Assembly (NCBI RefSeq): GCF_001488575.1
Contig: NZ_LN831302.1
Span: 2,108,001 to 2,172,000, forward strand
DNA length: 64,000 bases
Direction of reading: 5' to 3'
Source of the DNA: Halobacterium hubeiense
GTDB taxonomy: Archaea > Halobacteriota > Halobacteria > Halobacteriales > Halobacteriaceae
The notes under the pieces: model-generated
Told to the model about the DNA's origin: nothing
The model's database searches: none
The model's input: the letters and a program-made list of their open reading frames with translations, nothing else
Part shown: one piece after another, positions 1 through 64,000 of the stretch
Position numbering within the stretch: position 1 is the first letter of the stretch
Layout: each line of letters starts with the position of its first letter
Program-made: the position numbers and the translations under genes

Positions 1-1
1 G

Positions 2-577
2 GCGGACAACGTGGAGTTCGCGCTGCGCTTCCGCCGGATGCTCGCCGGCCACCTCTTCGAGAGCGTCGGCGACGGCGTCCGCCTGTTCAAGGGCATCTCG
101 ATGACGTACGGCCACAACATCGAGCTGGGGGACAACGTCGTCGTCCACGACGACGTCCACCTCGACGACCGCGGCGAACTCACCGTCGGGGACCGCGCGA
201 GCGTCAGCGACGGCGTCCACGTCTACACGCACGACCACGACGTCGTCGACCAAACGCACGTCGACAACTACCGCACGGTCATCGGCGACGACGCGCGCGT
301 GACGCAGGGCGCGCTCGTCCGCGCCGGCGTCCGCGTCGGCGAGAACGCCATCGTCGGGTCGCGGGCGGTCGTCCAGAACGACGTCCCCGACCACCACATC
401 GCGGTCGGGATGCCCGCCAAGAGCATCAAGGTCAAGCCCGGCTGGGAGTCCGTCGCCGAACCAATCGAGGACGCGGGCGAGAACCGACAGGAACAACGCC
501 GCATCGACTACGACCTCCCCGACGACCTCGACGCGTTCGACGAGTTCCAGCGCGACCTGCACCCGCCGGACGCCTGA
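2..577 (+). CDS. Hexapeptide-repeat acyltransferase (5' end outside window)
   Basis: The reading frame is open to the first base, so the N-terminus probably lies upstream; the first possible in-window start is a GTG at 11. From about residue 35 the visible protein shows irregular hexapeptide repeats of the left-handed beta-helix type (such as IELGDN and LTVGDR), followed by a His-rich turn (HVYTHDHD). That turn resembles the active site of sugar O-acetyltransferases of the maltose/galactoside acetyltransferase group. Such enzymes move an acyl group from acyl-CoA to a sugar or similar acceptor in the cytoplasm. The acidic tail after residue 150 is typical of haloarchaea. The substrate cannot be inferred. 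A short gap separates it from the next gene. Confidence 0.8.
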   Translation, partial: ADNVEFALRFRRMLAGHLFESVGDGVRLFKGISMTYGHNIELGDNVVVHDDVHLDDRGELTVGDRASVSDGVHVYTHDHDVVDQTHVDNYRTVIGDDARVTQGALVRAGVRVGENAIVGSRAVVQNDVPDHHIAVGMPAKSIKVKPGWESVAEPIEDAGENRQEQRRIDYDLPDDLDAFDEFQRDLHPPDA

Positions 578-634
578 TTCTCCCGCGCTGGAACGGGCGA
601 AGGGCTGAATAGGCTCGCTGTGCTACGGTCACAC

Positions 635-883
635 ATGGAATGGGGGTTGTTCGTGGTCGCGGTGCTGGTCGTGGCGGCCCTACAGTTCGCCGTGTGGCGA
701 CGCCTCCAGAGCGAGGACGCCGGCGCGCCCGACTCCCCGGGCGTCGGCGATGGCGCCTCACCCGCCGACGTCTCGTCCTCGACGACTGACGACGCCACGA
801 GCCTGCTGTGTCCGTCCTGTGGCGCGGAGAACGACGCCAGCTATCGGTTCTGCTGCGAGTGCGTCGCGCAGCTACAGCCGTGA
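635..883 (+). CDS. Small membrane-anchored zinc-ribbon protein
   Basis: This 82-residue protein has one N-terminal membrane segment (about residues 4-21), a Ser/Asp/Gly-rich linker and a C-terminal zinc ribbon using C59, C62, C73 or C74, and C76. The ATG at 635 is preferred over the in-frame GTG at 620 because it starts directly at the hydrophobic segment. The stop overlaps the GTG start of the next gene in a GTGA arrangement, so the two are probably translated together. No enzymatic motif is visible. It may tether a cytosolic zinc ribbon to the membrane, but its function is unknown. Confidence 0.7.
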   Translation: MEWGLFVVAVLVVAALQFAVWRRLQSEDAGAPDSPGVGDGASPADVSSSTTDDATSLLCPSCGAENDASYRFCCECVAQLQP

Positions 884-1590
884 CGCGCGCGGTCGCCATC
901 AACGTCGCGGCGAACACGAACCAGCCGGGGTTCCGCGGGCCGCTGCGCGCGGACGGCTCGTTCGTCTACGTTCCGATTCCCGAGAGCGAACCGACCAGCG
1001 AGCCCGCGCCGACGTACGGGGACCTCGACCTCCCCATCGAGATTCCCGACGACCTCCGCGAGACGCCGGTCCACCTCGACCCCTCGTTCGCGGCGTACCC
1101 GTGCTGCGAGCGCTACACGTACGGCGACCCGCACGGCCTGAAAGCCCGCCCGCTGTTGGACCTCGACGCCGGCGACCGCGTCTACTTCTACGCGACCCTC
1201 GACGCCCCCGACGAGCCGACGCCGTGGATGGCCGACGACTGGGGAACCTACGTCATCGGCGACTTCGAACTCGCGCGCGACCCCGTGACCGGCGAGGAGT
1301 TCGAGGGCCTGCCCGAATCGGAGCGCGCGGCGTTCGCGGGGAACGCCCACCTGAAGCGCGACCCCATCGACGCCGACGTGCTGCTGGCGGGCACCGACGA
1401 CTCGCGGCTCTACGACTACGCCGTCCCGCTGAGCGGCGCGCGCGGCGTCGACGCCAACCGAGCGGTCACGGAGTGGTCCGGCGACTCCGGGAAGGGGCCG
1501 TGGTGGCGGCGGCCGCTGCGCTACGACGACGCCGGCCACGAGCGCCTCCGCGAGTGGGTCCAGCGGGAGTCGTACCCGCCGGTTCGCTGA
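880..1590 (+). CDS. Nmad3-like putative nucleotide-modification protein
   Basis: This 236-residue protein starts at a GTG that overlaps the previous stop. Its N-terminus has the arrangement I associate with the Nmad3 (nucleotide modification associated domain 3) family: a hydrophobic strand, NVAANT at residues 8-13, a GP-x-DG turn and the strand FVYVPIPE near residues 28-35. Further conserved-looking segments are HLDP, the YTYGDPHG region and NAHLKR in the second half. The family was proposed from genome context to take part in DNA or nucleotide base modification; no activity is demonstrated here. Its neighbours (a zinc ribbon and a thioredoxin-fold protein) are not a recognisable modification operon. 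The family call is from memory of the pattern and needs a profile search. Confidence 0.6.
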   Translation: MTRAVAINVAANTNQPGFRGPLRADGSFVYVPIPESEPTSEPAPTYGDLDLPIEIPDDLRETPVHLDPSFAAYPCCERYTYGDPHGLKARPLLDLDAGDRVYFYATLDAPDEPTPWMADDWGTYVIGDFELARDPVTGEEFEGLPESERAAFAGNAHLKRDPIDADVLLAGTDDSRLYDYAVPLSGARGVDANRAVTEWSGDSGKGPWWRRPLRYDDAGHERLREWVQRESYPPVR

Positions 1591-1622
1591 CGTTTACGTG
1601 GCTGGCCCGCGAACACTGGGGT

Positions 1623-1883
1623 ATGCTGGAACTGTACCAGTCGGAAGGCTGCCCGCACTGCGCGAAAGTCCGCGAGAAGCTCTCGGAGCTCGGCGTCTCC
1701 TACGTCACCCACAACCCCCGACTCCCGGGTGGCGCGGGCGGCGACGTCACGAACGAACAGACCTACGAGGAACTCCAGAACGGCGGCGAGGACCAGATTC
1801 CGTACCTCGTGGACACCGCCCGCGAGGAAGCCCTCTACGAGAGCGACGACATCGTCGAGTACCTCGACGAGCACTACGCCTGA
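1623..1883 (+). CDS. Glutaredoxin / GST N-terminal domain-like redox protein
   Basis: This 86-residue thioredoxin-fold protein has a CPHC active site at residues 10-13, a cis-proline segment (QIPYLVD) and a C-terminal helix ending in DDIVEYLDEHY, as in glutathione S-transferase N-terminal domains. It probably acts as a small dithiol oxidoreductase. Haloarchaea generally use gamma-glutamylcysteine rather than glutathione, so the thiol partner is uncertain. Compared with the similar protein at 63583-63828, it has an insertion of about ten Gly/Ala/Asp-rich residues after the first beta-alpha unit. It follows the Nmad3-like gene by 32 bases and may share its transcript. Confidence 0.8.
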   Translation: MLELYQSEGCPHCAKVREKLSELGVSYVTHNPRLPGGAGGDVTNEQTYEELQNGGEDQIPYLVDTAREEALYESDDIVEYLDEHYA

Positions 1884-1935
1884 CGCCACGCTGCCCGCAG
1901 TGGGAGGCCGGACAACGCCGATAGATTCATCGCCG

Positions 1936-2202
1936 TCACCCTAAGCCGGCGCCGCCGTACGCGCCCGCTTCCGCCTCCATCTCTCGCTCCCGCTTGCCGC
2001 CGCCGTTCCCGCCGGGCGGGTCGCGGTGCTGGCCCCAAAGGTACAGCAAGTAGACGACTGTCAGGACCGCGACGGCGGCGAGCAGGTCCGTGAGCAGCGC
2101 CGGGCCGTTGAGCCACCACGAGCCCGCGGCGCCGACGACACTCGTCAGGAGGGCCCAGCGGGTCCACGTCGGCGGGTCGAACTCCTCGTCTGACTCGCTC
2201 AC
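1936..2202 (-). CDS. Small membrane protein, two predicted helices
   Basis: This 88-residue protein has an acidic N-terminus (SESDEEF), two hydrophobic segments at about 14-31 and 36-55, and a Gly/charged C-terminal tail. The topology suggests a hairpin membrane protein with both ends on the same side. I recognise no family-specific motif. It lies convergent to the thioredoxin-fold gene. The upstream side (2203-2240) contains a weak A/T-rich box but no clear promoter. Function unknown. Confidence 0.6.
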   Translation of the reverse strand: MSESDEEFDPPTWTRWALLTSVVGAAGSWWLNGPALLTDLLAAVAVLTVVYLLYLWGQHRDPPGGNGGGKREREMEAEAGAYGGAGLG

Positions 2203-2558
2203 GTCGCCGGCTTCACTGCGAGACGGAATAGCACTTTTGCCTGTTCGAGGGCCGCGAGAAGCGTGCCGGCAGCGGGCAATTCCCTCGCGACTTCACGATG
2301 CCACGAACGGACAGCGACAGAGCAGTCGCTGTCCGGTTCGAGTCAGAGAGGAGTGTGCTGGCCGGGAGCGAGCAGTCCACACGACTGCGAGCATCGGAAG
2401 ACGCTGCGTGTCTTCCGGGAATTGAACCGGAATCAGACGGTCACCCTCGCTTCGCTCGGGTGCTGCGACGGATAGGGTTCAATTCCCTCGCGCATTCACA
2501 ACGGTACGAACAGCCAGCGACAGAGTCGTCGCTGTTCGGGTCGAGTCATCAGAGGAGT
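2203..2558. repeat. tRNA-Gly 3' flank: tandem repeat and inverted T-arm copies
   Basis: This 356-base gap has no plausible gene. A unit at 2275-2367 recurs at about 2480-2571, roughly 80% identical by eye. Each unit starts with the T-arm tail caattccc, has a shared middle, and ends with the tRNA-Gly 3' sequence (13 bases, one mismatch, at 2355-2367). Between the units, T-arm copies face each other at 2417-2428 and 2475-2487 (12 bases, inverted), enclosing 46 bases. A further stem with GGAAGAC arms surrounds about 2400. No integrase or transposase is present. Confidence 0.8.
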
Positions 2559-2628
2559 GCGCTGGCCGGGAATTGAACCCGGGCTATGAGCTTGGGAAGC
2601 TCATGTCCTACCACTAGACCACCAGCGC
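2559..2628 (-). tRNA. tRNA-Gly (anticodon CCC)
   Basis: The minus strand folds into a complete cloverleaf. It has acceptor stem GCGCTGG/CCAGCGC, a short D arm, an anticodon stem TGAGC/GCTCA around loop TTCCCAA, and a T arm CCGGG-TTCAATT-CCCGG. The anticodon is CCC, so it reads the GGG glycine codon. There is no intron and no encoded CCA. Its 3' side carries partial copies of its own T arm. Its 5' side carries a 13-base direct copy of its start. Confidence 0.95.
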
Positions 2629-2684
2629 TCACGCGTTCGCGCTGAGCCTCGCAAACCCTTCGGGTTTGCTCACCACCAGCGCTC
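2618..2684. repeat. 13-bp direct repeat of the tRNA-Gly 5' end around a mini-palindrome
   Basis: The sequence accaccagcgctc (the complement of the tRNA-Gly start) is present at 2618-2630 inside the tRNA boundary and again at 2672-2684. The 41 bases between contain a perfect palindrome at 2651-2669 with arms GCAAACCC and loop TTC. The layout looks like an insertion flanked by a short target duplication. It would lengthen the tRNA precursor leader. Confidence 0.75.
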
Positions 2685-2801
2685 GCGTCTGCGATTACCT
2701 TGCCGTCCCACTTGAACGTAGCGTTTCGGTGGAGTGGACGCGCGTCCACGAATCCCAGGGGTGGAGTGGGTTTTAGTCGGACGCCGCCGAACACTGACGT
2801 G

Positions 2802-3608
2802 ATGACTGCGCCAGACACGATTTCGCCGCTGGACCTGCGGTTCTCGGAGTCGGAGTTGGCCGCGCGCCGGGACCGCATCCAGTCGTTCGTGCGGGAGACG
2901 CTGGAGGACGCGGGCGCGGACCGCTGCGTGCTCGGGCTGTCGGGCGGCATCGACTCGACGACGGTCGCGCACCTCGCCGTGGACGAACTCGGGACCGACG
3001 CCGTCCACGGGCTCGTGATGCCGGGCGAGGTGTCCAGCGAGCAGAACATGAGCGACGCCGAGCGCGTCGCCGAGGACCTCGACATCGAGTACGACGTCGT
3101 GGAAATCGACCGGGTCGTGGACCTCCTGACGGAGCTCTATCCGGCCGCGGAGGGCGACCAGCTCGCGGTCGGGAACGCGCGCGCTCGGACCCGCGCCGTG
3201 CTGAACTACCTCGTCGCGAACCACGAGAACGCCGTCGTGCTCGGCACGGGCAACCGCACGGAGGCGCTGGCGGGCTACTTCACGAAGTACGGGGACGGCG
3301 CGGTGGACTGCCACCCCATCGGGAACCTCTACAAGATGCAGGTCCGCCAGCTCGCGCGCGACCTCGGCGTCGACGACGACCTCGTGACGAAGACGCCGAC
3401 CGCGGAGCTGTGGGCCGACCAGACCGACGAACAGGAGCTCGGCGTGGACTACGACACCATCGACGCGGTGCTGGCGCTGCACGTGGACGGGAACGTCCCG
3501 GCGAGCGCGACGGCCGACCACCTGGGGATTCCCGACGGCGTCGTGGAGACGGTGCGCGGGCTCTACGAGCGCAGCGAGCACAAGCGCGCGGTGCCGCCGA
3601 CGCCCTAG
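2802..3608 (+). CDS. nadE: NAD+ synthetase, ammonia-dependent
   Basis: This 268-residue enzyme adenylates nicotinic acid adenine dinucleotide and amidates it to NAD+. The ATP-pyrophosphatase P-loop SGGIDST lies at residues 47-53. Family blocks GTGNRTE, the YFTKYGDG segment and KTPTAELW follow in order. No glutaminase domain is attached, so free ammonia is the likely nitrogen source, as in other archaeal NadE of this length. The ATG at 2802 is chosen because the open frame upstream runs into the tRNA-Gly flank. Its stop overlaps the convergent gene by four bases. Confidence 0.95.
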   Translation: MTAPDTISPLDLRFSESELAARRDRIQSFVRETLEDAGADRCVLGLSGGIDSTTVAHLAVDELGTDAVHGLVMPGEVSSEQNMSDAERVAEDLDIEYDVVEIDRVVDLLTELYPAAEGDQLAVGNARARTRAVLNYLVANHENAVVLGTGNRTEALAGYFTKYGDGAVDCHPIGNLYKMQVRQLARDLGVDDDLVTKTPTAELWADQTDEQELGVDYDTIDAVLALHVDGNVPASATADHLGIPDGVVETVRGLYERSEHKRAVPPTP

Positions 3609-4288
3609 CTCTCGAACGGCTCGTCGGCGAGGAGGCGCGCGAACGCGTGGGCTTCCGCGCGGTCGGAGGTTTCGCGGTCCGTTTCTGCGGCGAGCAAGTC
3701 CGCGAGTTCGCCGAGTGCGGCGGAGTCGTTGGCCGCGATTTCCGCGGCGACCGCGCGCGGGTCCGCGACCACTCTGGAGACGAGTCCGATTTCGCGGGCG
3801 GTCTCGGCGTCGACGGTGCGCCCGGACAGCGAGAGGTCCGCGGCGTGCGTCGCCCCGACCGCTTCGGGGAGCCGGCGGGTGCCGCCCCACGCGCCGAACA
3901 GGCCGAAGGAGACGCCGGGCTCGGCGAACGTCGCGTCCGCCGTGCAGACGCGGACGTCGCAGGCGAGCGCGAGTTCGACGCCACCGCCGCGGGCCGCGCC
4001 GTCCACGCCCGCGACGACGACGCTGTCCGCGTCCTCGATTGCGTTCATCGTGCGCTGGCCGCGGCGCGCGAACGCCTCGCCGCGAGGCCCGTCGAGGTCC
4101 CGGACGGTGTCGAGGTCGGCACCCGCGCAGAACGCGTCGCCGGCGCCGTGGACGTAGACGACCGGCTGGTCGGCGTCCGTCACGGCGTCACGGAGGTCGT
4201 CGAGCGCGTCGGGCGTGAGCGCGTTCCGGGCGGCCGGCCGGTCGAGGGTCACCACGCGGACGGCATCGTCGTCTTCCACGCGAAGCAT
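3605..4288 (-). CDS. Enoyl-CoA hydratase/isomerase family protein
   Basis: This 227-residue crotonase-fold protein is short for the family (usually about 250-260). The oxyanion-hole segments are present: FCAGADL near 53-59 and GGGVELA near 101-107. The first catalytic glutamate aligns with E105. The second aligns with G125 in the segment FAEPGVSFG, where active hydratases have glutamate. It may therefore not be a standard hydratase and could be an isomerase, a hydrolase-type member or a degenerate one. It stands alone and converges on nadE. The acidic, Ala-rich C-terminal helix is haloarchaeal in style. Confidence 0.85.
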   Translation of the reverse strand: MLRVEDDDAVRVVTLDRPAARNALTPDALDDLRDAVTDADQPVVYVHGAGDAFCAGADLDTVRDLDGPRGEAFARRGQRTMNAIEDADSVVVAGVDGAARGGGVELALACDVRVCTADATFAEPGVSFGLFGAWGGTRRLPEAVGATHAADLSLSGRTVDAETAREIGLVSRVVADPRAVAAEIAANDSAALGELADLLAAETDRETSDRAEAHAFARLLADEPFES

Positions 4289-4347
4289 ACCGGACCGTTG
4301 CGGCGGTTTCCAAAGGTCTTTGCCGTTCCCGCCGCTACCTTCGGTCG

Positions 4348-5010
4348 ATGGAGGAGGCCGAGCAGGCGCGGGCTGCCGCCCGGGACGCCGTCGCGGACAT
4401 CGAACCCGACGGCCTCCGGGCGGTCATCGACGACCACGTCGCGTCGTCCTCGATGCTCCCCGGCGTACTCACGATGCTGAGCGCCCGCGTCGTCGACGGT
4501 TCGGTCGACGACGACGCGGTGACGCGGCGAGCGGCGGGCGTCCAGCTCATCTACGAGGGGCTGCGCACGACGCGGGACCTCGTCGCCGAGGAGCCGTGGG
4601 CGCACACCGACGAACAGGACCCCAGCGACGACCTCGACGTGCTCGCGGCGGACGTGCTCGTCGCGCGCGGCTTCCGACTGCTCGCGCGCACCGAGGCCGC
4701 CGGGCACGCGGTCCAGACGGTCCGCGAGTTCGGCCGCCAGCAGACCGACGAACAGGAGGGGCGGACGTCGGCGTCGCGCTCGCTGGAGTCGAACGTCTTC
4801 GAACTCGCGGCCATCGCGGGCGGCACCGCGGCGGGCGGCGAGACCCCGGTCGCGCTGCGCCAGTACGTCGTCGGCCTCGCGGACAACGCCGCCGTTCCGT
4901 TGCCGGGCGCGGGCGACGCGCTCCCCGAGGGCGTCGAGGACGTGATGGCGCGCGTCGGCGAGCGGCAGGGCGACGAGCGGGTCAGCCCCACGTCGACTGC
5001 GGACCGCTGA
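4348..5010 (+). CDS. Conserved haloarchaeal all-helical protein of unknown function
   Basis: This 220-residue acidic protein is almost entirely helical by composition. A central stretch (DLDVLAADVLVARGFRLLA) weakly recalls helices of isoprenoid-synthase-fold proteins such as the small subunit of heptaprenyl diphosphate synthases. I see no DDxxD metal motif, so catalysis by itself is doubtful. I believe it belongs to a haloarchaeal DUF family (possibly DUF7114), but I cannot confirm this. The gene is divergent from the enoyl-CoA hydratase homologue and lies directly upstream of tRNA-Thr. Confidence 0.65.
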   Translation: MEEAEQARAAARDAVADIEPDGLRAVIDDHVASSSMLPGVLTMLSARVVDGSVDDDAVTRRAAGVQLIYEGLRTTRDLVAEEPWAHTDEQDPSDDLDVLAADVLVARGFRLLARTEAAGHAVQTVREFGRQQTDEQEGRTSASRSLESNVFELAAIAGGTAAGGETPVALRQYVVGLADNAAVPLPGAGDALPEGVEDVMARVGERQGDERVSPTSTADR

Positions 5011-5018
5011 ATCGAAAC

Positions 5019-5026
5019 TCATAAAG
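5019..5026 (+). promoter_or_regulatory. Putative TATA box of tRNA-Thr
   Basis: The A/T-rich octamer tcataaag lies about 30 bases before the tRNA-Thr 5' end, the expected archaeal TATA spacing. It overlaps no gene. Confidence 0.5.
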
Positions 5027-5054
5027 AAGTCCTCGTGCCTTCATACGAATGCGT

Positions 5055-5126
5055 GCCTGGGTAGCTTAGCGGTAAAGCGCGTCCTTGGTAAGGACGAGAC
5101 CCCGGATTCAAATTCCGGCCTAGGCT
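5055..5126 (+). tRNA. tRNA-Thr (anticodon GGT)
   Basis: A complete cloverleaf is present: acceptor GCCTGGG pairs with CCTAGGC including one G-U pair, the anticodon stem is CGTCC/GGACG around loop TTGGTAA, and the T arm contains GGATTCAAATTCC. Anticodon GGT reads ACC/ACU threonine codons. There is no intron or encoded CCA. Unlike tRNA-Gly and tRNA-Ser in this window, its 3' flank has no T-arm copies. A stem with CGCGGAG arms about 15 bases downstream could help terminate transcription. Confidence 0.95.
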
Positions 5127-5236
5127 CTTCTTCCGAGCGATTCACCGCGGAGTCCCGTCTCCGCGATTCCGTGGCGAGGTGATTAGTGTGCGAGCCGAGC
5201 GGAGATGCGGCGAAAACGAAGCGAGTAGCGCTGTGG

Positions 5237-6076
5237 CTACTCGGAGATGCCGTACGTGTCGTCGGTCCAGTCCCGCGCGGGGAAGTCGTAGACGGGCTGG
5301 TGGTGGTCGATGTCGTCGATGCGCGCGTGGTCTTCGTCGTCGAGCTCCCAGTCGAGGACGTCGAGGTTCGCGCGGACGTGCTCGGGCGTCGAGGACTTCG
5401 GGAGCGGGACGACGTCGTTTTCGATGGCCCATCGGAGCACGACTTCGGCGGGCGAGCGCTCGTACTTCTCGGCGACTGCCTGCACCGTGTCGTCGGCGAA
5501 GACCTCGGTGCGCGCCAGCGGCGCGGCGGCTTCGACGACGGTGTCGGTCTCCCGGCAGTAGTCGACGACGTCGTCCTGGGTGTTCCACGGGTGGTACTCG
5601 ATCTGGTTGACGGCGATGGGGACGTCGCTGACGTGGTGCGCGCAGCTGAGCTGGTAGGCGCTGAAGTTCGAGACGCCGACGTTCCGAATCTTGCCCTGCT
5701 CGTGGAGCGTCGCCATCGCGTCCATCGTCTCCCGCAGCGAGATGGCGGGGTTCGGCCAGTGGACGAGGTAGAGGTCGAGGTAGTCGGTGCCGAGCCGGTC
5801 CAGGGTCGCTTCGCAGGACTCGATGACAGATTCGTAGTCGAGGTGTTTCGGGAGGACTTTCGACGTGAGGAAGACGTCGTCGCGGTCGTACTCCGCGAGC
5901 ACGTCCCCGATTTCGGCTTCGTTGCCGTAGCCCTCGGCGGTGTCGACGTGCGCGTAGCCGGCGTCGAGGCCGGCGCGCACGGCGTCGCGGACGGTGTCGC
6001 CGCCGATGTCCCACGTGCCGACGCCGATTGCGGGGAGTTCGTCGCCACTCGGGAGTGTCTTCGTCGGTGGTGTCAT
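5237..6076 (-). CDS. Aldo/keto reductase
   Basis: This 279-residue NAD(P)H-dependent carbonyl reductase has a TIM-barrel fold. The catalytic tetrad is visible as D45, Y50, K73 and H106. Other family signatures are VGVSNFSAYQL (residues about 137-147), QIEYHPW, and the cofactor-binding IPKS-type motif seen here as LPKSSTPEHVRANLD. The subgroup resembles 2,5-diketo-D-gluconate reductases, but the substrate cannot be stated. The ATG at 6076 gives the standard family N-terminus; the longer open frame upstream has no homologous sequence. The stop lies in a stem with GAGTAGC arms. Confidence 0.9.
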   Translation of the reverse strand: MTPPTKTLPSGDELPAIGVGTWDIGGDTVRDAVRAGLDAGYAHVDTAEGYGNEAEIGDVLAEYDRDDVFLTSKVLPKHLDYESVIESCEATLDRLGTDYLDLYLVHWPNPAISLRETMDAMATLHEQGKIRNVGVSNFSAYQLSCAHHVSDVPIAVNQIEYHPWNTQDDVVDYCRETDTVVEAAAPLARTEVFADDTVQAVAEKYERSPAEVVLRWAIENDVVPLPKSSTPEHVRANLDVLDWELDDEDHARIDDIDHHQPVYDFPARDWTDDTYGISE

Positions 6077-6197
6077 CGTCGAATCGTTGCGCGGAAACCC
6101 CCAAAGGCGTTTGGCTCGCCAACAGTTTCGCGGCGCGACGAGCCACCTTATTGGCATATAACCGCGTTTTACCAAAATAATCTGTATACGGAACAGC

Positions 6198-6207
6198 GTT
6201 ATATTTC
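6198..6207 (+). promoter_or_regulatory. TATA box of the DUF7501-like gene
   Basis: The box gttatatttc is centred about 25 bases before the ATG at 6228. This spacing predicts a leaderless transcript, as is common in haloarchaea. The 6077-6197 gap is unusually A/T-rich for this genome. Confidence 0.6.
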
Positions 6208-6227
6208 CTCGCGGTGGACGTGCTCGC

Positions 6228-6434
6228 ATGGCCACGAAGAATCCCAGCACGGACGCACGCGAACCGACCAAACACGAATCGGACCCCCACGAGTGCCCGT
6301 TCTGCGGCGAGTACGTCGCCTCGCCCGGGAAGGGGTTCATGCTGCACGTCGAGGAGAACCCCGAGTGCGACGCGGACTTCGACGCGTGGCGCGACCGCGT
6401 CGCCGACGACGTGCCGGGCGGGTGGGGCGGCTAA
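6228..6434 (+). CDS. Small zinc-finger protein (DUF7501-like)
   Basis: This 68-residue protein has a C-x2-C (C23, C26) followed by H40 and C47, a plausible single zinc site of the C2HC type. The rest is acidic and hydrophilic. It resembles the haloarchaeal DUF7501 family as I remember it. Small zinc-finger proteins are abundant in haloarchaea and are often regulatory or RNA- or protein-binding, but nothing here fixes the role. It is a single gene with its own strong promoter. Confidence 0.7.
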   Translation: MATKNPSTDAREPTKHESDPHECPFCGEYVASPGKGFMLHVEENPECDADFDAWRDRVADDVPGGWGG

Positions 6435-6479
6435 CGACTTAGAACGGGCAAGCGCGCACTGCGGATAGAGCGGCGCGCG

Positions 6480-6947
6480 TCACGCGGAGGGGTCGCCGGC
6501 CGCGTCCGACCGGCGCGACTCGGCGTTCTCGATGCGCTCCTCGACCTCTTCCTCGACGCGTTCCGGCACCGCGTCGTCGACCTCCTCGGCCACGCGCTCC
6601 TGCACGCGGTCGTCGACTTCCTCCTCGACGCGCTCCGGCACCGCGTCGTCGACCTCTTCCTCGACGTGCGTCTCCACCTCGTCGGCCACGGCGCCCGACA
6701 CCTGGTCCTCGACCTCGGCGGCGACCTGCGTCTCCGCGGCCTGCGCGACCTCCTCTTCGAGAATCTGCTCGTAGATGCTCATGTTCTCCCAGACGCGCAG
6801 GAAGTACCCGAGCACGAGTCCGCCCTGAAGGGCGGCGACGCGGGCGTCCATCCCGAAGACCAGCAGGTAGCCGAAGCCGAGGCTGAACGCGACACCGTAG
6901 ACGACGTCGATGTAGAACTGCGTCTGTCGTCCACTGAGCGGAGGCAT
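6480..6947 (-). CDS. Membrane protein with a tandem 12-residue helical repeat tail
   Basis: This 155-residue protein has two membrane segments (about 13-32 and 37-51) and then a long acidic helix. Residues 95-142 consist of four near-identical 12-residue units beginning VEEEVDDAVPER, with Val at every fourth position. A diverged unit lies at 79-90. The DNA repeats as well: the stretch near 6551-6583 recurs near 6622-6655. Charge is high and Gly is absent, consistent with a rigid cytoplasmic rod. The ATG at 6947 is preferred over the GTG at 6950. It lies directly downstream of the PiT gene on the same strand and may be co-transcribed. No family assigned. Confidence 0.75.
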   Translation of the reverse strand: MPPLSGRQTQFYIDVVYGVAFSLGFGYLLVFGMDARVAALQGGLVLGYFLRVWENMSIYEQILEEEVAQAAETQVAAEVEDQVSGAVADEVETHVEEEVDDAVPERVEEEVDDRVQERVAEEVDDAVPERVEEEVEERIENAESRRSDAAGDPSA

Positions 6948-7001
6948 CACCTTATTTTCGCACCGGTCGGTACAAAGGCCCTGTGCCCCGGTATCGGTGG
7001 T

Positions 7002-8204
7002 TCAGCCGAAGAAGAACAGCTCGAAGGCGACGAACGACCCGACCGTCGCGGCGACCGGGACGAGGTTCTGCATCGCGACGACGCGGACGGTCGTCGACGG
7101 GTCGAACAGCTCGGAGCTGTCGGGGAGGTCCTCGGCGGCGCGAGCGCCGATTTCGCGGGTCGCGTCCTCGCCGTCCCGCTCCGGGTCGCCGACGGTCGGC
7201 GCGTCGTCGTCGGAGAGCGCGCCGACGGACACGCGCGGCGACGCGCGGCCGCGGACCGCGTCCGCGAGTTCGAACGTGCGCGTCGCCTGCCCCCAGCCGA
7301 GGCCGACGATGGACATGGTGGCAATGACGACGAAGCTCGCGGGGATGCCCGCGGCCGACAGCGCGACGACGACGGTGGAACTGATGACGGCGACGACGAT
7401 GGCCGCGGTCAGCGGGAGGTCGGTGATGTCGTTGCCCAGCGTCTCCATCGTGCGGCGCGCGATGGTGAACGCGCCGACCGCGACGGCCGCCGACCCGACG
7501 AGGATACCGGTGTTCATCCCGAGTTCGCCGCTGCCCACGAGCGGCGCGATGGCGTTGGCGACGTTGCTCGTCCCCGAACTGAACGCCATCAGACACCCGA
7601 TGGCGACGACGACCACCGTGCCGACGAACTCCCGCCGCGTGGTGTTCGGGCCGAGCGCGGGCCGCGGGAGGACGCCGTCGCGTTCGACGACGAGCAGCGG
7701 GCCGTCGCTCTGGTCGATGGCGAAGACGTGGTCGATGCGGGGGTAGAAGTACCGACCCGCCATCACCGACACCCAGAAGCCGATGGCCGGCGAGACCAGC
7801 CACCAGATGGCGATTTCGCCGACGACCGTCCAGTTCACGCTGTCGGCGGCGATGCCGAGTCCGACGATGGCGCCGACGGCCGTCATCGACGTGGAGGCAG
7901 GCGCGCCCGAGAGGTTCCCGACGAGGAGCGCGCCGCCGACGAAGAACAGGACGGTGATGCTCACCGGCAGCGTGAACACGCCGGGGTCGGCGAGCAGTCC
8001 CTCGCCGAGGGTGTCGACGACGCGGCGGCCGAGCGTCCACGCGCCGGCGAAGAAACACACCGACATGAGCGCGGCGGCGGTGACCTTCGAGATGGCGTCC
8101 GCGCCGACCGCCGGCCCGAACGCGGGGCCGGTCGTCGACCCGCCGACGTTGTACGCCACGAAACACGCGATGAGGGCGCCGGCGACGAGCAGTGTCTCCG
8201 TCAC
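7002..8204 (-). CDS. Inorganic phosphate transporter, PiT family
   Basis: This 400-residue polytopic membrane protein has the internal duplication of the PiT family. The N-terminal signature reads AYNVGGSTTGPAFGPAVG and the second-half copy FSSGTSNVANAIAPLVG. A cytoplasmic loop between the halves precedes a hydrophilic Asp/Glu-rich segment, with a final membrane helix at the C-terminus. PiT proteins take up phosphate with a cation. The first signature lacks the Asp of the classical GxNDxxN motif. A second homologue lies at 29024-30190 with the same layout. No PhoU gene is adjacent. Confidence 0.88.
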   Translation of the reverse strand: MTETLLVAGALIACFVAYNVGGSTTGPAFGPAVGADAISKVTAAALMSVCFFAGAWTLGRRVVDTLGEGLLADPGVFTLPVSITVLFFVGGALLVGNLSGAPASTSMTAVGAIVGLGIAADSVNWTVVGEIAIWWLVSPAIGFWVSVMAGRYFYPRIDHVFAIDQSDGPLLVVERDGVLPRPALGPNTTRREFVGTVVVVAIGCLMAFSSGTSNVANAIAPLVGSGELGMNTGILVGSAAVAVGAFTIARRTMETLGNDITDLPLTAAIVVAVISSTVVVALSAAGIPASFVVIATMSIVGLGWGQATRTFELADAVRGRASPRVSVGALSDDDAPTVGDPERDGEDATREIGARAAEDLPDSSELFDPSTTVRVVAMQNLVPVAATVGSFVAFELFFFG

Positions 8205-8495
8205 GGTTCGCCGGGTCGGTAGGAACGAGTCGATAATAACGTCTTCTCACTCGCGCCGAAAGCGGGAGTGGGGGAGTGCCGGACGCGCGGGGGAGAGTGG
8301 GGGGAGTAGTCGAACGCGCGTCCACTGTCGAGGTGTCTCCTCGGGCGTTATAAATATTCGTCAGACGCGCCGTCGCAGGGGAGGCCCGAGCGGCCAGACA
8401 ACGGCCGCAGTCGGCGACGAGGCGCGCCGCACCACACGTCAGCGACGTTATACGCGGCGGAAGACCCATTAGCGCGGAGCGCCCGATGCTGTCGC
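8205..8495. other. Divergent intergenic region with two TATA-like boxes
   Basis: No gene is evident in these 291 bases. A strong TATA element (cgttataaatattcg, about 8345-8359) lies about 140 bases before the lipoprotein start, and a weaker box (gacgttatac) lies about 45 bases before it. The first could drive a long leader or a short RNA. On the minus strand, an A/T-rich box near 8230 probably serves the PiT gene. Confidence 0.45.
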
Positions 8496-9263
8496 ATGAA
8501 CCGACGCAGATTTCTCGGCGCGGCCGGCGTCGTCGGGCTCGGCGCGCTCGCGGGCTGTTCGGGCGCCGTCGGCTCCGTCGCGCCGCCCAGCGTCCCCGAA
8601 GACCAGCTCTCGGAGGGCGGGTGGACGAAGACCGACGAGACCGAGCAGACCGTCTTCGAGCAGAGCTACGGCCCAGTCACGGTCACCGCGAAGTCAACGG
8701 CCGTGACCTACGAGGACGAGGCGCTCGCCGCCGACGTCCGCGAGAAGACCCTCGGCAAAATCGACGGCACGCTGGCCCTCTACTCGGCGTCGCACATCAA
8801 CTTCTCCCCGGACCTCAACAACCTCCCGGGCGGCGTCGGCCGCGCGGAACTGCTCTCGGAGGTCCAGAGCGCCGCCGAAGACCAGTTCGAGCAGCGGATG
8901 CGGGACACCGGGCTGGAGAACGTCACGAAGACCGGCGAGGCGGAGTTCGAGACCGACTCCGGCGCCACCCCCGGCATCACGACGTTCAGCGCGGAGTACC
9001 CCGTGGGGACGCTGGAGTACGAGGCCAGCGGCGAGACGTTCACCATCGAGGGCGGCGCAATCGAGGTCGCGGGCGACCTCGCGGTGTGGAACGCCGGCGA
9101 CTACGTGGTCGTGGCAGGGGGCGCGTACCCCGGCGAGAACTTCGCGACGACCACCGAGAAGGACCTCTCGGAGGCCATCACCGTGACGGTGGACATCGAC
9201 CTCGGGCTCGCGCCCAGCGAGTACGAGCAGGAAGTCCGCGGGCTGATGGCGGCAACAGAATGA
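8496..9263 (+). CDS. Tat-exported lipoprotein, DUF6517-like
   Basis: This 255-residue protein starts with a twin-arginine signal (RRRF at residues 3-6), a hydrophobic core and the lipobox LAGC with the lipidated Cys at 21. That is the usual haloarchaeal secreted lipoprotein design. The mature part is acidic and beta-rich, with conserved-looking blocks GPVTVTAKS and FTIEGGAIEVAGDLAVWNAGDYVVVAGG. It matches my memory of the DUF6517 family. Its activity is unknown; it is likely anchored on the outer face of the membrane. The stop overlaps the start of a 33-residue gene by an ATGA junction. Confidence 0.8.
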   Translation: MNRRRFLGAAGVVGLGALAGCSGAVGSVAPPSVPEDQLSEGGWTKTDETEQTVFEQSYGPVTVTAKSTAVTYEDEALAADVREKTLGKIDGTLALYSASHINFSPDLNNLPGGVGRAELLSEVQSAAEDQFEQRMRDTGLENVTKTGEAEFETDSGATPGITTFSAEYPVGTLEYEASGETFTIEGGAIEVAGDLAVWNAGDYVVVAGGAYPGENFATTTEKDLSEAITVTVDIDLGLAPSEYEQEVRGLMAATE

Positions 9264-9361
9264 CGACGTGGCGAGAACTGTTCGACCGCGCCGCCGGCGA
9301 GGACGCCGACGTGAGCGACGTGCGCGCGACGCTGGCCGAACGCCGGGAGGACGATGAATGA
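9260..9361 (+). CDS. 33-residue small protein in a coupled three-gene unit
   Basis: The ATG overlaps the lipoprotein stop (ATGA). The stop at 9359-9361 lies inside the next coding start region, an 8-base overlap. The peptide is a single predicted amphipathic helix-loop-helix (TTWRELFDRA, then DVRATLAERRED), and its acidic composition fits genuine haloarchaeal coding sequence. Double translational coupling supports a real gene. It could be a partner of the downstream PIN-like protein, but no family is recognised. Confidence 0.6.
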   Translation: MTTWRELFDRAAGEDADVSDVRATLAERREDDE

Positions 9362-9824
9362 CGTGAACCCCGCGCGGGTCGCCGCCGACGCGGACGTGCT
9401 CGCCGCGGACGTCTTCGTGGACGGCGACGCGCGCGCCGCGCTCGACCACGCGCGCTCGCACTCGTGGGTCGAACTGGTCGCCAGCGACCAGCTGCTCGAC
9501 GACGCCGAAGCCGTGATTGCGGCGCTCGGCGACTCCGACCTCGCCGCCGACTGGCGCGAACGAATCGAGGACGAAGCGACGCTCGTGAGTCACCCGGAGG
9601 GCGACCAGCCGGCGCTCGGCGCCGCACACGCGGCCGACGCCGCGCACGTCCTCACGTACGACGAGAGCCTGCGCTCGGCGCGCACCGGGATGGAACTGAA
9701 GGGCCGCGTGGACGTCAGCGTGAAGGCGCCGGACGCGTTCGCGCGGCTGTTCGACCCAGAGAAGCTGTATCCGACGGTCGTCGGGGGGGACTACCCCGGG
9801 CCGGACCGCGACCCGCGCGAGTAA
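9354..9824 (+). CDS. PIN-domain-like protein (DUF7384-like)
   Basis: This 156-residue protein has the acidic signature of a PIN-fold nuclease. D12 and D14 lie in the N-terminal strand DADVLAAD, E52 in the helix after the second strand, D84 precedes a helix of the AAxxADAA type, and D103 lies in LTYDESL. PIN proteins are metal-dependent RNases, often toxins or RNA-processing factors. The C-terminus (KLYPTVVGGDYPGP) is not typical of small VapC toxins. It is coupled to the 33-residue gene just upstream. The haloarchaeal family may be DUF7384; that is a recollection, not a search result. Confidence 0.65.
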   Translation: MNDVNPARVAADADVLAADVFVDGDARAALDHARSHSWVELVASDQLLDDAEAVIAALGDSDLAADWRERIEDEATLVSHPEGDQPALGAAHAADAAHVLTYDESLRSARTGMELKGRVDVSVKAPDAFARLFDPEKLYPTVVGGDYPGPDRDPRE

Positions 9825-9825
9825 C

Positions 9826-10380
9826 TCAGTTCTCTCGCTCGGCCAGCCAGTCCGCGAGCTTCGCGAGCGCGCGGCCGCGGTGGCTGAGCGCGTTCTTCCG
9901 CTCGGTGTCCATCTCCGCGAACGTCTCGCCGTCGTGCTCGAAGATGGGGTCGTAGCCGAACCCGCCGTCGCCGCGCGGCGCGACGACGGTGCCCTGCACG
10001 GCCCCGGAGAACGTCTCGGTCACGTCGCCGTCCGTGTACGCGACCGTGCAGCGGAACGCGCCGCGGCGGTCTTCGAGGTCCTCGGCGAGGTCCCAGACGC
10101 GCTCGATTCCGAGCGTGTCCTCGACGTACGACGAGTACGGCCCCGGGAACCCGTCGAGCGCGCGGACGAACAGGCCGGCATCGTCAACGATGATGGGGAC
10201 GTCGGCGTCCTGCGCCTCGTAGGCGTCCTCGGCGCCGCGCGCGGCGATGTCGGCGAGCTCGTCGCTCTGAATCTCGGCGTAGTCGTAGTCGTGCTGGGTG
10301 ACGTCGTAGACGTCGCTGAGGTACTGTTCTGCCTCCCGGACCTTCCCGGGATTCGTCGTCACGAACCGGAGCGTGCGCAT
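9826..10380 (-). CDS. rdgB: XTP/dITP diphosphatase (RdgB/HAM1 family)
   Basis: This 184-residue enzyme hydrolyses non-canonical purine triphosphates (ITP, dITP, XTP) to monophosphates, keeping deaminated bases out of DNA and RNA. The family motifs are all present: TTNPGK at 8-13, VDDAGL near 67, FPGPYSSY, GFGYDPIF and the C-terminal SHRGRA. The ATG at 10380 gives the standard N-terminus; upstream in-frame codons are low-complexity. It converges on the PIN-like gene with one base between stops. Confidence 0.95.
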   Translation of the reverse strand: MRTLRFVTTNPGKVREAEQYLSDVYDVTQHDYDYAEIQSDELADIAARGAEDAYEAQDADVPIIVDDAGLFVRALDGFPGPYSSYVEDTLGIERVWDLAEDLEDRRGAFRCTVAYTDGDVTETFSGAVQGTVVAPRGDGGFGYDPIFEHDGETFAEMDTERKNALSHRGRALAKLADWLAEREN

Positions 10381-10417
10381 ACCGACGCGTCGGCGCGCAC
10401 CGAGTTGGGTGCGTCGA

Positions 10418-10693
10418 TTAGTCGTCGACGACGACCTCGACGGCCTCCTCGACGGCACCGTCGTCCTCGTCGTCCTCGCTCTGCTGTTGCTGCCAGAGCA
10501 GCACGCCAGCGACCGCCAGCACCACCCACGACCGCCAGTTCGCGAGGTTCAGCGTGTAGCCGATGCCGAACGGCTTCTCCACGAGCATCCCCTCGCCGGG
10601 CTGCCAGTAGGACTCCAGCATCCGGCTGAGCTTCGGGCGCTCGAAGTTGTACGGCACGCCGAACAGTTCGCCGCTGGACGGTTTCTCGACCAT
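10418..10693 (-). CDS. DUF5808-like small membrane protein
   Basis: This 91-residue protein carries a segment FGIGYTLNLANWRSW followed by one membrane helix (VVLAVAGVLLW) and a very acidic tail. The Y-T-x-N-x-x-N pattern is what I associate with DUF5808. An N-terminal cytosolic part contains VPYNFERPKLSRM. Function unknown. It sits between rdgB and kae1-bud32 on the same strand with short gaps and could be transcribed with either. Confidence 0.65.
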   Translation of the reverse strand: MVEKPSSGELFGVPYNFERPKLSRMLESYWQPGEGMLVEKPFGIGYTLNLANWRSWVVLAVAGVLLWQQQQSEDDEDDGAVEEAVEVVVDD

Positions 10694-10732
10694 ACCAGTC
10701 AGTTCGGCGCCAGCCCCCAAATCAGTTGGGGG

Positions 10733-12304
10733 CTACTGGTAGCGGCCGCGCCCCTCGATGGCGCGCAGTTGGTCGAGGACCGACGCGTCGCCCGCCTCGC
10801 GGTACGCGGCCTCGAACGCCGCCGTCAGCGGCTCGGGGTCGTCAGCGGTGCCGGCGAGGCTCTGCTCGAAGACGTGGCAGTCCATCGCGTAGTCCTCCAC
10901 GTCGTCCGTGTAGTAGCCCAAGCCGAAGTCGATGAGGAACGTGCGGTCGTCGCCGTCCGCCACTCGAACATTTCGCGTCGTCGGGTCCCCGTGCACGAAC
11001 CCAGCGTCGTGAATCGTCGCTAGGTGGCGGCCCACGTCCCGGACGCGGGACTCGGTGAGGGCGTCCCGAAGGTCGGTGTCGCCGACGCGCTGGAGCGTCA
11101 GCGTGGACTCGGGCACGTCCACGTCCCAGACCAGCGGCGTGGGGACGCCGTGGCGGCGCGCCTCGCTCGTCAAGCGGGCTTCGAGGACGGTGCGGTCGCG
11201 GCGCAGGCGCGCGTCCAGCGACGGGTGGCGGTACTCCTTCGGGAGCCGCGCCTTCGTCACGTGGTCGTCCGCGAACGTGACCGTGGCCTCCGCGCCCTGC
11301 AGGATGTCGCGGTCGGGGCGCGCGGGCGGTTCGGGCTCGCGCCACGTCACCGGCACCTCGTCGGGGCGGAAGTTCGAGTCGATGGCCGAATCCTCGATTT
11401 CGAGGGTGTCGCCGGCGCGCGCCATCTTCTCGCCGAGCACCGCTATCATCCCCGCGTTGTCCCGCAGGAAGCGGGGTTCGGGCGCGAAGAAGTCGGCGCC
11501 GCGCTGCTCGCACATCGCTTCCAGCATCCCCCGCAGGCGGTCGTTCTGCGCGACGCCGCCGCCGAGGACGAGTTCGTCGCGGCCGGTCAGCGAGAGCGCG
11601 CGCTCGGCGACCTCCGCGAGCATCGCGAACACCGTCTCTTCGAGCCCCCGGCAGACGTCCTCGACGGGCGTGCCGCTGTCGTACTCCTGCTTGGCGGCGC
11701 TCATGATGCCCGAGAACGAGAAGTCCATCCCCTTCACGACGTACGGCAGGTCCGTGTACTCGCCGTCTTTCGCGTGGGACTCGACCTTCGGGCCGCCGGG
11801 ATGCGACCAGCCGACGTGGCGCGTGAACTTGTCGAGGGCGTTCCCGACGCCCGTGTCCATCGTCTCCCCGAGCACGCGGTAGCGGCCGTTCCGGAACGCC
11901 AGCACGTGCGCGTTCGCACCGCTGGCGTTCAAACAGACGGGCGCGTCGAAGCCCGAGCGGTGGCGGCCGATTTCGAGGTGCGCGACCATATGATTCACGC
12001 CCACCAGTGGGACGTCCAGCGTCTGGGCGAGCGCGCGCGCCGCGGAGCCGACGATGCGCAGGCACGGCCCCAGTCCGGGGCCGCGGGAGAACGCCACCGC
12101 GTCTACTCGGCCGTCGCTCTCGTCGAGGATGGTTTCGACGACCGCAGGAATCGCCGACCGCATGTGCTCGGCGGCCTCCCGCGGGTGGATGCCGCCGCTG
12201 TCGGGCTGGTAGGCGTCGGACTCGATGACGACAGAATCAGTCTCGGAATCGTACAGCGCCGCGCTCGCACACCACGCTGTGCCTTCGATTCCGAGAACCC
12301 GCAT
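10733..12304 (-). CDS. Bifunctional Kae1-Bud32: tRNA t6A synthesis subunit fused to kinase
   Basis: This 523-residue fusion provides two KEOPS subunits, which make N6-threonylcarbamoyl-adenosine at position 37 of ANN-decoding tRNAs. Residues 1 to about 325 are Kae1 with ASKHA-fold signatures and metal ligands H105 and H109 in NHMVAHLE. Residues from about 340 onward are Bud32, a small atypical kinase with FVHGDPTTRN (catalytic Asp) and LIDFGLGYY (DFG). The fusion is normal in haloarchaea and many methanogens. It follows rps27ae by eight bases at the end of the information-processing cluster. Confidence 0.95.
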   Translation of the reverse strand: MRVLGIEGTAWCASAALYDSETDSVVIESDAYQPDSGGIHPREAAEHMRSAIPAVVETILDESDGRVDAVAFSRGPGLGPCLRIVGSAARALAQTLDVPLVGVNHMVAHLEIGRHRSGFDAPVCLNASGANAHVLAFRNGRYRVLGETMDTGVGNALDKFTRHVGWSHPGGPKVESHAKDGEYTDLPYVVKGMDFSFSGIMSAAKQEYDSGTPVEDVCRGLEETVFAMLAEVAERALSLTGRDELVLGGGVAQNDRLRGMLEAMCEQRGADFFAPEPRFLRDNAGMIAVLGEKMARAGDTLEIEDSAIDSNFRPDEVPVTWREPEPPARPDRDILQGAEATVTFADDHVTKARLPKEYRHPSLDARLRRDRTVLEARLTSEARRHGVPTPLVWDVDVPESTLTLQRVGDTDLRDALTESRVRDVGRHLATIHDAGFVHGDPTTRNVRVADGDDRTFLIDFGLGYYTDDVEDYAMDCHVFEQSLAGTADDPEPLTAAFEAAYREAGDASVLDQLRAIEGRGRYQ

Positions 12305-12312
12305 CTACCGCG

Positions 12313-12447
12313 CTACTCCCACTCGGTGTAGCTGCACTTCCCGCAGTACTGCCGGTCGCCGTGGTCCGCGAGGAACGTGTCCCCGCAGCGCGGGCACATC
12401 TCCTTATCCGTCGTGCCGTCGTCGTTGTAGTAGTCGCTCCGGGGCAT
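12313..12447 (-). CDS. rps27ae: 30S ribosomal protein S27ae
   Basis: This 44-residue protein has a C4 zinc ribbon formed by C18, C21, C35 and C38, as in archaeal S27ae. That protein corresponds to the zinc domain of the eukaryotic ubiquitin-S27a fusion, without ubiquitin. The sequence ends SYTEWE. The start lies immediately after the stop of rps24e with no spacer, so the two are translated from one message. Confidence 0.93.
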
Positions 12448-12765
12448 CTACTCGGCCTCCTCCGCTTCGGCGTCGGCTTCCTCCTCGGCGCCGATCTTGT
12501 TCCGGTCGAGCATGTGCTCGTGTTCGACCTCCGCGGCGTCCTCCGGGGAGTCGTAGGTCTTCGCGCGGCCGACGGTCTTGCGCATCCCGAACTTCGTGTC
12601 CAGCTCGTGGACGACGACCTCCTCGGAGTCCTTGTCGAGTTTCGCCGCGAGGCTGTCCCGCACGGAGAGCCGCGACGGCGTGGCGTCCTCGTGTTCGATT
12701 TCGAATTTGACCTCAGTCCGGTGAAGCAGGGGGTTGTCTTCCTGCTCCAGAATCTCGATTTCCAT
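12448..12765 (-). CDS. rps24e: 30S ribosomal protein S24e
   Basis: This 105-residue archaeal/eukaryotic-type small-subunit protein has the family core (EVKFEIEHEDATPSR, then VVVHELDTKFGMRKTVGRAKTYDS) and an extended acidic tail (AEEEADAEAEEAE) typical of halophiles. It is the first gene of an rps24e-rps27ae-kae1/bud32 run. A 77-base A/T-richer spacer separates it from the dephospho-CoA kinase gene upstream and may hold its promoter. Confidence 0.95.
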   Translation of the reverse strand: MEIEILEQEDNPLLHRTEVKFEIEHEDATPSRLSVRDSLAAKLDKDSEEVVVHELDTKFGMRKTVGRAKTYDSPEDAAEVEHEHMLDRNKIGAEEEADAEAEEAE

Positions 12766-12842
12766 GGTCAGTTGTTCGTATATGAACGCGAAATCAGTAA
12801 AAGCATTTCGAAGGGCTGATTGCGGCCGCGAGCGCGACGCCG

Positions 12843-13376
12843 CTACTCCAGCAGCGCCCAGAACGTATCCGTCGTCTCCAAGAGCTCGCAGAGCTCGTGG
12901 GCTTGCTCCCGGAGCGCGCTCGTCACGTTCGCCAGCACCATCCCCTCGCCGGGCTGCCCGTAGACGACGCTGGCGCCGATTGGGGCCGCGACGACCGCGG
13001 GCAGCGTCGCGAGGTCCTCCTCGCCGTCCACGGACAGCAGCGTCGCCCCCTCGGCGTCGATTGCCTCGACGAGCGCTTCGAGGAGTTCCTCCGAGATGGT
13101 GCCGGGGTCGCTGGCGACTTCGACGGTGCGGTCGGCGTCCGGGCGGCCGCCCGCGACCTCCGCGGTGACCGCCTCGCGTTCGGTCTTCCCGTCCACGACC
13201 GCGACTTTCGGCGGCGCGCCCGCCGCGACTAAGTGGTAGGTGACCACGTCGCCGACCGCGATAATGGGGTCGCCGGCGTCCGCCAGCAGTCGCTGGGCGT
13301 CCTCGTAGACGGGCCCCAGCGGCTCCTTGAACGCCCCGCGGGCGTCCGGCGGGAGCGTCGCGGCCGCGCGAGCCAC
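12843..13376 (-). CDS. GTP-dependent dephospho-CoA kinase (DUF359 family)
   Basis: This 177-residue protein belongs to the archaeal family that phosphorylates dephospho-CoA with GTP in the last step of coenzyme A synthesis, replacing bacterial CoaE. Visible landmarks are IIAVGDVVTYHL near the N-terminus, VVDGKTEREAV, the segment TLLSVDGEEDLATLPAV, and VVYGQPGEGMV. The gene is at its conserved archaeal position next to spt4 and rpoE1. The stop of spt4 lies one base before its GTG/ATG start region, indicating co-transcription. Confidence 0.9.
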   Translation of the reverse strand: MARAAATLPPDARGAFKEPLGPVYEDAQRLLADAGDPIIAVGDVVTYHLVAAGAPPKVAVVDGKTEREAVTAEVAGGRPDADRTVEVASDPGTISEELLEALVEAIDAEGATLLSVDGEEDLATLPAVVAAPIGASVVYGQPGEGMVLANVTSALREQAHELCELLETTDTFWALLE

Positions 13377-13377
13377 G

Positions 13378-13575
13378 CTACCGGACCTTCAGCGCGTACT
13401 CGCCCGGCTCCGAGACCTCCATCTTCTCCGCGATTTCGGACTCCTCGGGGTGCGTGATGACCACGTACCCCGCCCAGTCCTCCGTGAGGCTCGTCGACGA
13501 GCAGTACGGGCACATCTCCTCGTCCGGCTCGACGATGCGGTGGCAGTCGTGGCAGGCCAGGCGGTTCGACGCCAT
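13378..13575 (-). CDS. spt4: Transcription elongation factor Spt4 (RpoE'')
   Basis: This 65-residue protein has a C4 zinc ribbon (C8, C11, C22, C25) followed by the Spt4 beta-sheet with DWAGYVVITHPEESEIAE. With Spt5 it forms the clamp-bound processivity factor of archaeal RNA polymerase. The start is flush with the stop of rpoE1 (13576), a tight operon junction conserved across archaea. Confidence 0.95.
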   Translation of the reverse strand: MASNRLACHDCHRIVEPDEEMCPYCSSTSLTEDWAGYVVITHPEESEIAEKMEVSEPGEYALKVR

Positions 13576-14139
13576 CTACTCGGCCTCCTCGCTCTGCTCG
13601 CGCTCCTCGCGGAGCCAGCCGTGCTTCCCGAGGCCGGGCTGTTTCGCCGTGAGCCCGATCTTGGACTCGCGGGGGTTGCGCTCGTCGATGCTCTTCGTGA
13701 CGATGCGGGCCCGCACCGAGTCGCCAGTGCCGATGACGCTGTTGGACTCCCGGGAGGCGAGCTGCTGGTTCTCCTCGTCGAACGCGAGGTACTCGTCGCT
13801 AATCTGGGAGACGTGCAGGAGCCCGTCGACGGGGCCGATGCCGACGAACGCGCCGAAGCTCACCACTTCGACGATTTCGCCGTCGACGACTTCCTGCATC
13901 TCCGGGTCGAACGTGACGGCGTCGAACTCCGCCTTGAAGTAGACGCCGGGACGGTTCGGCAGCACCGCGCCCTCACCGAGGTCGTGGACCTCGGTGACGG
14001 TGACGACGCTCCCGATGTCCTCGTCCATCCGTCCTTCCAGTTTGTCCTGCAGCAGCCGCTTCACGAGGTCCGGACTCACGTCCCCGAGGTGCTCGGGCGG
14101 AACCTCTATCGTGTCTTTCAGCCGTGCTCGCTTGTACAT
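13576..14139 (-). CDS. rpoE1: DNA-directed RNA polymerase subunit E' (Rpo7)
   Basis: This 187-residue stalk subunit has an N-terminal RNP-like domain (MYKRARLKDTIEVPPEHLG to about residue 80) and a C-terminal S1 domain (about 82-165) with GAFVGIGPVDGLLHVSQISDE. It pairs with Rpo4 and binds nascent RNA. The acidic C-terminal tail is haloarchaeal. The start abuts the stop of the PIN gene at 14140. Confidence 0.95.
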   Translation of the reverse strand: MYKRARLKDTIEVPPEHLGDVSPDLVKRLLQDKLEGRMDEDIGSVVTVTEVHDLGEGAVLPNRPGVYFKAEFDAVTFDPEMQEVVDGEIVEVVSFGAFVGIGPVDGLLHVSQISDEYLAFDEENQQLASRESNSVIGTGDSVRARIVTKSIDERNPRESKIGLTAKQPGLGKHGWLREEREQSEEAE

Positions 14140-14517
14140 TTATGGTCGAGTGATAGTCAGTTGATTCCGGCCCCTTAAATGAATTACCGGCGCGCCCGCG
14201 TCGAGCAGGCGCTGTCGGAGGGGGCCGTCGTTCGTGACGACCGCGTCGGCGTCGCCGTCGACGGCGAGCGCGTACAGCGCGTCGTCTGCGTACGATTCCT
14301 CGGTCTCCACGGTCTCACAGCGGTCTGCCAGGTCCGCCGCCACGCTCGCAGCCGTCGCTTCCTCCCCGCCGCCCGCGCCGAGCTTCGCGAGCTCCGCGCG
14401 GACCGTCTCGGGGACGACAGCCTCGTAATCGTCGATAATGCGGTCGAGTTCGTCGAAGACCCGCACTCCGGCCTCGACCGGCATCATCAGCGCGTTGGCG
14501 TCCATGGCGACCCGCAT
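14140..14517 (-). CDS. PIN-domain nuclease-like protein
   Basis: This 125-residue PIN-fold protein has candidate metal ligands D6 (AMDAN), E42, D79 or D80 and D97 (VVTNDGPL). It resembles the archaeal PIN proteins encoded between eIF2-gamma and rpoE1, related to the PIN domain of ribosome-assembly nucleases such as Fcf1. The ATG at 14517 overlaps the eIF2-gamma stop by one base, so the genes are translationally coupled. The conserved position among translation genes favours an RNA-processing role over a toxin. There is no antitoxin gene beside it. Confidence 0.85.
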   Translation of the reverse strand: MRVAMDANALMMPVEAGVRVFDELDRIIDDYEAVVPETVRAELAKLGAGGGEEATAASVAADLADRCETVETEESYADDALYALAVDGDADAVVTNDGPLRQRLLDAGAPVIHLRGRNQLTITRP

Positions 14518-15755
14518 CACTCCGTGAGCGTCCCGACGCCGATAAGCCGCCAGCGCGCGCCGACGCGGCGGTTGATGGCGATTTTCGAACCCTCGGGCGC
14601 GCACACCGGCCGCTTGAGCTGGACGTCGCACTCGCCGTCGCGAGCGCTCGTCACGGAGCCGACGGTGGTCGCGGTGCCGACGGTCAACATCAGCGGTTCG
14701 CCGGTGGTGATTTCGTCGATGGTGTCGCCCTCCTCGGCGCCGACGAGGCGTTCGAGCAGGTCCACGTCCATCGTGAAGGAGTCCCACGTCGGCGGGAGCG
14801 TCTCCGGCGGGCCGGCGACCTGCCCGGCGAGCGCGTCACCCTTCGTGAGGCTCGGGTCCAGTCCCGTCCCGACGCCGAGCAGGCCACCGGGCGACGCCGC
14901 GTCGACGTCCTCGCCGCCGGCCTGGAGACTGCGGACGGTGGTGGTCACCGACCGCCACTCCGTCTTGCCGCCCTCCTCGACCTCGCGGCCGGGGCGGAGT
15001 TCGATGTCCTCGTCGACGTCGAGTTCGCCCTGCACGAGACTGCCGCCGAGCACGCCGCCCAGCAGGCCGTCCCACGTCGTGCCGGGGCGGTTGATGTCGA
15101 ACGAGCGCGCGACGTACATCCGGGGGTCGGCCTCGGGGTCGCGGTCCGGCGTCGGAATCTCGGATTCGAGCGCGTCGATGACGAGGTCGATGTTGATCTC
15201 CTGCTCGGCGGAGATGGGGACGATGGGCGCGCCCTCCGCGACCGTACCCTCGACGAACTCCTGAATCTCCTCGTAGTTCTGCCGGGCCTGCTCGCCGTCC
15301 ACGAGGTCGACCTTGTTCTGCGCGATGACGATGTTGTCGATGCCGATGATGTCCAGCGCCATCAGGTGCTCCTCGGTCTGGGGCTGGGGGACAGGCTCGT
15401 TGGCGCTGACGACCAGCACCGCGCCGTCCATAATGGCCGCTCCCGAGAGCATCGTCGCCATCAGGGTCTCGTGGCCGGGCGCGTCCACGAACGAGACCGT
15501 GCGCAGCACCTCCGTCTCCGTGCCGTGCTCGGGGCACTCCTCGGCGACGGTGTAACACTCGGGCTCCTCGCAGTCGGGGCACCGCCGCAGCGTCGCGTCG
15601 GCGTACCCGAGGCGAATGGAGATGCCGCGTTTCATCTCCTCGGAGTGCTGGTCCGTCCACTCGCCGCTGAGCGCCCGGACGAGCGTGGTCTTTCCGTGGT
15701 CGACGTGACCGACCAGTCCGATGTTCACCTCCGGTTGTCGGTGATTGTCTGCCAT
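14517..15755 (-). CDS. Translation initiation factor aIF2 subunit gamma
   Basis: This 412-residue GTPase forms the core of the heterotrimeric factor that brings initiator Met-tRNA to the small subunit. The G1 motif GHVDHGKT lies at 16-23, followed by a zinc knuckle (CPDC and further cysteines), DAPGH (G3) and NKVD (G4). Two beta-barrel domains follow. The ATG at 15755 is preferred over the GTG two codons upstream. It is the first gene of the minus-strand information cluster reaching to kae1-bud32. Confidence 0.97.
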
Positions 15756-15923
15756 GTTCACAGAGTAATCTTGCGTGAATTTCGCCCCGAACGACTGATA
15801 AACCTACTGTTACAGAGGCGCCGGGGCAGCGAGCCCCAGAACGGCATCCACCGGCGCGCCGACCGGTCGCGCACACGCCGGCCGAACCGGGCGTTTAACC
15901 CCGTCAACGACGAACGGAGAGGC

Positions 15924-16910
15924 GTGCGAGAGTTCGCGTTCGAACTCCGGCTGTGCGCCCACCTCGAAGCCAGCGGCGTCCCGAGCGTCGGCGACGCGGG
16001 AATCGTCGCGCGGCAACTCGGCATGAGCGTCCACGCCGCGGGCGGCCGCATCGTGGACGCCGTCTGCGTACTCGAAGGCCCGGAGTTCGACGCCCGAACC
16101 GACCTCACCAGCGAGACGATTCCACCCGCCGTGCTCGACGCTGACGTGCCGGTCGGCGAGTACGAGCGCGTCACCCGCGTCTTCGACGGGCCGCCCGAGC
16201 GCGCCCGGACGCTGGCCGAGCGCGGCGCCGACACCGGTTTCCTCGACCTCGACCGCCGCGGCGGCCAGACGGTCGTCCGCCAGCACGCCCGCTACCCGGA
16301 CTGGGTGGGCGGCCTCGTCGGCGTCGAGAACAAGCCCGACCTCGGGCGGCCGGGCGACCTCGAAGCCCAGCTGCGCCACGACGCCAGCCTCGCCGACCTC
16401 GACTACGCCGTCCTCGCGACCGAATCCCACGTCACCCGCGCCCACCTCAACCGCTTCCCGGACGAGATTGGCGTCTGGCGCGTGGACTTCGATTCCAACG
16501 AGCCAATCGACGTGGTACGGGAGCCCGAGCCGCTGGACTCCGCAGGATCCGGTCTGGAGGTGCTCGACTCGGAACCCGGAAAGACGAACGTGCGCCCGGT
16601 GGCGGCCGCCGAGAAGGCCCGCCAGCGCCGCCGCGTCGCCGAGCGCGCGTACGGCAAGGGCTGGCGGACGTACGACCTCCCGGACTGCGCGCGCATCGCT
16701 CGCGGCGAGGAGGGCGACGCCGCCGCGCTCCCGTTCTGCGCGTACAAGGACCGGCTCGTGGACCCCGCCAGCGAGTGCGGCGCCGACTGCCCGGGCTACG
16801 AGCCGGCCGACGCGCCCGACGCGGACCTCGACGCCGAACGGGAGCGGAACACGCCGTGGAACGCGGACGCGGGCGGCCGCCGTCGGCAGTCCGGGCTCGA
16901 CCAGTTCTGA
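15924..16910 (+). CDS. DUF5787 protein with PD-(D/E)XK-like and four-Cys features
   Basis: This 328-residue protein begins at a GTG. The pattern suggests a restriction-like nuclease core. GGRIVDAVCV carries D45, VGVENKPDLG supplies E135 and K137 (E-x-K), and a following helix holds Q149 in LEAQLRHD. Cysteines lie at C11 near the N-terminus and at C255, C272, C285 and C289, the arrangement seen in Cas4/AddB-type iron-sulphur nucleases. I recognise the haloarchaeal family as DUF5787; the nuclease reading is my inference. A basic, disordered tail ends the protein. It is divergent from the eIF2-gamma operon and has no defence genes around it. Confidence 0.75.
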   Translation: MREFAFELRLCAHLEASGVPSVGDAGIVARQLGMSVHAAGGRIVDAVCVLEGPEFDARTDLTSETIPPAVLDADVPVGEYERVTRVFDGPPERARTLAERGADTGFLDLDRRGGQTVVRQHARYPDWVGGLVGVENKPDLGRPGDLEAQLRHDASLADLDYAVLATESHVTRAHLNRFPDEIGVWRVDFDSNEPIDVVREPEPLDSAGSGLEVLDSEPGKTNVRPVAAAEKARQRRRVAERAYGKGWRTYDLPDCARIARGEEGDAAALPFCAYKDRLVDPASECGADCPGYEPADAPDADLDAERERNTPWNADAGGRRRQSGLDQF

Positions 16911-16968
16911 GGTCTCGGCCTGCGAACGCGCCTCCCGTTTCAAGTGCTGGCGCAGCCACGGTGCGAGT

Positions 16969-17316
16969 ATGCGGCCGAGAGACCGAGCGGTGTCGGTCGT
17001 CGTCGGGCTCGCGGCGGCCGGCATCACCGTCGTCGCCGGCGCGCCGCTCACCGCCGCAATCGGTACCTTAGCGCTGTACGCGGGCGTCGGCTACTACGCG
17101 AGCCGCCACCCGGACGTGATTTGGGGCGGTCGTCGGGAGACCGGCCCGGACTGGGTGGCCGGCGGGTTCGCCGGCGGCTTCTCGTTCGGACTGCTCGCGC
17201 TCGTCGCAGTAGACGCAGCGCCCTGGATTCTGGTGCTCGCGGTCGGCTTCGCGGGGTTCGGGTTCGTGTCCGGGGTCGCGTGGACGCGTGCCGACGCTGG
17301 CGAGGAGTCGACTTAG
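16969..17316 (+). CDS. Small polytopic membrane protein
   Basis: This 115-residue protein has about four hydrophobic segments: near 8-24, 26-43, 62-80 and 84-105. The segments are Gly/Ala-rich, with a short charged loop (SRHPDVIWGGRRETGPDW) in the middle. It starts 58 bases after the DUF5787 gene on the same strand. Its stop overlaps the convergent MBL gene by four bases. Function unknown. Confidence 0.65.
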   Translation: MRPRDRAVSVVVGLAAAGITVVAGAPLTAAIGTLALYAGVGYYASRHPDVIWGGRRETGPDWVAGGFAGGFSFGLLALVAVDAAPWILVLAVGFAGFGFVSGVAWTRADAGEEST

Positions 17317-18131
17317 AGCGTGAACGTCTCGCCGTCGACGGCCAGCGGCTCCTCGAACGCCTCGTCGGCGGGGTAGAAGTGCGAGACGTGGACGACGCGC
17401 GTCTCGTCGGCGTTCAGGTCGTCGCCGAGCGCGAGCGCGCCCTCCCGTGTCATGTGTTTCGTGCCGAACGTCCGCGGCACGCCACTGTCGTCCTCGTGGC
17501 GGCCGCCGATGGGGTGGGCCTCCGCGCGGTGCGCAGGCACGATGCCGTCCGCGAGCAGGAGGTCCGGGTCCCGGAGCGCCGCCAGCGACTCGTCGGGGAT
17601 GTCGTAGCTGGTGTCCCCGGAGAGCGCGAGCTTCGCGCCGTCGCGCTTGACGACGACGCCGTAACAGAGCAGCGGCGGGTGGTCGACGGGGACGAGGGTC
17701 ACGTCGAAGCCCGCGGCCTCGAACGGCTCGTGTGGCGTGACCGCTCGCGGCTCGACGTTGTCGAGGTAGTCGTACTTCGAGGCGACCGTCTCGGCGACGC
17801 TCTCGCCGGTCTTCGGGTCGGTCTCGTCGGCGGCGTACACCGGGAGTTCGTCGAACAGCCGGTAGGCGTTCCCGAGCCCGTCGAGGTGGTCGAAGTGGAT
17901 GTGGGAGACGACGCCCGCGTCCGGCAACGGGACGTCCTCCTGAAGGAACTGCGTGCGGAAGTCGGGGCTGAAGTCGAGGAGGAGCGCGTCGCCGCTGACT
18001 TCGTCCTCGACGTGGACGGCGAACCGCGTGCGTTCGACGCCGCGGTCGCGGGCTGCCTGGCACGTCTCGCAGTCACACCCGGGCGTCGGCGTGCCCGTGG
18101 TGTCACCGGTGCCGAGCAGCGTGACCCTCAT
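17313..18131 (-). CDS. MBL-fold metal-dependent hydrolase (PhnP-like)
   Basis: This 272-residue metallo-beta-lactamase-fold hydrolase has the two-metal motif HIHFDH (H77, H79, D81, H82). The N-terminal segment LLGTGDTTGTPTPGCDCETC is typical of PhnP/RNase Z-like phosphodiesterases and includes C19, C21 and C24 that may bind a structural zinc. Later landmarks are SGDTSYD and HVSHFYP. Cyclic phosphodiesters are the likely substrate class. The start overlaps the stop of the AAA ATPase gene by four bases, so the two are probably one operon. Confidence 0.88.
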   Translation of the reverse strand: MRVTLLGTGDTTGTPTPGCDCETCQAARDRGVERTRFAVHVEDEVSGDALLLDFSPDFRTQFLQEDVPLPDAGVVSHIHFDHLDGLGNAYRLFDELPVYAADETDPKTGESVAETVASKYDYLDNVEPRAVTPHEPFEAAGFDVTLVPVDHPPLLCYGVVVKRDGAKLALSGDTSYDIPDESLAALRDPDLLLADGIVPAHRAEAHPIGGRHEDDSGVPRTFGTKHMTREGALALGDDLNADETRVVHVSHFYPADEAFEEPLAVDGETFTL

Positions 18132-19447
18132 GTGTGGTCGTGGCCGGCGTGCGCAGTGTCCTCGTGGTCGGGTTCGTCCGGGTCGTCGATGGCCTCCTCG
18201 AGGGTGTCGAGGTTGCGGAGGTGGTCGCGGTCCTCGAAGTCCGAGACGGCCTCGACGAGGTCGTCCTGCGTGAGCGTCCGGCGGTCCTCCATAAGCGCGT
18301 CGAGGACGGCCTCGCGGAGCACGAGCCGGAGGTCGCTGCCCGTCAGGCCCTCAGTCTCGGCGGCGAGCTCCTCGGCGTCGAGGTCATCGACCGCGAGCTC
18401 CCGAGTGACAATCTCAAGGATTTCCGCGCGCATCTGCTCGTCGGGGCGCGGGAACGACAGAATCTCGTCGAAGCGCCGCCACGCCGCCGCGTCCAGCTCG
18501 TCGGGGTGGTTGGTCGCACCGATGAGCAACACGTCGTCGTTGACGAGGCTCACCTCGTCGATGGACTTCAGGAGCGTGTTCACCGCGCGCTTGATGGCGT
18601 TGTGCTCGTCGCCCGTCCGCGTGGTGGCGACGAAGTCGAACTCGTCCATGAAGAGGATGCACGGCGAGAGCCGTTTCGCCACCTCGAAGACCTTCTCGAC
18701 GTTCTTCGCCGTCTCGCCGAGGTACTGGCTCGTAATCATCGAGAGCTTCACCTCCACGAACGGCAGGTCGAGCTGGTGGGCGAGCCCGCGGGCCGTCGAG
18801 GTCTTCCCGGTGCCCGGCGGCCCGACGAACAGGAGCTTCCCGATTTCGCTGAGCCCGATGGTCGCCAGGTAGTCGCGGTGCTCGATGGCCTTCGCGACCT
18901 TCGTAATCTCGTTCTCCTGCTCCTCCGTGAGCACGATGTCGTCCAGCGTCACGTCGATTTCCGCGGGCGAGCGCACCTCCACGAGGTCCAGCATCTCCTC
19001 GTCGTCCTCGTCGAAGTACTCCGAGAGCAGGCCGTCGATCCACTGCGGGTCGGCCTGCACGGAGCGGTTGTCCTCGCGGGCGGCCTCGTAGTCCACGTCG
19101 AACTCGTCGCCGACGGCGTACGCCAGCACGGGGTTGTCGCGGACGCGCTCGGCGTCGGCGTTCTCCACGAACCAATCGACGGCCATCTCGTCGTCCACGA
19201 GGCTCATGCTCCCCGCGAACGTGTCGCGGTCCGTGAACATCAGCCCGGAGATGGCGTCCCACGGCTCGTCCACGCCGGACCCCTCGGTGACGGCTGTCTC
19301 CGTGGTCTGCGGCGGTCGCGGGACGCCGTCGTCTCCCCAGAGCGCGGTGCGGTACGCGGGCGGCAGGTCGTTCTCGTCGAGCTCCCGGTGCTTGTCGTAG
19401 ATGCGAGCGGACAACAGGAATTCGACGACGTCGAGCGCCTCAGTCAC
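18128..19447 (-). CDS. AAA+ ATPase with an N-terminal substrate-binding-like region
   Basis: This 439-residue protein has an N-terminal region of about 160 acidic residues and then an AAA module. Walker A is GPPGTGKT (209-216), Walker B is CILFMDEFD, sensor 1 lies in IGATNHPDELD and an arginine finger in AAWRRFDE. A helical lid follows. It resembles the ClpX/26S-like AAA group without a protease domain. The tail is His/Asp-rich (HEDTAHAGHDHT). The GTG at 19447 (MTEALDVVEF) is chosen; another GTG lies two codons upstream. It may remodel proteins, but the target is unknown. Confidence 0.85.
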   Translation of the reverse strand: MTEALDVVEFLLSARIYDKHRELDENDLPPAYRTALWGDDGVPRPPQTTETAVTEGSGVDEPWDAISGLMFTDRDTFAGSMSLVDDEMAVDWFVENADAERVRDNPVLAYAVGDEFDVDYEAAREDNRSVQADPQWIDGLLSEYFDEDDEEMLDLVEVRSPAEIDVTLDDIVLTEEQENEITKVAKAIEHRDYLATIGLSEIGKLLFVGPPGTGKTSTARGLAHQLDLPFVEVKLSMITSQYLGETAKNVEKVFEVAKRLSPCILFMDEFDFVATTRTGDEHNAIKRAVNTLLKSIDEVSLVNDDVLLIGATNHPDELDAAAWRRFDEILSFPRPDEQMRAEILEIVTRELAVDDLDAEELAAETEGLTGSDLRLVLREAVLDALMEDRRTLTQDDLVEAVSDFEDRDHLRNLDTLEEAIDDPDEPDHEDTAHAGHDHT

Positions 19448-19453
19448 TACCAC

Positions 19454-19726
19454 TGACCTACCACCTCGGGGCGCATAAGCGCGTCGCAGTCGCCCTGCAA
19501 GGAGAACAGTACTGGAGTGGTCGGCGTTGATATCATCTAAAACACCTCGAAAGCCCCGGCGCGCTCGCCTCCCGCGGCTCGCTGCGCTCCTCGCTCACTC
19601 CGTTCGCTGCGGTGCTTGCGTCGCCGGGGTTCGGCGACCGCGCCGCCCCTTTCAGCCCCGGACGACTCACTGCGTTCGTCTTCCGACCCTCGCGAACGCT
19701 ACGCGTTCGCTCAGTCCCCCCTCCCG
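19454..19726. repeat. Palindrome-rich intergenic stretch
   Basis: No gene is visible. After an A/T-rich promoter-like part (about 19520-19545) the sequence is dominated by variants of gctcgctgcgctc. A perfect palindrome with GCGAACGC arms and a TAC loop lies at 19692-19710. It lies between the upstream side of the AAA gene and the 3' end of the Agl23 gene. See the finding on triloop palindromes. Confidence 0.6.
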
Positions 19727-21409
19727 TCAGGTCGTCGCGTTCGCGCGGACGTAGAACACGACGGGGCGGCTGTGCTGGTAGCCCTGATGGACGGTGCGGG
19801 TGTAGCCGCGCTCGGTGAGGCTGTCTTCGAGCGGGCCGTCCTCGTCGTCGAGCGCGACGACGACCGGCGGCTGGCGTTCAAGCACCGTCTCGTTGTGGAG
19901 CGTGCTGGACGCGTTCGTGTCGTACTGGTCGAAGTACCACGGGAGCGGCAGGCGCTCGAACCAGCCGGTGTAGCCGCCGCGCGTGATGTTCAACCGGGGT
20001 TCCTCGGTGAGATCGTCGGGGTTGTGGAACTCGTCGCCGTAGAACAGCACGTCCACGCCGTCGTTGCTCGCGGAGATGTCCTGAATCTCCTGGAGCGTTG
20101 GCTGCATCTCGCCGGCGGGCTGGGCGTACTGGACGAGAACGTTGTCCGGGCCCTGCGGGTTCGCGTACGTCGTCTGCGCGGCGACGGCGCCCGTGCCGGC
20201 GGCGGCGACGAGCAGCGCGAGCGCGACGGCGCGAGCGCCAGCGGAGTTACCGGACGCAGCGGCCGCGCGCCCGCGCTCGTAGACGAGCGCGACGCCGACG
20301 CCCGCGGGCACCGCCAGCGGCACAATGGCGTTTATCATCGACCACGCCGCGGAGATGTCCGCGACCGCGGGGTAGCCGAACACCGAGAACGCCCCCCAGT
20401 AGAAACACACCTCGACGACCGGACGGGGCTCCTCGGTGGCGTACCGCTCGTGGAGGAAGCCCAGCACCGCGAACACGACGAGCGCGGTCGCGCCGACCCC
20501 GAGCACGGTGAGGTCGTGTTTCAGGAACGCGACGTAGGAGTGCTCCTGCATCCCCGTCGAACCCCACAACCGCATGAACTCGCTCCACGACCCGAGCGTC
20601 GCCTCGCGGAGCACGCCCGGCAGCATCGCGGGGTCGCTGAAGGCCTCGTAGATGTCAGGCTTGGGCGCGTAGAACGCCACGAGGACGACCGCGCCCTCGG
20701 CGAGCGCGACGCCGAGGTGGGGTTTGTACCGCCACACGGCGCGCAAGACGCGACGGACGTGGGCCTTCGCGACCGCCCACCGCGTCGCCTCGTCGTCGGC
20801 TTTCGCGAGCACGAGGCGGCCGTCGAGGACGAGCACGAGCGCGCCCAGCCAGCAGACCGGGTAGAGGAGCGCGTTCTCCTTGGTCGTGAACGCGAGCGCG
20901 AACGGGACGGCGGCGGCGTAGAGGTAGCGCGCCTCCCCGGTGTCGAGCGCGCGGACGAACAGCCCGAACGCGGTAAACATGAACGCCGCCAACAGCAGGT
21001 CGTTGCGCATGAACCGCGAGTAGTACAGCAACACGGGGTTGGCGGCGAAGAACAGGCTCGTGGCGACGACTGCGGGCTTCGAGAGCCGTTCGCGGAGCAG
21101 CCACGGCGTCACCACGAGCAGGGCGCCGGCGACCGCGACGACCAGCCGCATCGTGAAGTCCGACGGCCCGAGCAGGTCGAAGACGACGCCGTTGACGTGC
21201 GGGAGGAACGGCCCGTGGATGATGGGACGGTACTGCCACGCACCGACTTCCATGTAGTGGAGAATCCAGTCGGCGACCCGGGCTTCGTCCTGGTGGGCGA
21301 CCCGCCAGCCGAGGTTCCAGAGTCGCGCGAGGAGGGCGAGGGCGGCGACGGCGACGAGCGCGGCGGCGACGCGGCGTCGCGACGTACGGCCGCCACTGGA
21401 CCGAGACAT
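19727..21409 (-). CDS. Agl23-type GT-C membrane protein (TIGR03663-like)
   Basis: This 560-residue polytopic protein has about ten or more membrane helices and an extracytoplasmic C-terminal domain of about 150 residues. The first outside loop carries HQDEARVADWILHYM, the acidic motif typical of GT-C glycosyltransferases. I associate it with the haloarchaeal flippase-activity-associated protein Agl23, linked to moving or processing dolichol-bound sugars in N-glycosylation. The ATG at 21409 starts a standard signal anchor; the longer open frame upstream is palindrome-rich intergenic sequence. No oligosaccharyltransferase is adjacent. Confidence 0.85.
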   Translation of the reverse strand: MSRSSGGRTSRRRVAAALVAVAALALLARLWNLGWRVAHQDEARVADWILHYMEVGAWQYRPIIHGPFLPHVNGVVFDLLGPSDFTMRLVVAVAGALLVVTPWLLRERLSKPAVVATSLFFAANPVLLYYSRFMRNDLLLAAFMFTAFGLFVRALDTGEARYLYAAAVPFALAFTTKENALLYPVCWLGALVLVLDGRLVLAKADDEATRWAVAKAHVRRVLRAVWRYKPHLGVALAEGAVVLVAFYAPKPDIYEAFSDPAMLPGVLREATLGSWSEFMRLWGSTGMQEHSYVAFLKHDLTVLGVGATALVVFAVLGFLHERYATEEPRPVVEVCFYWGAFSVFGYPAVADISAAWSMINAIVPLAVPAGVGVALVYERGRAAAASGNSAGARAVALALLVAAAGTGAVAAQTTYANPQGPDNVLVQYAQPAGEMQPTLQEIQDISASNDGVDVLFYGDEFHNPDDLTEEPRLNITRGGYTGWFERLPLPWYFDQYDTNASSTLHNETVLERQPPVVVALDDEDGPLEDSLTERGYTRTVHQGYQHSRPVVFYVRANATT

Positions 21410-21664
21410 ACCACGCGGTTGCGACGGGGTGGATAAACGCTTTCCGGATGGGGAGAGGCGTCGCGCAGCGACGGCTCTCCAGAAGTAAGCGGGGAACGAA
21501 GTGACCCGCGAACAGCAAGGAGCGCCGCGTAGCGGCGGTCCCCGAAAACGCGAACGCGGAGCGAGGCGGACGTTCGCGGGGCGCGAGACCGCCCGGAAGT
21601 AAACGGCCAGCGGCGCGCGACGCGTTGTCGGAGGTTTATGGTCCGTCGTGCGCCACATATGGGT
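21410..21664. repeat. Divergent intergenic region with short repeats
   Basis: These 255 bases hold no gene. They include a palindrome with CGCCGC arms and a GTA loop at 21533-21547, and two copies of the motif gaagtaa-cgg (near 21482 and 21596). Promoters of the Agl23 gene (minus) and the thiolase gene (plus) must lie here, but no clear TATA box is visible. Confidence 0.45.
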
Positions 21665-22810
21665 ATGGCAAGCGACACCACTCCGGTCATCGCAGCGGCC
21701 TACCGAACCCCGCAGGGCAAGGAGGACGGCGTGTTCGCGGACACGCGCAGCGAGGACCTCTCGGTCGCGCTCATCGACCACATCCTCGACGAGCACGACC
21801 TCACAAGCGACGACATCGACGACCTCCAGTGGGGGGTCGCCCAGCAGCGCACGGAACAGGACAACAACGTCGCCCGGGTCATCGCGCTCCTCTCAGAGTT
21901 AGGCGAGGACGTGCCGGCGGCGTCGGTGAACCGCTGGTGTGCGTCCTCGATGGAGGCCATCATGCGCGCGGCCGACTCCATCAGCGCCGGCCAGCGCGAC
22001 GCCATCATCGCGGGCGGCGTCGAGAACATGTCCCGCGTGCCGATGGACGGCGACTCCTACGAGCACCTCCACCCGGAACTCGCCGAGCACTACAACGTCC
22101 CCGAGCTCCAGATGGGGATGACCGCCGAGGAGGTCGCCGAGCGCCACGACATCACCCGCGAACAGCAGGACGAGTACGCGCTCCAGAGCCAGCAGCGCGC
22201 CGCCGCGGCCACCGAGAAGGGGCGCTTCGACGACGAAATCGTCCCCATCGAGACCGAGGACGGCGTCGTCGAGGAGGACGAGGGCATCCGCCCCGACACC
22301 TCCCTGGAGAAGCTCGGCCAGCTCCCGACGGTGTTCAAGGGCGACGGCACGGTGACCCCCGGGAACGCCAGCCAGATTTCTGACGGCGCATCCGCCACGC
22401 TCGTCACCAGCGAGAAGTTCGCCGAGGACCACGACCTCGACGTGCTCGCGTACGTCGGCGACCACAACGTCGCGGGCGTCGACCCGCGCGTCATGGGCAT
22501 CGGGCCGGTCCCCGCGACCCGCGGGCTGCTGGAGCGCACCGGCGAGGACATCGAGGAGTTCGACCTCGTGGAGCTCAACGAGGCGTTCGCGTCCCAGACC
22601 ATCTACGCCCGGGACGAGCTCGGCATCGACAACGAGAAGTTCAACGTCAACGGCGGCGCCATCGCCATCGGCCACCCGCTGGGCGCCAGCGGCGCGCGGC
22701 TCCCGGTCACGCTGATTCACGAGATGCAGAAGCGCGACGCCGAGAAGGGGCTGGCGACGCTGTGCGTCGGCTTCGGACAGGGCGCGGCCATCACGTTCGA
22801 GCGGAAGTAG
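21665..22810 (+). CDS. Acetyl-CoA C-acyltransferase (thiolase)
   Basis: This 381-residue type-II thiolase condenses or cleaves acyl-CoA thioesters. The nucleophile is C92 in NRWCASSM. The C-terminal active-site blocks are [19 protein letters not shown] (catalytic His) and [11 protein letters not shown] (second Cys). It may work in beta-oxidation or acetoacetyl-CoA formation; no partner DUF35 gene is adjacent, so the bacterial-like, self-sufficient subgroup is likely. The ATG at 21665 is chosen; in-frame ATGs at 21638 and 21659 add only non-conserved residues. Confidence 0.93.
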
Positions 22811-22893
22811 TCGGCGCACGGAGCACGCGAACCGGCCCGACGCCCGCACCGATACCACGAAATTGATACCGTCGCCTCGTTTCTCTCGACGTA

Positions 22894-23658
22894 ATGCGTT
22901 CCGTCGGCATCGTCGTCCCCGCCTACGACCCGAACGTCGAGGTGCTCGTGTCGTACCTCGGTTCTCTCCGGGATACCCTCCAACCCGAGCGCCTGCACGT
23001 GGAACTCGACGCCGGCTCGGCGGAGACGGTCGCCGCGGTTCGGGACGCGGGAGCGACCGTCAACCGCGCGACCGAGCGACGCGGCAAGGGCGCCGCCATC
23101 ACCGCCGGGTTCGAGGAACTGGAGACGGACGTGCTCGCGTTCGCGGACGCCGACGGCGCCACGCCCGCGGCGTCGCTGGCGAGCGTCGTCGCGCCCGTCC
23201 GCGACGGGGACGCGGATCTCGCGGTGGGGTCGCGGCGCCACCCCGACTCGACCGTCGCCAGCCACCAGACGCTCGCGCGGCGGTTCCTCGGGGACGCGTT
23301 CGCGTGGCTGGCGGGCCGCCTGCTGGACGTCGACCTCTACGACTACCAGTGCGGCGCGAAGGCGATCAGCGCCGAGGGCTGGGCGCAGGTCCGGAACCAC
23401 CTCTACGAGCCCGGGTTCGCGTGGGACGTCGAACTCGTCGCGATGGCGGGCGCGCTTGACCTCCGCGTGCGGGAAGTCCCCATCGAGTGGGAGGACCAGC
23501 CGGGGTCGACCGTGTCGCCAGTGGAGACGTCGGTAGCGCTGTTCCGCGCGCTGCTCGTGTCGCGCCACCGGTCGAAGCTCCTGCAGAACAGCCAGCTACA
23601 CGAAGCCATCGCGGCGCGCCGCGACGACCCCGCCGCGCTCGTGGAGCGACACCGATGA
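22894..23658 (+). CDS. Family 2 glycosyltransferase, dolichyl-phosphate sugar synthase-like
   Basis: This 254-residue GT-A enzyme starts VGIVVPAYDPN, with the metal-binding FADADGATP segment and the acceptor-site region QCGAKAISAEGW. The C-terminal WDVELVAMA and VREVPIEWEDQPGS blocks match dolichyl-phosphate glucose or mannose synthases. It should load a sugar from a nucleotide donor onto a polyprenyl phosphate at the inner face of the membrane. It has no C-terminal membrane domain of its own. The overlapping GtrA gene (ATGA junction) probably supplies it. Confidence 0.88.
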   Translation: MRSVGIVVPAYDPNVEVLVSYLGSLRDTLQPERLHVELDAGSAETVAAVRDAGATVNRATERRGKGAAITAGFEELETDVLAFADADGATPAASLASVVAPVRDGDADLAVGSRRHPDSTVASHQTLARRFLGDAFAWLAGRLLDVDLYDYQCGAKAISAEGWAQVRNHLYEPGFAWDVELVAMAGALDLRVREVPIEWEDQPGSTVSPVETSVALFRALLVSRHRSKLLQNSQLHEAIAARRDDPAALVERHR

Positions 23659-24134
23659 GCCGCGCCGACCGCGTGCGCGACGCGCTCCCGGACCGGCTCG
23701 CGGCGCTCGTCTCCACGGTGCGGTTCGGGCAGTTCGTCTCCGTCGGCGCTGTCGGCGCCGTCTTCGACCTGACGACGCTCGTCGTGCTGACCGAACTGTT
23801 CGGCGTGCCGGCGGCCGTCGCGAACGCCGTCAGCATCGAGACCGCGATTCTCGTGATGTTCGTGGTCAACGAGCGCTGGACGTTCGCCGAGCACGGCGAC
23901 AGCGGCCTGCGCTCGGTCGGCCGGCGGCTCGTCCGCTCGCACGTCGTCCGCGCGGGCGGGTCGACGCTGCAGTACGTGCTGTTCGTCGCGGTGTTCTACA
24001 ACGTCGCCGTCGAGTTCTCGGTCGCGGGCGTGGACCTCTGGCTGGTCGTCGTGAAGGGCGGCGCCATCGGCGTGGCGATGCTCGTGAACTACGTCTTCGA
24101 GAGCCTGTTCACGTGGCGCGTCCACGAAGAGTAG
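23655..24134 (+). CDS. GtrA-like membrane protein
   Basis: This 159-residue protein has four hydrophobic segments beginning about residues 25, 50, 85 and 120. It carries the GtrA patterns VRFGQFVSVGAVGAVFD and FVVNERWTF. GtrA proteins are thought to flip or present polyprenyl-phosphate sugars made by a paired GT2 enzyme. Here the ATG overlaps the GT2 stop by four bases, supporting a functional pair in cell-surface glycan assembly. Confidence 0.88.
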   Translation: MSRADRVRDALPDRLAALVSTVRFGQFVSVGAVGAVFDLTTLVVLTELFGVPAAVANAVSIETAILVMFVVNERWTFAEHGDSGLRSVGRRLVRSHVVRAGGSTLQYVLFVAVFYNVAVEFSVAGVDLWLVVVKGGAIGVAMLVNYVFESLFTWRVHEE

Positions 24135-24140
24135 GAGACG

Positions 24141-26003
24141 TCAGTCGTGGGGGTGACACCAGTCCAGCGCCTCGCGGACCGCCTCCTTCCGGCCGAGGAA
24201 CGTGAGGTGGTCGCCCCGCTGGAGCGTGAAGTCACCCGACGGCACCTGATTGTCTCCGTCGCGGCCGACGAGCGCGATGATGCAGCCGTTCGGTAGCTCG
24301 GTGTCCAGTTCCTCGATGGTCTTCCCGACGAGGTCCTCTGAGGTGACTTCGACCTCCTGGACGTCCCCGGAGCGACCGATTTCGGTCATCCAGTTGGCGA
24401 GCGCGGGGCGTTCGATGATGTTGTCGATGCCCCACGCGGTCGCCAGCGACGAGGAGACCGTGCGGACGCCGAGGTCCTCGAAGGCGTCGACGTTGTCCGG
24501 GTTGTTCGCCCGGGCGATGATGGTCTCGACGTCGAACTTCGAGTCCGCGAGCTGGGAGACCAGCAGGTTGGCGTCGTCGTCACCGGTCGCGGCGACGACG
24601 ATGCGGGCGTTCTCCGCGCCCGCGGCGCGCAGCTCGTCGGTGTCCGTGCCGTCCCCGTGGTGGACGGTGAACCCTTCGTTGCGCGTTCGTTCGACCATCT
24701 CTACGTCGTTCTCGATGAGGACGACGTTCTCACCGCGGTCTTCGAGGCGCTCGCCGAGCGCCCGACCGACGGTGCCGCCGCCCACGATGATGACTCGCAT
24801 TGGGATTACCTCGAGTGCTTGCGCGATGTGTCTTGCGAACCCGCCCTCGACGACGACCGTCAGCAGGATGACGAGGAAGACGACCCCGACGAGGAGGCTG
24901 GCCGCCTCCTCCATGCCGCTGCTCTGGAGCTGGACGGCGAACAGCGTCGCGACCGACGCGGGGATGATGCCGCGCGGCCCGACGACGCTCATGAACGTCC
25001 GCTCAGAGAGCGTGTACCGCTCCCCGCGCGTGGAGAGGAAGACACCCAGCGGCCGGATGACGAGCGCGACGAGCGCGACGACGCCGAGCCCGGCGACGCC
25101 GAGCTGGATGAGGTTGTCGAACGACAGCAGGGCGGCCAGCCCGATGAAGACGAACGAGAGGACGACCAGCGTCACGTCGCCCTTGAACGCCTCTATCTCC
25201 TCCTCGTAGGGGAGGTTGGCGTTCCCGAGCACCATCCCGGCGGTCGCGACCGCGGCGATGCCCGCTTCGCCGCGGAGGAAGTCGGCGGCGCCGTACGCGA
25301 CGAGCGCGCCAGCGAGCACGATGAGGCGGGCGTTCTGCGGGGCGTTCCCGCGCGAGAGGTCGACGTGGCGGAGCAGGTACCAGACGACGCCCGCGACGAC
25401 GAGCCCGAACAGGACGCCGATGCCCAGTCGGACGGTGAACTCCTCGATGATCTGCATCCGGGTGAGCCCGGGGTTGTTCACGACCTCGAAGACGACGATG
25501 GCGAGGATGGCTGCGGTGACGTCGTTGACGACGCCCTCGGTTTCGAGCGCGGCGGCGACGCGGTTGCGGACGGGCACGATGTCCAAGATTGGCGTGATGA
25601 CCGTCGGGCCGGTGGCGACCAGCAGGCTGCCGACGAGGAACGCCATGTCCCAGTTCGCGCCGAGCAGGTAGCGCACCGACAGCGCGGTCCCCACCAGCGA
25701 GATTGCGGCGCCGACCGTCGTGAGTCGCAACACCGCCCCCGGGGCTTCCCGGAGCTTCGGGAGCTTCAGGTGGAACGCGCCCTCGAAGACGATGATAGCG
25801 ACGGAGAGCCCGACGATGCTGGACAGCGTCTCCGCGCCGCCGAACGTCTCCAGGGTGACGACGCCCAGCACCTCCGGGCCGACGAGAATCCCCGCGATGA
25901 CGAGGAACAGCACGCTCGGCACTTGGAGGCGGTCCGCGATGACCTGCGACGCCACTCCGAGGGCGATAATCGTGGCGACCAGTGGAATGAGTTCGGAGCT
26001 CAC
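24141..26003 (-). CDS. Cation:proton antiporter (NhaP type) with RCK domains
   Basis: This 620-residue protein has an N-terminal membrane domain (about 1-385, twelve or so helices) of the CPA1 type, with the ion-site motif EGVVNDVTAA containing the Asn-Asp pair. It is followed by a cytosolic RCK/TrkA-N domain starting MRVIIVGGGTVGRALG near 399 and a TrkA-C domain near 540-615. It likely exchanges Na+ or K+ for H+ under nucleotide or ligand control. Ion homeostasis of this kind suits a halophile that keeps high internal K+. It converges on the GtrA gene. Confidence 0.93.
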   Translation of the reverse strand: MSSELIPLVATIIALGVASQVIADRLQVPSVLFLVIAGILVGPEVLGVVTLETFGGAETLSSIVGLSVAIIVFEGAFHLKLPKLREAPGAVLRLTTVGAAISLVGTALSVRYLLGANWDMAFLVGSLLVATGPTVITPILDIVPVRNRVAAALETEGVVNDVTAAILAIVVFEVVNNPGLTRMQIIEEFTVRLGIGVLFGLVVAGVVWYLLRHVDLSRGNAPQNARLIVLAGALVAYGAADFLRGEAGIAAVATAGMVLGNANLPYEEEIEAFKGDVTLVVLSFVFIGLAALLSFDNLIQLGVAGLGVVALVALVIRPLGVFLSTRGERYTLSERTFMSVVGPRGIIPASVATLFAVQLQSSGMEEAASLLVGVVFLVILLTVVVEGGFARHIAQALEVIPMRVIIVGGGTVGRALGERLEDRGENVVLIENDVEMVERTRNEGFTVHHGDGTDTDELRAAGAENARIVVAATGDDDANLLVSQLADSKFDVETIIARANNPDNVDAFEDLGVRTVSSSLATAWGIDNIIERPALANWMTEIGRSGDVQEVEVTSEDLVGKTIEELDTELPNGCIIALVGRDGDNQVPSGDFTLQRGDHLTFLGRKEAVREALDWCHPHD

Positions 26004-26114
26004 GGCAGCCCCTCCAGTACCGGCATCGTCCCGTGATTCGGCGCCGCTACCCTTAAAGCGCCCGGATGCCGGCAGCCGCCCCCGCGACTGCGGCGGAACC
26101 GGCGCTCGCGGCGG

Positions 26115-28052
26115 TCACTCCGCGTAGATGTCGCCGATCTCGTCTGCGAACGCGTCGAGGATGTTGCGGCGCTTCTTCTTCATCGTCGGCGTGAGCAGGT
26201 CGTTGTCCTCGGTGAACTCCGTGGGGACGAGGCGGAAGCGCTTGATCTGCTCGTAGTCCTCGAAGTTCTCGTTGACGGCGTCGACGGCCTGCTGGATGCG
26301 GGCTTCGACGCGGTCGTCCCGGCAGATGGCGGCCTTGTCGTCGGGGAGGTCGATGCCTTTGCCGTCGGCCCACTTGCGGAGCGCGTCGAAGTCGGGGACG
26401 ATGACCGCGGAGACGAACTTCCGGTTGTCCCCGACGACCATCGCCTGCTCGACCACCGGGGTCGCGGCGAACGCGTCCTCGATGGGGCCGGGCGCGACGT
26501 TCTTCCCCGTGGAGAGCGTGAGAATCTGTTTCGCGCGTTCGAGGAACCGGACGTAGCCGTCGTCCCGAATCTCCACCACGTCGCCCGTGCGGAACCACTC
26601 CGCTCCATCTATTTCGGTGAACGCCTGCTCGGTGGCGTCGTCGAGCCCCCAGTAGCCGTCGAAGACCTGCGGGCCGCGCGCGAGCAGTTCACCGACGTCG
26701 CCGTCGCTGGCGTCGCGCTGCTCGGGGCTGGCGACGGTCTCGTCGACGCGAAGCTCGGTGTCCACGACCGCCGGGCCGATGGTGCCGGTTTTCGGCGCCT
26801 CCGGCGGGTTCACCGAGAGGACGGGGCTGGTCTCGGTGAGGCCGTACCCCTCCAGAATCGGGAGGCCCATGCCGTGGTAGAGCGCGCACAGCTCCGGCGA
26901 CAGCGAGCCGCCGCCGGAGATGAAGAAGTCGATGTTCCCGCCGAGGGCGTCCCGCACCTGCTCGAAGACGAGCTTGTCCGCGACGGCGTGTTTCGCGCGC
27001 AGCGCCAGCCCGGGGTCGTCGGCCTCGTAGAACTCGCGGCCGACGCCGGTCGCCCACTCGAAGATGCGCTCCTTGGTGGGGGACTGGGCGGCTTCCTCGC
27101 GGACCGCCGCGAAAATCTTCTCGTAGACGCGCGGAACGCTGGTCCCCGACGTGGGCTCGCACAGCGCGAAGTCCTCGCGGAGCGTGTCCGGGGACTCCGC
27201 GTAGCAGACGTGGGCGCCCGACGCGAACAGCAGGAAGTGGCCGGCGAGGCGTTCGAGGACGTGCGCCAGCGGGAGGAACGAGACGACGCGGGTCTCGGCG
27301 GTGATGGCGGGGTAGTCGGCCTTGTCGGGTCGCGGGCCGAACCGCTTGCGGCACTGGTTGACGTTCTCCCGGAAGTTCTCGTGAGTGAGCGCGACGCCCT
27401 TCGGCTGGCCGGTGGTGCCCGAGGTGTAGATGAGGCTCGCGAGGTCGTCGTAGTCGGTGTCGTCGATCCACGACTCGTAGGCGTCGCGGTCGAAGACCTC
27501 CTTCCCGCGCTCGTACACTTCCGAGAGCGGGATGGCGTCGTCGTCGGCGACGTGGTCCATCGTGACGACGAACTCCACGTCGAGGTCGTCCTCGACCTCG
27601 CGGACGCGTTCGAGTTCGGTCTCGCCCTCGACGACGACGCCGACCGCGCCGCTGTCGCCGAGGAGGTGTTTCACTTGCCGCGAGCTGGAGCTGGAGTAGA
27701 CGGTGGTGACGGCGCCGCCGGCCGCGAGAATCCCGAAGTCGCACTGCGCCCACTCCATGCGGGTGTGCGCGAAGATGCCGACGCGCTTCCCGGATTCGAC
27801 GCCGAGGTCGCGGAACCCGGCGGCGAGGTTGCGGACGACGTCGCGCATCTCGCCGTACGTGACGTTCTCGAAGTCGCCGTCGGGCGCCGGCGGCAGTACG
27901 TCCGGCGTGAGCGTGCGGTCGTGGACGCCGCCCTTGTACCCCTGCGCGGGGCGGTCTGCGTGTCGCTTTGCCGCGTCCTCGAACGTGCGAGCGAGGGTGG
28001 TCTGCCCGGTGACCTCGTCCTCGTAGTCGCGTTCCGCCTCGCGGAAGTCCAT
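26115..28052 (-). CDS. Long-chain acyl-CoA synthetase (AMP-forming)
   Basis: This 645-residue ANL-superfamily enzyme activates fatty acids via an acyl-adenylate. The phosphate loop YTSGTTGQPKG lies near 211-221, and the later motif GYGLTETSPV and hinge-type region WFRTGDVVEI are present, ending in a C-terminal lid domain. Length and order fit the FAA1-like subgroup used by haloarchaea. The gene lies close behind an MBL gene on the same strand (five-base gap). Together with the thiolase and hydratase homologue, it suggests acyl-CoA degradation capacity. Confidence 0.93.
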   Translation of the reverse strand: MDFREAERDYEDEVTGQTTLARTFEDAAKRHADRPAQGYKGGVHDRTLTPDVLPPAPDGDFENVTYGEMRDVVRNLAAGFRDLGVESGKRVGIFAHTRMEWAQCDFGILAAGGAVTTVYSSSSSRQVKHLLGDSGAVGVVVEGETELERVREVEDDLDVEFVVTMDHVADDDAIPLSEVYERGKEVFDRDAYESWIDDTDYDDLASLIYTSGTTGQPKGVALTHENFRENVNQCRKRFGPRPDKADYPAITAETRVVSFLPLAHVLERLAGHFLLFASGAHVCYAESPDTLREDFALCEPTSGTSVPRVYEKIFAAVREEAAQSPTKERIFEWATGVGREFYEADDPGLALRAKHAVADKLVFEQVRDALGGNIDFFISGGGSLSPELCALYHGMGLPILEGYGLTETSPVLSVNPPEAPKTGTIGPAVVDTELRVDETVASPEQRDASDGDVGELLARGPQVFDGYWGLDDATEQAFTEIDGAEWFRTGDVVEIRDDGYVRFLERAKQILTLSTGKNVAPGPIEDAFAATPVVEQAMVVGDNRKFVSAVIVPDFDALRKWADGKGIDLPDDKAAICRDDRVEARIQQAVDAVNENFEDYEQIKRFRLVPTEFTEDNDLLTPTMKKKRRNILDAFADEIGDIYAE

Positions 28053-28057
28053 ACCCC

Positions 28058-28972
28058 CTAGTGGGCCTCCCGGGTCTTAAGGTAGTGGAGAACTCCATGA
28101 ACGTTCATTGTAGTTTCCGCGCGGGCCTTGTGGTCGCCCCAGACCTGCCAGACCTCGTTCGTGCCCGCGAGATGGTCGATGGCCGCCTCCTCGCTGCCGC
28201 GCTCGACGACCTCGCGTTCGACGGTCTCGACCCACTCCCGTAGCACTTGCTCGTACTGGCGGAGGACCGCGTCGGTGTCGTCCGGCCCCGGCCCGAAGTG
28301 CGCGTACAGCAGGACGTCGGGGTCGAGGCGGCGAATCAGCTCGGCGTCGGTGACGCACTGTTCGAGGTCGAAGTTCGGCGGCGGGCTCGTCTCCCGCACG
28401 CGGTCCTGCGAGGGAATCCAGATGCCGGCGGCGTCCGCGGTGAAGACGGCGTCGTCGGCGTGGTCCTCGAAGACGACCTGATGGGGGGCGTGTCCGGGCG
28501 CGTGGTGGGCGGTCAGCTCCCGCGACCCGAGGTCCACGGTGTCCCCGTCTTCCAGTTCGACGATGCGCTCCTCGGGGACGGGCTCGGGCTCGACGTAGTA
28601 CTGCCACTGGTCGCCGACCGCCTCCTTCGTGCCCTCCACGAGCCGCGAGGGGTCCGCGAGGTGGGGCGCGCCGATTTCGTGGACGTAGACGTCCGCGTTC
28701 GGGCACTCCTCGGCGATGAAGCCCGCGCCGCCCGCGTGGTCGAGGTGGACGTGCGTCACCAGAATCGCTTCGAGGTCCGCGGGCGCGATGCCGCAGTCGT
28801 CGAGCGCGGCGAGCACGCGCTCGTAGTTCGTGCCGATGCCGGTGTCGACGATTGCCGGGCGGTCGGCGTCGACGACGTAGACGGAGCCGTACTCGCCGGT
28901 GTCGTACATGCCGGTATCGACGTACGAGATGTCGCTACACTGTTCGACGTCGAAGACGTCGCCGGGTGCCAT
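28058..28972 (-). CDS. MBL-fold hydrolase (glyoxalase II-like)
   Basis: This 304-residue protein has the metal motif THVHLDHAGG and further ligands in AHHAPGHAPHQVVFED and YAHFGPGP. The N-terminal strand-turn VVDADRPAIVDTGIG is standard for the family. The C-terminal region (about 215-304) is helical. It resembles thiolesterase-type MBL proteins. Its tight arrangement with the acyl-CoA ligase gene downstream suggests acyl-thioester chemistry, but the substrate is inference only. Confidence 0.85.
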   Translation of the reverse strand: MAPGDVFDVEQCSDISYVDTGMYDTGEYGSVYVVDADRPAIVDTGIGTNYERVLAALDDCGIAPADLEAILVTHVHLDHAGGAGFIAEECPNADVYVHEIGAPHLADPSRLVEGTKEAVGDQWQYYVEPEPVPEERIVELEDGDTVDLGSRELTAHHAPGHAPHQVVFEDHADDAVFTADAAGIWIPSQDRVRETSPPPNFDLEQCVTDAELIRRLDPDVLLYAHFGPGPDDTDAVLRQYEQVLREWVETVEREVVERGSEEAAIDHLAGTNEVWQVWGDHKARAETTMNVHGVLHYLKTREAH

Positions 28973-29023
28973 ACCGGGAGTGGGGCGGCCGCACGCAAAA
29001 GATTTCGCGTGCGCGAGCCGCGC

Positions 29024-30190
29024 TCACGGCGCCCCAGCCACCGGCAGCACCGAGAACGCCAGGTACGACAGCACGCTGGCGACGCTCGGTCCGAGAATCC
29101 AGAAGGAGACGAACCGCGCGACCGTCGACGGGTCGAACAGCGCGGCCTCGTCGAGGTCGCCGCTGCGCTCGCCGCCGATTTCGGCGACCGGCTCGACCTC
29201 CACGCTGGCCGCGGCCACGGTCACTTCGGCGTGGACGTCGCCGCGCGCCAGCTCGGAGGCCGTCGCCGTCCGCGACGCCCGCCCCCAGCCGAGGCCGACG
29301 ATGGTCATCACCGTCGAGAGCGCGAGACTGATGGGGATGCCGAGCCACGACGCGGCGGTCGTAATCGTCGCCGCGACGACCGTCACGACCATCGCCGCCA
29401 GCAGCGGGAGGTCCGTGAGTTCGCTCCCCACGGAGGCCATCGTGCGGCGTGCGATGGTGAACGCACCGACGCCGATGGCCGCCGCCGCGAGCGCGACCGC
29501 CGGCCCGGGCGCGAGGAGGCCGCCGCCGACCAGCGGCGCGACCGCGTTCGCGACGTTGCTCGCGCCCGCCGAGAACGACATGTAGCACGCCACGACGACG
29601 ACGAGCGCGGTGCTGACGAACTCCCGGGGCGTCGTCCCGGGGCCGAGCGCGGGCGTCGGGACGAGAGCGGACCGGTCGAGGACGAGCAGCGGGCCGTCGG
29701 ACTGCTCGATGGCGGCGGCCCGCTGGAGGCGGACGTAGAGGTAGCGACCGACGACCGCGCCACACCAGAAGCCGGCGACGGGCGCGACAAGCCACCAGAC
29801 GACGATTTCCCCGAGTACCGCCCAGTCGAGCGTGTCGGTCGCGAGCCCGAGGCCCGCGATGGCGCCGACGGCCGTCATCGACGTGGAGATGGGGACGCCG
29901 TAGGCGTTCGCGACCACCATCCCGACACCGATGAACGCGAGCACGACGATGCTCGCCTCGACGGTGAACGCGCTCGGCGCGACGACGCCGCTGCCCAGCG
30001 TCGCCACGACGTTCCGGCCGACCGTCCAGCCGCCAAGCAGGACGAAGACGGTCATCAGCGCCGCCGCGGTCGTCTTCTCCGTGACTCCCGCGCCGACCGA
30101 CGGCCCCCACGCGACGCCCGTCGACGACCCGCCGACGTTGAACCCGACGAACGCCGCGGCGGCGACCGCGACGGTAAACAGGACGTCCAT
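29024..30190 (-). CDS. Inorganic phosphate transporter, PiT family (second copy)
   Basis: This 388-residue protein is a paralogue of the product of 7002-8204. It has the duplicated PiT signatures FNVGGSSTGVAWGPSVG and FSAGASNVANAVAPLVG, a central basic loop (RRTMASVGSELTDLP), a hydrophilic segment near 310-350 and a last membrane helix. As in the first copy, the N-terminal signature lacks the classical Asp. The ATG at 30190 is the only start fitting the family; the frame continues open antisense to serS, but that part is not coding. Confidence 0.88.
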   Translation of the reverse strand: MDVLFTVAVAAAAFVGFNVGGSSTGVAWGPSVGAGVTEKTTAAALMTVFVLLGGWTVGRNVVATLGSGVVAPSAFTVEASIVVLAFIGVGMVVANAYGVPISTSMTAVGAIAGLGLATDTLDWAVLGEIVVWWLVAPVAGFWCGAVVGRYLYVRLQRAAAIEQSDGPLLVLDRSALVPTPALGPGTTPREFVSTALVVVVACYMSFSAGASNVANAVAPLVGGGLLAPGPAVALAAAAIGVGAFTIARRTMASVGSELTDLPLLAAMVVTVVAATITTAASWLGIPISLALSTVMTIVGLGWGRASRTATASELARGDVHAEVTVAAASVEVEPVAEIGGERSGDLDEAALFDPSTVARFVSFWILGPSVASVLSYLAFSVLPVAGAP

Positions 30191-30328
30191 GCGTTCCCGC
30201 GTACGCGGTTCGGGGGTGGTGTATATTCTGCCCGTGGCCGATATTTCCACGCGCGCCCGGCTCCGGGTTCGTGACCTGTTCACGGGGATGCGATACGTTC
30301 TTGCCGGCGCCCCCGCAAACTCCGGCAA

Positions 30329-31708
30329 ATGCTGAGCAGACAGTACGTCCGCGAACACCCCGACGAGGTGCGGGCCGCCCTGGAGAAGAAGGGCGTGGAC
30401 GCGGACCTCGACCGGATTCTGGAAGTCGACGAGGAGTGGCGCGACCTCAAGGCACGCGGCGACGAGCTCCGCCACGAGCGCAACGAGGTCTCCTCGAAAA
30501 TCGGCGAGCTCAAGCAGGAGGGGAAAGACGAGGAGGCGCAGGAGGCCATCGAGCGCTCGCAGGAGCTCAAGGACGAGCTCGAAGAAATCGAGGCGCGCGC
30601 GGACGAACTGGAGGCCGAACTGGAGCGGAAACTGCTGACGCTCCCGATGGTCCCCCACGAGGAGGTGCCCGTGGGCGCCGACGAGTCCGAGAACGTCGAG
30701 CGCCGCCGCGAGGGTTTCGACAACCTCCGCGACCTCCCCGACGAGGTGACGCCCCACTACGACCTCGGTGAACAACTGGACATCCTGGACTTCGAGCGCG
30801 GCGCGAAGGTCTCGGGCGGCGGCTTCTACTTCGCGAAGGGCGCGGGCGCCCGCCTCGAACACGCGCTCGTGCAGTTCATGCTCGACGTCCACCGCGATCA
30901 GGGCTACGAGGACGTCTTCCCGCCGATTCCCGTGAACTCGAAGTCGATGGAGGGGACCGGCCAGTTCCCGAAGTTCGTCGAGGACGCCTACCGCATCGGC
31001 GACGTCAACGACGCCGACTACGACGACGACGACCTCTGGCTGCTCCCCACGGCGGAAGTCCCGGTGACGAACATGTACCGCGACGAGATTCTGCTCAGCG
31101 ACGACCTCCCCCTCAAGCATCAGGCGTACTCGCCGAACTTCCGCCGGGAGGCCGGCGAGCACGGCACCGAGACCCGCGGCATCGTGCGCGTCCACCAGTT
31201 CAACAAGGTGGAGATGGTGAACTTCGTCGAGCCCGAGCACTCCTACGAGCGCTTCGAGGGGCTCGTCGACGAGGCCGAGGAAGTGCTGCGACGCCTCGAC
31301 CTCCCGTACCGGATTCTGGAGATGTGCACGGGCGACTTGGGCTTCACGCAGGCGAAGAAGTACGACATCGAGGTGTGGGCGCCCGGCGACGACATGGACG
31401 ACGGCCCCGAGGAGGGCGGCCGCTGGCTGGAGGTCTCCAGCGTCTCGAACTTCGAGGACTTCCAGGCGCGCCGCGCGGGCATCCAGTACCGGCCCGAGCG
31501 CCACGAGAGCGCGGAGTACCTCCACACGCTGAACGGCTCGGGGCTGGCGGTGCCCCGGGTGCTCGTCGCGATTCTGGAGTACTACCAGAACGACGACGGC
31601 ACCGTGGACGTGCCGGAGGCGCTCCAGCCGTACATGAACGGGCAGGAGGTCGTCGAGGGCACCGAGAAGGTCGGCGAGTCGGCGCTCGGCGAGGGCGACC
31701 GCGAGTAA
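30329..31708 (+). CDS. serS: Serine--tRNA ligase
   Basis: This 459-residue class-II synthetase charges tRNA-Ser. An N-terminal antiparallel coiled coil (about 28-108) reaches the long variable arm of the tRNA. The catalytic core follows, with motif 2 in SPNFRREAGEHGTETRGIVRVHQF and motif 3 at the C-terminus (LNGSGLAVPRVLVAILE). The length and motifs fit the common bacterial-type SerRS, not the rare methanogen type. It is a single gene facing the PiT transporter gene. Confidence 0.97.
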   Translation: MLSRQYVREHPDEVRAALEKKGVDADLDRILEVDEEWRDLKARGDELRHERNEVSSKIGELKQEGKDEEAQEAIERSQELKDELEEIEARADELEAELERKLLTLPMVPHEEVPVGADESENVERRREGFDNLRDLPDEVTPHYDLGEQLDILDFERGAKVSGGGFYFAKGAGARLEHALVQFMLDVHRDQGYEDVFPPIPVNSKSMEGTGQFPKFVEDAYRIGDVNDADYDDDDLWLLPTAEVPVTNMYRDEILLSDDLPLKHQAYSPNFRREAGEHGTETRGIVRVHQFNKVEMVNFVEPEHSYERFEGLVDEAEEVLRRLDLPYRILEMCTGDLGFTQAKKYDIEVWAPGDDMDDGPEEGGRWLEVSSVSNFEDFQARRAGIQYRPERHESAEYLHTLNGSGLAVPRVLVAILEYYQNDDGTVDVPEALQPYMNGQEVVEGTEKVGESALGEGDRE

Positions 31709-31750
31709 TCGGCGAGTAGGCTTTTCCTCGCTCGCTGCGACCCGCCCCAC

Positions 31751-31780
31751 ATGAGCGCGAGCACGCGGAGGTGCGGGTGA
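31751..31780 (+). CDS. Nine-codon upstream ORF before the LLM oxidoreductase
   Basis: An ATG at 31751 opens a frame of nine codons (MSASTRRCG) ending in TGA, whose last base is the A of the ATG at 31780 (TGATG). A GGAGGTG Shine-Dalgarno-like stretch lies inside it at 31767-31773. The arrangement would allow termination-reinitiation coupling. It may be a leader peptide or chance. Confidence 0.35.
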   Translation: MSASTRRCG

Positions 31781-32745
31781 TGGTACAGCTCGGGTACACG
31801 CTCTCCAGCGAGGAGCACCCCCCGAACGACCTCGTGGAGTACGCCGCCCGCGCGGAGGACACGGGGTTCGACTTCCTCTCGATTTCGGACCACTTCCACC
31901 CGTGGGTGAGCCAGCAGGGCGAGAGCGGCTTCGTCTGGTCGACGCTCGGCGGCGTCGCGCACGCCACCGACGACATTCCCGTGGGTATCGGCGTCGTCTG
32001 CCCGATCATGCGCTACCACCCCGCTATCGTCGCGCAGGCGTCGGCGTCGGTGGCGTCGATGCTCGACGGCCGGTTCTTCCTCGGCGTCGGCACTGGCGAA
32101 CTGCTCAACGAGCACATCGTGGGCGAGCACTGGCCCGAGCACGCGGTCCGCCTCGAAATGCTCGAAGAGGCGGTCGAAATCATCCGCAAGCTCTGGTCCG
32201 GTGGCCAGCAGAGCCACCACGGGAAACACTACACCGTCCAGAACGCGCGGCTGTTCACGCGCCCCGAGGAGACGCCGCCCATCGTCGTCTCCGCGTACGG
32301 CCCGTCCGCGGCCGAGACCGCCGCCGAAATCGGGGACGGGTTCTGGTCGGTCGGCCCGCAGGCGGCCGTCGAGACGTGGGCGGAGCACGGCGGCGAGGGG
32401 CCGCGGTACACGCAGTTGAGCGTCTGCTACGCCGAGACCGAGGAGGAAGCGGTCGAGACGGCCTACGAGTGGTGGCCCAACACCGCGCTCCCCGGCGAAC
32501 TCGCCTCCCAGCTGCCGACGACCGCGCACTTCGAGCAGGCCTGCGAGCTGGTCACGAGAGCGGACGTCGCGGACTCGCTCGTCACCGGCCCCGACCCCGA
32601 GGACCACGTCGCGGCCATCGAGAACGCCGTCGAGGCGGGCTACGACCGCGTGTACGTCCACCAGGTCGGCCCCGACCAATCGGGGTTCTTCGAGTTCTAC
32701 GAGGACGAGGTGTTGCCCGCCGTCGAGTCGATAGCGCCGGCGTAA
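31780..32745 (+). CDS. F420-dependent LLM-class oxidoreductase (TIGR03557-like)
   Basis: This 321-residue TIM-barrel protein is of the luciferase-like class. Landmarks are ISDHFHPW near residue 37, IGVVCPIMRYHP, LDGRFFLGVGTGELLNEH near 105-120, VSAYGPSAAETAAEIGDGFW and the C-terminal YVHQVGPDQSGFFEFY. The set matches the G6PDH-like F420 oxidoreductases of the TIGR03557 group common in haloarchaea. The hydride acceptor is coenzyme F420; the substrate is unknown. The GGAGGTG seven bases before the ATG fixes the start. Its 3' end overlaps the convergent SnoaL-like gene by 49 bases. Confidence 0.9.
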   Translation: MVQLGYTLSSEEHPPNDLVEYAARAEDTGFDFLSISDHFHPWVSQQGESGFVWSTLGGVAHATDDIPVGIGVVCPIMRYHPAIVAQASASVASMLDGRFFLGVGTGELLNEHIVGEHWPEHAVRLEMLEEAVEIIRKLWSGGQQSHHGKHYTVQNARLFTRPEETPPIVVSAYGPSAAETAAEIGDGFWSVGPQAAVETWAEHGGEGPRYTQLSVCYAETEEEAVETAYEWWPNTALPGELASQLPTTAHFEQACELVTRADVADSLVTGPDPEDHVAAIENAVEAGYDRVYVHQVGPDQSGFFEFYEDEVLPAVESIAPA

Positions 32746-33062
32746 GTCGTCAGCCCGACGATTTCCCCGTCGGCGGTGTCGAAGGCGTCCACGAACGTGA
32801 ACAGTTCGCGGCCGTCGTCGGCGGCGAGCAAGCGCCCGTGGACCGCGACGCCCTCTGCTCCCTCGTAGATGGCGTCGACGGCGTGGCGGGTGTCAGTGCG
32901 CGGCCGGTCCTCGCGCATGAACGAGACGAACGCCTCGCGGCCCGAGAGCGTCACGTCCGGGCGGACGTGCTCGAAGTCGGGCGCGAGCACTCCACGGAGA
33001 GCGTCGTAGTCCCCGGCGTCGATGGCGTCGTAGTAGGCGCGTGCGAGCGCAGCGTCGTCCAT
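32697..33062 (-). CDS. SnoaL-like / NTF2-fold protein
   Basis: This 121-residue cone-shaped alpha+beta protein has the N-terminal helix DDAALARAYYDAIDAGDYDALRGVL followed by FEHVRPDVTLSGREAFVSFMRED and a long curved sheet, as in SnoaL-like proteins. Family members bind small hydrophobic ligands or act as isomerases or hydrolases; no catalytic residues can be named here. The last 16 codons overlap the end of the LLM oxidoreductase gene on the other strand, unusually deep for this genome. Confidence 0.8.
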   Translation of the reverse strand: MDDAALARAYYDAIDAGDYDALRGVLAPDFEHVRPDVTLSGREAFVSFMREDRPRTDTRHAVDAIYEGAEGVAVHGRLLAADDGRELFTFVDAFDTADGEIVGLTTYAGAIDSTAGNTSSS

Positions 33063-33163
33063 ACCAGAGTCGTGGGGTCGCCCGGACAAGAAACCGCGGG
33101 AGCGACGCACAGCCATCACCCGGGGAACGGGGTGTTTTTCCTCCGTGACGGCCTACCGGTGGT

Positions 33164-33661
33164 GTGGACCTGCACGTCCGGTACGAGGGCGACGACGACC
33201 CGAAGAAGTGCACGGCGCGCAAGCTCGCGCGCTTCGACGAGGCCGTCCTCCACGAGTCCGCGCGCGCGACGCCGTACGGCGTCGTCCTGAACCCGCACGC
33301 CGACACCGCGCTGTCGCCCGCGGACGCCGACCACGGCCGGCTGGTGGCGCTGGACTGCTCGTGGGAGACGGCCGGCGAAGCGATGTTCGAAATCGACGGC
33401 GAGCACCGCGCGCTCCCGTTCCTCGTCGCCGCCAACCCCGTCAACTACGGCCAGCCGTTCCAGCTCAACACCGTGGAGGCGTTCGCCGCCGGACTCACCA
33501 TTCTGGGCGAGCGCGAGCACGCCGAGGAAATCCTCTCGAAGTTCACGTGGGGGCACACGTTCCTCGAACTCAACGAGGAGCCGCTCCGGCGGTACAGCGA
33601 GTGCGCGGACTCCGCGGAGGTCGTCGCGGTGCAGGAGGACTACCTCGCCGACGAAGCGTAG
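33164..33661 (+). CDS. tsr3: 16S rRNA aminocarboxypropyltransferase Tsr3 (DUF367)
   Basis: This 165-residue protein begins at a GTG. DUF367/Tsr3 enzymes transfer the aminocarboxypropyl group of S-adenosylmethionine to a hypermodified uridine of the small-subunit rRNA near the decoding site. Visible family blocks are [51 protein letters not shown] and [15 protein letters not shown]. It lies upstream of rpl40e on the same strand, a typical archaeal association of ribosome-related genes. Confidence 0.93.
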
Positions 33662-33715
33662 CGGCCCGGACCGGCATTCCGAACGCTTAAACGCGTTGGC
33701 GGCGAATCCGGCCCC

Positions 33716-33859
33716 ATGAGCGAGTCCATCGAGGCCCGACTGCTCGAGAAGCAGATCTGCATGCGGTGTAACGCCCGGAACCCCAAGCGCGCCTCCGAGT
33801 GCCGCAAGTGCGGGTACAAGAACCTGCGTCCGAAGGCCAAGGAGTCCCGCTCGACGTAA
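33716..33859 (+). CDS. rpl40e: 50S ribosomal protein L40e
   Basis: This 47-residue protein has a C4 zinc finger with C15, C18, C29 and C32 and the basic context [24 protein letters not shown]. It is the archaeal stand-alone form of the eukaryotic ubiquitin-L40 fusion. An A/T-rich segment (gaacgcttaaacg near 33680-33692) about 30 bases upstream is the likely TATA box. Confidence 0.95.
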
Positions 33860-33860
33860 C

Positions 33861-34400
33861 TCAGTTCTCGCCGTTCCACTCGTCTTCGAGCACCGAGTAG
33901 TAGCGCACGTCCCGGTACTCGCCGTCCACGAACACTTCGTCGCGGTGCGTGCCCTCCAGCTCGAAGCCGAGTTTCTCCCAGATGCGCGCGGAGGCGTCGT
34001 TGCCCTCGAAGACGCGCGCGACGACGCGATGGCGGCGGTGCTGGGCGAACGCGTACTCGGTGACGAGACGGCCGGCTTCGGTGCCGTAGCCGTTCCCCCA
34101 GAACTGTTCGCCGAGGAAAATGCCGACCTCGGCGCTGCCGTTGACGTCGTCGACGCCGTGGACGCCGACGCTGCCAATCGGCTGGTCGTCCACCGCGACG
34201 ACGAAGTTCACGTTCCCGTTGTCGTCGCTGGCGTGCTCCTCGTACCACTCTCGCTCCTGTTTCTCGGTCAGCGGCGTGCGCGCGGACAGCGACGGCCACA
34301 CTGCGGGGTCGTTGAGCGTCTCGCGGAGGAACTCCAGGTCGTCCTCGGCGACCGCACAGAGGTCCACCGCGTCGCCTTCGAGAAACGGTCTCCCGGGCAT
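33861..34400 (-). CDS. GNAT N-acetyltransferase (RimJ/RimL-like)
   Basis: This 179-residue GNAT-fold enzyme has acetyl-CoA binding motif A around EQFWGNGYGTEAGRLV and the preceding strand SAEVGIFLG. The N-terminal LEGDAVDLCAVAEDDLEFLRETLND is typical of RimJ/RimL-like proteins that acetylate protein N-termini or small amines. The substrate is unknown. It converges on rpl40e with one base between stops. The ATG at 34400 excludes an upstream low-similarity stretch. Confidence 0.88.
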   Translation of the reverse strand: MPGRPFLEGDAVDLCAVAEDDLEFLRETLNDPAVWPSLSARTPLTEKQEREWYEEHASDDNGNVNFVVAVDDQPIGSVGVHGVDDVNGSAEVGIFLGEQFWGNGYGTEAGRLVTEYAFAQHRRHRVVARVFEGNDASARIWEKLGFELEGTHRDEVFVDGEYRDVRYYSVLEDEWNGEN

Positions 34401-34469
34401 ACCCGGAGAAACGACTCCCGTCAGAAAAAGGGTTCCCGGGGTGTGACAGGCCATCGCACTCGCGGAGCG

Positions 34470-35078
34470 CTACTCGTCGTACTTGGGTTCGCGGCGTTCG
34501 GCGCGGTCGAGCGCGCGCTCGACCACGCTGCGGACGTCGCCGTGGAAGACCTCGCCGTGACCGGAGTACATGTGTTCGACAGAGTCGGGCAGGCGCTTGA
34601 GGAGTTCGCGGACGCTCCCGACAAGCCGTTCGCGGGACTGGCCGGCCATGTCGGTGCGGCCGAAGCTCCCGTCGTCGAACGCGCCGTCGTCGTGGACGAC
34701 GACGTCCCCGGAGAACAGCGCGGCGTCGGAGACCAGCGAGACGTGGTCGGGCGCGTGGCCGGGCGTGAACACGACCTCGAAGTCGTCGTCGCCGACGCGC
34801 ACGCGGTCGCCGTCGCCGAGTTCGTGCGTGCGGAGGCGGTGGTCGGCGAACGCGTATACCTCGGGGTCGAAGGCGTCCACCACGGCGTCCAGTTGCTCGA
34901 CGTGGTCGCCGTGCTGGTGCGTGAGGACGACGCGTTCGAGGTCGTCGACGTGGCGCCGAATCTCGTCGACGACGCCGTCGTACGCGCCGGCGTCCACGAG
35001 CGTCGGCTCGTCGCCGGGCGCGAGGTAGGCGTTGCACGTGAACGTCTCGGCGTCGCGGGTGACGTGGACTACGTCCAT
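34470..35078 (-). CDS. MBL-fold metallo-hydrolase
   Basis: This 202-residue protein is short for the family. It carries VVLTHQHGDHVEQL (two-metal motif), FTPGHAPDHVSLV and the C-terminal HMYSGHGEVFHGD. It is similar in class to the protein at 28058-28972 but is the minimal one-domain version, as in glyoxalase II-like thiolesterases. It is a single gene divergent from the DUF5786 gene. Confidence 0.85.
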   Translation of the reverse strand: MDVVHVTRDAETFTCNAYLAPGDEPTLVDAGAYDGVVDEIRRHVDDLERVVLTHQHGDHVEQLDAVVDAFDPEVYAFADHRLRTHELGDGDRVRVGDDDFEVVFTPGHAPDHVSLVSDAALFSGDVVVHDDGAFDDGSFGRTDMAGQSRERLVGSVRELLKRLPDSVEHMYSGHGEVFHGDVRSVVERALDRAERREPKYDE

Positions 35079-35181
35079 ACCAACGGGGACGCCCGCGGTC
35101 GTGGTAAAACGGCGGGGTTTTTTCACGCTCCGCGGTCAACTCAGCGGGGAATTTTTGGGGGAGGGAGTCGTACGCTCACAC

Positions 35182-35361
35182 ATGGGTTTCGGGAGCTACG
35201 ACGAATCCGAGCAGGAGAACCAGTCTCTCGACTCAGACGACATCGACGCCGACGACGGCATCGACACCGCCGAGTACGAGCACAGCGGCGACGTGAACTA
35301 CGAGATCGGCGCGTCGAACGACGAACTCCTCGACCGACTGAAGGACATCAAAGGCGAGTAG
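35182..35361 (+). CDS. DUF5786-like small acidic protein
   Basis: This 59-residue, extremely acidic protein starts MGFGSYDESEQENQ and ends with a helix NDELLDRLKDIKGE. I recognise it as a widespread haloarchaeal small protein (DUF5786). No metal or catalytic motif is visible. Its strong conservation among haloarchaea suggests a basic function, perhaps as a protein-protein adaptor. The next gene begins one base after its stop. Confidence 0.75.
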   Translation: MGFGSYDESEQENQSLDSDDIDADDGIDTAEYEHSGDVNYEIGASNDELLDRLKDIKGE

Positions 35362-35362
35362 C

Positions 35363-35929
35363 GTGGTGAAGGCCGGGACGCGGGCACTCGGTGTCGCGGA
35401 GTCATACCGGGGCGAGGAGTCCACGGTCGCCGGCGCGGTCGTGCGGGCGTCCCGAGTGGTAGACGGCTTTTCGTTTACTTCGTGCACGGTCGGCGGCCTC
35501 GACAGCACCGCGGCCGTCGTCGAGTGCTACCGCCAGTTGGACCGCGAGGACGTCCAGTACGTGTTCGTGTCGGGCATCGCGCCCGCGTGGTTCAACGTCG
35601 TGGACCTCCACGCCGTCCACGACGCCGTCTCGCGGCCCGTGCTCTCCGTCTCCTTCGAGGAGAGCGAGGGACTGGACGCCGCCATCGAACGGGAGTTCTC
35701 CGGCGACGAACGCGACCGGCGCCTCGACGTCTACGAGCGCCAGCCCGACCGGGAGCCCGTGACCGTGAACGACGAACGCGTGTTCGTGCGCGCGGTCGGC
35801 TGCGAGAACCCCGCGGAAGTCGTTCGCGCGTTCACGCCCGAAGGCGGCCGGCCGGAGCCGTTGCGGGTCGCGCGGCTGGCGGCGCGTGCGGCCGACCGAC
35901 GGGAGGCCGCAGGCGACTCGGGTCTGTAA
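35363..35929 (+). CDS. DUF99 family protein (endonuclease V-like fold)
   Basis: This 188-residue archaeal protein has the DUF99 layout: RALGVAESYRGEESTVAGAVVRASRVVDGFSF at the N-terminus, then DSTAAVVECYRQL, VFVSGIAPAWFNVVDLHAVHDAVSRPVLSVS, and a C-terminal basic helix. The fold is related to endonuclease V/RNase H-like proteins, but the function is not established. It begins one base after the DUF5786 gene and lies 32 bases before the uracil-DNA glycosylase gene, so the three may form a unit with a DNA-repair flavour. Confidence 0.85.
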   Translation: MVKAGTRALGVAESYRGEESTVAGAVVRASRVVDGFSFTSCTVGGLDSTAAVVECYRQLDREDVQYVFVSGIAPAWFNVVDLHAVHDAVSRPVLSVSFEESEGLDAAIEREFSGDERDRRLDVYERQPDREPVTVNDERVFVRAVGCENPAEVVRAFTPEGGRPEPLRVARLAARAADRREAAGDSGL

Positions 35930-35961
35930 CGCTTAACCCGGCAGCCGTGGTCGGCACACGC

Positions 35962-36558
35962 ATGAGCGACATCGACGGCATGGAGGGCGTGGAGGTCACG
36001 GAGTGCACGCGCTGTGCGGACCTCGTCGAGTCCCGGAGCCGAATCGTCAACGGGGACGGCCCCGAGGACGCCGACGTGCTGTTCGTCGGGGAGGCGCCCG
36101 GGGCGTCCGAGGACGAGGAGGGCGTGCCGTTCGTCGGGCGCAGCGGCGACGTGCTCGACGACGAACTCCGGGACGCGGGGCTGCCGCGCGCGGACGTCCG
36201 CATCACGAACTGCGTGCGCTGTCGCCCGCCGGAGAACCGCGACCCCAGCCGAGAGGAGCTGGCGAACTGCCGGCCGTACCTTGAACGCGAAATCGAGCTC
36301 GTTGACCCCGACGTAATCGTCACGCTCGGGAAGGTCCCCGGCGAACACCTGCTCGAACGGGACATCGCGGTGACGAGCGAAGCGGGGAACGTCGAGCGCG
36401 TCGAACTCGGCGGGGAGCCGCGGGAAGTCCTCCTCTGCCTGCATCCGGCGGCGACGCTGTACGACGCGAGCCAGCGCGAGACGTTCACGGAGACGATAGA
36501 GAAGGCGGCGACGATAGCCGGCGAGAGCAGCGGGCAGTCCCAGCTCGGCGACTACTGA
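35962..36558 (+). CDS. Uracil-DNA glycosylase, family 4 (Fe-S type)
   Basis: This 198-residue enzyme removes uracil from DNA. It has the family-4 pattern: C15 and C18 at the N-terminus for the 4Fe-4S cluster, motif 1 GEAPGASEDEEG with VPFVGRSG, TNCVRCRPPENRDP with further cysteines, and motif 2 LHPAATLYD. High G+C genomes suffer frequent cytosine deamination, making this enzyme useful. It converges on phnE with a one-base gap. Confidence 0.93.
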   Translation: MSDIDGMEGVEVTECTRCADLVESRSRIVNGDGPEDADVLFVGEAPGASEDEEGVPFVGRSGDVLDDELRDAGLPRADVRITNCVRCRPPENRDPSREELANCRPYLEREIELVDPDVIVTLGKVPGEHLLERDIAVTSEAGNVERVELGGEPREVLLCLHPAATLYDASQRETFTETIEKAATIAGESSGQSQLGDY

Positions 36559-36559
36559 G

Positions 36560-37573
36560 TCACTGCCAGAGCGTGCGGACCATCCGCTGGGGGAACTCCA
36601 CGATAAGCGCGATGAGCCCCTGGGACTCCTCGGTGCCGCGGATGTACGAGCGGACGCGCTGGCTGACGACTTCCACGGAGATGACGAGCACGAAGATGAC
36701 CAGAATCGTCGCCATCATGTTCGTGTACTTGAACAGCCCGCGCTGGGTCGTGAGCACGTACCCGAGGCCGCCGCCGCCGATGAGGCCCATGGTGACGGCG
36801 ATGCGCGTGTTGATTTCGAGGATGTACATCGTCCACGCGATGAACGGCGAGAACACCTGACTCAGCATCCCGAAGACGACGCGCTGGGGGCCGCTGGCGC
36901 CGGTCGAGCCGATGGCCTCGATGGGGCCGTCCTCGACCTCTTCGAGGGCGTCCGTGAACAGGCGGCCGAGGTTCCCCATCGTGTCGGTGCCGATGGCGAG
37001 CGTCGCCGTGAACGGCGTGACGCCGCCCAGCGGGATGTAGATGAGCGCCCAGACGAGCGCGGGAATCGCGCGGATGACGCTCATCGTCCCGCGGAAGATG
37101 AAGTTGAACGGGTACGGCGTGACGCGCTCGGAGCCCAGCACGCCCAACAGGAGCGCACCCGGCAGGCCGAGCACGGTGCCCGCGAACCCCATCGCGAGCG
37201 TGACGAACATCTGTCCGGGGATGAACGTCCAGTTCCAGAATGCGACGCCGGCGCCGTTGGTCTCCAGTTGGAAGAGGAGGTTGTTCGCCTGGATGAACGA
37301 CCAGTACGCGCCCGTGTCGACGAACGGGAGGCCGAACAGTTCGCCCGGCGGGAAGAACTGTCCGAGCGCGTCGCGGAAGTCCGGCCAGTAGCGCATGATT
37401 TCCGCGATAGAGAACCCGACCTGTCCGAGCGCCAGCGAGAACAGCCACCCGAACACGACCAGCGCGAACACCGAGAACACCTGCCGCGCGCGCTTGTTGA
37501 TGCGGAGCCGCGTGAACTGCTCCTGTACCGACTCCGAAACCGTCGATGCCGCGTCTTCCGTGTCCGTGCTCAT
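36560..37573 (-). CDS. phnE: Phosphonate ABC transporter permease PhnE
   Basis: This 337-residue permease has about six membrane helices. The EAA-type coupling loop reads EAIGSTGASGPQRVVFGMLSQVF, matching phosphonate/phosphite-type permeases. An N-terminal cytosolic helix and a periplasmic loop carrying tryptophans precede the core, making it slightly longer than bacterial PhnE. The start overlaps the phnC stop by four bases. With PhnC and PhnD it would import phosphonates or possibly phosphate-like oxyanions. Confidence 0.92.
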   Translation of the reverse strand: MSTDTEDAASTVSESVQEQFTRLRINKRARQVFSVFALVVFGWLFSLALGQVGFSIAEIMRYWPDFRDALGQFFPPGELFGLPFVDTGAYWSFIQANNLLFQLETNGAGVAFWNWTFIPGQMFVTLAMGFAGTVLGLPGALLLGVLGSERVTPYPFNFIFRGTMSVIRAIPALVWALIYIPLGGVTPFTATLAIGTDTMGNLGRLFTDALEEVEDGPIEAIGSTGASGPQRVVFGMLSQVFSPFIAWTMYILEINTRIAVTMGLIGGGGLGYVLTTQRGLFKYTNMMATILVIFVLVISVEVVSQRVRSYIRGTEESQGLIALIVEFPQRMVRTLWQ

Positions 37574-38313
37574 GCTTCCGCCTCCGTTCGAATCGCTTCG
37601 GTCTCGATGGTGCCGTAGATTTCGTCGATGACGTCGACCGTGAGGTCGTCGCGATAGCCGTCGAAAATGACCTCGCCGTCCTTCATGCCGAGGAACCGCT
37701 CCCCGAACTCGCGGGCGATGTTCACCTGGTGGAGGCTCGCGAGCGTCGACAGGCCGCGCTCGTCGGCGGCTTGCCGGATGTACGCCATCACTTGCTCGGC
37801 GGACGCCGGGTCGAGGCTCGCGACCGGCTCGTCGGCGAGCAGGAGGTTCGGTTGCTGGACGAGCGCGCGAGCGATGCCGACGCGCTGCTGCTGGCCGCCG
37901 CTCATCTGCCCGACTGACTGCCCGGACTCGTCGAGCAAGCCGACCGTTTCGAGGGCACGCAGCGCCTCGTACTTGTCCTCCTCGGTGTACCGACCGAGGA
38001 GGCTGTTGAAGAACGAAGTGCGACCGAGTGCACCCGTCAGGGCGTTGTTGTACGCGCTCATCTCCTCGATGAGGTAGTGTTGCTGGAATACCATCGCGAC
38101 GTCGTCCCGCGGCCCCTCGACGGGGTCGCCGTTGATGGTAATCGAGCCGGACGTCGGCTCGGTGAGACCGTTGAGACAGCGCAGGAGCGTCGACTTCCCC
38201 GCGCCGGACTCGCCGAGCACGACGACGAACTCACCGTCGGGGATGGTGAACGAGACGTCGTCGACAGCCTGAATTTCGCCGTACGATTTGCTCAGATTTG
38301 AGACTTCGATCAT
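37570..38313 (-). CDS. phnC: Phosphonate ABC transporter ATP-binding protein PhnC
   Basis: This 247-residue ATPase has Walker A GESGAGKST (about 34-42), Q-loop region VFQQHYLIEEMSAYNNALTGALG, signature MSGGQQQRVGIARAL and Walker B LLLADEPVASLD. The Q-loop sequence is characteristic of PhnC. The gene lies between phnD and phnE in the order phnD-phnC-phnE on the minus strand. Confidence 0.95.
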   Translation of the reverse strand: MIEVSNLSKSYGEIQAVDDVSFTIPDGEFVVVLGESGAGKSTLLRCLNGLTEPTSGSITINGDPVEGPRDDVAMVFQQHYLIEEMSAYNNALTGALGRTSFFNSLLGRYTEEDKYEALRALETVGLLDESGQSVGQMSGGQQQRVGIARALVQQPNLLLADEPVASLDPASAEQVMAYIRQAADERGLSTLASLHQVNIAREFGERFLGMKDGEVIFDGYRDDLTVDVIDEIYGTIETEAIRTEAEA

Positions 38314-38378
38314 TGCTTGTGCGGCCGCCTAACCCGACTGGCGGGCTTGTAGGGGGTCATCACGGGCGACAAATAGAT

Positions 38379-38388
38379 TAATCGATTA
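38379..38388. promoter_or_regulatory. Palindrome TAATCGATTA between phnD and phnC
   Basis: A perfect 10-base palindrome in an A/T-rich pocket (aaatagattaatcgattagg) lies in the 87-base phnD-phnC spacer. It could be a regulator site, a weak internal promoter, or part of an RNA-processing site that sets the ratio of binding protein to transporter. Confidence 0.35.
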
Positions 38389-38400
38389 GGTGCGTCGGCG

Positions 38401-39426
38401 TTACGCGTTCCCGAGTTCGACGCCGAGCTCGTCGAAGGCGTCGCGGACCGGCTGGTAGTCCTCAACGGTGCCCTCGCTGAGCCCGGTGAACCAGAGCTGC
38501 TGGTCGTCGCCGAGGTCCTCGTTGATGAGGTCCTCCTCGGTGGCGGCCAGCAGGGCGTCGGTCACGTCGGACCTGACCGTCGAGTCCAGCGCCGAGCGGA
38601 TGAGAATGGGCGCGCGCGGAATCGGGTTCGAGCACGAGAGCAGTTCCAGTTCCGGGGACTCCGTGCCGAGGTCGCCGTCGTTCTCGGCGGACATGTCGAG
38701 GAACTCCTGGGGGAACTGGTCCTTGGGGACGTTGGGCGCCGTGGAGAACGCGCCGGTGCCCGCAGCCACGACCGGGTCGCGGTTGATGAGCGTCTCGCGG
38801 GCCTGTGAGTGGTCCGACCACTGGCCCTCGAAGTCGTTGGGCGTGCCGTTGGGCGCGCCGCCGGTGTCGAGACCGGCCTGCTTGAGCATGTACAGCGGGA
38901 AGATGGAGCCGCTCGTGGAGAGGCGGTCTGCGAACGCGACCGTCTCGCCTTCGAGGTCCGCGAGCTCGTCGATGCCGCTGTCCGGCAGCGTCGTGATGAG
39001 CGAGAAGTACTTCGCGGCGCCGTACGCGATGCGGATGCCGGCGACCTCCGCGACGTCGTTGTCCGCGCTCTGAATCGCGATTGCCGGTGCGGCGTCCGCG
39101 ATGTCCGTCTGCCCGGACTCCAGCGAGGAGTACACCGCGGCGTAGTCCGCCGCGACGCTGGAGGAGATGGAGACGTCCGCCTCGGACTCGAGGTAGTCGA
39201 ACATCGGCTGGTACTGCTGTTTGACGTCGACGTCGGACTCGGCCGGCGTGAGCGTGAACGTCAGCTCCGTCGGGCCGCTGCTCGTCGTGCCCGTCGTCGT
39301 CCCGCCACTTTCGGACGTGCCGTCACCGCCGTCGCCGTCGCCGCCGCCCGTACAGCCCGCGAGTCCGGTGAGTCCAGCGATACCTGTCGCGCCTGCGATT
39401 TTGAGGAATTTGCGTCGTCCCGCCAT
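38401..39426 (-). CDS. phnD: Phosphonate ABC transporter substrate-binding lipoprotein PhnD
   Basis: This 341-residue protein has a Tat-type signal (GRRKFLK), lipobox LAGC, a Gly/Ser/Thr-rich tether, and a type-II periplasmic-binding fold with family blocks LTFTLTPAESDVDVKQQYQPMFDYLE and LEGETVAFADRLSTSGSIFPLYML. It would capture the ligand outside and deliver it to PhnE. The ATG at 39426 starts the signal; the open frame upstream has no signal character. It is the first gene of phnDCE. Confidence 0.93.
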   Translation of the reverse strand: MAGRRKFLKIAGATGIAGLTGLAGCTGGGDGDGGDGTSESGGTTTGTTSSGPTELTFTLTPAESDVDVKQQYQPMFDYLESEADVSISSSVAADYAAVYSSLESGQTDIADAAPAIAIQSADNDVAEVAGIRIAYGAAKYFSLITTLPDSGIDELADLEGETVAFADRLSTSGSIFPLYMLKQAGLDTGGAPNGTPNDFEGQWSDHSQARETLINRDPVVAAGTGAFSTAPNVPKDQFPQEFLDMSAENDGDLGTESPELELLSCSNPIPRAPILIRSALDSTVRSDVTDALLAATEEDLINEDLGDDQQLWFTGLSEGTVEDYQPVRDAFDELGVELGNA

Positions 39427-39475
39427 GGGGAATTCGTTTGTGAATACGAGAGGTGGTTGAAAAGGTTTGTCCTTC

Positions 39476-39501
39476 AACTATATCCAGTGATACCCATCAC
39501 T
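39476..39501. promoter_or_regulatory. Divergent TATA and palindromic operator between phnD and hisH
   Basis: An A/T block (aactatatcc on plus, ggatatagtt on minus; 39477-39486) can serve as TATA box in both directions. The palindrome AGTGAT-ACCC-ATCACT (39486-39501, perfect 6-base arms) sits directly beside it. For phnD it lies just upstream of the TATA box; for hisH it lies between TATA box and start site. It is a candidate operator for a dimeric repressor. Confidence 0.55.
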
Positions 39502-39556
39502 ATGTACCAAACAGCGGAGGGAAACCCACTTGCAACTGGGGGGCGAAGCCACGAAC

Positions 39557-40213
39557 ATGAGCATCTCGTCGACCGACCAGACGACCGCTTCGGTCGTCGT
39601 CGTGGACTACGGGCTGGGGAACCTCAGGAGTGTCACGCGCGGGCTCGAACGCGCGAACGCGGACGTGACAATCTCCGACGACTCGGGCGCGCTCGACGAC
39701 GCGGACGGCATCGTGTTGCCGGGCGTCGGCGCGTTCGGCGACGGCATGGAGAACGCGGGGCCGTTCCGGGACGCGCTCGTCGACGCCGCCGAGGCCGGCC
39801 GCCCGCTGTTCGGCATCTGTCTGGGGATGCAGATGCTGCTCACGGAGAGCGAGGAGGCCGAGCGCGAGGGACAGGGCGACGTGCGCGGTCTGGACCTGAT
39901 TCCGGGTCGGAACCGTCGATTCACGGGCGACGTGAAGGTCCCGCACATGGGCTGGAACGAACTCGACGTGACCCGCGACCACCCCCTCGTCGAAGGCGTG
40001 GACGGCGAGCACGCGTACTTCGTCCACTCCTACTACGCCGAACCGAACAGCGACGACCACGTCGTCGCCGAGACCGACTACGGCGAGGCGTTCCCCTCCA
40101 TCGTCGCCAACGACGAGGGCAACGTCTTCGGCACCCAGTTCCACCCCGAGAAGTCCGGGGAGACCGGCCTGCGGATTCTCCGGAACTTCGTGGACATCTG
40201 CGCCGAACAGTAG
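39557..40213 (+). CDS. hisH: Imidazole glycerol phosphate synthase subunit HisH
   Basis: This 218-residue class-I glutamine amidotransferase supplies ammonia to HisF in histidine synthesis. The nucleophile elbow is GICLGMQML, and the catalytic His-Glu pair lies in FHPEKSGETG near the C-terminus. VVDYGLGNLRSVTRGLE near the N-terminus is the HisH-specific start. The ATG at 39557 is preferred to an ATG nine codons upstream. No other his gene is adjacent. Confidence 0.95.
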   Translation: MSISSTDQTTASVVVVDYGLGNLRSVTRGLERANADVTISDDSGALDDADGIVLPGVGAFGDGMENAGPFRDALVDAAEAGRPLFGICLGMQMLLTESEEAEREGQGDVRGLDLIPGRNRRFTGDVKVPHMGWNELDVTRDHPLVEGVDGEHAYFVHSYYAEPNSDDHVVAETDYGEAFPSIVANDEGNVFGTQFHPEKSGETGLRILRNFVDICAEQ

Positions 40214-40436
40214 GGAACGGTTCCCACACCCGAGCAACGCTTTCCGCCCGCTTCATCGACAGTTAGCATCCGCGAGCGAGCGGCTTGCAAAGCCCGAGCG
40301 AAGCGGTTCACTCCACGAGCGAACGGAGTGAGCGAGTGGAGGCCGACGACTGAGGAGAGCGAGCGAACCGAAGGAGGAGTGCTTTTGGCGTAGCTTTTGC
40401 CGAGCGCGCCAGAGGCGCGCGCAGCGTAAAAGGTCG
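40214..40436. repeat. Palindrome-rich convergent intergenic region with A/T-punctuated repeat
   Basis: No gene is visible in these 223 bases. They contain a 33-base repeat at 40374-40406 that matches 54943-54975 (opposite strand) with one mismatch, a palindrome with GCGCGCC arms and AGA loop at 40404-40420, and several gagcgaacggagtgag-type segments. The region lies between two convergent genes and may hold both terminators. Confidence 0.7.
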
Positions 40437-40883
40437 CTACAGGAAATCTCTAACCTCGCTGTAGTACATGTCGTGGTGGTCGACTTCGCCGACGCGTTCG
40501 GCGACGTCGACGGCGATGGCGTGCCAGCAGGATTCGTCGGGGTCGAGGTTGTACTGGCTGTCTTGGCAGTTGCAGTTGCCGTCTTCGACGATGTACTCGT
40601 CTTCGTGGCCGACGACGACGGTGAAGTCGTTGTACTGTTTGACGCGGCCTTCGCTGGCGGCTTCGACGGCGCGCTGGCCGCGGTCGCCGTGTTCGGCGAG
40701 AATGCCTTCTACGATTGGGCCGGTGAGTTCGCCGGCGTCGGCGAGTGCGGCCCGCCAGTCGTCGACCTCGGACACGACCCGCTGTTGGGCGGCGCGTGGT
40801 TTAGCAGGTTCGGTCGCGCGTCCGTGGTACGTATTGACGTGACAAACCAATTCCTTAATCATTGTTAATGCCATTCGAGCCAT
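40437..40883 (-). CDS. SWIM zinc-finger protein
   Basis: This 148-residue protein carries one SWIM motif near the C-terminus: C-N-C in NCNCQDSQYN, then C-W-H in ESCWHAIA (CxCxnCxH). SWIM domains bind DNA or proteins and occur in helicases, transposases and recombination regulators. Here the domain is almost alone, preceded by about 90 residues containing WRAALADAGELTGPIVEG and the beta strand DFTVVVGHEDEYIVEDG. The N-terminus could start at any of several ATGs in the first eight codons. A TATA-like ataaagttaa lies about 25 bases before the first ATG. Confidence 0.75.
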   Translation of the reverse strand: MARMALTMIKELVCHVNTYHGRATEPAKPRAAQQRVVSEVDDWRAALADAGELTGPIVEGILAEHGDRGQRAVEAASEGRVKQYNDFTVVVGHEDEYIVEDGNCNCQDSQYNLDPDESCWHAIAVDVAERVGEVDHHDMYYSEVRDFL

Positions 40884-40902
40884 ATTACATTATTATTCAT
40901 TA

Positions 40903-40912
40903 ACTTTATGCG
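40903..40912 (-). promoter_or_regulatory. TATA box of the SWIM-protein gene
   Basis: On the minus strand ataaagttaa is centred about 25 bases before the ATG at 40883, inside a 45-base A/T-rich island unusual for this genome. The spacing suggests a leaderless transcript. Confidence 0.5.
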
Positions 40913-41011
40913 GCTGGTCGCCCCGTCACCAGTTGCGATGCCCGCAGTACGCCACCGCACGACCGCTCGCACCGACTATCGACCGCCACAGCGACCCACA
41001 GAGACCCCACC

Positions 41012-41143
41012 ATGCCCACCTACACCGACATAGACAACACCGGCGCGCCGGTCGTCCCGGACCTCCGGGGCGACGCCGACGAGGAAGAATCGCTCGCTGA
41101 GACCGTCTGGAGCCACCGACACACGGAGCCAACTGATGAGTGA
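41012..41143 (+). CDS. Small acidic ORF overlapping the aceA start
   Basis: This 43-codon frame encodes an acidic peptide ([16 protein letters not shown] in the middle), a composition typical of haloarchaeal proteins. It runs into the aceA ATG with an 8-base overlap (stop 41141-41143, aceA start 41136), as in coupled genes. No motif is recognised. It might be a small protein or leader peptide tied to the glyoxylate operon. Start choice is uncertain because a second short ORF in another frame begins at 40938. Confidence 0.45.
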
Positions 41144-42188
41144 CGACTACCCCGACTACACGCACCGAGACATCGACAACGCCGCCGGCCGCGAGTTCCG
41201 CGAACTGCTCGCGGACGACGACCCCTACGTGTTCGCGCCCGGCCTCTACCACGCCCTCGACGCGCGGCTGGCCGAACGCGCCGGCCACGACGCCGTCTAC
41301 ATGAGCGGCTACTCTACGGTCCTCGGGCAGTTCGGCTTCCCGGACCTCGAGATGGTCTCGATGACCGAGATGGTCGAGAACGCAAAGCGCATCGTCGACG
41401 CCACCAGCCTCCCAGTCGTCGCGGACGCCGACACCGGCTACGGCGGCGTCCACAACGTCCGCCGCGCCGTCCGCGAGTACGAGAAGGCCGGCGTCGCCGC
41501 GATTCACATCGAGGACCAGACGACGCCCAAGCGCTGCGGCCACATCGCCGGGAAGGAGATCGTCTCCCGGGAGAAGGCGCAGGCGCGCTTCGAGGCCGCC
41601 GTCGATGCCAAGCAGTCCGAGGACACCGTCATCATCGCGCGCACCGACGCGTACGGCTCCGCGAACGGCGACTGGGAGGAACACCTCGAACGCGGCCGCA
41701 TCTACGCGGACGCTGGCGTCGACCTCGTCTGGCCGGAGATGCCCGACCCGTCCCGCGAGGACGCCGTCGAGTACGCCGAGACCATCCACGAGACCCACCC
41801 GGACCTCGACCTCGCGTTCAACTACTCGTCGTCGTTCGCGTGGAGCGAGGAAGACGACCCGCTGACCTTCGAGGAGCTCGGCGACCTCGGCTACGAGTAC
41901 ATCTTCATCACCCTCTACGGCCTCCACTCGGGCGCCCACGCCGTCTACGAGGACATGGAGAACATCGCCGAGAACGCCGAGCAGGCGCAGTTCGACCTCG
42001 AAGACCGCTACCTCGGCCACGAGACCGAGAGCCACCACGACCTCTCGCTGGTCAGCCGCTACCAGGACATCGAGACCCAGTTCGACCCCGAGGCCCGGCG
42101 CCGCATCGAGGAGTCCGAGGGGTACAGCGAGGACGAGAGCGACCCCATCACGGCCGACGACGAGGCCACGCCGACGCAGGATGACTGA
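41136..42188 (+). CDS. aceA: Isocitrate lyase
   Basis: This 350-residue TIM-barrel enzyme cleaves isocitrate to glyoxylate and succinate. The catalytic loop is KRCGH (132-136, C135 as acid), with a conservative Arg in place of the second Lys of the common KKCGH. The metal-binding segment ADADTGYGG (97-105) and IIARTDAYG are intact. It is shorter than E. coli AceA, as in other archaeal members of the ICL/PEP mutase superfamily. The linkage to aceB (8-base overlap) strongly supports the isocitrate lyase call. Confidence 0.93.
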
Positions 42189-43491
42189 CCCGACCGAGCG
42201 CCACTACGACCGCGAGTTCGTGCGGACGTTCTTCACGACCCCGACCGCGGTCGAGGGGGAGGACGACTCCGCGAAGATGCTGCGTAGCGCCGCGGGTCTG
42301 CGCGGCATCAAGGCGCCCGACGTCTGGGTGCCGGACAACGAGGACGCCACCGCGCCGTCGATGCGCGCGGAGGGCGCCCGGAACATCGTGGATGTCGTCA
42401 GCGACCACGGCGCCGACTTCCCCGGCGAAATCCACCCCCGGGTGGTGTGGCACCGCGAGCGGCCGTCCACGCGCCGCCGCGGCTTCGAGCAGATGCGCAC
42501 CATCGCCGACCCCGAGGGCGGCGCCGTCGAGCACATCGACGGCTTCGTCATCCCGGAGGTCGGCGACATCGACGACTGGAAGAAGGCCGACGAGGCCATC
42601 ACCATCGTCGAACACGAGCACGGCCTCGACGAAGGCTCGCTCTCGATGTCGGTCATCGTCGAGAGCGGCGAAGCCGAGCTCGCGATGGGCGACCTCCGCG
42701 AGGAGGTGGGCAAGCCGTCGAACAACCTCGAACGCATGTTCCTGCTCGTGGACGGCGAGGTCGACTACACGAAGGACATGCGCGCGATGACGCCCACCGG
42801 GGAACTCCCGCCGTGGCCGGAACTGCGCCACAACACCTCTCGGGGCGCCAGCGCCGCCGGCCTCGTCGCCGTGGACGGCCCCTACGACGACATCCGCGAC
42901 GTCGAGGGCTACCGCCAGCGCATGCGCGACAACCGCGCGAAGGGGATGACCGGCATCTGGTCGCTCACCCCCGAACAGGTCGAGGTCGCCAACACCGCGC
43001 CGCTCCCGCCGGAGACCGGGAGCTGGCTACTCGACGTCGGCGGCCGCGAGGTCGAACTCGACGCCGACGGAGGCCGACAGGTCTACGACGGCGACGACCT
43101 CTCGCTGTCGGAGACCGGCGACGGCTACGTGCTCCGCGCCGGCGGCGACGAGCGCGAACTCTCCGAGGAGGAACTCCGCGAGGAACTGCTGGACCGCACG
43201 TCGTACGTCCCCAGCATGAACGACATCGTGGACTCCATGGAGGAGTTCGAAGCCGCGAAGGAAGCGGGCAAGGGCGCCATCGCGATGACCCAGTCCGCCA
43301 CCCTCGAAATTGACGGCGTCACCGTGGACCTCAGCAAGGACCGCATGTGGGACGAGGCGACCTACCAGGCCGCCCAGACCCCCATCACGCTGTTCCAGGA
43401 CGTCTACGAGCACCGACCCGACCAGCACGACGAACTAGCGGAGAAGTACGGCTCCGACGTCGTCGAACGCGCGACGAACGTCGGCGACTAA
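42181..43491 (+). CDS. aceB: Malate synthase, haloarchaeal type
   Basis: This 436-residue enzyme condenses glyoxylate with acetyl-CoA to malate and completes the glyoxylate bypass for growth on acetate or fatty acids. It belongs to the short haloarchaeal class rather than the bacterial A or G classes. Recognisable parts are [46 protein letters not shown] and the CitE-like acidic patch [24 protein letters not shown]. The ATG lies inside the end of aceA, indicating translational coupling. Confidence 0.92.
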
Positions 43492-43766
43492 CGACACGCG
43501 GCCGCACGCGGACGTGCTCACCCCGCCCGCGGCCCGCACTTCGTCGCATCCAGAGTTCTCGTAGCTCGGGAGGGCTCTCGCCTCCCACTCTGCACGCCCG
43601 ACAGTGCTCGCTACGTTCACCGTTCTCTACGCTCACCGTTCACACAATTCGGGAGACTACGTCTCCCGCAGCTCACGGCTTACTTCGTTCGCCGCTCGCT
43701 TATTCCGAGGGCGCTTCGCGCCCTCGCAACCGTCGGCCTTTTTTCCGCGTCGCTCCGAGTGGCGGT
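43492..43766. repeat. Palindrome-rich intergenic stretch before trm1
   Basis: These 275 bases hold no gene. Two perfect triloop palindromes are present: CGGGAGAC arms with TAC loop at 43650-43668, and CGAGGGCGC arms with TTC loop at 43706-43726. A looser stem with GGGAGG arms lies near 43568-43590. A six-T run (43739-43744) about 25 bases before the trm1 start could terminate the aceAB message. Confidence 0.65.
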
Positions 43767-44885
43767 ATGCTCGTCGAGGAAGGCGGCGTGACCGTCGAAG
43801 TACCCGGGGAAGCCGGCGGCGGCGAGGGCGCCGGCGACGGCGTGTTCTTCAACCCCACGCAGGAACTCAACCGGGACCTGACGGTCGCGGCGCTGTCGGC
43901 GTACCGCGAGCGCGAGCCGCGCGCGGAGACGTACCTCGACGCGATGGCCGCCAGCGGCATCCGCGGGGTGCGCGCCGCCAACAACGACTGGACGACGACG
44001 CTGGCGGACCTCGACCCCGATTCGGTCGAACTCGCGCGGGCGAACCTCGCACGCAACGACCTCGACGGCGAGGTCGTCCAGCGCAACGTCAACAGCCTCC
44101 TCCACGAGGACGGCCAGTTCTTCGACGTCGTGGACCTCGACCCGTTCGGGTCGCCGATTCCGTTCGCGGACGCGGCGTTCGCGAACGCCCGCAACCTCGT
44201 CTGCGTCACCGCCACGGATACCGCGCCGCTGTGCGGCGCGCACTTCGAGTCCGGCGTGCGGAAGTACTCCGCCGTCCCCCGGAACACCGAGTACCACGCC
44301 GAGATGGGGCTACGCGTGCTGCTGTCCGCGCTCGCGCGCACCGCCGCGCGCTACGACGTCGGCGTCACGCCCATCCTCAGCCACGTCAGCGACCACTACG
44401 TCCGCACGTACCTGGACCTCTCGCACACCGCGACCGACGCCAACGAGGCCATCGACGAACTCGGCTACGTCTACCACTGTCAGGAGTGCCTCCACCGCGA
44501 GCACGAGTACGGCCTGATTGCGGACGCGCCGGAGACGTGCGCGCACTGCGGCGGCACGCAGGTGCTGCCAGCCGGCCCGCTGTGGCTCGGCCCCGCCCAC
44601 GACAGGGAATTCGTCGCGGAGGTCCGCGAGCATGTCACCGACTACATGGGCACCGCCAAGCGCGCCCGGAAGCTGCTGGACACCGTCGCGGGCGAACTCC
44701 ACGAGCCGACGCACTTCGACCAGCACCGCCTCTACAAGCAGTGGGGCGAGCCCGCCGTCGGCATGGACGAGTTCCTCAGCGAACTCCGCGACGCGGGGCT
44801 GGCGGCCTCGCGCACGCAGTACGGCGGCACGACGTTCAAGACCGACGGCTCGCTCGCCGACGTCGAGGCCGCGGTCCGCGAGTAG
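43767..44885 (+). CDS. trm1: tRNA (guanine(26)-N2)-dimethyltransferase Trm1
   Basis: This 372-residue SAM-dependent enzyme makes m2,2G at position 26. N-terminal [17 protein letters not shown]-binding [14 protein letters not shown], the catalytic segment DLDPFGSP and the tRNA-contact region [11 protein letters not shown] are all present. A zinc ribbon lies at about 240-275 ([13 protein letters not shown], then CAHCGG). The ATG at 43767 is taken because the frame upstream is palindromic intergenic sequence. It lies 22 bases before the YihY-family gene. Confidence 0.95.
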
Positions 44886-44907
44886 GCGTCCCGCAGTAGC
44901 CCGATTT

Positions 44908-46104
44908 ATGACCCACCGCGCCGAAGTCCGTGACGTGACACGAATCGGGTCCGCCGTCGGGGTCGCGCGACGCGTCGCCGGAACGGCCAAAGACGAGCAA
45001 GTGACGTTCCTCTCGGCGGCGGTCGCGTACTACGCGTTCGTCTCCCTGATTCCGCTGCTGGTGTTGTCGGTCGCGGTCGGCACCGCGCTCGGCGGCGTCG
45101 AACTGGTCGATGCCATCGTCGGCGCGCTCGACCCGTTCCTCACTACGTCCGGGGAGACCGCACTCCGGGACGCGATGACGGACGGTCGCGGGCGCACGGG
45201 CGCGACAGCGGTCAGTCTCCTGCTGTTGACGTGGTCCGCGCTCAAGCTGTTCCGCGGCCTCGACGTCGCGTTCTCGCAGGTCTACGGCGTCCAGAAGCCC
45301 GAGTCGCTGCTCGAACAGGTCGTCGACGGCGTCGTCGTGCTGCTGACGCTGCCGCTGGCGGTCGGCGCTGCCGTCGCGGTGACCGTCGTCGTGCCGTACC
45401 TCGACGTCGTGCCGTACCTCGACCTCGCGAGCGCGCTGACGCTCCCGCTCGCGCTGACGCTCGTGTTCCTGCCGTCGTACTACGTCTTCCCGGACGCCGG
45501 AGTGTCCGTCCGAGAGGCGCTGCCGGGCGCGGCGTTCGCGGCGGTCGGGTGGACGCTGCTCGCGCAGGGGTTCCGCGTGTACGCCGCGTACGTCGGCGGC
45601 GGCGAGCTGTACGGGATTCTGGGCGGCGCGCTCCTGCTGGTGACGTGGCTGTACTTCGGCGGCATCGTTATCACGCTCGGCGCGGTACTCAACGCCGTGC
45701 TGTCGGGACGACCTGACGACGACGAGGAGCCGGAACCAGAACCACCGAACGAGGCGCCGGACGTCGCCGAACTCGGCGCGGAAGTCGAGGCGCTGCGCGC
45801 GGAGCTGGACGCCAAGACCGTCCAGAAGTCCGAGCTGGAAGCCGACCTCAAGCAGTACGTCCGCCAGCGCCTCCGCCGCGGGAAGGCGCGCGGCTGGGGA
45901 CCGTACCTCGTGTTGCTGTACGGCACGCTGATGACCGTCGGCGCGTTCCACTACCTCGGCGGCGGCTGGTCGATTCTGGCGATGGTCGTGGTGTGGCTGT
46001 CCACGCTCGGGCTGTACGTGCTGATGGTGCTGTTCGGCCTGAGCGTCAGCGCCGTCGGGGTGCCGGGCCGAATCGCCGACCGCGTGCGGTCGTGGCGACG
46101 GTGA
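44908..46104 (+). CDS. YihY/BrkB-family membrane protein with a C-terminal coiled coil
   Basis: This 398-residue protein has the YihY core (about 30-275, six membrane segments) with FLSAAVAYYAFVSLIPLL, TWSALKLFRGLDVAFSQVYG and WLYFGGIVITLGAVLNAVL. After the core comes an acidic linker (DDDEEPEPEPPNE), a coiled coil (about 300-335) and two more membrane helices at the end. The C-terminal extension is not part of the usual family. The old RNase BN assignment of this family is not supported. The role is unknown, perhaps transport or envelope related. Confidence 0.85.
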   Translation: MTHRAEVRDVTRIGSAVGVARRVAGTAKDEQVTFLSAAVAYYAFVSLIPLLVLSVAVGTALGGVELVDAIVGALDPFLTTSGETALRDAMTDGRGRTGATAVSLLLLTWSALKLFRGLDVAFSQVYGVQKPESLLEQVVDGVVVLLTLPLAVGAAVAVTVVVPYLDVVPYLDLASALTLPLALTLVFLPSYYVFPDAGVSVREALPGAAFAAVGWTLLAQGFRVYAAYVGGGELYGILGGALLLVTWLYFGGIVITLGAVLNAVLSGRPDDDEEPEPEPPNEAPDVAELGAEVEALRAELDAKTVQKSELEADLKQYVRQRLRRGKARGWGPYLVLLYGTLMTVGAFHYLGGGWSILAMVVVWLSTLGLYVLMVLFGLSVSAVGVPGRIADRVRSWRR

Positions 46105-46925
46105 GCGCGCTCGACCGCAGCGCCGGCGTCACGGAGGCGCTGGCGGGAAGCGTCCCCGAGGCGCTCGTGCCCGTGTTCGTGGTGTTGACGTTCCTCGGGA
46201 GCACATGGTTCGTGGTGACCGTCGGGCCCGCCGTCTACCTGTTCGGCCCGCAGCGCGGCTGGCTGTCGCGGCGCGACGGCGCGCGCCTGCTCGCGGTGAG
46301 CATCGGCGCGCTCGCGGTCGTCGTCCTCACGAAGGGGCTGTTCGCGGAGCCGCGACCCCCGGCGTCGGTGATGCGCATCGCCGAACACGGCAACGGCTTC
46401 CCGAGCGGCCACGCCACCGGCGCGGCGGCGTTCTACGGCGGGCTCGCGGCGCTCCTCGACGTGAGCGACCGCGCGCGCCGGTACGCCGCGGCCGCCGGGA
46501 TGATTGTCTTCGTGGCGTTCACGCGGCTCGCGCTCGGCGTCCACTACCTCGCGGACGTCGTCGCGGGCGCGCTCCTCGGCACGGCGTTCGTCGCGGTACT
46601 GATCGCGCTCACGCGCCGCCGCGTCGGCTACGGGTTCGCCGTCGCCGTCCTCACTGCCGTCGCGGCCGTCGGCCTCGTCGGCCCCACGGAGGACCCGGTC
46701 GCCGCGCTCGGCGGGACGGTCGGCGCGCTCGCCGGCTGGTGGCTGGTGACGCGGCGCGGCGCGCTCCTGAACGACGTCTCAGTAAAGACCGCACTCCCCG
46801 TTCTCGCTGCGCTCGGCGGCGCGGCCGCGCTCACGCTGCACTTCGACGCGGGACTGGCCGCGATTGGCTCGACACACTCCCTCGCCGGCGTCGCGTTCGT
46901 CGCGCTCCCAGTACTGCGGCGGTAG
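46101..46925 (+). CDS. PAP2-superfamily membrane phosphatase
   Basis: This 274-residue integral membrane phosphatase has the three-part signature KGLFAEPRPP, GFPSGHATGAAAF and RLALGVHYLADV. The Arg, Ser-Gly-His and His residues bind and attack the phosphate. It probably dephosphorylates a lipid such as polyprenyl diphosphate or phosphatidate outside the membrane. The GTG at 46101 overlaps the YihY stop (GTGA), implying coupled expression of two envelope proteins. A GTG three codons earlier is an alternative start. Confidence 0.88.
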   Translation: MSALDRSAGVTEALAGSVPEALVPVFVVLTFLGSTWFVVTVGPAVYLFGPQRGWLSRRDGARLLAVSIGALAVVVLTKGLFAEPRPPASVMRIAEHGNGFPSGHATGAAAFYGGLAALLDVSDRARRYAAAAGMIVFVAFTRLALGVHYLADVVAGALLGTAFVAVLIALTRRRVGYGFAVAVLTAVAAVGLVGPTEDPVAALGGTVGALAGWWLVTRRGALLNDVSVKTALPVLAALGGAAALTLHFDAGLAAIGSTHSLAGVAFVALPVLRR

Positions 46926-46973
46926 CCGTCGCTGGCCGGCGCGCGACGCGAAAGAAAAGCGGCGTGGAGCCGT

Positions 46974-48350
46974 CTAGAACTTCTCGAGGTAGCGGTCGAG
47001 CTCCCAGTCGGAGACGTCGACGCGGTAGTCGTCGTACTCGGCGTTCTTCGCCTCGAGGAACTTCTCCGAGACGTGGTCACCGAGCGCGTCGAGGACGACG
47101 TCGTCGTCTTCGAGCTCGTCGAGGGCGTCGCCGAGGTTCGACGGCAGCGTGTCGATGCCGTACTCCTCGCGCTTGGCCTCGTCGAACTCGTAGATATTCT
47201 CGCGGACCGGGTCGTCGCAGTCGAGGCCCTTCTCGATGCCGTCGAGGCCGGCGTGGATGAGCGCCGCGAACGCCAGGTACGGGTTACACGACGGGTCGGG
47301 GAAGCGCGCCTCGATGCGGCTCGCGGACGGCACGCGCGCCGCGGGCTTGCGGATGAGCGCGGAGCGGTTGCGGTCCGACCACGCGACGTACACCGGCGCC
47401 TCGTAGCCGGGGACGAGGCGCTTGTAGGAGTTCACGGTCGGGTTCGTGACCGCGGCCAGCGCCGGGGCGTGCTCGAGGATGCCCGCGGTGAACTGCTTGG
47501 CCGTCTCCGAGAGGTCGAACTCGTCGTCGCCGTCATGGAACGCGTTCTCGCCGTCCTCCGTGAACAGCGAGATGTGCGTGTGCATCCCGGAGCCGTTGAT
47601 GCGCGGGATGGGCTTGGGCATGAACGTCGCGTGGAGGTCGTGCTGGGCGGCGATGGCGCGCACGACCGTCCGGAACGTGCCGACGTTGTCAGCCGTCGAG
47701 AGCGCGTCGTCGTACTCGAAGTTGATCTCGTGTTGGCCCTGCGCGACCTCGTGGTGGGAGGCCTCGATTTCGAAGCCCATGTCCTCGAGGCCGTAGATGA
47801 TGTCGCGGCGGACGTCGCTGGCGAGGTCCTTCGGCGCGAGGTCGAAGTAGCCGCCGGCGTCGTTGGTCTTCGTCGTCGCGCGGCCGTCCTCGTCCTCCTC
47901 GAAGAGGAAGAACTCGGGCTCGGGCGCGGCGTTGACGGTGTAACCCATCTCCTCGGCGCGGTCGAGCGCCTGCTTGAGGACGTGGCGCGGGTCGCCCTCG
48001 AAGGGTTCGCCCGTGGAGGTGTTGATGACGTCGCAGATGAGACGCGCGGCGCCGCCCTCTTCCTCGTCCTCGCGGGTGCGCCACGGGAGCACGGCGAACG
48101 TCTCGGGGTCGGGCTTGAGCCGCATGTCCGACTCCTGGATGCGCACGAAGCCGTCGATGGATGAGCCGTCGAAGTAGATGCCGTCCTCGAACGCCTTCTC
48201 CGCCTGACTGGCGGGGATGGAGACGTTCTTCACGGTGCCGAGGATGTCCGTGAACTGGAGGCGGAGGAAGTCGATGTTCTGTTCGTCAATCTTCTCGAGT
48301 ACCGCCTGCTCGCTCGGGCCGAGGCCCTCACTGGGATTCCCGTTCGTCAT
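46974..48350 (-). CDS. glnA: Glutamine synthetase, type I
   Basis: This 458-residue enzyme makes glutamine from glutamate, ammonia and ATP. Key segments are [11 protein letters not shown] near the N-terminus, [10 protein letters not shown] and [14 protein letters not shown] (metal site), [52 protein letters not shown] and [15 protein letters not shown]. The segment following the last lacks the adenylylation-type Tyr context seen in bacteria, as in other archaeal enzymes. It is divergent from an Lrp-family gene, an arrangement common in haloarchaea. Confidence 0.97.
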
Positions 48351-48380
48351 ATCTGTGGACACTCCGGACGAGTACATCCA

Positions 48381-48390
48381 CCATTAAAGC
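48381..48390 (-). promoter_or_regulatory. TATA box of glnA
   Basis: On the minus strand gctttaatgg is centred about 35 bases before the glnA ATG, which predicts a short leader of about 9 bases. Between it and the lrp TATA box lies about 50 bases where a regulator could bind. Confidence 0.55.
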
Positions 48391-48441
48391 AGTAGCGGTT
48401 AGCGTAATTTTCGGAGAGCTGGCGATAACTGAACACTCGTA

Positions 48442-48453
48442 AACTTCTATACC
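48442..48453 (+). promoter_or_regulatory. TATA box of the lrp gene
   Basis: The box aacttctatacc is centred about 26 bases before the ATG at 48475, giving a leaderless transcript. It is followed by the palindrome ccccgggg, which could bind a regulator, possibly Lrp itself. Confidence 0.6.
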
Positions 48454-48474
48454 CCGGGGTGGGTAAGGGAACGT

Positions 48475-48936
48475 ATGACGTACGAGAACCTCGACGCGCA
48501 CCTCGTCAACGAGCTGCTGGCCGACGGGCGCGCCAGCCTCCGCAGCCTCGCCGACGAGCTCGACGTATCAGTCACGACCGTCTCGAACCACCTCAAGGAC
48601 CTGGAGAACGAGGGCGTCATCGAGGGCTACGTCCCAATCGTCGACTACGACCAGCTCGGCTACGACGTCACCGCCATCATCCAGCTCAAGGTCGAGGGCG
48701 GCGCGCTCCCCGACATCACCGACCGCTTCCGCGACCACAAGCAGATGGTCTCCGTCTACGAGGTCACCGGCGACCACGACGTCATCGCCGTCGGGAAGTT
48801 TAGCGACACCGACGACATGAACGCGCTCATCAAGGACCTGCTCTCGGACGCCGACATCAAGGAGTCCAACACCAGCGTCGTGCTCAACGCCGCCGCCGAA
48901 CACGAGCAGTTCGAACTCGACGTCGACGACGAGTAA
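48475..48936 (+). CDS. lrp: Lrp/AsnC-family transcription regulator
   Basis: This 153-residue protein has an N-terminal winged helix-turn-helix (about 5-60; [29 protein letters not shown]) and a C-terminal RAM effector domain with [16 protein letters not shown]. Lrp proteins form dimers and higher oligomers and respond to amino acids. Its position divergent to glnA points to control of glutamine synthesis and probably autoregulation. This follows from context and is not shown directly. Confidence 0.93.
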
Positions 48937-49245
48937 CGCGTCCACTCCTTTCTGCGACCCGGAGCTCGGGCTAACCGACGAAGCGCCGAAAGAAAATCGC
49001 GAGTCGGTGAGCGAGCGGTGCAAACGGGAGGGGTCAGCAGGGGGCTAGCATTCGGCGGCCGCAGGCCGCCGATTCACCGAGCGCGAAGCGCTCGGGCGCC
49101 GAGGACCCCCGAAGGGGTTCTCGTGAGTGTAGCGAACGAGAGCTCGTCAGAGCGAAGCTCTGACGGTGGTCCGACGGCGCTTTTTCCCCAATTTTTTGCC
49201 GAGCGAGCGGCGCGAAGCGCCGCGAGCGCAGGGCAAAAAGTGGGT
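48937..49245. repeat. 309-base convergent gap made of mini-palindromes
   Basis: No gene is visible. Perfect triloop palindromes follow one another: CGGCGGCC arms with GCA loop (49053-49071), CCGAGCGC arms with GAA loop (49077-49095) and CGTCAGAGC arms with GAA loop (49145-49165). A near-perfect CCCC/GGGG stem lies between. An A/T-punctuated repeat copy is at 49178-49205, with T runs that may terminate transcription of both lrp and the thermosome gene. Confidence 0.7.
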
Positions 49246-50913
49246 TTACATCATGCCGCCCATGCCGCCGCCCATGCCGCCCATGCCGCCGGCGCCACCT
49301 TCGTCGTCGCCCTTGTCGGTGGAGAGGTCGCCGGCGGAGATGATGTCGTCGATTTTGAGCACGAGGTTCGCGGCCTCGGAAGCGGACGTGACCGCCTGCT
49401 CTTTGGCGTGCGCGGGCTCGACGACGCCGGCCTCGAAGGTGTCTTCGAGGTTGCCGGAGAGCACGTTCAGGCCGGTGCGCTCCTCGCCGGACTCATGCGC
49501 GGAGCGCAGGTCGACGAGCGTGTCGATGGAGTCGAGGCCCGCGTTCTCGGCGAGCACGCGGGGCACGAGTTCGAGCGAGTCAGCGAACGCCTCGACGGCG
49601 AGCTGCTCGCGGCCGGAGACCGAGTCCGCGAAGTCGCGGAGGCGGTCGGCGACCTCGACCTCGATGGCGCCGCCGCCGGGGAGGACGCGGCCGTCGGAGA
49701 GCGTCTGCGCGGAGACGTCGAGCGCGTCGGTGACGCCGCGTTCGAGCTCGTCGACGACGTGGTCGGTGGACGCGCGCAGGAGGATGGTGACGCCGTGGGC
49801 GTTCTCGTCGTGGCCCTCGACGTAGAACAGCTCGTCCTCGGCGTCGCGGGAGACGGAGCCGCTGGCGACGTCGGCCTCGGACGCGGAGTCGAGGTCCGTG
49901 ACGACCGACGTGTTGAGGACGTTCGTCAGGAACTCGATGTCGGACTTCTTGGTGCGACGGACGGCGAGGATGCCCTCCTTCGCGAGGTAGTGCTGGGCCA
50001 TGTCGTCGATGCCCTTCTGACAGAAGACGACGTTGGCCCCGGTGTCGACAATCTGCTGGACCTTCTGCTTGAGCTGCTCCTCTTCCTGGTCGAGGAACGA
50101 CTGGAGCTGGTCGGGGCTCTCGATGTTGACCGAGGTGTCGGCTTCGGCTTCCTCGACCTCGATGGCCTCGTTCAGCAGGAGAATCTTGGCGTCCTCGACG
50201 TCCGAGGGCATCTCGTCGTGGACCGGGTCCTTGTCGATGGCGGCGCCGACGAGGAGCTCGGAGTCACCGACCGAGCGGCCGGTCTGGGTCTCGACGTTGA
50301 TGTTGGCGGCGTCGACGACCGTGCTGCCGTCGGCGGCTTCGACGGCGACCTGATTGATGGCCTGGTAGATGATGCCGGAGAGCAGCTCCTTGTCGAGCTC
50401 GGCGCCCTTGCCGGTCATCGAGGTCTCGGCGACGCTGCGGATGAGGTCCTCGTCCTCGGGGTCGACGTCGATGGCGACGTTGTCGACTTCCTCGCGGGCC
50501 TGCTCGGCGGCGAGGTTGTAGCCCTTGATGATGGCGGTCGGGTGGATGTCGCGCTCGAGGAGGTCCTCGGCGTTCTTGAGGAGTTCGCCCGCGATGGCGA
50601 CCGCGGTCGTCGTGCCGTCGCCGGCCTCGTCCTCTTGGGTCTCGGCGACTTCGACGATCATCTCCGCGGTCGGGTTGTCGATGTCCATCTCCTGGAGGAT
50701 GGTGACGCCGTCGTTGGTGATTGTGACGTCGCCCATCGAGGAGACGAGCATCTTGTCCATGCCTTTCGGCCCGAGCGTGGAGCGGACGGCGTCCGCGACG
50801 GCTCGCGCCGCGGAGATGTTGTGCTCCTGAGCGTCCTTGTCCTTCACGCGCTGGGCGTCGTCTCCCATGATGATCATGGGCTGACCCTGCATCCGCTGCT
50901 GCTGTTGTGCCAT
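49246..50913 (-). CDS. Thermosome subunit (group II chaperonin)
   Basis: This 555-residue subunit forms the archaeal double-ring folding machine. Family signatures are the N-terminal [13 protein letters not shown]-type segment (here [14 protein letters not shown]), [36 protein letters not shown] and [13 protein letters not shown]. The C-terminus is the Gly/Met-rich tail [14 protein letters not shown] that projects into the cavity, as in haloarchaeal CCT subunits. It is a single gene with a strong TATA box 30 bases upstream. Which paralogue this is cannot be decided without the rest of the genome. Confidence 0.97.
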
Positions 50914-50940
50914 AGGTACCTGATAGATTGATTGTGATTC

Positions 50941-50950
50941 TATATAAAAG
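50941..50950 (-). promoter_or_regulatory. Strong TATA box of the thermosome gene
   Basis: On the minus strand cttttatata lies 28-37 bases before the ATG at 50913, embedded in about 30 A/T-rich bases. It predicts a leader of only a few bases. Such strong boxes are typical of heat-inducible chaperonin promoters in haloarchaea; a heat-shock element cannot be confirmed by eye. Confidence 0.7.
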
Positions 50951-51082
50951 TTTCTGTCGAGTGCGGAGTCGCGCTCGGCGACGAACGCGAGATACGGCCT
51001 GACTCCCGCGAAAAATCACCACAGGCGCCGAACTCCGTGGTAGTCGTTCACACGAGACGGGGGCGCCGAACCGGCCTTTAAG

Positions 51083-51301
51083 TTACGCGACGTCGGACTC
51101 GTGGTCGAGTAGCTCCGCCATCGCGTAGTCGGGCGTCACGCGGTCGATGCGCACCCGCACCCGGTCGCCCATGTCGCCCTCGGGCACCAGCACCACGAAG
51201 TCGTCGACGTGCGCGACGCCGTCGCCCTCCTCGCCGATGCTCTCGACGTCCACGACGTACTCCTCGTCCTCCTCGACCGGTACGGGCGTGTCCGAACTCA
51301 T
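51083..51301 (-). CDS. TRAM-domain small RNA-binding protein
   Basis: This 72-residue protein consists of one TRAM domain (DVESIGEEGDGVAHVDDFVVLVPEGDMGDRVRVRIDRVTPDYAMAEL), an OB-fold module that binds tRNA or other RNA. Stand-alone TRAM proteins act as RNA chaperones in some archaea and are abundant in haloarchaea. A short acidic N-terminus precedes the domain. The gene is single, with palindromic sequence upstream. Confidence 0.9.
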   Translation of the reverse strand: MSSDTPVPVEEDEEYVVDVESIGEEGDGVAHVDDFVVLVPEGDMGDRVRVRIDRVTPDYAMAELLDHESDVA

Positions 51302-51711
51302 ACCGTGTCCTTCGCCAGCCGACGAGAAGAACGCTGGGGCCGCGCTGATAGTGGGTCCTAAATGAGCATACGCGCGGCTTCGCCGCGCGTTTCACCGCGA
51401 GCCGGAGGCTCGCGGGGAGTTTTTAGCGTAGATTTTTGCGACGAGCGGTGCGCGAGCGAAGCGAGCGCACCCGAGGAGTAAAAAGGTACGAAGACGCCGG
51501 GACAGGGATTTGAACTGGAGGAAGACGGTCCTGCTCGCTTCGCTGTCGTTCGAGAGAGCGGAGCTCTCTCGTGATGACGAAAGACGGCAAAGCCGTCTTT
51601 CGAACCACGCGGGCTGCGACTTCCAGAGTTCAAATCCCTGCGCCGCTCACAGGATACTCACGACCGCAGCGCGACGAGACGCGCTGCTCAGCGGTGAGTC
51701 TCCAGAGAAGC
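51302..51711. repeat. 410-base gap: triloop palindromes and tRNA-Ser T-arm element
   Basis: No gene is visible. The left part holds palindromes with ACGCGCGGC arms and TTC loop (51370-51390) and CCGCGAGCC arms and GGA loop (51395-51415), then an A/T-punctuated repeat copy (51417-51447). The right part holds a 21-base exact copy of the tRNA-Ser 3' end at 51495-51515 and an inverted T-arm copy at 51627-51640. These enclose a core with palindromes at 51551-51571 and 51578-51602 (AAA loop, 11-base arms). Confidence 0.8.
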
Positions 51712-51792
51712 GCCGGGACAGGGATTTGAACCCTGAACCCCGTAAGGGGACACGCTTTCCAGGCGTGCGCTTTGCCATTCGGCCATCCCGGC
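51712..51792 (-). tRNA. tRNA-Ser (anticodon GGA)
   Basis: On the minus strand a full cloverleaf forms with acceptor GCCGGGA/TCCCGGC, anticodon stem ACGC/GCGT around loop CTGGAAA, a long variable arm CCCC-TTA-CGGGG typical of serine tRNAs, and T arm CAGGG-TTCAAAT-CCCTG. Anticodon GGA reads UCC/UCU. There is no intron or encoded CCA. A TATA-like gggtttaaacg lies about 30 bases upstream. Its 3' end is copied 216 bases downstream. Confidence 0.95.
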
Positions 51793-51838
51793 CCGTCGTA
51801 CCCTATCCGGGTCTGTCGTTTAAACCCTTCTTTTCGCG

Positions 51839-52027
51839 TCAGCGGAGGCGGGTGGCCGCGAGGTGCGCGACCAGCGAGGACGCTGCGAAGACGACGACGG
51901 CGACGCCGAGCAGGGGGAGGAAGCCGACGCCGTCCTCGGCGAACAGCCGGTAGCCCTGCGCGAGCACGAGGAACGCGAGCGCGCCGACGGCGCCCCACGC
52001 CAGCGTGTCCAACGTGGAGCGGTCCAT
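51839..52027 (-). CDS. Small two-helix membrane protein
   Basis: This 62-residue protein has two hydrophobic segments (about 8-25 and 35-56) joined by a short acidic loop (LFAEDGVGF). The start is flush with the RidA stop at 52028, so it is probably translated from the same message. It belongs to no family I recognise. Confidence 0.6.
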   Translation of the reverse strand: MDRSTLDTLAWGAVGALAFLVLAQGYRLFAEDGVGFLPLLGVAVVVFAASSLVAHLAATRLR

Positions 52028-52411
52028 CTAGTCGCGCTGGGCGGCGACGGCTTCGATTTCGACGGCCGCGCCCTTCGGGAGCGCCGACACTTCCAGCGCG
52101 GAGCGGGCGGGCGGGTTGTCCTGGAAGTACTCCTCGTACGCGTCGTTCATCTCGTCGAAGTCGTCGATGTCGTCGAGGTACACCGATACCTTGAGCACGT
52201 CCTGCATCGTGAGGCCCTCGGCTTCGAGGATGGCCTTGACGTTCTCGAGGCTCTGTCGGGTCTGGGTGGCGATGGGTTCGTCGTCGAGGAGGTCGCCCTC
52301 CGGCGTCAGGGGAATCTGGCCGGCGGTGAACACGAGGTCGCCGTCGGTCGTCGCCTGGCTGTACGCGCCGACCGCGGCGGGCGCGTCGGGAGTGTCGATG
52401 ATGCGTTTCAT
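52028..52411 (-). CDS. ridA: RidA family reactive imine deaminase
   Basis: This 127-residue trimeric enzyme hydrolyses 2-aminoacrylate and related imines released by PLP enzymes such as threonine/serine dehydratase. The family blocks are PAAVGAYSQA, LVFTAGQIPL, QTRQSLENVKAILEAEG, VSVYLDDIDDFDEMN and the substrate-binding Arg in NPPARSALEV. The threonine dehydratase gene ilvA lies about 1 kb away on the same strand, which fits this detoxifying role. The ATG at 52411 gives the standard N-terminus. Confidence 0.95.
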   Translation of the reverse strand: MKRIIDTPDAPAAVGAYSQATTDGDLVFTAGQIPLTPEGDLLDDEPIATQTRQSLENVKAILEAEGLTMQDVLKVSVYLDDIDDFDEMNDAYEEYFQDNPPARSALEVSALPKGAAVEIEAVAAQRD

Positions 52412-52525
52412 GTCCGAGGCGTCGCGGTCACACGTATTAAAGACCGGCGTCAGCGCTCGGCGACGGCCGCCGAGCGGGGGGACGCGAGCCACCAGATTCG
52501 TGTCCGTTCGCCCGCAAGCGAGCGT

Positions 52526-53368
52526 ATGCGTGGCCGAACAGTCGCCGCTGGCGTCGCCGCGGCGCTGGCCGGTGGTGCGGCGTGGCGAGCGCGCGACGTA
52601 CCATTCAGTCCAGTGACCGGCGGGATTCGAGTCGGCGCGGACTACGTGGCGCGGCGCGGGCTCGCGGGGGGCGAACGCCCACCTATCGGCGAGATGGACG
52701 ACATGGCCGAGTTCGCGTGCGCCGGCTTCGACCCCGAGCGCGTCGCGGGCGACGTGCGGCGGTTCTACGAGCGCACGACCGAGTACGAGATGCTGTTCCG
52801 CGCGCGCTGGCATCGGCCGTTCCGGACGGGCGCGGCGCTCGCGGCGCCCGTGACGAGCTACGTCCGCCAGTTGAACCTCCCGGGGCCGAGCGACGACGAG
52901 TGGCACCGACTGGACAGCGAGTTCGTCGCGCTCGCCCCCGACGCCGACCCGCGGGACGGCGCGCGGGCGTGGATTCGCACGGACGAGGCCGGCGACGCGG
53001 TGTTCGTGGCGCTGTACGCGAGCCACGAGCGCGACGGCGAGCGGTTCGTGAACATCGCGGCGCCGCTGCCCGGCGGCAACCTCTCGACGGTGCTTCGCAT
53101 CGGCCACCTCGGCGCGGGCGACGCGACGGGCGTGGAACTGACGACGCGAGCGCCCGGCGACCCGGGGCTCTACTGGGTCACGCCGCCCGTCGGATTCGCG
53201 CTCCCGGCGGACCAGCGGTTCCGCGTGTGGCCGACAGACGGGTCGGTGAGCGCGCCCGCAGAAATCGACGACCCGACAGACGGCGATGCGGTGGCGCTGG
53301 CGACCCACGAGATGTGGCTGTGCGGCGCGCAGTTCCTCACCGTCGAGTACGCGGTCGTGCCCGCGTGA
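52526..53368 (+). CDS. Haloarchaeal protein of unknown function, secreted or anchored
   Basis: This 280-residue protein has a short hydrophobic N-terminus (VAAGVAAALAGGAAW, about 6-20) that may be a signal anchor. The rest is a soluble alpha+beta domain with DPERVAGDVRRFYERTTEYEML, SEFVALAPDADPRDGARAWIRT and the C-terminal MWLCGAQFLTVEYAVVPA. No catalytic pattern is recognised. It converges on ilvA, one base apart. Confidence 0.7.
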   Translation: MRGRTVAAGVAAALAGGAAWRARDVPFSPVTGGIRVGADYVARRGLAGGERPPIGEMDDMAEFACAGFDPERVAGDVRRFYERTTEYEMLFRARWHRPFRTGAALAAPVTSYVRQLNLPGPSDDEWHRLDSEFVALAPDADPRDGARAWIRTDEAGDAVFVALYASHERDGERFVNIAAPLPGGNLSTVLRIGHLGAGDATGVELTTRAPGDPGLYWVTPPVGFALPADQRFRVWPTDGSVSAPAEIDDPTDGDAVALATHEMWLCGAQFLTVEYAVVPA

Positions 53369-53369
53369 C

Positions 53370-54596
53370 CTACTGGGGCCGCGGGCCGTTGAGGACAGTG
53401 ACCTCGAAGCCCTCCTCGCGGATGCGGTTCAGGAGGGCGTCCACGTGCTCGGGGCCCCGCGTTTCGAGGTCGAGTTCGACCTCGGTGGCGTTCATCGCAA
53501 TGTCGCGGTTCGTACGGTCGTGCTGGATGGCGTAGATGTTCGCGCGCTCGTCCGCGACGATGTCGAGGAGGTCGTTGAGCGCGCCCGGGCGGTCCTTCAG
53601 GACGGTGCGGACCTTCACGTAGCGGCCCTGGTCGACGAGCCCGCGCATGATGACCGTCGTGAGGAGGTTGAGGTCGATGTTCCCGCCGCAGAGCGCGGGC
53701 ACGATGACCTCGTCGTCTTCGTAGACGAACTTCCCCTCCAGCAGCGCGGCCAGCGGCGTCGCGCCCGCGCCCTCGACGAGCGTCTTCCCGCGTTCGAGCA
53801 GCAGCATCAGCGCGGTCGCGATTTCGTCGTCGGAGACGGTGACGACCTCGTCGACGCGCTCGCGGATGACCGGGAACGTCTGCTCGCCGACCCGGCGCAC
53901 GGCGATGCCGTCCGCGATGGTGTCCACGGAATCGACGGCCTGCGGCTCGCCCTTCTGGAGCGAGGAGGCCACAGTTGAGGCGCCTTCGGCTTGCACGCCG
54001 ACGACGCGAACGTCGGGGTCGTGGGCCTTCACGGCGGTCGCCACGCCGGAGATGAGCCCACCGCCGCCGATGGGGACGACGACAGTGTCGAGTTCGGGGA
54101 GGTCGTCCACGATTTCGAGGCCGAGCGTCCCCTGTCCGGCCATCACGTGCTCGTCGTCGAACGCGTGGACGTAGGTGCGACCCTCCTCGTCTTCGAGTTC
54201 GTGGGCGTGCGTCTGGGCGGCGTCGTAGTCGATGCCGTGGAGGACGACCTCCGCGCCGTAGCTCTTCGTCGCCTTGATTTTCGAGATGGGGGCGGTCTCG
54301 GGCATCACCACCTTCGAATCGACGCCCGACCGGGAGGCCGCCAGCGCGACGCCCTGCGCGTGGTTGCCCGCGGAGGCGGTGACGACGCCGGCGTCGCGCT
54401 CGGTCTCCGAGAGCGTGCGGACGCGGTTGGTTGCGCCGCGAATCTTGAACGAGCCCGTCCGCTGGAAGCACTCCAGTTTCAGGTGGACCTCCGCGCCGGT
54501 CATCCGGGAGAACGTGTTGGAGTAGTCCAGCGGGGTGTGTCGAGCGACGTCAGCGACGCGCTCGCGGGCGTCGAGCACGTCGTCGAGTGCGATCAT
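53370..54596 (-). CDS. ilvA: Threonine ammonia-lyase with C-terminal ACT domain
   Basis: This 408-residue PLP enzyme converts threonine to 2-oxobutyrate, the first committed step toward isoleucine. The PLP lysine is K51 in TGSFKIRGATNR. ASAGNHAQGVA and the phosphate loop PIGGGGLISG follow. Residues about 328-408 form an ACT domain (VRTVLKDRPGALNDLLDIVADERANI) likely to bind an amino-acid effector. It is shorter than E. coli IlvA and resembles the TdcB-plus-ACT type. A TTAACA box lies about 27 bases before the ATG. Confidence 0.95.
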   Translation of the reverse strand: MIALDDVLDARERVADVARHTPLDYSNTFSRMTGAEVHLKLECFQRTGSFKIRGATNRVRTLSETERDAGVVTASAGNHAQGVALAASRSGVDSKVVMPETAPISKIKATKSYGAEVVLHGIDYDAAQTHAHELEDEEGRTYVHAFDDEHVMAGQGTLGLEIVDDLPELDTVVVPIGGGGLISGVATAVKAHDPDVRVVGVQAEGASTVASSLQKGEPQAVDSVDTIADGIAVRRVGEQTFPVIRERVDEVVTVSDDEIATALMLLLERGKTLVEGAGATPLAALLEGKFVYEDDEVIVPALCGGNIDLNLLTTVIMRGLVDQGRYVKVRTVLKDRPGALNDLLDIVADERANIYAIQHDRTNRDIAMNATEVELDLETRGPEHVDALLNRIREEGFEVTVLNGPRPQ

Positions 54597-54834
54597 GCTC
54601 GCGGCTACGACGCAGTCGCTGTTAACGGTTGGTGGTGTGCGCCAAGAATACGGGGGACGGAGCGTGTGACGATTACGACGAGGAGCGCGATGGTGATAAA
54701 AGCGACCAAAGCGCGGTGAAAGTGAAAGTGCGGGACTGCGGGGCGTCTGACGGAAGCGACGAAATTCTTACGCCAGTCTCCCCAGCGCGGCGACCACCGA
54801 CCGAAAAAACAGGTGATTCGGAGCCGGTCCGCAA
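54597..54834. other. A/T-richer spacer upstream of ilvA
   Basis: These 238 bases have lower G+C than their surroundings. A minus-strand frame contains a membrane-helix-like stretch (LVAFITIALLVVIVTRS) that could be read only from a TTG, giving about 34 residues, so I do not call a gene. The ilvA promoter must lie at the left end. Confidence 0.4.
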
Positions 54835-54913
54835 TTACCGCTCGTCGACCGGCACGAACTCCCGCTCCTCCTCGCCGACGTAGCGGGCGCGCGGGCGGAT
54901 GAGGCGGTTGTCC
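54835..54913 (-). repeat. 79-bp duplicate of the gltA 3' end (pseudogene fragment)
   Basis: This segment matches 55052-55130 over 79 bases with three mismatches. It retains the reading frame and stop codon: it would encode the last 25 residues of citrate synthase with one Gln-to-Arg change (EEREFVPVDER instead of EEQEFVPVDER). It has no start codon or upstream gltA sequence. The two copies are direct repeats separated by 138 bases of palindromic sequence. Confidence 0.93.
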
Positions 54914-55051
54914 AGGACCTTTTGCGCTGCGCTCCCTACGGTCGCTCGGCAAAAGCTCCGCCAAAAGCACTCCTCGCTCCAGCCGCGCTCGCGGTGCTCG
55001 CGCGTTAGTCGCTCGTCGGCCCGCTCGCTCCGCGAGCGGAGAGTGAGCGGC
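54914..55051. repeat. 138-bp palindrome-rich insert between the gltA end copies
   Basis: The insert carries CTTTTGC/GCAAAAG inverted arms (from about 54919 to 54955), the A/T-punctuated repeat at 54943-54975 and a perfect palindrome with CCGCTCGC arms and TCC loop at 55021-55039. No coding potential is evident. Flanked by 79-bp direct repeats, it has the outline of an inserted element or of a copy-and-return replication error. Confidence 0.75.
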
Positions 55052-56188
55052 TTACCGCTCGTCGACCGGCACGAACTCCTGTTCCTCCTCGCCGACGTAG
55101 CGGGCGCGCGGACGGATGAGGCGGTTGTCCTCGTACTGTTCGAGGACGTGAGCGATCCAGCCGCCGACGCGGGACATCGCGAAGATGGGCGTGTAGATGT
55201 CCACGGGGATGCCCATCTGGTAGTACGTCGAGGCGGAGTAGAAGTCGACGTTCGGCGCCAGTCCCTTCTCCTCGCTGACGTACTCCTCGATGGCGACGCT
55301 CATCTCGTACCACTTCGTGTCGCCGGCGGCCTCGCCGAGCTCCTCGCTGCGCTCGCCGAGAATCTTCGCGCGCGGGTCCTTGACGTTGTAGACGCGGTGG
55401 CCGAACCCGGCGACGCGACGCCCCTCGTCGAGGGCGTCGGCGACCCAGTCGACGGGCTCCTTGCCGGACTCGTCGATTTCCTGGAGCATCCGCATGACGT
55501 TCGCGTTCGCGCCGCCGTGGAGGCTGCCGCCGAGCGTGCCGACGGCCGACGTAATCGCGGAGTGGAGGTCCGCGAGCGTGCTGGACGTGACCATCGAGGA
55601 GAACGTCGACGCGTTCAGCCCGTGGTCGGCGTGCAGGACCAGCGCCTGGTCGAAGACGTCCGCGAGCACGTCGTCGGGCTCCTCGTCGTTGAGCATGTAG
55701 AGGAAGTTCGCCGCGTGGCTCAGGTCGTCGCGGGGCGCGACCGGGTCGTCGCCGTCGCGCAGGCGCGTGAACGCCGCGACGATGGTGGGAATCTTGGCGG
55801 TGATGCGCTTGCCCTTCCGGAGGTTCGCCTCGCGGTCCGTGGGGTCGGCGTCGGCGTCCGGGTCGAACGCCGACAGCTCCGAGACCGCAGTGCGCAGCGC
55901 CGCCATCGGATCCTCGTCGGCGGCCGCGAGGTCCGCGACGAGGTCGAGGACGTCGTCGTCGAGTTCGCGGTGGGCGGTCATCTCCTCGCTGAACGCGTCG
56001 AGTTCCTCCCGGTTGGGGAGGCGGCCGTGCCAGAGCAGGTAGAGGACTTCCTCGTAGCTCGCGCCGCGCGCGAGGTCCTCAATGGTGTACCCGCGGTAGA
56101 CGAGTTTGCCCTCGTCGCCGTCGATGTAGCTCAGCTCGGACTCCGCGACGAGCACACCTTCCAGACCCTTCTTGAGTTCGTCGGCCAT
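55052..56188 (-). CDS. gltA: Citrate synthase
   Basis: This 378-residue enzyme condenses oxaloacetate with acetyl-CoA. It is the short archaeal/Gram-positive type. The catalytic His and Asp segments are HADHGLNASTF, LHGGANANVMRML and GFGHRVYNVKDPRA; C-terminal RYVGEEEQEFVPVDER completes the family pattern. It feeds both the citric acid cycle and, with aceA/aceB, the glyoxylate bypass. A TATA-like cattaagtag lies about 25 bases upstream of the ATG. The last 25 codons are duplicated downstream. Confidence 0.97.
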   Translation of the reverse strand: MADELKKGLEGVLVAESELSYIDGDEGKLVYRGYTIEDLARGASYEEVLYLLWHGRLPNREELDAFSEEMTAHRELDDDVLDLVADLAAADEDPMAALRTAVSELSAFDPDADADPTDREANLRKGKRITAKIPTIVAAFTRLRDGDDPVAPRDDLSHAANFLYMLNDEEPDDVLADVFDQALVLHADHGLNASTFSSMVTSSTLADLHSAITSAVGTLGGSLHGGANANVMRMLQEIDESGKEPVDWVADALDEGRRVAGFGHRVYNVKDPRAKILGERSEELGEAAGDTKWYEMSVAIEEYVSEEKGLAPNVDFYSASTYYQMGIPVDIYTPIFAMSRVGGWIAHVLEQYEDNRLIRPRARYVGEEEQEFVPVDER

Positions 56189-56280
56189 GTGCCTGCGTTC
56201 TTGACCGTTCTACTTAATGGGTGTCGGTTTCCTTCACGGTCGTCTACGAAAATATTGCGCGTGGGAACGCATATCGGGCG

Positions 56281-56305
56281 TTTCGTGTGAACGTGTAACA
56301 CGAAA
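56281..56305. promoter_or_regulatory. Inverted repeat upstream of the PhoU-RCK gene
   Basis: Perfect 8-base arms TTTCGTGT and ACACGAAA flank nine bases. The site lies in the 188-base gap between gltA and the PhoU-RCK gene, beside A/T-rich boxes (aaaatattg, gcatatcg). It is a candidate operator for a dimeric regulator of either gene. Confidence 0.5.
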
Positions 56306-56376
56306 TCGGCGGGCGCGGGCGGCACTCGACCCGGCCGACGCGAACGTTTTTCGGGACCGGGAGCGAACCCGGGGCC

Positions 56377-57570
56377 ATGAGCGGCCGCGTCGAGTACGAG
56401 CCCGCGAGCGTGAAAGCCCTCCTCGCGGAGATGAAAGACACCGCCGAGCTCCTCATCGACCTCTCCTACTCGGCGGTGCTGCACGGCAGCGACGACGTGG
56501 CCGCGGAAGTCCTCAAGCTCGAAGAGCGCATGGACGTCCTCCAGTTGCGCGCGCGGATGAGCCTCCTGATGGCCGCGCGCAACCCCGAGGACGCGGAGAC
56601 GCTCGCGCCGGTGCTGGGCGTCGTCGGCGCCGCCGAGAAGATTAGCGACGCCGCGGGCGACATCGCGAAGGTCGTCCTCGACGACATCCGCGTGCCCGAG
56701 GCGATTCGCGCGGCGCTCCCGGAGGCCGTCGAGTCGCTGGTGCGCGCGGAGCTGGCCGCCGACTCCGACTACGCGGGCCGCACGCTGCTGGACGTGAACC
56801 TCGAAACCGAGACCGGCGTGCGCGTGCTCGCGATTCGGCGCGGCGGCGACTGGCTGCTGAACCCCAACCGCGACACGGAACTGCTCGGCGGCGACGTGCT
56901 GTTGCTGCGCGGCCCCGACGAGCGCATCGGCGGCGTCTACGAGACCGCGACCGGCGACGCCTACGAGCCCCCGGCGGTCCCCGAGCCGGCCATCGACGAC
57001 CTCGAACGCGCCGTCGACTCCGTGGTGACGATGAAGAACATGAGCGAGCTCTCCGTGGACCTCGCGTACGGCGCGGTGCTGTTCGACTCCACGGACCTCG
57101 CCGCGGAGGTCGTCGAACTGGAAGCCGAAGTAGACGCGCTGAAGTCCCGCTTCGAGGCGTGGACGCTGCGGGCGGCCAGCCGCGTCGAGGACCCCGTCTC
57201 GCTGCGCGGGCTCGTCCACATCGCCACCGCGACGGAGGTCATCAGCGACGCCGCGGTGGAAATCAGCGAGGGGGTGCTGCGCGGGCTGGACACCCACGTC
57301 GTCGTGCAGGAAGCCGTCGAGGAGTCCGACGAGGTCATCGTTCGGGAGACCGTCGAAGCCGACAGCGCGCTCGACGGCGCGACGCTCGGCGGGGAGGAGG
57401 TCGCGACCGAGACCGGGATGCGCGTCATCGCGGTGCGGCGGCCGGACGCCGAGACCGACGAGTGGGTCGTCCAGCCCGGCCCCGAGACCGGGATTGCGGC
57501 CGGCGACGTGCTGCTGGCGAAGGGGACGCGCGCGAGCGCCGACCGCCTCCGCGACCTCGCGTCCGCGTGA
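56377..57570 (+). CDS. PhoU-RCK_C tandem-repeat regulatory protein
   Basis: This 397-residue cytosolic protein consists of two similar halves. Each half has a PhoU-like three-helix bundle (KDTAELLIDLSYSAVL in the first half, KNMSELSVDLAYGAVLF in the second) followed by a TrkA-C/RCK_C domain (TGVRVLAIRRGGDWLLNPNRDTELLGGDVLLLRG and TGMRVIAVRRPDAETDEWVVQPGPETGI). Such proteins regulate ion channels or transporters by ligand binding. No membrane part is present and no transporter is adjacent; the NhaP antiporter and PiT carriers elsewhere in the window are possible partners. Confidence 0.88.
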   Translation: MSGRVEYEPASVKALLAEMKDTAELLIDLSYSAVLHGSDDVAAEVLKLEERMDVLQLRARMSLLMAARNPEDAETLAPVLGVVGAAEKISDAAGDIAKVVLDDIRVPEAIRAALPEAVESLVRAELAADSDYAGRTLLDVNLETETGVRVLAIRRGGDWLLNPNRDTELLGGDVLLLRGPDERIGGVYETATGDAYEPPAVPEPAIDDLERAVDSVVTMKNMSELSVDLAYGAVLFDSTDLAAEVVELEAEVDALKSRFEAWTLRAASRVEDPVSLRGLVHIATATEVISDAAVEISEGVLRGLDTHVVVQEAVEESDEVIVRETVEADSALDGATLGGEEVATETGMRVIAVRRPDAETDEWVVQPGPETGIAAGDVLLAKGTRASADRLRDLASA

Positions 57571-57571
57571 G

Positions 57572-58168
57572 TCAGTCCAGGACGGCGCGCTCGGCGGCGA
57601 CCGCGCGGAGCGCGAGGTCCGGCAGCGGCACCGAGAGGTAGTCGCGGCCGTCCGTGTAGCCAGTGACCGACAAGACCGCAGTGTCTGCCGTCTCGAAGCG
57701 CAACTCGAAGCCGACCGGCTCGTCGGTCATCCGCGGCGTCGCGACCCGCGAATCGACGCCGTTGGCGACGACCTTCCGCCTCCGCTTCGCGAGCCGAGCG
57801 ACCAAGTCGGCGTCGACGCCGAGCGCGTCGTACCCGGACTTGCCGCCCCGCACGCGAGACAGGAGCCCGCCGCTCTCCGGTGGGTGGACGCCGTGGCGGG
57901 CGTACACGTAGCCGTCCTCGCGCCGGACGACCAGCCGAGCCGTGCAGTCAGTGCCCGCGAGCTCGACCGGGCACGCGAACGCGTAGCGCTTGTCGGCGTG
58001 GCTGGTCTCTGCGACGTCGAAGCGCTTCCCGCCCGGCGACTTGTCCGCCCCGCGCAGCGGCGCGAGCACGCCGGCGACGACGGCGGACGCCGACGGGAGT
58101 CCCTCCCCGCCGTCGGCGTCGTCGCCGGTGTACGCGGCGAGGCGGGTCGGGAAGTCGTCTTCTGCCAT
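57572..58168 (-). CDS. Conserved haloarchaeal protein of unknown function
   Basis: This 198-residue protein has an alpha+beta composition with segments YAFACPVELAGTDCTARLVVRREDGYVYARHG, LARLAKRRRKVVANGVDSRV (basic, could bind nucleic acid) and VGFELRFETADTAVLSVTGYTDGRDYLSVPL. I do not recognise a family. The basic KRRRK patch is unusual for an otherwise acidic proteome. It converges on the PhoU-RCK gene with one base between the stops. Confidence 0.65.
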   Translation of the reverse strand: MAEDDFPTRLAAYTGDDADGGEGLPSASAVVAGVLAPLRGADKSPGGKRFDVAETSHADKRYAFACPVELAGTDCTARLVVRREDGYVYARHGVHPPESGGLLSRVRGGKSGYDALGVDADLVARLAKRRRKVVANGVDSRVATPRMTDEPVGFELRFETADTAVLSVTGYTDGRDYLSVPLPDLALRAVAAERAVLD

Positions 58169-58218
58169 CCTCGGAACCGAGCAGGTCCGCGTACAATAGG
58201 CTTTCTTCGGCGAGCCAA

Positions 58219-58506
58219 CTACTCCAGCCGGCGGTAGAGCCGGTAGGCAGCGCCGGCAGTGAACGCGAACGTCGCCAGCAGGCCGACGGTGAACGCCAGC
58301 ACGGCCGCCAGCGCGACCAGGTACGCCGTCGAGTACGGCGACCCGCCCGACGCCACGACGAAGAAGTAGTACGTCGCGACGGCGACCAGCAGGCCGACCG
58401 CGAACCCGCGTTTCGCCTGCGTCACGACGCCGAGCGCGCGCACGAAGTTGTCGACGCCGGGGCGGTCGGACGCCGCGTCGGCCGGCCGCTCGGACCGCTC
58501 GGACAT
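58219..58506 (-). CDS. Small membrane protein, DUF7536-like
   Basis: This 95-residue protein has a hydrophilic N-terminus (SERSERPADAASDRPG), two membrane helices (about 34-52 and 62-83) and the short end YRLYRRLE. The helix pair GFAVGLLVAVATYYFFV and LVALAAVLAFTVGLLATFAF resembles a haloarchaeal family I recall as DUF7536. It lies upstream of the previous gene on the same strand. Function unknown. Confidence 0.6.
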   Translation of the reverse strand: MSERSERPADAASDRPGVDNFVRALGVVTQAKRGFAVGLLVAVATYYFFVVASGGSPYSTAYLVALAAVLAFTVGLLATFAFTAGAAYRLYRRLE

Positions 58507-58591
58507 ACTCGGGGGTTCGGTGGGGCGCGTGAAAACTGCGCCGATTCCGGGACCGAACCGCTCAAGGCCACGCGTGCGTGGGATTACTGTA

Positions 58592-59548
58592 ATGACTACG
58601 CTCGGCACGGCGTCCGCGGACCCCGGGGAGTTCGACACCGGTCGGCTCACCGTGGGCGAGATGCGGGACGGCACCGCAGTCGGCCTCCCGGTCGCGGTCG
58701 TGAACGGCGAACGCGACGGGAAGACCCTCTACATGCAGGCCGCAAGCGACGGCGACGAACTGAACGGCGTCGGCGTGCTCCGCCGCGTCCTCCCCCAGCT
58801 GGACCCCGCCGAGCTCGCGGGCGAAGTCCGCGTCGTCGGCGTCACGAACTTCCACGCGTTCCAGGTCGCGGAGCACCGCAACCCCATCGACGACACGAAG
58901 CTCAATCGCGCGTACCCCGGCAGCGCGAACGGTTCGTCCTCCGAGCGCATCGCCCACGCCACCTTCTCCGCCGCCGAGGACGCCGACCTCATTCTGGACC
59001 TCCACCAGGGCTCGACCTCCCGGATGCTCAACGAGGTGCGCGTGCGCTGCGGCCGCCACCACCGCCTCCACGGCGACTGCCTCGAACTCGCGAAGGTGTT
59101 CGGCTGCGGCCACGTCCTCGACCAGAAGGGCCCCGAGGGACAGCTCGCGCGCGCCGGCCCCGCCGAAGGTATCCCCACCGTCGACCCCGAACTCGGCGGC
59201 GCCGTCGGCTTCGACGAGGAATCCATCCAGTACGGCGTCGACGGCGTGTTCAACGTCCTCCGCTACTACGGCTTCCTCGACGGCGACGTCGAGACCGAGC
59301 GTCAGACCCGCGCGAAGGACTTCGACCGCTACGGCTCCCCCGTCGGCGGCATCGTCGAGTACAAGCAGGCCCTCGGCGACGACGTCCGCGCCGGCGACAC
59401 CCTCTTCGAAGTGACCGACGTCTTCGGCACTCTCAAAGCCACCGTCACCGCCGACAACGACGGCGTCTTCTGGCGCTCCCGGCGGCTCCCGCAGGTCGCC
59501 ACCGGCGAGTACGTCTGTTCCGTGGGGACGGACGTGGACAAATACTAA
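58592..59548 (+). CDS. AstE/AspA-family zinc deacylase
   Basis: This 318-residue zinc carboxypeptidase-fold enzyme resembles succinylglutamate desuccinylase/aspartoacylase. Zinc ligands are expected in FHAFQVAEHRNP and LILDLHQGSTSR. The C-terminal domain has a beta-barrel with GGIVEYKQALGDDVRAGDTLFEVTDVFG, a lipoyl-like hairpin found in this subfamily. It should hydrolyse an N-acyl amino acid or related amide; the substrate is unknown. Divergent neighbours are unrelated. Confidence 0.88.
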   Translation: MTTLGTASADPGEFDTGRLTVGEMRDGTAVGLPVAVVNGERDGKTLYMQAASDGDELNGVGVLRRVLPQLDPAELAGEVRVVGVTNFHAFQVAEHRNPIDDTKLNRAYPGSANGSSSERIAHATFSAAEDADLILDLHQGSTSRMLNEVRVRCGRHHRLHGDCLELAKVFGCGHVLDQKGPEGQLARAGPAEGIPTVDPELGGAVGFDEESIQYGVDGVFNVLRYYGFLDGDVETERQTRAKDFDRYGSPVGGIVEYKQALGDDVRAGDTLFEVTDVFGTLKATVTADNDGVFWRSRRLPQVATGEYVCSVGTDVDKY

Positions 59549-59804
59549 ACACGCACTTTTTCCTGCGCTCGCGGCCTGCGGCCGCTCGCTTGCAAAAACT
59601 TGCGGAAAAAGCACTCCTCCCTCACTTCGCTTCGCTCCGTTCGGTCGTCGGCCTCGCGGCTTCGCCGCGAGTGAACCGCTCGCGCCGGCGGCTCACGGGT
59701 CGCTACGCTCCCCGTTCGCGCAAACCGAGGCGCGTAGCGCCTCGGGCGCTCGCGGATGCTCGTCCATCGCCACGCTCAGGTGGCTCGTCCTCGTTCTCGG
59801 GAGT
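59549..59804. repeat. Palindrome-rich intergenic stretch before thrC
   Basis: No gene is visible in these 256 bases. Present are an A/T-punctuated repeat copy (59583-59619), palindromes with GCGGCC arms and TGC loop (59571-59585), CTCGCGGC arms and TTC loop (59653-59671) and CCGAGGCGC arms and GTA loop (59725-59745). CTTTTTCC near 59556-59563 is complementary to GGAAAAAG near 59604-59611. Confidence 0.7.
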
Positions 59805-60878
59805 ATGCTCGAATGCCGTTCCTGCGGTCGAACCTACGAATCCGGCTCGTCAGAGCCGTGGCGCTGCGAGTGCGGGCACGCGCTGGACTTCGCCGAGCAG
59901 CCGCTGCCGGACAGCGACGAGCCGGACATCGACCCCCGCGAGGGCCTGTGGGCGTTCGACGAGTTCCTGCCGATTGGCGCGGAGGTCACGCTCGGGGAGG
60001 GGTGGACGCCGCTGGCCGAGTCCGAGAACTGGGACGCGCAGTTCAAGCTGGACTACGTGTTCCCGTCGGGGAGCTACAAGGACCGCGGCGCGTCGCTGAC
60101 GCTGTCGCGGGCGGCCGAACTGGGCGTCGAGCGCGTCGTGGAGGACTCCTCGGGGAACGCCGGGGCGGCCATCGCGCAGTACGCCGCGCGCGCCGGTATC
60201 GACGCCGACATCTACGTGCCGGCGGACGCGAAGCAGTCGAAACTCGACGCCATCGAGGCCGCGGGCGCAAACGCGGTGCGAATCGAGGGAAGCCGGCAGG
60301 ACGTGACCGACGCCTGCGTAGACGAAGCGGTCGGTGGGGACGCGTGGTACGCGAGCCACGCGTGGAACCCGGCGTTCTACGCGGGGACGTCCACGTTCGC
60401 GCTCGAACTCGCGGCGCAACGCGACTGGACGGCGCCGGACGCGGTGGTGCTGCCGCTCGGGCACGGGACGCTGTTCCTCGGCGCGTACCGCGGCTTCCGC
60501 GCGCTCGAAGCGGCGGGCTGGACGGAGTCGGTGCCGCGGCTGCTCGGCGTGCAGGCGACCGGCGTCGCGCCACTCGTCGAGGAACTCCACGGCGCCGAGG
60601 AAGCGGGGATGAACGACGTCGCGGACGGCATCCAGATTCGAGCGCCCGCGCGCGAGGACCAGATACTGGACGCCATCGAGGCGACCGACGGCGACGCCAT
60701 CGCGTGCAACGCCGAGGCGACCGAAAGAGCGCTGGACGCGCTCCACGAGCGCGGGTTCTACGTGGAGCCGACGAGCGCGGTGGGTGTCGCCGGCCTCGAA
60801 GCGTACCGGGAGCGCGGCGTCCTCGAACGCGACGACGACGTTGTCGTCGCGCTGACGGGCAGCGGCCTGAAGAAGTGA
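59805..60878 (+). CDS. thrC: Threonine synthase
   Basis: This 357-residue PLP enzyme converts O-phosphohomoserine to threonine. An N-terminal zinc ribbon (C4, C7, C20, C22) precedes the catalytic core, as in archaeal ThrC. The PLP lysine lies in SGSYKDRGASLT, followed by VEDSSGNAGAAIAQYAA and the C-terminal VALTGSGLKK. The zinc-ribbon form is common in archaea; a few related enzymes have other substrates, so ThrC is likely but not certain. Threonine would feed ilvA. Confidence 0.9.
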   Translation: MLECRSCGRTYESGSSEPWRCECGHALDFAEQPLPDSDEPDIDPREGLWAFDEFLPIGAEVTLGEGWTPLAESENWDAQFKLDYVFPSGSYKDRGASLTLSRAAELGVERVVEDSSGNAGAAIAQYAARAGIDADIYVPADAKQSKLDAIEAAGANAVRIEGSRQDVTDACVDEAVGGDAWYASHAWNPAFYAGTSTFALELAAQRDWTAPDAVVLPLGHGTLFLGAYRGFRALEAAGWTESVPRLLGVQATGVAPLVEELHGAEEAGMNDVADGIQIRAPAREDQILDAIEATDGDAIACNAEATERALDALHERGFYVEPTSAVGVAGLEAYRERGVLERDDDVVVALTGSGLKK

Positions 60879-61094
60879 CTACCGGCAGTCCGCGACGGAG
60901 ACGAACGCGTCGCCCTCCGCGGTCACCCACGAGGTGACGAGTTCGTCGCCGTCGGCGTTCGCGGGGAAGAGGGTACACGCCCGCTCGCCGTCCTGCACTT
61001 CGACGTGCGCGGCGAGTCGGCCCGCAGCGGTCTCGCTGTCGGTCGTCTCGCGAGCGACGCCAGCCTCGTCGGGGGTACGGCGGTCCGGGCGCAT
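60879..61094 (-). CDS. DUF7511-like small protein
   Basis: This 71-residue protein has a disordered N-terminus and then the compact segment LAAHVEVQDGERACTLFPANADGDELVTSWVTAEGDAFVSVADCR. That is the pattern I recall for the haloarchaeal DUF7511 domain, a short beta-rich fold with the characteristic C-T-x-(F/Y)-P and T-x-W-(I/V)-T-A motifs. Function unknown; several paralogues per genome are usual. It abuts thrC with no gap. Confidence 0.75.
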   Translation of the reverse strand: MRPDRRTPDEAGVARETTDSETAAGRLAAHVEVQDGERACTLFPANADGDELVTSWVTAEGDAFVSVADCR

Positions 61095-61185
61095 AGTTGC
61101 ACGTAGGGCGCGTACCGGGATAAAGCGTTGTGGCTGCCTGCGAGTGAGTAACAAGCGGCGAAAGAGACTTATTCCTCAACCCGGG

Positions 61186-62448
61186 CTACCGCTCGGGGTG
61201 AGTCGGGGCGTCCCAGTCGCCCCGAATCAGGGGCTTGGCGACGTGGCGGCGCGCGCACGGCGGCACCTCGTACCAGCCCGCGTCGAGGTCGCGGTCGACG
61301 GCGCGCTCGACTTTCCCGGGCGCGCTCGTCCCGCAGTCCCGGCAGCGGTAGCCCTGCCCGGCGCCCGCGCTCTCCATCGACGTCCCGCAGTCCGGGCACT
61401 GCGGCGTCACCGACTCCGTCTCGTTCAGGCTCCTGACGGCGAACTTCTCTAACTTGAGCGTGCCGTCGCTGACCTCGCCGCAGACCGTGACGCGGTCGCC
61501 GGGTCGGAGCGCGCGCACGCGGTCGCGGAACCGCTTGGTCGGCTCGAACGCCGCGCACTCCACGCGCGCACCGTCGTCCTCCACCGGGACGAAGACGTGG
61601 CCGCCGCGCCGCGTCTCGGGCTCCCCGACGACGGTCGCGTCCGTGCGGTACGCGCGGCCGTCTTCGAGGTCAGCGACGTCGGCCGCGCGGAGGTGGGCAT
61701 CAGTCCCCTGATTCGTCACGAACAGCTCGCTGGCGTGGACCGGCTCGCTCTCGATGGAATCCGCGAGGTCGGCGACGGTCTCGGCGTCGTCGCCCCGGAT
61801 GCCGTAGAGGATGGGGCCGGGCGTGTGCGGCACGCAGACCAGCTCGCCCTCCTCGCGGTCCACGGTGTCCCACGCGTCAGGGTAGGCGGCGTTCGCGGCG
61901 GCGAACACGCTCTCGGCGTCCACGTCGCGCTCGGTCCCCCAGCGGTCCGGCTCGCGGTAGTCGATGCGCTCGTGCGTCCAGTCCTCGAAGGCCGTCCACG
62001 CGCCGACGGCGGCGAGCGCGCCGACGACGCCGCGGCCGTTCTCCCACTGTGCGGTCTCGTAGCCGTGTGCGGCCGCCAGCGACTTCGCCTCGCCGGGGTC
62101 GAGGTGCGCTCGCATCGCGCGCTCGGCGAACTCCGTGATTGGCTCGGGCGCGTCGGCTTCGGGCGCGACCACGACGCCCGGGTTCGTCCGGGGGTCGTCA
62201 GTCTCCGCGACCTCGCCGACGACCTCCTCCGCGACGGCCAACCCCACTCCGGGGTCGACGTCGGCGTGGACGGCGAGCGCGGCGTTCCCGCGGGTCTTGT
62301 ACTCGACGGCAGGGTTCAGGCGCACGAGCAGCACGCGCTCGACGCTCGCCCCGCGCTCGCGCAGCCGCTCGGCGACGAGGTGAGCGGCGTACGTCGTACA
62401 CATCCCGCGGTCGCGGGAGTCCGTGTCGTCGAGGGCGACGACCGTCAT
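61186..62448 (-). CDS. tiaS: tRNA(Ile2) 2-agmatinylcytidine synthetase TiaS
   Basis: This 420-residue enzyme attaches agmatine to C34 of the AUA-decoding isoleucine tRNA, an archaeal-specific modification. The N-terminal catalytic region starts VVALDDTDSRDRGMCTTY with the key aspartates. Central segments WENGRGVVGALAAVGA and YREPDRWG are family features. An OB-fold domain (about 275-350) is followed by a zinc ribbon (CPDCGTS, CRDCG). The ATG at 62448 fits the family; the upstream open frame is non-conserved. It is divergent from the HTH regulator. Confidence 0.95.
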   Translation of the reverse strand: MTVVALDDTDSRDRGMCTTYAAHLVAERLRERGASVERVLLVRLNPAVEYKTRGNAALAVHADVDPGVGLAVAEEVVGEVAETDDPRTNPGVVVAPEADAPEPITEFAERAMRAHLDPGEAKSLAAAHGYETAQWENGRGVVGALAAVGAWTAFEDWTHERIDYREPDRWGTERDVDAESVFAAANAAYPDAWDTVDREEGELVCVPHTPGPILYGIRGDDAETVADLADSIESEPVHASELFVTNQGTDAHLRAADVADLEDGRAYRTDATVVGEPETRRGGHVFVPVEDDGARVECAAFEPTKRFRDRVRALRPGDRVTVCGEVSDGTLKLEKFAVRSLNETESVTPQCPDCGTSMESAGAGQGYRCRDCGTSAPGKVERAVDRDLDAGWYEVPPCARRHVAKPLIRGDWDAPTHPER

Positions 62449-62557
62449 TCGGCGCGCCCGTAGGACCCGCGCACCTTTCGCGCTTCCGGTCCCCGAGCGG
62501 GGATAGTGACCGACGAATGACCGAAACCGCGGGGAAGCGCCGCCGTATCGGCACAAC

Positions 62558-62566
62558 GCATATATG
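62558..62566 (+). promoter_or_regulatory. TATA box of the HTH regulator gene
   Basis: The box gcatatatg is centred 28 bases before the ATG at 62590, predicting a leaderless or nearly leaderless transcript. It is the strongest A/T element in the tiaS-regulator gap. Confidence 0.65.
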
Positions 62567-62589
62567 TGGCCGACGGCTTACCCTCGTGT

Positions 62590-63552
62590 ATGTCACGGTC
62601 GGTACTCATCGAGAACGTCACCGCCATGCTCGCGGACGCGGGGTTCACGGTGAGCGACCGGTGTGCGACGCGGCCCAAGAGCTTCGACGTGGCCGCCCGC
62701 CGCGACGAGGACGTCATCCTCGTGAAGATTCTGGGCAACATCGACGCCTTCGACGCGCCGACCGGCGCGGAGATGCGGCGGCTCGGCACCTACCTCGACG
62801 CCACCCCGATGGTCATCGGCCTGCGAACCCGTGACGAGGAACTCAAACCGGGCGTCGTCTACTTCCGCCACGGCGTCCCCGTGCTCAGCCCCGACACCGC
62901 GATGGACTTCTTCGTGGAGGGCGTCCCGCCGCTCATCTACGCGGCGCCGGGCGGCCTCTACGTGAACATCGACGGCGACGTGCTCGCGGACCGCCGGCAG
63001 AACGAGGACTTGAGCCTCGGCCAGCTCGCCAACCAGCTCGGCGTCTCCCGGCGCACCGTCTCGAAGTACGAGGACGGCATGAACGCCAGCATCGAGGTCG
63101 CGATGGAGCTGGAGGAGCTGTTCGGCGGCGACCTCACCTCGCCGGTGTCGGTGATGGACGGCGCGGAGGAAGTCCGGGACGCCGAACCCACCCCTGACGA
63201 CCCCGAAGCCGACCCCGAGGACGTGCCCGTGCTCTCCGTGCTGGCGCGCGTCGGCTTCGAGGTCCACCCGACGGATCGCGCGCCGTTCAAAGCCGTCAGC
63301 GAGGACGCCTCCGGCGCGGACCGCGTGCTGACGGGGCACTCGTCGTTCACGGACGCCGCGGTCAAGCGCGCCCGCATCATGAGTTCGCTCGGCTCGATTA
63401 CGCACACCCGCGCCGTCTACGTCGTCGACGAGGCCTCCCGGGACTCCGTGGACGACACCGCCATCGTCGAGCGCGAGGAACTCGAAGACGTCGAGGACTC
63501 CGACGAGTTCCGCGACCTGCTCGCCGACCGCGGCGCGCAGTCGGAAGCCTGA
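62590..63552 (+). CDS. Archaeal HTH transcription regulator (PRK04140-like)
   Basis: This 320-residue protein has an N-terminal domain of about 120 residues ([23 protein letters not shown], a nuclease-like or sensing fold), a Cro/C1-type helix-turn-helix at about 135-190 ([39 protein letters not shown]) and a C-terminal domain rich in acidic residues. The layout matches the widespread archaeal putative HTH regulators recognised as PRK04140. Target genes are unknown. ATG at 62590 fits the TATA position; an ATG eight codons upstream lies within the TATA zone. Confidence 0.9.
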
Positions 63553-63582
63553 CCACAGATTCTCTCAGCGGCAAAAACGCCG

Positions 63583-63828
63583 TTACGCGCCGTACGTCTC
63601 TTCGAGGTATTCGACGATGTCGTCGCTCTCGGGCATCCCCTCGATGCCGTGGTCGGTGTCTACGAGGACGGGGACGCCGGTCTGACCGCTGACCTCCTCG
63701 ACTTCGCCGCGCTCGCTGTGCGAGCTCGGGACCTCGTGTTCGACGTAGTCGAGGCCGAGTTCGTCGAGCTTCGTCTCGACTTTCGCGCAGTACGGGCAGC
63801 CCGGGAGCTTGTAGAGTTCGAGTGTCAC
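63583..63828 (-). CDS. Glutaredoxin / GST N-terminal domain-like protein
   Basis: This 81-residue thioredoxin-fold protein has active site CPYC near residues 10-13, a cis-Pro segment TGVPVLVD and a C-terminal helix DDIVEYLEETYG. It starts at a GTG at 63828. It is a paralogue of the protein at 1623-1883 but lacks the Gly-rich insert and contains the SSHSERGEVEEVSG linker. It is likely a small dithiol oxidoreductase, possibly working with gamma-glutamylcysteine. Confidence 0.85.
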   Translation of the reverse strand: MTLELYKLPGCPYCAKVETKLDELGLDYVEHEVPSSHSERGEVEEVSGQTGVPVLVDTDHGIEGMPESDDIVEYLEETYGA

Positions 63829-63882
63829 GCCCGCACGTACGCGGCGACGACGCAAAGAAGCCGGGGATGCGGCGGACGGCGC

Positions 63883-64000
63883 TCAGACCGCGGCAGCGAG
63901 CGTGCCGCTGGTGCGGACGTAGAAGTAGACGACGAATGCGAGCGCGAGCAGCCACTGGCCGGCGGAGACCTCGTCGTACTCGCCGACGGCGACCTTCACG
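63883..64000 (-). CDS. C-terminal end of a membrane protein (truncated by the window)
   Basis: The last 38 codons of a minus-strand gene are visible, ending at the TGA at 63883-63885. They encode a hydrophilic segment (KVAVGEYDEVSAGQ) and one membrane helix (WLLALAFVVYFYV). The rest lies beyond the window, so neither function nor length can be judged. Confidence 0.5.
   Translation of the reverse strand, partial: VKVAVGEYDEVSAGQWLLALAFVVYFYVRTSGTLAAAV

Follow-up and report, generated by a model that had tools for sequence, protein, structure and literature searches.

Two tRNA genes of Halobacterium hubeiense, tRNA-Gly(CCC) and tRNA-Ser(GGA), are each followed by a short palindromic sequence that contains pieces of its neighbouring tRNA, which raises the question whether the two sequences are one kind of element and how such an element could reach the 3' end of a tRNA gene. 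Both lie in the window, the 64,000-nt stretch of contig NZ_LN831302.1 analysed here (positions 2,108,001 to 2,172,000). A preliminary description had named three motifs common to the Gly and Ser elements in the same order and on the same strand, with extra hairpins in the Ser copy between the second and the third, and both statements hold: AGACGGTC lies at 2435-2442 (Gly) and 51523-51530 (Ser), CTCGCTTCGCT at 2446-2456 and 51534-51544, and GCTGCGAC at 2462-2469 and 51613-51620, while the extra hairpins form a discrete 62-bp insert at 51546-51607. Taken alone, AGACGGTC (12 occurrences in the 64-kb window, 6.8 expected) and GCTGCGAC (4, with 8.5 expected) are unremarkable, and CTCGCTTCGCT is enriched (3 vs 0.11 expected). 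The ordered triple is far beyond chance, with 17 exact matches in 59 related genomes including that of H. hubeiense and none for the reversed-pattern control, which disposes of the objection that the core might be no commoner than expected. Once the 62-bp insert is removed, the Ser core reads GTCGCAGCCCGCGCAGCGAAGCGAGCAGGACCGTCT, the canonical 36-nt form identical to cores in other genomes. The idea of a three-motif core is right for AGACGGTC and GCTGCGAC, which flank the hairpin, but not for CTCGCTTCGCT, which often fills a variable, covarying hairpin and lies outside the conserved core.

Read on the tRNA strand, the unit consists of a tRNA ending in X, a spacer that usually forms a hairpin, an inverted T-arm, a mismatched core hairpin and a further X, where X is a direct 21-nt copy of tRNA bases G53-N73. 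Stem 2 of the core hairpin carries AGTCG/CGTCT with a T.T mismatch and is followed by a CAG/AC internal loop and a variable tip stem. The unit therefore goes beyond the element first described, as it also comprises the spacer hairpin and builds tandem arrays. In the window, its parts are the following:

51710-51792, minus strand: tRNA-Ser(GGA), host gene (ARAGORN, Rfam), with its own X (G53-N73) at 51711-51731
51666-51688, minus strand: spacer hairpin S of the Ser unit, which in a flank comparison resembles the flank of element-free orthologues
51621-51641, minus strand: inverted T-arm and left strand of stem 2 (GCAGGGATTTGAACTCTGGAA) of the Ser unit, pairing with the outer X
51608-51620, minus strand: 5' part of the core hairpin (GTCGCAGCCCGCG) of the Ser unit, from comparison with the canonical core
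51546-51607, minus strand: 62-bp two-hairpin insert nested in the Ser core, with relatives in other palindromes of the genus
51523-51545, minus strand: 3' part of the core hairpin (CAGCGAAGCGAGCAGGACCGTCT) of the Ser unit
51495-51515, minus strand: outer X of the Ser unit, an exact 21-nt copy (G53-N73) identical to 51711-51731
2557-2628, minus strand: tRNA-Gly(CCC), host gene (ARAGORN, Rfam), with its own X at 2558-2578
2515-2534, minus strand: spacer hairpin S of the Gly unit
2470-2489, minus strand: inverted T-arm and left strand of stem 2 of the Gly unit
2435-2469, minus strand: core hairpin GTCGCAGCACCCGAGCGAAGCGAGGGTGACCGTCT of the Gly unit
2415-2427, minus strand: T-arm part of the outer X (GTTCAATTCCCGG) of the Gly unit, exact
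2354-2366, minus strand: acceptor part of the outer X (CCCGGCCAGCACA) of the Gly unit, with one mismatch

In the Gly unit, a nested palindromic insert with CCCGG on either side parts the acceptor from the T-arm portion of the outer X. Both loci are patchy across the genus, and their orthologues bear differing core types.

The limits of X are sharp. In all 65 units whose copy is exact over 20 nt, host and copy share G53, identity mostly ends by position 52, where a host base other than G is generally uncopied, and 37 of these units have at most one more match past N73. Position by position, the identity of the outer arm to the host tRNA is close to background before position 52, runs at about 0.8-1.0 from T54, is 0.77 at N73 and then drops. 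The 13 bases of the acceptor side of X are 86% identical to the unit's own tRNA vs 46% to other isotypes, and the own tRNA was the best match for X, ahead of every other isotype, in 51 of 63 cases. The outer and inner arms are not equivalent: the inverted arm matches the host only from position 53 to about 63, so that the host-matched arms of the preliminary description stand for the outer arm, which copies the tRNA 3' end, but for the inner one only in the T-loop and part of the T-stem. Likewise, an element adopting the T-arm of its target captures the host matching of X, but the outer arm is more aptly called a duplicate of tRNA bases 53-73. Unit size has a median of 133 bp (63 units) and a range of 110-248 bp.

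For the fold, 13 units were aligned gap-free; they were chosen for equal length and hence are a subset. Among them, 96.7% of the hairpin pairs are standard and double changes occur at 11 of 26 pairs, with a covariation score of 0.426 as against 0.175 after shuffling (0/500 as high) and at most 0.086 when the structure was slid. RNAalifold returned the same structure unprompted, and 30 units folded as circles with DNA parameters gave a mean z of -3.3. The covariation is that of a maintained fold, for which DNA and RNA are alike possible.

It had been predicted that a genome search would bring many hits beside tRNA 3' ends, and this was borne out. The pattern GTCGCAGC-N10-40-GACCGTCT, read on the tRNA strand with any hairpin between, is present in 316 of 392 sampled Halobacteriales genomes and thus in most of those sampled from this archaeal order, whereas its reversed control was sparse in the same 392 genomes and rarely exceeded one match per genome. 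The T-arm pattern ACCGTCT-N3-13-GTTCRAATC was found in 39 of 53 Halobacteriales genomes and in 9 of 242 genomes of other Halobacteriota, with one or two matches each, several of which resemble the variable arms of real tRNAs; this sparseness indicates that the feature is essentially haloarchaeal. A broad contig scan used too unspecific a pattern and gave mostly bacterial chance matches together with some named haloarchaea. Among the first 17 copies, 15 stand 49-159 bp past a tRNA 3' end in constant orientation. A larger sample, non-random as it followed the listing order of the 392-genome scan and added earlier matches, had a same-strand upstream tRNA and a T-arm copy in 80 of 119 distinct copies, across 15 isotypes, with tRNA-to-core distances clustering at 48-92 bp (59 copies), 128-213 bp (16) and 287-369 bp (5). 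Two further T-arm copies were traced to intron-containing tRNA-Trp, and the remaining sampled copies are mostly tRNA-free palindromes or chance matches; some genera (e.g., that of G324) bear mainly the tRNA-free class of core. A single element type beside tRNA 3' ends is therefore the rule among these copies, but the core occurs in tRNA-free palindromes too. Surveys of the sequence flanking the tRNA genes found an X copy with an inverted arm behind 9 of the 44 tRNAs of H. hubeiense and some trace behind about a third, i.e., behind roughly a fifth to a third of its tRNA genes.

Comparison of related genomes shows these units as discrete modules. The spacer motif GAGCAA/GAACAA follows 23 of 83 element-bearing but only 1 of 69 element-free tRNAs, a skew that makes the spacer generally part of the unit, although at the window's own Gly and Ser loci it is similar to native flank. 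Likeness over 90-108 bp can extend between units of different isotypes despite their differing X, as at tRNA-Glu and tRNA-Val of one genome, and arrays of units occur at tRNA-Ser, tRNA-Thr, tRNA-Trp and others. Related species differ by whole units with junctions at X. At tRNA-Ser(TGA) of one genus, genome G240 is without a unit and its flank matches the sequence past the outer X of its one-unit sister G044; the unit of G044, Q, is also found in G162, P followed by Q in G200, G217, G141 and G100, and a Q-like followed by a P-like unit in G329. As a tree of the adjoining region places G240 within a unit-bearing clade, this case is best read as precise loss, and G240 probably does not preserve a pre-insertion site. 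Loss alone hardly accounts for the reversed unit order in G329. Further losses and tandem expansion probably come from homologous recombination between X copies, of which the near-identical double unit at one tRNA-Ser of G176 looks like a product. The gain, loss and stacking of units suggest an undescribed kind of tiny mobile element.

We hypothesize, with a probability of roughly 55%, that these sequences are non-coding, non-autonomous insertion units of Halobacteriales that enter tRNA 3' ends with a 21-bp duplication and are moved in trans. Since the same 21-bp stretch is duplicated in many tRNA genes and the fold is conserved, the simplest explanation would be an enzyme that recognises tRNA 3' ends and the core. 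A unit of roughly 110 nt plus the 21-bp flanking repeat would insert at the 3' end of the tRNA gene and duplicate bases G53-N73, so that the tRNA stays intact and the copy X comes to lie on the far side; read from the tRNA, the product would be X, then the spacer hairpin, inverted T-arm and mismatched core hairpin, then X. The folded hairpin with its fixed unpaired bases could be recognised as single-stranded or extruded DNA, rather than as RNA, by a recombinase or transposase supplied in trans. Arrays would arise as each new unit lands next to the tRNA and moves the older ones outward, and recombination between X copies would excise units precisely, although this order of gains and losses is our inference. 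The rule that tRNA bases 53-73 are duplicated is precise and testable, the folded motif can serve to fish for the enzyme, and the arrays offer a natural record of growth at tRNA genes.

Several observations count against this insertion model, namely the only partial host matching of the inverted arm, the presence of the core in unrelated tRNA-free palindromes, the resemblance of the spacer to native flank at the window's loci, and the probable loss behind G240, the clearest no-unit case. No mobilising gene was identified. Phage_integrase matches in eight genomes are not generally close to the units, and the neighbouring integrase in G276 lies beyond an X-like copy, in what appears to be a mobile element that arrived later, with a presumed tRNA-Pro on one side and an older unit on the other. 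A BLAST search against plasmids and phages returned no tRNA-type unit as a possible vehicle, and pattern scans of IMG/VR gave only chance matches and true tRNAs among the matches listed, the first set being partly filtered.

A bolder and more doubtful possibility is an archaeal cassette system in which the tRNA gene is the anchor, in the role of attI or of a CRISPR leader whose repeat is the tRNA 3' end; gene-less hairpin units would then be captured, stacked, excised and reordered by a trans-acting recombinase that reads folded DNA. A strictly integron-like version, which we consider rather unlikely, would make the units gene-less attC-like cassettes whose folded single strand is bound by a tyrosine recombinase and recombined near G53/T54 of the T-loop; the T-loop would act as attI, the unit would bring X, and the tRNA would receive the 3' end of the unit. 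The mismatched hairpin, constant in its unpaired bases and variable at the tip, the left junction at G53/T54 and the tandem arrays that differ in order between species would all fit, and the GAAC...GTTC at the hairpin base recalls the AAC...GTT that attC sites carry. Gene-bearing units were not seen, however, and a move between isotypes would replace the acceptor strand of the tRNA, yet related units stand at different isotypes with intact tRNAs. The near-identical double unit of G176, the precise losses between X copies and a unit in L045 whose outer half resembles a tRNA-free class, as if recombined within the core, could instead be taken to mean that no dedicated enzyme is involved, and that slippage, template switching and homologous recombination copy palindromes and tRNA 3' ends while unequal crossing-over between X copies resizes the arrays. 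This is improbable, as random duplication would not be expected to produce identical 21-nt limits at dozens of tRNA genes, one conserved core in fixed orientation throughout, or a covarying fold.

The strong covariation could also reflect a regulatory element or functional RNA that is transcribed together with the tRNA or downstream of it, acts in tRNA 3' processing, termination or control and is kept by selection, and the constant side and orientation to the tRNA and the 48-92 bp spacing of most copies agree with this. We regard it as highly improbable, given that the unit is patchy at orthologous loci within the genus, core types are swapped between orthologues, only part of a genome's tRNA genes have a unit, and Rfam holds no match; nothing in the data requires the unit to be expressed as RNA. 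A known non-coding RNA was rejected, as the covariance models of Rfam 15 gave only tRNAs and one sub-threshold chance match, and a C/D-box RNA likewise, as the GTGATGA of the Ser copy sits in the 62-bp nested insert, outside the core. Partial tRNA copies are marks of integrated elements in haloarchaea, e.g., the 22-nt tRNA-Ala duplication flanking a Haloquadratum prophage (PMC3119063), and the units might on these grounds be attR scars left by proviruses or plasmids at tRNA genes. The uniform size of about 133 bp, the conserved core with its inverted arm and the lack of any match on phages or plasmids make this scarcely credible, and in G276 the unit looks as though displaced by a later element, the stretch with the integrase stopping ahead of it at an X-like copy. 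If the insertion model is true, provirus scars would be the wrong reading for many of the partial tRNA copies in haloarchaea. Priming of reverse transcription by tRNA was rejected, as the inverted arm reaches no further than about position 63 and X no further than N73; the units have no primer-binding site complementary to a tRNA 3' end including CCA. IS200/605-type (Y1) mobilisation of the hairpin appears inapplicable by analogy, as such elements make no target duplication.

No description of the unit was found in Rfam 15 or in the openly licensed papers searched, which agrees with the initial proposal of an undescribed element, and none of the known mobile families considered matches the unit in all its defining features. 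In how they would work, the units can be compared with integron attC sites, as gene-less cassettes at a fixed anchor (PMC3053210, PMC11641012), or with Cas1 systems, in which growth proceeds as repeat, unit, repeat. The likeness to integrons extends to tandem units at such an anchor, an imperfect boundary hairpin whose unpaired bases are conserved and whose tip varies, and an order that differs between relatives, but it is one of form only: the haloarchaeal units are gene-less, their anchor is a tRNA gene, the hairpin base matches the host tRNA, and no integrase was identified. When the hairpin base TTTGAAC...GTTCAAA is set against attC RYYYAAC/GTTRRRY, AAC/GTT fit and the fourth base differs, and instead of adjoining one IntI-type integrase the units are spread over many tRNA loci. 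If an enzyme does act on folded single strands, the system would be an archaeal parallel to integrons.

Archaeal elements moved by tyrosine recombinases (SSV, pNOB8, pT26-2 and SNJ2 types) also use the tRNA 3' end as attachment site, leave a direct tRNA copy at their far end and carry the integrase gene within (PMC8371274). The haloarchaeal units have the same direct repeat at the far end, but the known elements span several kb with an integrase gene, for which 110-248 bp leaves no room, and an inverted T-arm with a core hairpin is unreported at their sites. Cas1 systems likewise duplicate their target; casposons, too, are found at tRNA 3' ends, and CRISPR arrays grow at the leader side with duplication of the repeat. 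Casposons carry cas1 and polB and share no more than the final 4-7 nt with the tRNA gene (PMC4046053); the units are too short to code, which sets them apart from an element defined by these two genes with terminal inverted repeats. CRISPR inserts are unique sequences between short direct repeats, in contrast to the conserved family that lies between X copies. Haloarchaeal MITEs, PATEs and small mobile repeats (SMRs) resemble the units in being short, gene-less, palindromic and dispersed; the PATEs and SMRs of Haloquadratum make no target duplication, MITEs have transposon terminal repeats, and tRNA targeting is not described for them (PMC3119063). In a non-systematic look, no autonomous transposon was recognised as a partner with matching terminal inverted repeats, as a MITE would have. 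The rtT repeats of E. coli tyrT, at one locus in bacteria and with larger units, stand in tandem behind a tRNA gene, and each includes the 3' end of that tRNA. In this respect the haloarchaeal arrays are of the same kind, but the rtT repeats are not known to have a conserved mismatched hairpin common to many tRNAs.

Other repeats share the surroundings of the window's units. The 62-bp insert of the Ser core (51546-51607) is a two-hairpin module with central GTGATGAC that also occurs in larger palindromes of the genus (also L684-L690), and just outside the Ser unit, at 51364-51490, lies a palindromic repeat TTTTTAGCGTAGATTTTTGCGACGAGCG...GAGGAGTAAAAAGGTACG with dozens of copies across the genus. 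At tRNA-Gly(CCC), some members of the genus (L322, L324, L326-L328, L330 and L331) have a different unit with acceptor-only arms around a GTCTCGTTCGCTTCGCTCACGAGA-type hairpin, which likewise ends in tRNA 3'-end copies; more than one unit family may thus use this site.

The tRNA-free palindromes bounded by GAAAGG/GGCTTTC are abundant in some genera. In these larger structures (L025-L036, L350, L353 and L504-L532), the core hairpin lies between GACTGAAAGGGG and GGGGCTTTC together with two or three further hairpins; target duplication was not noticed, and many dispersed copies occur on plasmids and in some genera (g23, g89). In one genus (L046, L373, L383 and L045) the core has a third context, GAGCAGGGAA-core-TTCCCGTGGGAAAAA, and L045 itself combines the tRNA side of the tRNA class with the outer side of the GAGCAGGGAA/TTCCCGTGGGAAAAA class, as if recombined within the core. 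Region G276:C1:2003000-2022000 (L414) is likely a mobile element of about 19 kb with integrase ORFs, lying between a tRNA-Pro near 2027.15 kb, presumed solely from its 3'-end sequence, and an X-like copy at 2008.16 kb, which is followed by an older hairpin unit. Finally, near position 29142 of contig C11 in G176 (L517), an apparent tRNA-Gly remnant encloses an inverted arm and the core and stands directly before GTTCAAATCC, with neither a spacer nor a second X.
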